A stretch of 16,069 bases of DNA from Candidatus Omnitrophota bacterium (GTDB lineage: Bacteria > Omnitrophota > JACPQZ01): the NCBI GenBank assembly GCA_016190205.1, contig JACPQZ010000058.1, positions 1 to 16,069 of the forward strand, in the 5' to 3' direction. The notes below the pieces were generated by a model. That model was not told the origin of the DNA, searched no databases, and was given only the letters and a program-made list of their open reading frames with translations. The stretch's first letter is position 1, and every line of letters starts with the position of its first letter. A program made the translations under genes and the position numbers. Shown piece after piece: positions 1-16,069 of the stretch.

Positions 1-24
1 CCCTCTAACTGCTTCATTAGAGGG
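1..24 (-). terminator. Stem-loop after the receiver gene, possible terminator cut by the window edge
   Basis: A perfect 8-bp stem (CCCTCTAA at 1-8, TTAGAGGG at 17-24) with an 8-base loop lies 22 bases beyond the stop codon of the receiver-domain gene. A U-tract would fall outside the window, so intrinsic termination cannot be confirmed. Confidence 0.45.
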
Positions 25-46
25 AAGTTAAGCGCTTTAAGCCGTC

Positions 47-421
47 TTAATCCTTCTCCAGGGCGATCCGGATCTTGCTCAGTAAGTCTCTCGGTTCATA
101 GGGCTTGGTGACGTAATACACCGCGCCGGACTTTAAGCCGCTCATTTTATCCTGGTCTTCTGCTTTAGCAGTGACCATGATAATAGGCGTTTCGCAGGTT
201 TCTTTCCTCTGCTTGAGCTTGGCTGCCACCTCGTATCCATTGAGACCGGGCATCATCACGTCCAGGATGATAAGATCGGGTTTCAATTTCTTGACAGACT
301 CGAGCGCCGTCTCACCGGAACCCGCCTGCTTGACATGATATCCGGCCGCTTCGATTCTCGCCGATATCACCGCCAACGCGGCTGGTTCATCATCAACCAC
401 CAGGACCGTGTGCCGCCCCAT
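47..421 (-). CDS. Stand-alone response regulator receiver (REC) protein
   Basis: This is a 124-residue CheY-like protein made of one receiver domain with no output domain. The expected phosphorylation machinery is intact: the acidic pair D10/D11 in VVDDE, phospho-acceptor D54 in LIILDVMMPG, T84 in IMVTA, and K106 in VTKPY. It should therefore accept a phosphoryl group and signal through protein contact in the cytoplasm. The ATG start at 421 has an AAGGAGG Shine-Dalgarno sequence 11 bases upstream, slightly long. It lies 69 bases downstream of the histidine-kinase-like gene on the same strand and probably belongs to the same transcript. The neighbouring kinase-like protein looks poorly able to bind ATP, so the true phosphodonor may be encoded elsewhere. 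The target is unknown. Confidence 0.93.
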   Translation of the reverse strand: MGRHTVLVVDDEPAALAVISARIEAAGYHVKQAGSGETALESVKKLKPDLIILDVMMPGLNGYEVAAKLKQRKETCETPIIMVTAKAEDQDKMSGLKSGAVYYVTKPYEPRDLLSKIRIALEKD

Positions 422-490
422 CTTAATTCCAGCCTCCTTAATAACCTACCACAGTCCCATTAAAGTGAGCAAGTAAATCTCGTGAGCGGC

Positions 491-2065
491 TTATGCTGCA
501 AGTGATGTCGAGCCCTCGCCCGATCTGTTGCCCTCTACAACAAACTCACCAATATAAGCCTCACGCGCCGCCTGAATCTGCGCGCGGATCAAGGCCTCGC
601 TAAAAGGCGCTTCGGCATAATCAAATGCCCCTGCCTTGATTGCAGCTACAATCTGGCGTGAAAAAGTGCTGGCACCCGCAACGATCACAACCCCGTCCGG
701 GCAAACCTCCTTAATCTTTTTCACCCGTTCAAGGCCCAGCTCATCCGGACCGATATCGAGGAAAATGAGCCAGGGTCTTTCCTTAAGTATCCGGGACCAG
801 ATATCGGCCTCGCCTGTGGCCGAGACGGCCTGATACCCGCACTCCCTAACCTTCTGGGCGAGAGACCGATGGGTCTCTGCCCCCTCGCCGGCGATCAGGA
901 TTTGATCCGTGAGCGGCGAAACCGGCTCGATTTGGTCCCAGGACTTTTGCATAAGAGTCAAGGGGCCCGACGCGTCTTCTGGATAAGATGCGGCGCCTGA
1001 ACGGATTGAAACCGGACCCAGGCCCTGTAAAAGCTGAAACTGATATCTGCGTAATAGGCGGTCCAAACGGTGCTTGACGGAGCGTCGGCCGGACGGGTAA
1101 GTGGAATCCAGAAGTACCATGTAAGAGGCCCGGCCGCAGCGCACCACGGTATCTGTTGCGGGACGCAGCTGCCTGCGCAGGAGTGCCCCCATCCCCAAAA
1201 CGGCCTTGCGGGCTTTTGTTACCCCGTTCCGGACTGCCAGGTCTTCATAGCGATCGACCGTCACTACGAGGAGTGAGCAGGCGTCGCGCGTGGCATCAGC
1301 CTTATCAATCATCTCCCGCACCAAATCCGGAGGCACCTTATCGACATTGAAAAGGGGCAGTGTTGCCTTGAAACCATACCCGCCTTTCATCGCCTCAACC
1401 ACCAGCCGGCCGCCATGCACTTCGATAAGGGTCCGTGCGATCTTAAAGCCAAGCCCCGAACCCGGAAGGGCGTTATCGCGGGTGGAGGCCGCTTTCCTCG
1501 TCCAATAGATGATCACCCGGGCATTTTCTCCGTCTATCGTAACGTTCAGGGAAACGCGGGATCCGCGGCGGGAGGTCCCGATACATTCATCCACCAGATA
1601 ACCGAGGGCCTTATGCATTCTAAGTCCGTCGCACAGCACATAAACCAGCTTGCGCGGAACCCTGACAGATACCTTCAAACCCCTGCGCCCAAACTCCCCC
1701 CTGCGCCCTCCCACCACTCCTTGAACCAGCTCGCGGAGATCGAGCTCCGTCCGTCTTAAAGTCGGCTGCTCCAGCTCCTCCCTGGACATTCCCCTTAATT
1801 CATAGACAACATTGCATGCACGCTCTACGTTCTGCCGCGCCATTTTGAGAAAGTGACTCTGCTTCTCCGTAAGTTTCCCCCCCAGACCCTCGAGCAGAAG
1901 GGAAACGGCCTCCTTGATGACAGAGAGAGGCGTCATGATCTCGTGCGAAATCGTTGAGATAAAACCGCTTTTGAGCCGCGCGGCCAGGCCGCCCCGCCTC
2001 GCCTCGTCCGCCTGATCCTTTTGAGGGTCGTCGCTACTCTTCATTTTTTTACTTTTATTAAGCAC
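491..2065 (-). CDS. Multidomain histidine-kinase-like protein (HisKA / HATPase / GGDEF-like / REC-like) with eroded motifs
   Basis: About 524 residues, no membrane segment, so probably cytoplasmic. Approximate domain order: dimerisation/phospho-acceptor HisKA 30-95 with H41 in SHEIMTPL; HATPase_c 105-240; GGDEF-like fold 245-380; receiver-like domain 387-505. Many key motifs are changed. The N-box (about 153-168) lacks the conserved asparagines, the G1 DxGxG motif is absent, and only the G2 motif GSGLG (202-206) is clear. The GGDEF signature reads GRASY. The C-terminal receiver keeps a candidate Asp (LIFLD, D437) but lacks the acidic pair and the lysine. I infer a scaffold or sensor rather than a normal kinase or cyclase. 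The GTG at 2065 is chosen because AGAGGA lies 9 bases before it; this overlaps the end of the HTH gene. Alternatives are ATG at 2083 (no Shine-Dalgarno) and ATG at 2044 (weak). Confidence 0.85.
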   Translation of the reverse strand: MLNKSKKMKSSDDPQKDQADEARRGGLAARLKSGFISTISHEIMTPLSVIKEAVSLLLEGLGGKLTEKQSHFLKMARQNVERACNVVYELRGMSREELEQPTLRRTELDLRELVQGVVGGRRGEFGRRGLKVSVRVPRKLVYVLCDGLRMHKALGYLVDECIGTSRRGSRVSLNVTIDGENARVIIYWTRKAASTRDNALPGSGLGFKIARTLIEVHGGRLVVEAMKGGYGFKATLPLFNVDKVPPDLVREMIDKADATRDACSLLVVTVDRYEDLAVRNGVTKARKAVLGMGALLRRQLRPATDTVVRCGRASYMVLLDSTYPSGRRSVKHRLDRLLRRYQFQLLQGLGPVSIRSGAASYPEDASGPLTLMQKSWDQIEPVSPLTDQILIAGEGAETHRSLAQKVRECGYQAVSATGEADIWSRILKERPWLIFLDIGPDELGLERVKKIKEVCPDGVVIVAGASTFSRQIVAAIKAGAFDYAEAPFSEALIRAQIQAAREAYIGEFVVEGNRSGEGSTSLAA

Positions 2066-2264
2066 TCTTGCGCATCCTCTCATTCAGCCAGGCGTCCAGG
2101 AGATCCTTTTTGAATCTCCACTGGCCCCCCAGTTTGAACGCTGGAATATAAGACTGCTTGAGTAGCTTATAGACTGTCATCTCATGCACGCCCAAATAGC
2201 GCGCAACCTCTCTGATATCCATGAGATGGGTAAAATAATCCCCCTGGGACCGCTTTTTATTCAT
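2058..2264 (-). CDS. Small excisionase-family (MerR-like, HTH_17) DNA-binding protein
   Basis: This 68-residue protein is almost entirely one winged helix-turn-helix of the excisionase/HTH_17 type. The sequence MDIREVARYLGV, then TVYKLLKQSYIPAFKLGGQW and FKKDLLDAWL, is the usual signature of the family. Such proteins bind DNA as small regulators or accessory factors. No integrase, phage gene or attachment site is visible here, so an excisionase role is unlikely and local regulation is the better guess. The ATG at 2264 has AGGTG 8 bases upstream; an in-frame ATG at 2222 is possible but lacks comparable support. Its last bases overlap the preferred GTG start of the kinase-like gene, suggesting translational coupling. 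It follows the PilZ gene by 65 bases. Confidence 0.85.
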   Translation of the reverse strand: MNKKRSQGDYFTHLMDIREVARYLGVHEMTVYKLLKQSYIPAFKLGGQWRFKKDLLDAWLNERMRKSA

Positions 2265-2329
2265 GGCATATACACCTATCAAAAATATGCCACGCGCTTT
2301 AAGCAAAAGCAAGCGATCTTAAGTAAGTC

Positions 2330-2719
2330 TTAAAACTTCTTTCGTTTTAACCCTATCAGGCGGTCTTGATTGCGGAAGGTAAAATCGAGGAAACGGCTTT
2401 TATCACTCAAGCTCATAAATCGAAATCTGATGCCCGTATCAAAGCGCCCCTGGCCGCCGGAAAGCGACCGCTGGGACTGCCAGGACACCAGCCCCTCGGC
2501 CTGAACGGGCACCTTGTCGCTTGGCTGCATGTAGATCTCAAGATCAACCGGAGTCCCTTCCTCAAGGCGTTGGTGGGCCAGGAGCATGAGACCCCCGAGG
2601 CCGATATTCTGACTCATGGTTTCGATAATTTCTGTACGCCTTCCTTTGGAATGATGAACCTTATAGCGCACCCGCATCGGCACGACAAGACGGGGTTCGA
2701 TCCGGCGTTCGTGAGACAT
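2330..2719 (-). CDS. PilZ domain protein (probable cyclic-di-GMP receptor)
   Basis: This 129-residue protein is a single PilZ domain. The N-terminal arginine motif is present as RIEPR (R6 to R10). The second motif, normally (D/N)xSxxG, reads NIGLGG at 38-43, so the usual serine is replaced by glycine. PilZ domains bind cyclic-di-GMP and pass the signal to motility, polysaccharide or transcription machinery; this substitution may lower affinity. The ATG at 2719 is preferred because GGAAAAG lies about 7 bases upstream, over a TTG 21 bases further out. It is first in a run of four same-strand signalling genes. The only diguanylate-cyclase-like domain nearby, in the kinase-like protein, appears inactive, so the nucleotide must come from elsewhere. 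Confidence 0.88.
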   Translation of the reverse strand: MSHERRIEPRLVVPMRVRYKVHHSKGRRTEIIETMSQNIGLGGLMLLAHQRLEEGTPVDLEIYMQPSDKVPVQAEGLVSWQSQRSLSGGQGRFDTGIRFRFMSLSDKSRFLDFTFRNQDRLIGLKRKKF

Positions 2720-2750
2720 ATTCACTTTTCCAGGTAGCAATTAACGTAGA

Positions 2751-2922
2751 AACCAGATACCAGAAACCAGTAACCAGAAGATTTCAGATACCAGAAACCA
2801 GAAAAAAGACCCCCAAATAAAAAGAAAAATCAGCGGGTTTCCAAAACCAATTTATCCAACATATTCATCTGGTATCTGGTCTCTGGTATCTTCTGGTATC
2901 TGGTTACTGGTTTCTGGTTACC
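2751..2922. repeat. Heptad repeat array A, two opposed arms around a 65-base spacer
   Basis: The 313 bases between the PilZ start and the porin stop hold no gene. They contain two arms of degenerate 7-base repeats. The left arm (2751-2802) has units such as AACCAGA, TACCAGA and AACCAGT. The right arm (2868-2922) has the reverse-complement type, TCTGGTA, TCTGGTC and ACTGGTT. The arms can pair imperfectly over about 50 bases. Each arm has one out-of-phase interruption near its middle. The remaining sequence is an A-rich spacer and the porin terminator. Confidence 0.9.
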
Positions 2923-2964
2923 GACACTTGTTCTGCTCGCGTATAAGGTATCACAGAGAGCCCT

Positions 2965-2995
2965 TAAAAAACAACCCCCCCTTCAAGAAGGGGGG
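2965..2995 (-). terminator. Intrinsic terminator of the porin gene
   Basis: On the minus strand a perfect 8-bp stem (CCCCCCTT pairing with AAGGGGGG) with a 4-base loop is followed by GTTGTTTTTT. It begins about 37 bases past the porin stop codon. This is a textbook Rho-independent terminator. Confidence 0.9.
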
Positions 2996-3032
2996 ATCAT
3001 TCAGCCAGGCGCCCGCGCGGCACGCCAAAGCC

Positions 3033-4358
3033 TTAAAAGATTCGGAAAAGCTCTACGGCAACGAGATCCTGGTCGTCGTCTGTGCCGCTTTCGTTGGTAA
3101 ACACTTCGTAATTTCCGTAATCATGCCGGTACTCCAGGCGGGTCGTCAGGAGATCGGTGCACTTGAAGGCCGCCGTGAGCGTGAACTCCTGCAGGATGAC
3201 TCCGTTCGTCGTCGCGGTACGCGTGCCTTCATCGTTGTCAAAATACTCATACCGGCCGGAGAGTGTGAACCAATCAGTAAACTCGTAACTTACTATGGAG
3301 GCAAAACCCTCCCAATTATCGTTTGAACCGGAAGAGGTTACCTTTTCCTCACGGCCCAGGTCGTAGTTAAAATTGAGGGTGAGCTCGTCCGTGGGCTTTA
3401 CCGTCGCCACGATGTCGCCAACCGACCGCTTGGGGCCGCTCTTGCCGGCCTGCTCCGCACCGTGAATACCCGTGAGGGATACGGAAATATCCTTCACATG
3501 CAGGTTTTCCGGCTCCGGATAGGAAAATGTGATCTGCCCGATACCCGTCTTCGCATGATTGTTGTCGTCGGTCACGTCCCAGCCGTTCACCAATGCGAGC
3601 TTTACGCCCAGCTCATCCGTGACGGGATAGGTCGCCAATAAACCTGTATGGGTGTACGGAATGGCGTAGCCGAACAGGAAGGACCGGCTGAAATTAAAGT
3701 TACTGGGGGATTCGATGACTTCGGCCCCCAAGAGGGTCACCCATTTCCCGAAACAGAGCTCCACATCGTTTCCAACGGTCGGGATCTTCGCCGTGATAAA
3801 GCCCTGCTCAAGGTCAAAGAAATCGCTCGAACCCCCTGCCCCTGCTGAAGTAATCAGATCCGCAGTCTCGCCATAATCGACGTCCAGGCGAAAGCCCACC
3901 CGGGTTTCCTCATCCGGCGCCCTTTCGATCACGATCTCGGCAAGATCCAGGTTGAAATCACTCGCCTCCTTGTCAAAGATGTGGAAATCATTGACCTCGT
4001 CATCCGGCTCATTAAAATTGTGCACGAACGAGGTGTCAACGAAGCCTCCGATCTCGATGCCGTCAAGGTAGGTCGGCTTCCCCTCTAGCGGCACAGGAGG
4101 CGCCTTGTGCAGGGCCTCCAAATCCTCGCGGACCAGGTCCACGCTCTCTTCCTGATTCTCCTGTTTGCTGGCGATGGATTCCAACCGTTCTCCCATACTC
4201 TCCAATTTCTCCTGCAACATCCGATTCTCCGACCGCAGGTCTTCTAACTCTCCCCGCAGTGCCAGCATATCCTCCTCACCACCCGCCATGACAGCTCCCA
4301 CCGGATGAAGAGCAATTAAGAGACCCGTCGTAAGCACAACACTTTTTGCGATGCCCAT
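3033..4358 (-). CDS. Outer-membrane porin with N-terminal coiled coil (OmpL/BBP2-like)
   Basis: 441 residues from the ATG at 4358, which has AAGGAG 10 bases upstream; a longer TTG-started reading lacks such a site. Residues 1-25 form a signal peptide ending AVMA. Residues 28-84 are rich in E, L, R and Q with heptad spacing and should form a periplasmic coiled coil. From about residue 100 the chain alternates polar and hydrophobic residues as in beta-barrel strands and ends with phenylalanine (LFRIF), the usual outer-membrane assembly signal. The stretch GKWVTLLGAEVIESP resembles the putative beta-barrel porin-2 (OmpL-like) family. The role is presumably passive uptake of small solutes; the substrate cannot be read from sequence. 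It is a single-gene unit with its own sigma-54-type promoter and intrinsic terminator. Confidence 0.88.
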   Translation of the reverse strand: MGIAKSVVLTTGLLIALHPVGAVMAGGEEDMLALRGELEDLRSENRMLQEKLESMGERLESIASKQENQEESVDLVREDLEALHKAPPVPLEGKPTYLDGIEIGGFVDTSFVHNFNEPDDEVNDFHIFDKEASDFNLDLAEIVIERAPDEETRVGFRLDVDYGETADLITSAGAGGSSDFFDLEQGFITAKIPTVGNDVELCFGKWVTLLGAEVIESPSNFNFSRSFLFGYAIPYTHTGLLATYPVTDELGVKLALVNGWDVTDDNNHAKTGIGQITFSYPEPENLHVKDISVSLTGIHGAEQAGKSGPKRSVGDIVATVKPTDELTLNFNYDLGREEKVTSSGSNDNWEGFASIVSYEFTDWFTLSGRYEYFDNDEGTRTATTNGVILQEFTLTAAFKCTDLLTTRLEYRHDYGNYEVFTNESGTDDDQDLVAVELFRIF

Positions 4359-4404
4359 AACTAGCAAGCTCCTTCTTGAATTGTGATTTGATTCGAAACC
4401 TAAG

Positions 4405-4421
4405 AGCAAGTCCTATGCCAA
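4405..4421 (-). promoter_or_regulatory. Candidate sigma-54 promoter of the porin gene
   Basis: Minus strand reads TTGGCATAGGACTTGCT. Against the consensus YTGGCACG-N4-TTGCW it differs at two bases and keeps the invariant GG and GC at exact spacing. A start site about 12 bases downstream would give a leader of roughly 35-40 bases containing the AAGGAG ribosome-binding site. No sigma-54 activator gene is in the window. Confidence 0.65.
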
Positions 4422-4506
4422 CATTTTTAGGCTGACGCGTGACAGCAAAAACTCATGGGATGACAAATTTGTTAGAGTGGCAACACTTTTGTTAAGGGGA
4501 AAAGAG

Positions 4507-5454
4507 TTACGCGTTCTTCAAGCCTTCCAGATACTTCTCGGCGTCGATGGCCGCCATACATCCGGTACCGGCAGCCGTCACGGCCTGGCGGTAGCGATGG
4601 TCCACCGCGTCGCCACAGGCAAAAACGCCCGGGACGTTTGTTTCGGTGGTTCCATTTTTCGTGACGACGTAGCCCACGGGGTCAAGTTCCACCTGGCCAC
4701 GGAAGAGCTGGGTATTCGGCTCATGCCCAATCGCAATAAAGACCCCTTGGCAGGAGAGCCGGGAATCCTTATTGGTCTTCAGGTTCTTAAGCTTTACCCC
4801 CGTCACGGCTGTGTGCTCGTGATTTCCCAGAATTTCGGTCACGGCCGAATCCCACACGAAGGAAATTTTGGGGTTCCTCACCGCCCTCTCCTGCATGATC
4901 TTGGAGGCCCGGAGCTTGTCGCGCCGGTGGACCACCATAACCTTGGAGGCAAACTTGGTCAGAAAATTACTTTCTTCCATGGCAGTATCCCCGCCGCCCA
5001 CGACCACGACCTCCTTTCCTTTAAAGAAAAAGGCGTCGCAGGTGGCGCAGGCACTGACCCCGTGCCCGGTGAGGCGCTTCTCGGATTCGAGGCCGAGCCA
5101 CTTGGCCGAGGCCCCCGTGGCGATGATCACGGCCTGGGTGGCGAGCCTCAAATCATCTCCGGCGTGAATCTCGAACGGCCGCCTTGAAAAGTCCACGCGG
5201 GAGACGTTGTCCCCGATAACCTCCGTTCCAAAACGCTCCGCCTGCTTTTCAAAAAGCCCCATAAGTTCCGGCCCCTGGATCCCGTCCGGAAACCCCGGGT
5301 AGTTTTCCACCTCGGTGGTCACCGTAAGCTGGCCCCCCGGCTGCAGACCTTTAAAAACAACGGGGCCTAGATTCGCCCGGGCGGCGTAGATCGCGGCCGT
5401 GTACCCCGCGCAGCCGGAACCTATAATTACTAAGTTAGAATGCTTCGTTTTCAT
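4507..5454 (-). CDS. trxB: Thioredoxin reductase (NADPH)
   Basis: 315 residues, the normal length for bacterial low-molecular-weight thioredoxin reductase, a cytoplasmic FAD enzyme that uses NADPH to reduce thioredoxin. Motifs in order: FAD-binding GSGCAG at 12-17; redox pair C136-A-T-C139 followed by D140; NADPH-binding GGGDTA at 153-158 and HRRDK at 176-180; C-terminal FAD motif CGDAVDHRYRQ near 280-290. The ATG at 5454 is preferred because AAGGTG sits 6 bases upstream; the longer in-frame reading runs only through a repeat array. It follows the APS reductase gene, which needs reduced thioredoxin, so the pair makes functional sense. No clear terminator follows. Confidence 0.96.
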   Translation of the reverse strand: MKTKHSNLVIIGSGCAGYTAAIYAARANLGPVVFKGLQPGGQLTVTTEVENYPGFPDGIQGPELMGLFEKQAERFGTEVIGDNVSRVDFSRRPFEIHAGDDLRLATQAVIIATGASAKWLGLESEKRLTGHGVSACATCDAFFFKGKEVVVVGGGDTAMEESNFLTKFASKVMVVHRRDKLRASKIMQERAVRNPKISFVWDSAVTEILGNHEHTAVTGVKLKNLKTNKDSRLSCQGVFIAIGHEPNTQLFRGQVELDPVGYVVTKNGTTETNVPGVFACGDAVDHRYRQAVTAAGTGCMAAIDAEKYLEGLKNA

Positions 5455-5470
5455 ACTTGACACCTTGTTA

Positions 5471-5608
5471 GTCGCTGGCCGCTGGTCGCCAGTCGCTGGC
5501 AAGAAAAAAATTCGTCAGTTTTTAAGCACCGCTACATTTTGCTGGCGACCAACGACTAGTCAAGAGCGGTTGCTTTTATGCTAGCAACTAGCGACCAGCA
5601 ACTAGTCA
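5471..5608. repeat. Heptad repeat array B, opposed arms between cysH and trxB
   Basis: The left arm (5471-5500) has units GTCGCTG, GCCGCTG and GTCGCCA. The right arm (5542-5608) has the opposite type, CTGGCGA, CCAACGA, CTAGTCA, then CTAGCAA, CTAGCGA, CCAGCAA, CTAGTCA. The last unit contains the stop codon of cysH. Inside the right arm a 33-base segment (5545-5577) matches 5591-5623 at 27 of 33 positions. Confidence 0.85.
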
Positions 5609-6333
5609 CGGCCGGTTGCCTTTTTGACATGGAGTCCACACTCTTTCTGTTCCGGCAGCTCCCACCACCAGCGCCCGGCGCGCTCATCCTCTCCGGGCTT
5701 TACAGCCCGTGTGCAGGGCTCGCACCCAATGGAAGGATATCCCTTGTCGTGCAAGGCGTTATAGGGAACCTTATTCCTCTTAACGTAATCCCAGACCTGG
5801 GCCGTCGTCCAGTCGGCGATGGGATTGATCTTGAGAATTCCCCCATGCGCCGCGTCCGTCTCGACCTTTTTGATATCCGTGCGCGTGACCGCTTGAGCGC
5901 GCCTTAAGCCCGTGATCCAGGCATCCAGCCCCTTGAGCGCCCGGTTTAAGGGCTCCACCTTGCGCACCCCGCAGCACTCCTTGCGATTTTCAATGGAATG
6001 GTAAAAGAGATTCAAGCCCCTTTCCCGCACCATGTTTTCGGCCGCCTCGGTATTCGGGTAGTAGACCTCGATCCGGACACCGTATTTTTCGCGGACCTTG
6101 TCCATACAATCGTACGTCTCCTGATTGAGCCGTCCTGTATCGAGAGAAAATACGCGCGCCGCAGGGTTGATCTTAACCATCATGTCGATAAGAAGAACGT
6201 CTTCCACGCCGAAGCTCGACGCCAAGGCAATCTTGGGATGGTAAGTTCCCAGGGCCCATTTGAGCACACTCTCCGCGGACTGGGTCTCGAAATCCGTGGA
6301 CTTTGCTGCCTCCTTCGCCTTTATCGTTGCCAC
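5602..6333 (-). CDS. cysH: Assimilatory adenylylsulfate (APS) reductase, iron-sulfur type, thioredoxin-dependent
   Basis: 243 residues. The enzyme reduces activated sulfate to sulfite in the cytoplasm with electrons from thioredoxin. It has the family's SSFG nucleotide loop (39-42), LDTGR (65-69), and the C-terminal ECGLH with catalytic cysteine C232. The pairs C120-C121 and C204-x2-C207 are the [4Fe-4S] ligands typical of APS-preferring enzymes, so APS rather than PAPS is the likely substrate; the family is often annotated as phosphoadenylylsulfate reductase. The start is GTG at 6333, supported by a strong AAGGAGG 5 bases upstream. The gene sits between two heptad arrays: one abuts its ribosome-binding site and the other contains its stop codon. 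Sulfate-activation genes are not seen here. Confidence 0.94.
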   Translation of the reverse strand: MATIKAKEAAKSTDFETQSAESVLKWALGTYHPKIALASSFGVEDVLLIDMMVKINPAARVFSLDTGRLNQETYDCMDKVREKYGVRIEVYYPNTEAAENMVRERGLNLFYHSIENRKECCGVRKVEPLNRALKGLDAWITGLRRAQAVTRTDIKKVETDAAHGGILKINPIADWTTAQVWDYVKRNKVPYNALHDKGYPSIGCEPCTRAVKPGEDERAGRWWWELPEQKECGLHVKKATGRD

Positions 6334-6345
6334 AACATCCTCCTT

Positions 6346-6447
6346 TATAGACTTATATAGACTTAAGACATGAGACGTGAGACCTGAGACGTAACAGGAA
6401 CCAACAGATCTTCCAGTCTCGTCCCTCGTCCCTCGTCTCTCGTGTCA
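6346..6447. repeat. Heptad repeat array C, opposed arms between gltB and cysH
   Basis: The left arm (6346-6392) has TATAGAC, TTAAGAC, ATGAGAC, GTGAGAC and CTGAGAC. The right arm (6416-6447) has the opposite type, GTCCCTC twice, GTCTCTC and GTGTCAC. The 118-base gap between gltB and cysH is essentially this array. Read on the minus strand, the last units run directly into the cysH Shine-Dalgarno sequence. No terminator is visible. Confidence 0.85.
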
Positions 6448-6450
6448 CTC

Positions 6451-9400
6451 TTATACTTTCACAGCCTCCGGGGCCTCCTGCGCCTCGATGGCCTTGACTT
6501 CTTTGGGGATTACCTTCCAAAAGAGGGGCAGAAATTCTTCCCAGCCATCGAGTACCGTACGGGCCCGCGGGCTCTCCGTAAACTCCCCATGTCTTTCGAT
6601 CAATCGGCGCACCACTTCAATATCTCCATCCTTGCTCAACCGCTCGAGCAGAACGAGCTGGGGGTTGAAACGGGCAGACAGCTCGCCCCGTTCGTCTAAG
6701 ACAAAGGCCAATCCCCCCGTCATGCCGGCGCCAAAATTGCGGCCCGCCTCGCCCAACACAACGACCGTGCCTCCGGTCATGTACTCACAGCCGTGGTCCC
6801 CGATACCCTCGACCACAGCAAGCCCGCCGCTATTCCGGACACAGAAACGTTCGCCGGCGCGGCCCGCCGCATATAATTCCCCCGAGGTGGCGCCATAGAG
6901 AACCGTGTTGCCAATTATAGCATTCTCATGCGTCGCGAAGCCTGCCTGGGCAGGCGGGCGGACGATGATCTCACCCCCGCTTAAACCTTTTCCTACATAG
7001 TCGTTGGCCTCGCCCTCCAGGAAGATGCGGACACCTTTAATAAGAAACGCCCCCAGGCTCTGGCCGGCGCTGCCCTTAAGATGAATCTCGATCGTGCCGG
7101 CTTGAAGCCCGCCGTTTTCAAAACGCTTGGCGGCCGTGTACGAGAGCTTCGTGCCGATGGCACGCATCGTGTTGCGTACTGGATACTCGAGCCGGACGGG
7201 TTCCCCGCGCGTAAGGGCCGGCGCGGCGTCCCGGATGATTTGGTCATCCAGCGGAGTGTCACCCACACGGTCATTGCGCAAAATAAGATGGCGTTGGGGA
7301 AGCTTGGGGTCCATCCGGGCCAGAAGACGTGAGAGGTCCAGTTTGGCCCGCTTGGCATGCTCATTTGAGCGCAGCACCTCCACCAGATCCGTCCGTCCGC
7401 ACAAATCCTCGAGGCGCCTCGCCCCCAGACGGGCCATGATCTCGCGTGCCTCCTGCGCGACAAAATGAAAGAAATTGATCGTGTGCTCGGGTCTTCCCTC
7501 AAACTTCGCCCTCAAATCCGGCCGCTGGGTCGCAACGCCCGTAGGACAGGTGTTTAAGTGGCACTGACGTGCCATGACACAGCCCGTGGAGAGAACTGCG
7601 GCCGTTCCAAAACCAAATTCCTCGGCCCCCATGATAGCGGCGATGACCACGTCCCGCCCCGTTTTCATGCCCCCGTCGGTTCTTAAAGTCACCCGCTCGC
7701 GCAGCCGGTTTAAAACCAGGATCTGATGCGTCTCCGCGAGTCCCATCTCCCAAGGAGTGCCCGCGTGCTTGATGGAACTATAGGGCGAGGCGCCGGTGCC
7801 CCCGTCGTGCCCCGAAATCAAAATGACGTCGGCATAGGCCTTCGCAACCCCGGCCGCGACCGTCCCCACCCCCGCCTCCGACACGAGCTTGACTGTAATC
7901 AAGGCCTCGGGATTGGCCTGCTTAAGATCGTAGATGAGCTGGGACAAGTCCTCAATGGAATAAATATCGTGATGGGGAGGCGGAGAAATAAGCGTTAAGC
8001 CCGGCTGGGTATGGCGGTTTGCGGCGATCTCCTCTGTCACTTTCTTTCCCGGGAGCTGGCCCCCCTCCCCTGGTTTGGACCCCTGCGAAATCTTAATCTC
8101 CAGGCCTTTGGAGTTTGTGAGGTACTGGATCGTGACACCAAACCTGCCGGAGGCCACTTGTTTGATGGCGCTATTGGGCCAGTCCCCATTGGGCCGGGGC
8201 TTATAACGCCCGGGGTCTTCTCCGCCCTCTCCGCTCGAGGACTTGGCCCCCAAACGGTTCATGGCGATGGCGAGCTGTTCGTGCGCCTCCCGAGACAAGG
8301 CCCCATGCGACATGCCGCTCACGTTAAACTTTTTGCAGATTTCGTCGACCGGCTCCACTTCTTCGATAGGAATCGGTTTTACCTTCTTAAATTCCAGAAG
8401 ATCGCGCAAGGCGGTCGGCGGTCGGCTGCGCACGAGTTCCGAAAATCTTTTGTACTCGTTGGGATCGTTTCCGCGCGTAGCGGCATGGAAGGCATCGATC
8501 ATCTCCGGATTATAGGCGTGATATTCGCCTCCTCTCCGGTACCGCACATGCCCCTGCACCTCCAGCGCGTTCAAATCCTCCCGAAACGCGGTCCGGTGCC
8601 AATGGAGCACGTCTTCGGCAAGTTCCGGAAGACCGATTCCGCCGATAGGCGAGCTCGTTCCCGTAAAGTAGCGGTCGATTGCCTCTTGTCCGATCCCCAC
8701 CGCCTCGAAGATCTGCGCCCCCTGGTAACTCGACAGGGTGGAGATACCCATCTTGGACATGATCTTTAAGAAACCTTTCCTGACCGCCTGCCGGTAGGCC
8801 CTCAAGGCTTCTTCCGGTGTCATGTCTTTAATCTCGCCGCGAGACAAAAGCTCAAGCACCGACTCATACGCCAGATAGGGGTAAATCGCGCTCGCCCCGT
8901 ATCCGGCCAGGATGGCGAAGTGATGCACGTCGCGGGGCTCTCCGCTTTCCACGACCAATGAACATTTCATGCGCTTACCCGCACGGATTAAGGCGTGATG
9001 ACAAGCCGCCACCGTGAGGAGCATGGGGATGGGGGCGTGCGACTGGTCCACCCCGCGGTCGCTTAAGATGATGACGGAAAAGCCGTCATCCACCGCGCGC
9101 GAGGCCGCCTGACAAAGCGCGTCCACAGCGCCTTCCAAACCCTCCGGACCTTGCGCCGCCTCAAACAGGGCCTTAAGAACCGTCGCGCGAAAGCGCGCAT
9201 CCCGGGTGCCCTTTAACTTTCCAAATTGTTCCGCGGTGAGCACGGGACTTTCGAGCTCTACGAGGTGGGCGTGGTCGGGAGTCTCTTCCAGAAGACTGCG
9301 CCGCGAGCCTAAATACATGTTGACGCTCATGACGAGCTCCTCGCGCTCCGGATCAATGGCAGGGTTCGTCACCTGGGCAAAGCGCTGTTTGAAGTAGGTG

Positions 9401-11289
9401 TAGAGGAGTCTCGGTTTCTCCGAAAGCACCGCGAGGGGGGTGTCATCCCCCATAGAGAAAACCGCCTCCTTGGCCGTCGTGACCATCGGTTTGATGACCT
9501 CCTTAAGGTCATCCGGGCTAAACCCGAAGATCTGCTGAAGCCGTGTCGTAGTCAGCCCGCGGCTCGTGTCCTTGCCATCAGAGGGGGCTTCGCTTTTTAA
9601 GTCGTCGATCTTGACGATGCGGTTCCGGACCCAGTCGCCGTACGGCCGCAAACCCTTGATCATACTCTTGATCTCGACGTTCTTATACAACCTGCCTTCT
9701 GCCAGGTCGACGGCGATCATCTGACCCGGTCCCAGACGCCCCTTCTCGACGATGCGAGCCTCATCAACAGGCACGATACCCACCTCACTCCCCATGATGA
9801 TGATCCCGTCATCCCGAATCTCGTAGCGGGCGGGCCTCAAGCCGTTGCGGTCGAGGGCAGCCCCCAGCCAGCGGCCATCGGTAAAGGCGAGGGCCGCCGG
9901 GCCGTCCCAGGGCTCGCTCAAGCAGGCGTGGTATTCATAAAAAGATTTGAGCTCCGGGTCCATGTGCGGCATGTTCTCCCACGCCTCCGGGACCAGCATC
10001 ATCATGGCGTGCAGAATCCCGCGCCCGGAGTGAACGAGAAATTCCAGGACATTGTCCAGGTTCTGGGAATCGCTCCCCCCCGGATGGATGATTGGGTAGA
10101 GATCGGTCAGGCGGTCGCCCCAGATCGTGGAATGGAGCTCCGGCTCGCGGGCCCTCATCCAGTTTTGATTGCCCTGAAGCGTGTTGATCTCGCCATTGTG
10201 GCCCAGCATTCGGAAGGGCTGTGCCCGCACCCAGTCGGGGAAGGTGTTGGTGGAATAGCGCTGGTGGAAAAGGGTGAAGGCCGTTTCAAAATCAGGGTCC
10301 GAGAGGTCCTGATAGAAGGCCTTCAATTGCGGCGCCACCAAGAGCCCCTTGTAGACGATGGTACGGCAGGAAAAAGAAGGGATGTGCAGGCCCTCGATGG
10401 GTTCCTCCAGGGCTTTGCTTTCGATGCGGCAACGGATGAGGTACAAGACCCGCTCGAATTCCTCGTATGAGACCGATGGAGTCCGGCCCACAAACAACTG
10501 TTCGATATCCGGGCGCGTCTTCAAAGCCTGCTGGCCCAGGGCAGAAGGATCGGTGGGGACCTTCCTCCAGCCGAAGATGGCGAGGCCCTCCCGACGGACT
10601 TCCTCCTCGATGATCTGCCGCGCCCGCTCTTTGACTTTGGCGTCATGGCCCGGTAGGAAGACCATTCCTACGGCCAAATCCCTAATGTCCGTGGATCGTG
10701 GATCATGGATCGTGGATCGTGACCCCAGGCTCCTGTCCTTTCTCTCTCGTCCCACGTCCAACGTCCCACGTCCAACATCCCTCGTCCCCCTGATACTTAA
10801 CTTAGCAAGCTCCCGGAGGAAAAACTTCCGCCCCAACTGCACCAGGATGCCGGCTCCGTCTCCCGTCTTTGCGTCTGCTGAAACCGCACCGCGGTGGGTG
10901 ACATTGACCACCGACTGGATGCCCATTTCCAAAATATCATGGGCTTGGTCCCCGGCAATAGATGCCACGAAGCCAACGCCGCAGGAATCGTGCTCAAAAC
11001 GCGGGTCGTACAGGGTATGCTGGTACTTCACGGGATCGTGCCGGTGAAAGGGTTCCCGGTCATTTTTCATAAACATCACCGATAGCTCCGTATGGGTCGC
11101 TTCGGCCAAGCGCTGTAAGGTCCTCAAGGTATATCCCGAATAATCGCCCTGCTCCAGACGGGAAATGGCCTGTTGACTAGTACGCATTTTTCGTGCCAGT
11201 TCCTGCTGGGTGAGGCCAAGGCCCTCCCTAAGCTCCGTGATTTGACGGGCAAGGTCCTTGAGATTGTGATTTCCGTTTCCGTTTGCCAT
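6451..11289 (-). CDS. gltB: Glutamate synthase large subunit with an N-terminal XRE helix-turn-helix domain
   Basis: 1612 residues. Glutamate synthase makes two glutamates from glutamine and 2-oxoglutarate. Residues 14-72 are a complete XRE/Cro-type helix-turn-helix (LGLTQQELARKM, then TSQQAISRLEQGDY). The glutaminase domain starts at the N-terminal nucleophile C103 (CGVGF) and runs to about 540; the central domain follows; the FMN/synthase domain spans about 940-1310 with the [3Fe-4S] cysteines C1237, C1243 and C1248 (C-x5-C-x4-C); the GXGXG helix domain is about 1350-1560. Residues 166-200, roughly, come from an in-frame repeat array. No gltD is adjacent. The ATG at 11289 lacks a clear Shine-Dalgarno sequence; a GTG at 11340 is in frame. 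An internal ATG (codon 74) would give a normal 29-residue propeptide. No stop codon separates the two parts. Confidence 0.94.
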   Translation of the reverse strand: MANGNGNHNLKDLARQITELREGLGLTQQELARKMRTSQQAISRLEQGDYSGYTLRTLQRLAEATHTELSVMFMKNDREPFHRHDPVKYQHTLYDPRFEHDSCGVGFVASIAGDQAHDILEMGIQSVVNVTHRGAVSADAKTGDGAGILVQLGRKFFLRELAKLSIRGTRDVGRGTLDVGRERKDRSLGSRSTIHDPRSTDIRDLAVGMVFLPGHDAKVKERARQIIEEEVRREGLAIFGWRKVPTDPSALGQQALKTRPDIEQLFVGRTPSVSYEEFERVLYLIRCRIESKALEEPIEGLHIPSFSCRTIVYKGLLVAPQLKAFYQDLSDPDFETAFTLFHQRYSTNTFPDWVRAQPFRMLGHNGEINTLQGNQNWMRAREPELHSTIWGDRLTDLYPIIHPGGSDSQNLDNVLEFLVHSGRGILHAMMMLVPEAWENMPHMDPELKSFYEYHACLSEPWDGPAALAFTDGRWLGAALDRNGLRPARYEIRDDGIIIMGSEVGIVPVDEARIVEKGRLGPGQMIAVDLAEGRLYKNVEIKSMIKGLRPYGDWVRNRIVKIDDLKSEAPSDGKDTSRGLTTTRLQQIFGFSPDDLKEVIKPMVTTAKEAVFSMGDDTPLAVLSEKPRLLYTYFKQRFAQVTNPAIDPEREELVMSVNMYLGSRRSLLEETPDHAHLVELESPVLTAEQFGKLKGTRDARFRATVLKALFEAAQGPEGLEGAVDALCQAASRAVDDGFSVIILSDRGVDQSHAPIPMLLTVAACHHALIRAGKRMKCSLVVESGEPRDVHHFAILAGYGASAIYPYLAYESVLELLSRGEIKDMTPEEALRAYRQAVRKGFLKIMSKMGISTLSSYQGAQIFEAVGIGQEAIDRYFTGTSSPIGGIGLPELAEDVLHWHRTAFREDLNALEVQGHVRYRRGGEYHAYNPEMIDAFHAATRGNDPNEYKRFSELVRSRPPTALRDLLEFKKVKPIPIEEVEPVDEICKKFNVSGMSHGALSREAHEQLAIAMNRLGAKSSSGEGGEDPGRYKPRPNGDWPNSAIKQVASGRFGVTIQYLTNSKGLEIKISQGSKPGEGGQLPGKKVTEEIAANRHTQPGLTLISPPPHHDIYSIEDLSQLIYDLKQANPEALITVKLVSEAGVGTVAAGVAKAYADVILISGHDGGTGASPYSSIKHAGTPWEMGLAETHQILVLNRLRERVTLRTDGGMKTGRDVVIAAIMGAEEFGFGTAAVLSTGCVMARQCHLNTCPTGVATQRPDLRAKFEGRPEHTINFFHFVAQEAREIMARLGARRLEDLCGRTDLVEVLRSNEHAKRAKLDLSRLLARMDPKLPQRHLILRNDRVGDTPLDDQIIRDAAPALTRGEPVRLEYPVRNTMRAIGTKLSYTAAKRFENGGLQAGTIEIHLKGSAGQSLGAFLIKGVRIFLEGEANDYVGKGLSGGEIIVRPPAQAGFATHENAIIGNTVLYGATSGELYAAGRAGERFCVRNSGGLAVVEGIGDHGCEYMTGGTVVVLGEAGRNFGAGMTGGLAFVLDERGELSARFNPQLVLLERLSKDGDIEVVRRLIERHGEFTESPRARTVLDGWEEFLPLFWKVIPKEVKAIEAQEAPEAVKV
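10691..10787. repeat. Heptad repeat array D inside gltB coding sequence
   Basis: Arm one (10691-10718) is four 7-base units, GTGGATC or ATGGATC. Arm two (10746-10787) is six units, CTCGTCC, CACGTCC, AACGTCC, CACGTCC, AACATCC, CTCGTCC, in the opposite sense. The array lies in the gltB reading frame without introducing a stop or frameshift. Confidence 0.9.
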
Positions 11290-11359
11290 GTTTGAATGGT
11301 CGATAATCAGGACAAAAGCGCGAGCTCGCGTTTGATACACCCGAACCGAGGGGAGTTAG

Positions 11360-11388
11360 AGACTACATCAAAGCTGATGTACTGTCAA
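11360..11388 (-). promoter_or_regulatory. Candidate gltB promoter with an internal inverted repeat
   Basis: Minus strand has a perfect TTGACA -35 (11383-11388), a 17-base spacer and a weak TAGTCT -10 (11360-11365). A perfect dyad, TACATCA (11364-11370) and TGATGTA (11375-11381) with four bases between, occupies nearly all of the spacer and the edge of the -10, a position suited to a repressor. The leader to the ATG would be about 60 bases. Confidence 0.55.
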
Positions 11389-11391
11389 TCT

Positions 11392-11418
11392 AAAAAATTG
11401 GAGCGCCCCCTGCCGCTC
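11392..11418 (-). terminator. Possible terminator of the moeB-rhodanese unit
   Basis: Minus strand shows a 5-bp GC-rich stem (GAGCG with CGCTC, loop of 8) followed by CAATTTTTT. It lies between the rhodanese stop and the gltB promoter. The stem is short, so termination strength is uncertain. Confidence 0.5.
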
Positions 11419-11424
11419 TCGCCC

Positions 11425-11466
11425 CACGTCCAACGTCCAACGTCCAACGTCCCACGATCTTCGTCC
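11425..11466. repeat. Heptad repeat array E, single arm upstream of gltB
   Basis: Six tandem 7-base units: CACGTCC, AACGTCC three times, CACGATC, TTCGTCC. A pyrimidine-rich stretch follows to the rhodanese stop. The units match those of the second arm of array D inside gltB. No opposed second arm is visible. Confidence 0.9.
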
Positions 11467-11505
11467 CTCCTCTCTCTCCCTTCCTCCCTCCTATCTTCTT
11501 ATTTC

Positions 11506-11841
11506 TTAATATTTTGGTACGGAGGGGTCTATACGCTCACTCCAGGCGAGGATCCCCCCCTGCACGTTGCGCATCGTGTTCGTAAAGCCCGCGGCCTTGA
11601 GCATCTGGATAGCCTGGGCGCTTCGCGCGCCCGAACGGCAGTGCACGCAGAGCTCCTTATTGCTGTACTTCTGAAGCTCCCCGATTCTTTGCGGAAGCTG
11701 GCTTAACGGCACGAGGACGGACCCCTGGATTCGGGCCTTATCGTACTCGCTCTGCTCGCGCACATCGAGAAGTACAAAATCATCCTTGCGGTCCATCTTC
11801 TGCTTAAGTTCTTCTACCGTGATTTCATTGGGTTTGGCCAT
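11506..11841 (-). CDS. Single-domain rhodanese sulfurtransferase
   Basis: 111 residues, one rhodanese domain, probably cytoplasmic as there is no signal peptide. Key marks are FVLLDVREQSEY near 22-33 and the active-site loop beginning at C68 (CRSGAR), with NVQGGILAW near 92-100. The catalytic cysteine should carry a persulfide. The ATG at 11841 is chosen because GGGGAG lies 6 bases upstream and the preceding moeB-like stop is only one base away (TAG-C-ATG), a strong sign of coupled translation. A longer in-frame start at 11877 would overlap moeB. Paired with the E1-like enzyme, its likely job is delivering sulfur to a ubiquitin-like carrier such as MoaD, ThiS or CysO. Confidence 0.93.
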   Translation of the reverse strand: MAKPNEITVEELKQKMDRKDDFVLLDVREQSEYDKARIQGSVLVPLSQLPQRIGELQKYSNKELCVHCRSGARSAQAIQMLKAAGFTNTMRNVQGGILAWSERIDPSVPKY

Positions 11842-11842
11842 G

Positions 11843-12688
11843 CTAATCTCCCCGTCCAAGTCCGCAAAACTGGTCATAGTCTATAAGTTTCTTAACCGTC
11901 GGCCTGTCCCCGCACACCGGGCAGTTCTTATCGCGCTTCAGCTTAAGCTCTCTGAACGACATGTTAAGGGCGTCATAAATCAGGAACCGTCCCACGAGGG
12001 ACCGGCCTATGCCGGTGATGAGCTTGACTGCCTCTGTGGCCTGTATAAGTCCTATGATCCCCGGCAGAATCCCCATGACCCCGCCTTCCGCGCAGCTCGG
12101 GACCTCGCCCGGCGGAGGCGGCTCGGGAAAGAGGCAGCGGTAGCAGGGGCCCTCTTTTGGCTTAAATACAGTGGTCTGGCCGTCAAAACGGAGGATGCTT
12201 CCGTAGATATTGGGCTTCCCCAAAAGTACGCAGGCATCGTTCGTGAGGTACCGGGTGGGAAAGTTATCCGTGCCGTCTATGACGACGTCGTAACGGGCCA
12301 AGATCTCCATCGCATTCTTAGAGGTAAGTTTTTCTGGATACTTTTCAATGACCACATCAGGATTGAGCGCCTTGATTCTTTTCGCGGCCATTTCAATCTT
12401 CGGCATCCCCACCTGGTCCGAGGTAAAGAGGATCTGCCTCTGGAGATTGGAAAGATCCACCTTGTCAAAATCTACAAGCCCCAGCGTTCCTACCCCTGCG
12501 GCGGCCAAGTAGATGGAAATGGGACTTCCCAAACCACCCGTTCCCACGATAAGCACCTTGGACTTCAAAAGGCTCCTTTGGCCGTCCGCCCCGATCTCGG
12601 GGAGAAACAGGTGCCGGCTGTAGCGGGTGAGCTGCTCCGGGTTTAAAACAAGGTCTCTTTTTTCCATAGTCACAGGCATCTTAGTCAT
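11843..12688 (-). CDS. moeB: MoeB/ThiF/HesA-family sulfur-carrier activating enzyme (E1-like)
   Basis: 281 residues. The family adenylates the C-terminal glycine of small sulfur carriers. Visible marks: ATP-binding GTGGLG (49-54), NLQRQ (81-85), DGTDNF (138-143), candidate catalytic cysteine C199 in CAEGGVMG, and two zinc pairs, C182-x2-C185 and C256-x2-C259. The C-terminal tail KKLIDYDQFCG resembles the linker preceding the rhodanese domain in MoeZ-type fusions; here that domain is the separate next gene. The carrier (molybdopterin, thiamine or cysteine synthesis) cannot be decided from this window, so the symbol is a family label. ATG at 12688, 12679 and 12667 are all possible and none has a good Shine-Dalgarno; the longest is used. 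Confidence 0.9.
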   Translation of the reverse strand: MTKMPVTMEKRDLVLNPEQLTRYSRHLFLPEIGADGQRSLLKSKVLIVGTGGLGSPISIYLAAAGVGTLGLVDFDKVDLSNLQRQILFTSDQVGMPKIEMAAKRIKALNPDVVIEKYPEKLTSKNAMEILARYDVVIDGTDNFPTRYLTNDACVLLGKPNIYGSILRFDGQTTVFKPKEGPCYRCLFPEPPPPGEVPSCAEGGVMGILPGIIGLIQATEAVKLITGIGRSLVGRFLIYDALNMSFRELKLKRDKNCPVCGDRPTVKKLIDYDQFCGLGRGD

Positions 12689-12725
12689 TGGTACATAAAT
12701 ACTTACAGTAATAACCTAATTGTAT

Positions 12726-12754
12726 ATTGTAGCATGTTTCGGCTCTGCTTTAAA
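12726..12754 (-). promoter_or_regulatory. Candidate sigma-70 promoter of moeB
   Basis: Minus strand has TTTAAA (12749-12754), a 17-base spacer and TACAAT (12726-12731). The -10 matches 5 of 6 bases and the -35 matches 4 of 6. The predicted start would give a leader of about 30 bases. Confidence 0.55.
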
Positions 12755-12759
12755 GGGTT

Positions 12760-12809
12760 TTTGCAGACACTCATGTGTGTCTGGCCAGACACACATGAGT
12801 GTCTGCAAA
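12760..12809. repeat. Perfect 50-bp palindrome between DUF255 and moeB genes
   Basis: Two 25-base arms are exact reverse complements with no spacer, centred on GGCC at 12783-12786. Each arm contains a nearly symmetrical 20-base unit (12764-12783 and 12786-12805) with CAGACAC and GTGTCTG ends around a central CATG. Neither strand has a T-run after it, so it is not an ordinary intrinsic terminator. It lies 18 bases past the DUF255 stop and just upstream of the moeB promoter. Confidence 0.95.
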
Positions 12810-12827
12810 GCTACCTATAGCCAGGGG

Positions 12828-15047
12828 CTACTTGAACGAAGCGACGAGCTCCTCTAGCTTGAGAGGGTCCTGTGTGGGGGGCGCGCAGGACGTGCCCGCG
12901 CATACGAACGCGGTCGGCACCTCAGGGACTGTTGCTTGGATTTGCGCCCGCACGACTTCCGGCAGGGGATGTTTGCCGGCGTCTTGGGGATCAATAAGTG
13001 TGAGGATCTTCCCCGGCCGGTATACCGCATGAAAAGACTGGATCAGTTTACCGGTGAGCGGCGAGTCTTTCTGTCCGACGATCACCGCATGGAGGGGCGG
13101 CTGGTAGAAATGGTGGAGGGCGATCGCATAGGATGCCGCAAATATCCCCGCCCCGCTCACCTCATTTGTAAATGCCTCCAGGGTTTTCTGGGCCCAGTTA
13201 CGGTAATCCTCCTTACCAGTTATGTAATAGAGCTTTAGGAGGACCTGGGCGGCTACGCCGTTTCCAGACGGGGTCGGAGAGTCCGTAATCACGCGCTGGG
13301 GGCTTTCAAGAAGTCTGCCGGCTCCCTTGAGGCGGGGGTCCCGATCGAGAAAACCGCCGGAGGATTTGTCCCAGTAATGATCCAGGCACAGCTGCATCAA
13401 AGATTCGGCAGTACCCAAGTAATTCCAATCTCCGGTTACCTCAAATGCCAAAACCAGGGCACTGGCCACTTGAATCTGATCGTCGAATATCCCTCTTACA
13501 TCCGAATGCCCGCTTCCAAACTCGTGTGCGAGCCCCTCACCCTCCTGGTAGGCACTTGTCAAAATCCGGTTTAGAGTCTTGAGTGCCAAATCCCGCGCGG
13601 ATTCATCCGGCCGGGTCCGGTAAGCCTCAAGATAAGCCGTGATCATCATCCCATTCCAGTTTGTGTAAAGGGTTTGGTCCACGAAAGGTGCCTGTCGCTT
13701 GGCCCGAGCGTCGATCAGTTTCCCCCTGCCCCGGTTGAGGAGTTCTTGAGTCTCCTCCGGCGCAATGCCTTCTGTCTTGGCAATCGTCTCAAGAGGACGG
13801 GCGATATAGAGAACATTCCGCGACGGTTCGTGCTGCATCTCGCCATATTCATAGATATCATAATAAGGAATAAGGACGCGGGCCTCGTCGGACTCCAGGA
13901 GCGCCTCCACCTCTTTGCGGGTCCAGGTATAGTAGTCACCGTCATCGTGCAGCGAGATATCGGCATCTTGGGAGGCATAAAACCCGCCTTTCTCCCGGTC
14001 GGCTCCCCAAGTATTCACATATCGCATAATGCCTTCCGCTATCCCCCAATAAAAATTATCTCCCGTCGCCTGCCAGGCGCGGCAGTAATTCACCAAAAGA
14101 GGCGCATTATCGTAGAGCATCTTCTCAAAATGAGGCACGATCCAGCGCTCATCGGTAGAGTAGCGGTGAAAACCTCCGCCGAGCTGATCATAGACCCCTC
14201 CCTTCCCCATCTCCTCCAGGGTCTTTAAGGCCATGGGAAGGGCCCAATCCTCACCGGTGCCTGCGGCTAGAAAGAGAAGCTCCACCGCCTCCGCGTGGGG
14301 AAACTTGGGGGCACTCCCAAACCCGCCGTGCACAGGATCGAAATTGGCCTTGGCAGATTGTAAGACCGAGTCCATGACTTTTTTATCCAAGGGCTCGGAG
14401 CCTGTCTTGGGTACCTTGGCGAGAAACTCAAAAACCTTGTCGGCATCGCGCATCACTTCGTTCGGCCGCTCACGGTAGGCCTCCGAGATGCGCTTTAAGA
14501 CCATCCCGTAGCCCGGCCGCCCCCAGCGCTCGTCGGGTGGGAAATACGTGCCGCCGTAAAATACCTTTCCTTCCGGGGTCAAAAACGCCGTCAACGGCCA
14601 GCCACCCTGTCCCGTGAAGGCAGACACGGCCTTTTGGTAACGCAAATCCACATCCGGCCGCTCGTCGCGGTCCACCTTGACCGGCACAAAATTTTCGTTG
14701 ATGATCTTCGCGATCTCGGCGTTTTCGTAGCTTTCCCGGTCCATCACATGACACCAGTGGCACCAGACGGCTCCGATGTCCAAAAGGATGGGACGGTTAA
14801 GTTCCCTCGCCTTGGCCAAAGCCGCCTCCCCCCACGGCTGCCAGTGCACAGGCTGCCCCGCCGCGCTTTTTAGATAGGCGCTCGTTTCGGAACCCAGTCT
14901 ATTCTCAAGCGAAATGGGTGGTGTCACGGTCTGACCTAACTGTCCATGCAGCTTTTCATCTTTGGAACAACCGGTTAAGCATATAGCACTTATGATAAGA
15001 ACAAGTACAAATTTTAAGGAAAATCTTGGGTGGGTGCCTACGTACAT
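12828..15047 (-). CDS. DUF255 thioredoxin-fold lipoprotein (YyaL/SSP411 family)
   Basis: 739 residues, normal family length. Residues 1-27 form a lipoprotein signal peptide with lipobox LTGC and lipidated C27; serine follows at +2, so outer-membrane sorting is expected. Residues 45-205 are the DUF255 thioredoxin-like domain, with W95-C96-H-W-C99-H and conserved segments GQGGWPLTAFLTPEG and YGGTYFPP. The rest resembles an alpha/alpha toroid like that of N-acylglucosamine 2-epimerases (LGGGFHRYSTD, HFEKMLYDNA). The enzymatic role of this family is not settled; a redox or carbohydrate-related function is possible. Many relatives are cytoplasmic, so the lipoprotein form is worth noting. The ATG at 15047 is needed for the signal peptide. 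The start is divergent from the dehydrogenase gene, 34 bases away. Confidence 0.9.
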   Translation of the reverse strand: MYVGTHPRFSLKFVLVLIISAICLTGCSKDEKLHGQLGQTVTPPISLENRLGSETSAYLKSAAGQPVHWQPWGEAALAKARELNRPILLDIGAVWCHWCHVMDRESYENAEIAKIINENFVPVKVDRDERPDVDLRYQKAVSAFTGQGGWPLTAFLTPEGKVFYGGTYFPPDERWGRPGYGMVLKRISEAYRERPNEVMRDADKVFEFLAKVPKTGSEPLDKKVMDSVLQSAKANFDPVHGGFGSAPKFPHAEAVELLFLAAGTGEDWALPMALKTLEEMGKGGVYDQLGGGFHRYSTDERWIVPHFEKMLYDNAPLLVNYCRAWQATGDNFYWGIAEGIMRYVNTWGADREKGGFYASQDADISLHDDGDYYTWTRKEVEALLESDEARVLIPYYDIYEYGEMQHEPSRNVLYIARPLETIAKTEGIAPEETQELLNRGRGKLIDARAKRQAPFVDQTLYTNWNGMMITAYLEAYRTRPDESARDLALKTLNRILTSAYQEGEGLAHEFGSGHSDVRGIFDDQIQVASALVLAFEVTGDWNYLGTAESLMQLCLDHYWDKSSGGFLDRDPRLKGAGRLLESPQRVITDSPTPSGNGVAAQVLLKLYYITGKEDYRNWAQKTLEAFTNEVSGAGIFAASYAIALHHFYQPPLHAVIVGQKDSPLTGKLIQSFHAVYRPGKILTLIDPQDAGKHPLPEVVRAQIQATVPEVPTAFVCAGTSCAPPTQDPLKLEELVASFK

Positions 15048-15055
15048 TATATAAT
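15026..15055 (+). promoter_or_regulatory. Candidate promoter of the short-chain dehydrogenase
   Basis: Plus strand has a perfect TATAAT (15050-15055) with a poor TTGGGT -35 (15026-15031) 18 bases upstream. The start site would fall about 20 bases before the ATG at 15082. It overlaps the start of the divergent DUF255 gene. Confidence 0.4.
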
Positions 15056-15081
15056 AATACCCCTAACCAGCAGGTCTACAA

Positions 15082-15897
15082 ATGAGTGTACCTCCCAGAA
15101 TAGAAGCTCCAGAAGAGGTCCGGCCGAAAACGGGCTTTCATTATAACACACGCCTTCAAAACAAAGTGGCCATCGTCACAGGCGGCGGCACCGGCATTGG
15201 CCGCGCCATCGCGCTTGAGTTCGTGCGGCAGGGGGCAAGGGTGGCGCTTTGCGGCAGAAGGGGAGAAAAATTAAAGGAAGTAGCGGCCGAGGCTGGGTCG
15301 GGTTCCCAGATCGCCGCGATTCAAGGGGACGTCACCCGGCAGGCCGATATGGACCGCTTCGTCAAGCAGGCCCTCGGCCAATTCCACAAGATCGACATCC
15401 TGGTGAATAACGCGGGGGTCTTTAAGGGCGATGCCCAGGTCCACTCGCTTTCCCCGCAGGACTGGGACGATGTCATGAACCTCAACCTAAATTCGGTATT
15501 TCACCTGACGCGCAAGGTGATCCCCCACATGATCGAAAACGGAGGGGGCTCTATCATTAATATAGCCTCTATCCTGGGTCTCATCGCGATCCCGAACGCC
15601 GCTGCCTATAACGTCTCGAAGGGGGGTCTGGTCCAACTGACCCGCAGCCTGGCCTTGGATTACGGACCCCAGAAAATCCGGGCCAACGCCATCTGCCCGG
15701 GTCTCGTCAGTACCCCCATGACCACGGATTTCATGAGCGACAAGGCTACCATGGCCGAGCTCATCAAGCTCTACCCTATCGGGTTTTTCGGGGTCCCCGA
15801 AGACATCGCCCACGCGGCAGTCTACCTCGCGAGCGACGAAGCGCGCTGGGTCACCGGAGTCGTCCTCCCCGTGGACGGTGGGTATACTGCAGCTTAG
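15082..15897 (+). CDS. Short-chain dehydrogenase/reductase (classical SDR, FabG-like)
   Basis: 271 residues, NAD(P)-dependent oxidoreductase of the classical SDR family. Cofactor motif TGGGTGIG (33-40), NNAG (109-112), and the catalytic set N135, S163, Y176 and K180 (YNVSKGG) are intact; PG at 206-207 and a C-terminal WVTGVVLPVDGGYTAA are typical. No signal peptide, so cytoplasmic. About 25 residues precede the Rossmann fold; no other ATG lies between, so the start at 15082 stands, with a weak AGG about 7 bases upstream. The substrate cannot be inferred: it could be a 3-oxoacyl-ACP, sugar or alcohol dehydrogenase. It is the only plus-strand gene, divergent from the DUF255 gene. Confidence 0.93.
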   Translation: MSVPPRIEAPEEVRPKTGFHYNTRLQNKVAIVTGGGTGIGRAIALEFVRQGARVALCGRRGEKLKEVAAEAGSGSQIAAIQGDVTRQADMDRFVKQALGQFHKIDILVNNAGVFKGDAQVHSLSPQDWDDVMNLNLNSVFHLTRKVIPHMIENGGGSIINIASILGLIAIPNAAAYNVSKGGLVQLTRSLALDYGPQKIRANAICPGLVSTPMTTDFMSDKATMAELIKLYPIGFFGVPEDIAHAAVYLASDEARWVTGVVLPVDGGYTAA

Positions 15898-15903
15898 TCC
15901 TAG

Positions 15904-16067
15904 AGGTGGTTTCATAAGTACTTTCTGCTGCGGTCGGCTGCAAATGCCGAGGTCTTCGTTCTCGGGGACCAAAGGTCCTCAACGTAGCGCTGCGGCTACG
16001 TTTCCGGGCCTTTGGCCCCTGCGGCCTCGACCTCGGCCTTTTCGCTCGACCTCGCGACGAAACCACT
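15904..16067. repeat. Nested inverted-repeat element after the dehydrogenase gene
   Basis: About 160 bases with several layers of symmetry. Outermost are GTGGTTTC (15906-15913) and GAAACCAC (16059-16066). Inside are GCCGAGGTC (15946-15954) pairing with GACCTCGGC (16029-16037), two small hairpins GGACC-AAA-GGTCC (15966-15978) and GGGCC-TTT-GGCCC (16006-16018) that can also pair with each other, and a central 8-bp stem AACGTAGC/GCTACGTT (15981-16002). No credible protein is encoded. It may be a MITE-like element or a structured 3' RNA, and it may continue past the window. Confidence 0.7.
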
Positions 16068-16069
16068 TA

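Follow-up and report, generated by a model that had tools for sequence, protein, structure and literature searches.

Is the DNA-binding domain found at the head of a glutamate synthase gene joined to the enzyme, and if so what might it do there? We addressed this question in a window of 16,069 nucleotides (the whole stretch of DNA analysed), which makes up the complete contig C47 of an Omnitrophota genome (1.65 Mb, 92.8% complete). On the minus strand, one frame runs from an ATG at 11289 (M1) to a stop at 6451, and remains open at its 5′ end to about 11355, with a GTG at 11340. Pfam analysis placed HTH_3, GATase_2, Glu_syn_central, Glu_synthase and GXGXG on one chain, and the NCBIfam profile for the glutamate synthase large subunit matched the ORF with 1795 bits. 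The HTH_3 match at residues 19–69 was far above chance (3.3e-12, 46.7 bits against a cut-off of 23), in agreement with a preliminary description of this DNA that had claimed a complete XRE helix-turn-helix (HTH) in frame with gltB. The features of the frame are as follows.

6451–11289, minus strand: gltB ORF carrying an XRE domain at its N-terminus, 1612 aa when counted from ATG 11289
11074–11256, minus strand: XRE/HTH_3 DNA-binding domain, residues 12–72, from Pfam, AlphaFold helices and a PDB sequence match
10984–11073, minus strand: linker or propeptide tail, residues 73–102 (pLDDT <50 at 66–100 in the GltB model)
10981–10983, minus strand: C103, predicted N-terminal nucleophile of the glutaminase domain, invariant in 27 GltBs

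AlphaFold modelling with a seven-sequence alignment revealed a helical HTH at residues 8–65 (helices 8–24, 28–34, 39–46 and 55–65; block mean pLDDT about 71–87), followed by pLDDT <50 at residues 74–118. The model made with GltB relatives placed a glutaminase strand at 104–110, after the low-scoring stretch 66–100. Foldseek comparison with the PDB returned XRE regulators (controller proteins, HipB and HigA2) together with an HTH-bearing enzyme, HppE, at E about 1e-3. The segment thus combines a significant XRE/HTH_3 profile match with a helical fold. Codon usage preferred the fused frame across the whole HTH and linker, and the 4.8 kb gltB ORF was unbroken apart from the question of a run of five A's (A5) taken up below. 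These data indicated that the XRE–GltB fusion is real as assembled in one Omnitrophota genome, and that it rests on the exact length of the A5 run and on this single genome.

The enzyme part contained all the expected GltB domains (GATase_2, central, FMN synthase and GXGXG). Cys1 is marked as the glutaminase site (PMC8097209). Here C103, which had already been named as the nucleophile, lies in DPRFEHDSC103GVGF, and the block LYDPRFEHDxCGVGF, nucleophile included, was invariant across the 27 aligned GltBs. In class II amidotransferases, glutaminase activity requires that the residues before the nucleophile Cys be removed, so a joined precursor would release its HTH; from this known Cys1 chemistry we infer release of the HTH at GltB maturation. 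The genome carries one GltB copy, most similar among the fetched loci to that of a Chloroflexi MAG (L084, 60–61%). No match over the TIGR01317 cut-off was found in the 92.8%-complete genome for GltD, the partner small subunit of NADPH-GltBD, a result that missing sequence could explain. The GltB could be ferredoxin-dependent, or gltD may lie in the missing sequence.

The surroundings of the gene showed further features. A short tandem repeat of the CCACGTCCAACGTCC type occurs at 29 genome sites (≤1 mismatch). One copy lies in frame within the glutaminase domain (window 10690–10790, gltB residues ~168–199) and adds about 30 residues that are predicted to be disordered and are absent in 26/26 aligned relatives; a second lies at window 11420–11490, directly upstream of the gltB promoter region. 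The gene is flanked by sulfur-related genes on the same strand, with a PAPS reductase and a thioredoxin-reductase-like gene on one side (window 4507–6333) and rhodanese and ThiF/MoeB-like genes on the other (window 11506–12688).

A search of GltB homologues for N-terminal HTH extensions, as the preliminary description had suggested, covered a sample of 384 genomes of the phylum, none of the others belonging to the same class. Apart from G011/L004, rejected below, the GltB matches listed from these genomes began at query residue ~43 or later, the HTH proteins were separate and free, and no second HTH–GltB fusion was found among the matches listed. A true fusion would top the match list. Likewise, both domains lay in one frame at none of the 80 loci (0/80) among the matches listed in a cross-phylum scan. 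The fusion thus appears to be rare; rarity rather than absence is what these results show, since the phylum set was a sample and the cross-phylum result applies among the matches listed. Several candidates were rejected. G011/L004 (query 24–167, 49%) resembled a second fusion, but its upstream part encoded the C-terminal end of a different gene, and three stops intervened. Two loci of the cross-phylum scan resembled full-length matches: L063 was a free HigA-type gene downstream of a toxin-like ORF, and in L069 another coding sequence preceded an ordinary GltB. L083, in the list of XRE–gltB neighbourhoods, had no GltB active-site motif. No conserved XRE–gltB neighbourhood was found in the fetched loci of relatives, no plasmid record covered 80% of the query, viral contigs gave one weak match only, and our literature search found no report of an HTH at the head of a glutamate synthase. 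A foreign origin of the HTH segment was judged unlikely, its codon usage matching the genome and its G+C being continuous.

We found that the closest Omnitrophota homologues of the domain (L034, L040 and L047) were proteins of 94–95 residues, each encoded directly 3′ of a Gp49/HigB-type toxin ORF (Pfam Gp49 was tested on the toxin ORFs of L034 and L047), which identifies them as HigA antitoxins. The HTH shared 44–51% identity with HigA-type proteins from Omnitrophota and elsewhere, and its PDB sequence match was HigA3 (6lty). When aligned to the window, the three homologues ended at F73/K75, where the window domain enters the linker; the window domain also had no counterpart of their ~20-residue N-terminal extension. 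No toxin gene adjoined the fused domain, and the only Gp49 of the genome lay on contig C39 beside its own HigA. On this homology, with no toxin adjacent and the genome's HigBA pair located on C39, the fused domain is classified as an orphan HigA-like repressor. HigA proteins autoregulate; the HigA3 protein from M. tuberculosis, for example, has a pseudo-palindromic binding site at the −10 box (PMC7340258).

A palindrome was likewise present upstream of the fused frame.

11364–11381, no strand assigned: palindrome TACATCAgcttTGATGTA, 18 bp, candidate XRE operator
11360–11388, minus strand: promoter-like TTGACA (11388–11383), 17 nt and TAGTCT (11365–11360), from sequence

The palindrome fills the spacer between TTGACA and TAGTCT, and its extended imperfect arms reach over 11354–11391 (17 nt, 13/17 matched). 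The TAGTCT element is a weak −10 (3/6 against TATAAT), and the promoter was not listed by a consensus scan. An equally good palindrome occurred in 0/2000 dinucleotide shuffles and in 0/165 upstream regions of the same genome, these regions preceding the first ATGs of long mechanical ORFs in 200 kb, some of which are not real gene starts. No other perfect copy of TACATCAgcttTGATGTA was found in the genome. The palindrome is therefore a good candidate for the XRE operator, and no other independent evidence speaks more strongly for use of the HTH. A feedback link between maturation and transcription had been suggested before; the strong palindrome in the gltB promoter region and the likeness of the HTH to HigA, a family that represses its own promoters, strengthen the feedback part. 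A second perfect palindrome, CGCGAGCTCGCG, was observed at window 11319–11330 in the putative 5′ leader of gltB.

Our tentative proposal, to which we give somewhat less than an even chance, is that an orphan HigA-like XRE repressor is joined in frame to gltB and that the combined gene represses itself. An orphan HigA-like XRE gene would have become joined to gltB in this lineage, and gltB would possess a start region of its own, in which a palindromic operator lies between the −35 and −10 elements. The XRE portion would be made as precursor residues 1–102, or as a mix with internally started GltB, and would dimerise on the palindrome, blocking transcription. Cleavage before C103 at GltB maturation would yield an XRE repressor of ~11 kDa in proportion to the enzyme made. 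The folded and intact HTH, the one-frame coding signal, the palindrome, HigA autoregulation, the lack of a toxin and the single GltB all support this proposal; it is weakened by the single genome, the A5 run at the HigA C-terminus, the lack of a Shine-Dalgarno sequence, the weak −10 and the lack of a conserved XRE–gltB neighbourhood. The open frame, the intact HTH, the conserved setting of C103, the palindrome and the lack of an adjoining toxin gene are all read directly from the DNA.

The weight that the proposal can bear depends on the junction.

11063–11067, minus strand: A5 run at the HTH/GltB junction, codons 75–76; A4 and A6 simulated
11068–11076, minus strand: internal ATG72 and ATG74, with GGAG 9 nt upstream of ATG72
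11029–11031, minus strand: GTG87, reading MKYQH.., like Omnitrophota GltB starts (MKYxH..), with no Shine-Dalgarno sequence

Codons 74–76 read ATG AAA AAT, and the five A's sit exactly at the native C-terminus of the homologous HigA proteins. In the A6 simulation the repressor ended in SVMFMKK and a stop, as its homologues do, and in the A4 simulation its TGA overlapped the GTG at 11031 (GTGA); either way, one base would separate the HTH and gltB into two genes. A frameshift near 11050–11080, named earlier as a risk, thus takes concrete form and is the main rival, whether of sequencing or of biological origin: a HigA-like repressor and a gltB starting at GTG 11031 would be adjacent genes joined by a one-base A5 error or a strain polymorphism, for which there is roughly one chance in five. 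The homologues L034, L040 and L047 terminate at this point in the alignment, and MKYQH is similar to the starts of Omnitrophota GltBs, for example MKYEHLPHQQ, but gltB would then lack both an ATG and a Shine-Dalgarno sequence. Moreover, the fused frame scores as coding across the linker (2.2 to 5.1), with a slight lead at codons 75–86 (2.2 against 1.8), the only place where the −1 frame reaches 1.8, and the rest of the 4.8 kb ORF is uninterrupted. If A5 is real, the frame might instead give two products, a low-level XRE–GltB from ATG 11289 and a main GltB from ATG72/ATG74, which we consider unlikely. These ATGs would yield a conventional propeptide of 29–31 residues, inside the range of relatives, and no Shine-Dalgarno sequence precedes ATG 11289 or GTG 11340. 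The ATG at codon 74 with its 29-residue propeptide is present as previously described; the GGAG placed a few bases before it is also there, but 15 nt from ATG74 and 9 nt from ATG72, making ATG72 the better-spaced internal start. However, 4-base SD-like matches precede 125 of 585 sampled internal ATGs of the genome, and the site may be chance.

The HTH might also stay on, so that the whole GltB acts as a repressor in the manner of PutA or NadR. This is improbable, since an attached N-terminal domain keeps C103 internal, which is incompatible with glutamine-dependent activity under established class II amidotransferase chemistry, although a palindrome is present in the promoter region and repressing enzyme–HTH proteins are known (PMC8249747). 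That the HTH, translated or not, is a passive relic without function seems very improbable: the fusion occurs in a single genome and gltB is also disturbed by low-complexity repeat insertions, but the HTH is intact, its profile match is strong and a matching palindrome lies in the promoter region.

Returning to the self-repressing fusion, we infer translation from ATG 11289 (or GTG 11340), DNA binding, cleavage and feedback, and the best-supported function is autoregulation, with the HTH either released or still attached. A self-metering enzyme, in which GltB maturation frees its own repressor and assembly reports to the gltB promoter, is rather unlikely. If true, the arrangement would be a new control of ammonia assimilation in which the propeptide of an N-terminal-nucleophile enzyme is a functional repressor and protein maturation is coupled to transcription, and would also show how an orphan antitoxin can be domesticated to regulate metabolism. 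The preliminary description is upheld in part, its coordinates being correct, the fusion, nucleophile and internal start being in the sequence and the feedback gaining support; the HigA-type homology with its shared end point, the A5 junction, the promoter palindrome and the predicted ATG72/ATG74 propeptide are new.

The system resembles known GltB in its four Pfam domains, N-terminal nucleophile Cys and C-x5-C-x4-C iron-sulfur motif (CVMARQCHLNTCPTG, from sequence), and differs in its propeptide (102 residues with an HTH, against the usual roughly 15–60), its ~30-residue repeat-derived insertion and the lack of a confident gltD in the genome. With HigA of HigBA (Gp49/DUF891 toxin) it shares a 44–51% identical HTH and the same C-terminal end point, but it has no adjacent toxin and no ~20-residue N-terminal extension, and it reads on into GltB. 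HigA3 autorepresses through a palindrome near −10 (PMC7340258), and here a candidate operator lies in the promoter region. The HppE epoxidase also carries an XRE-type helical domain N-terminal on a metabolic enzyme (Foldseek 1zz6, 2bnm), but the enzyme is different and undergoes no propeptide cleavage. Some enzymes also regulate the genes that encode them, as PutA, NadR and BirA do (PMC8249747). As in these trigger enzymes, enzyme and DNA-binding domain share one chain and own-gene regulation is proposed; unlike in them, the DNA-binding part precedes the cleavage site and would be released.
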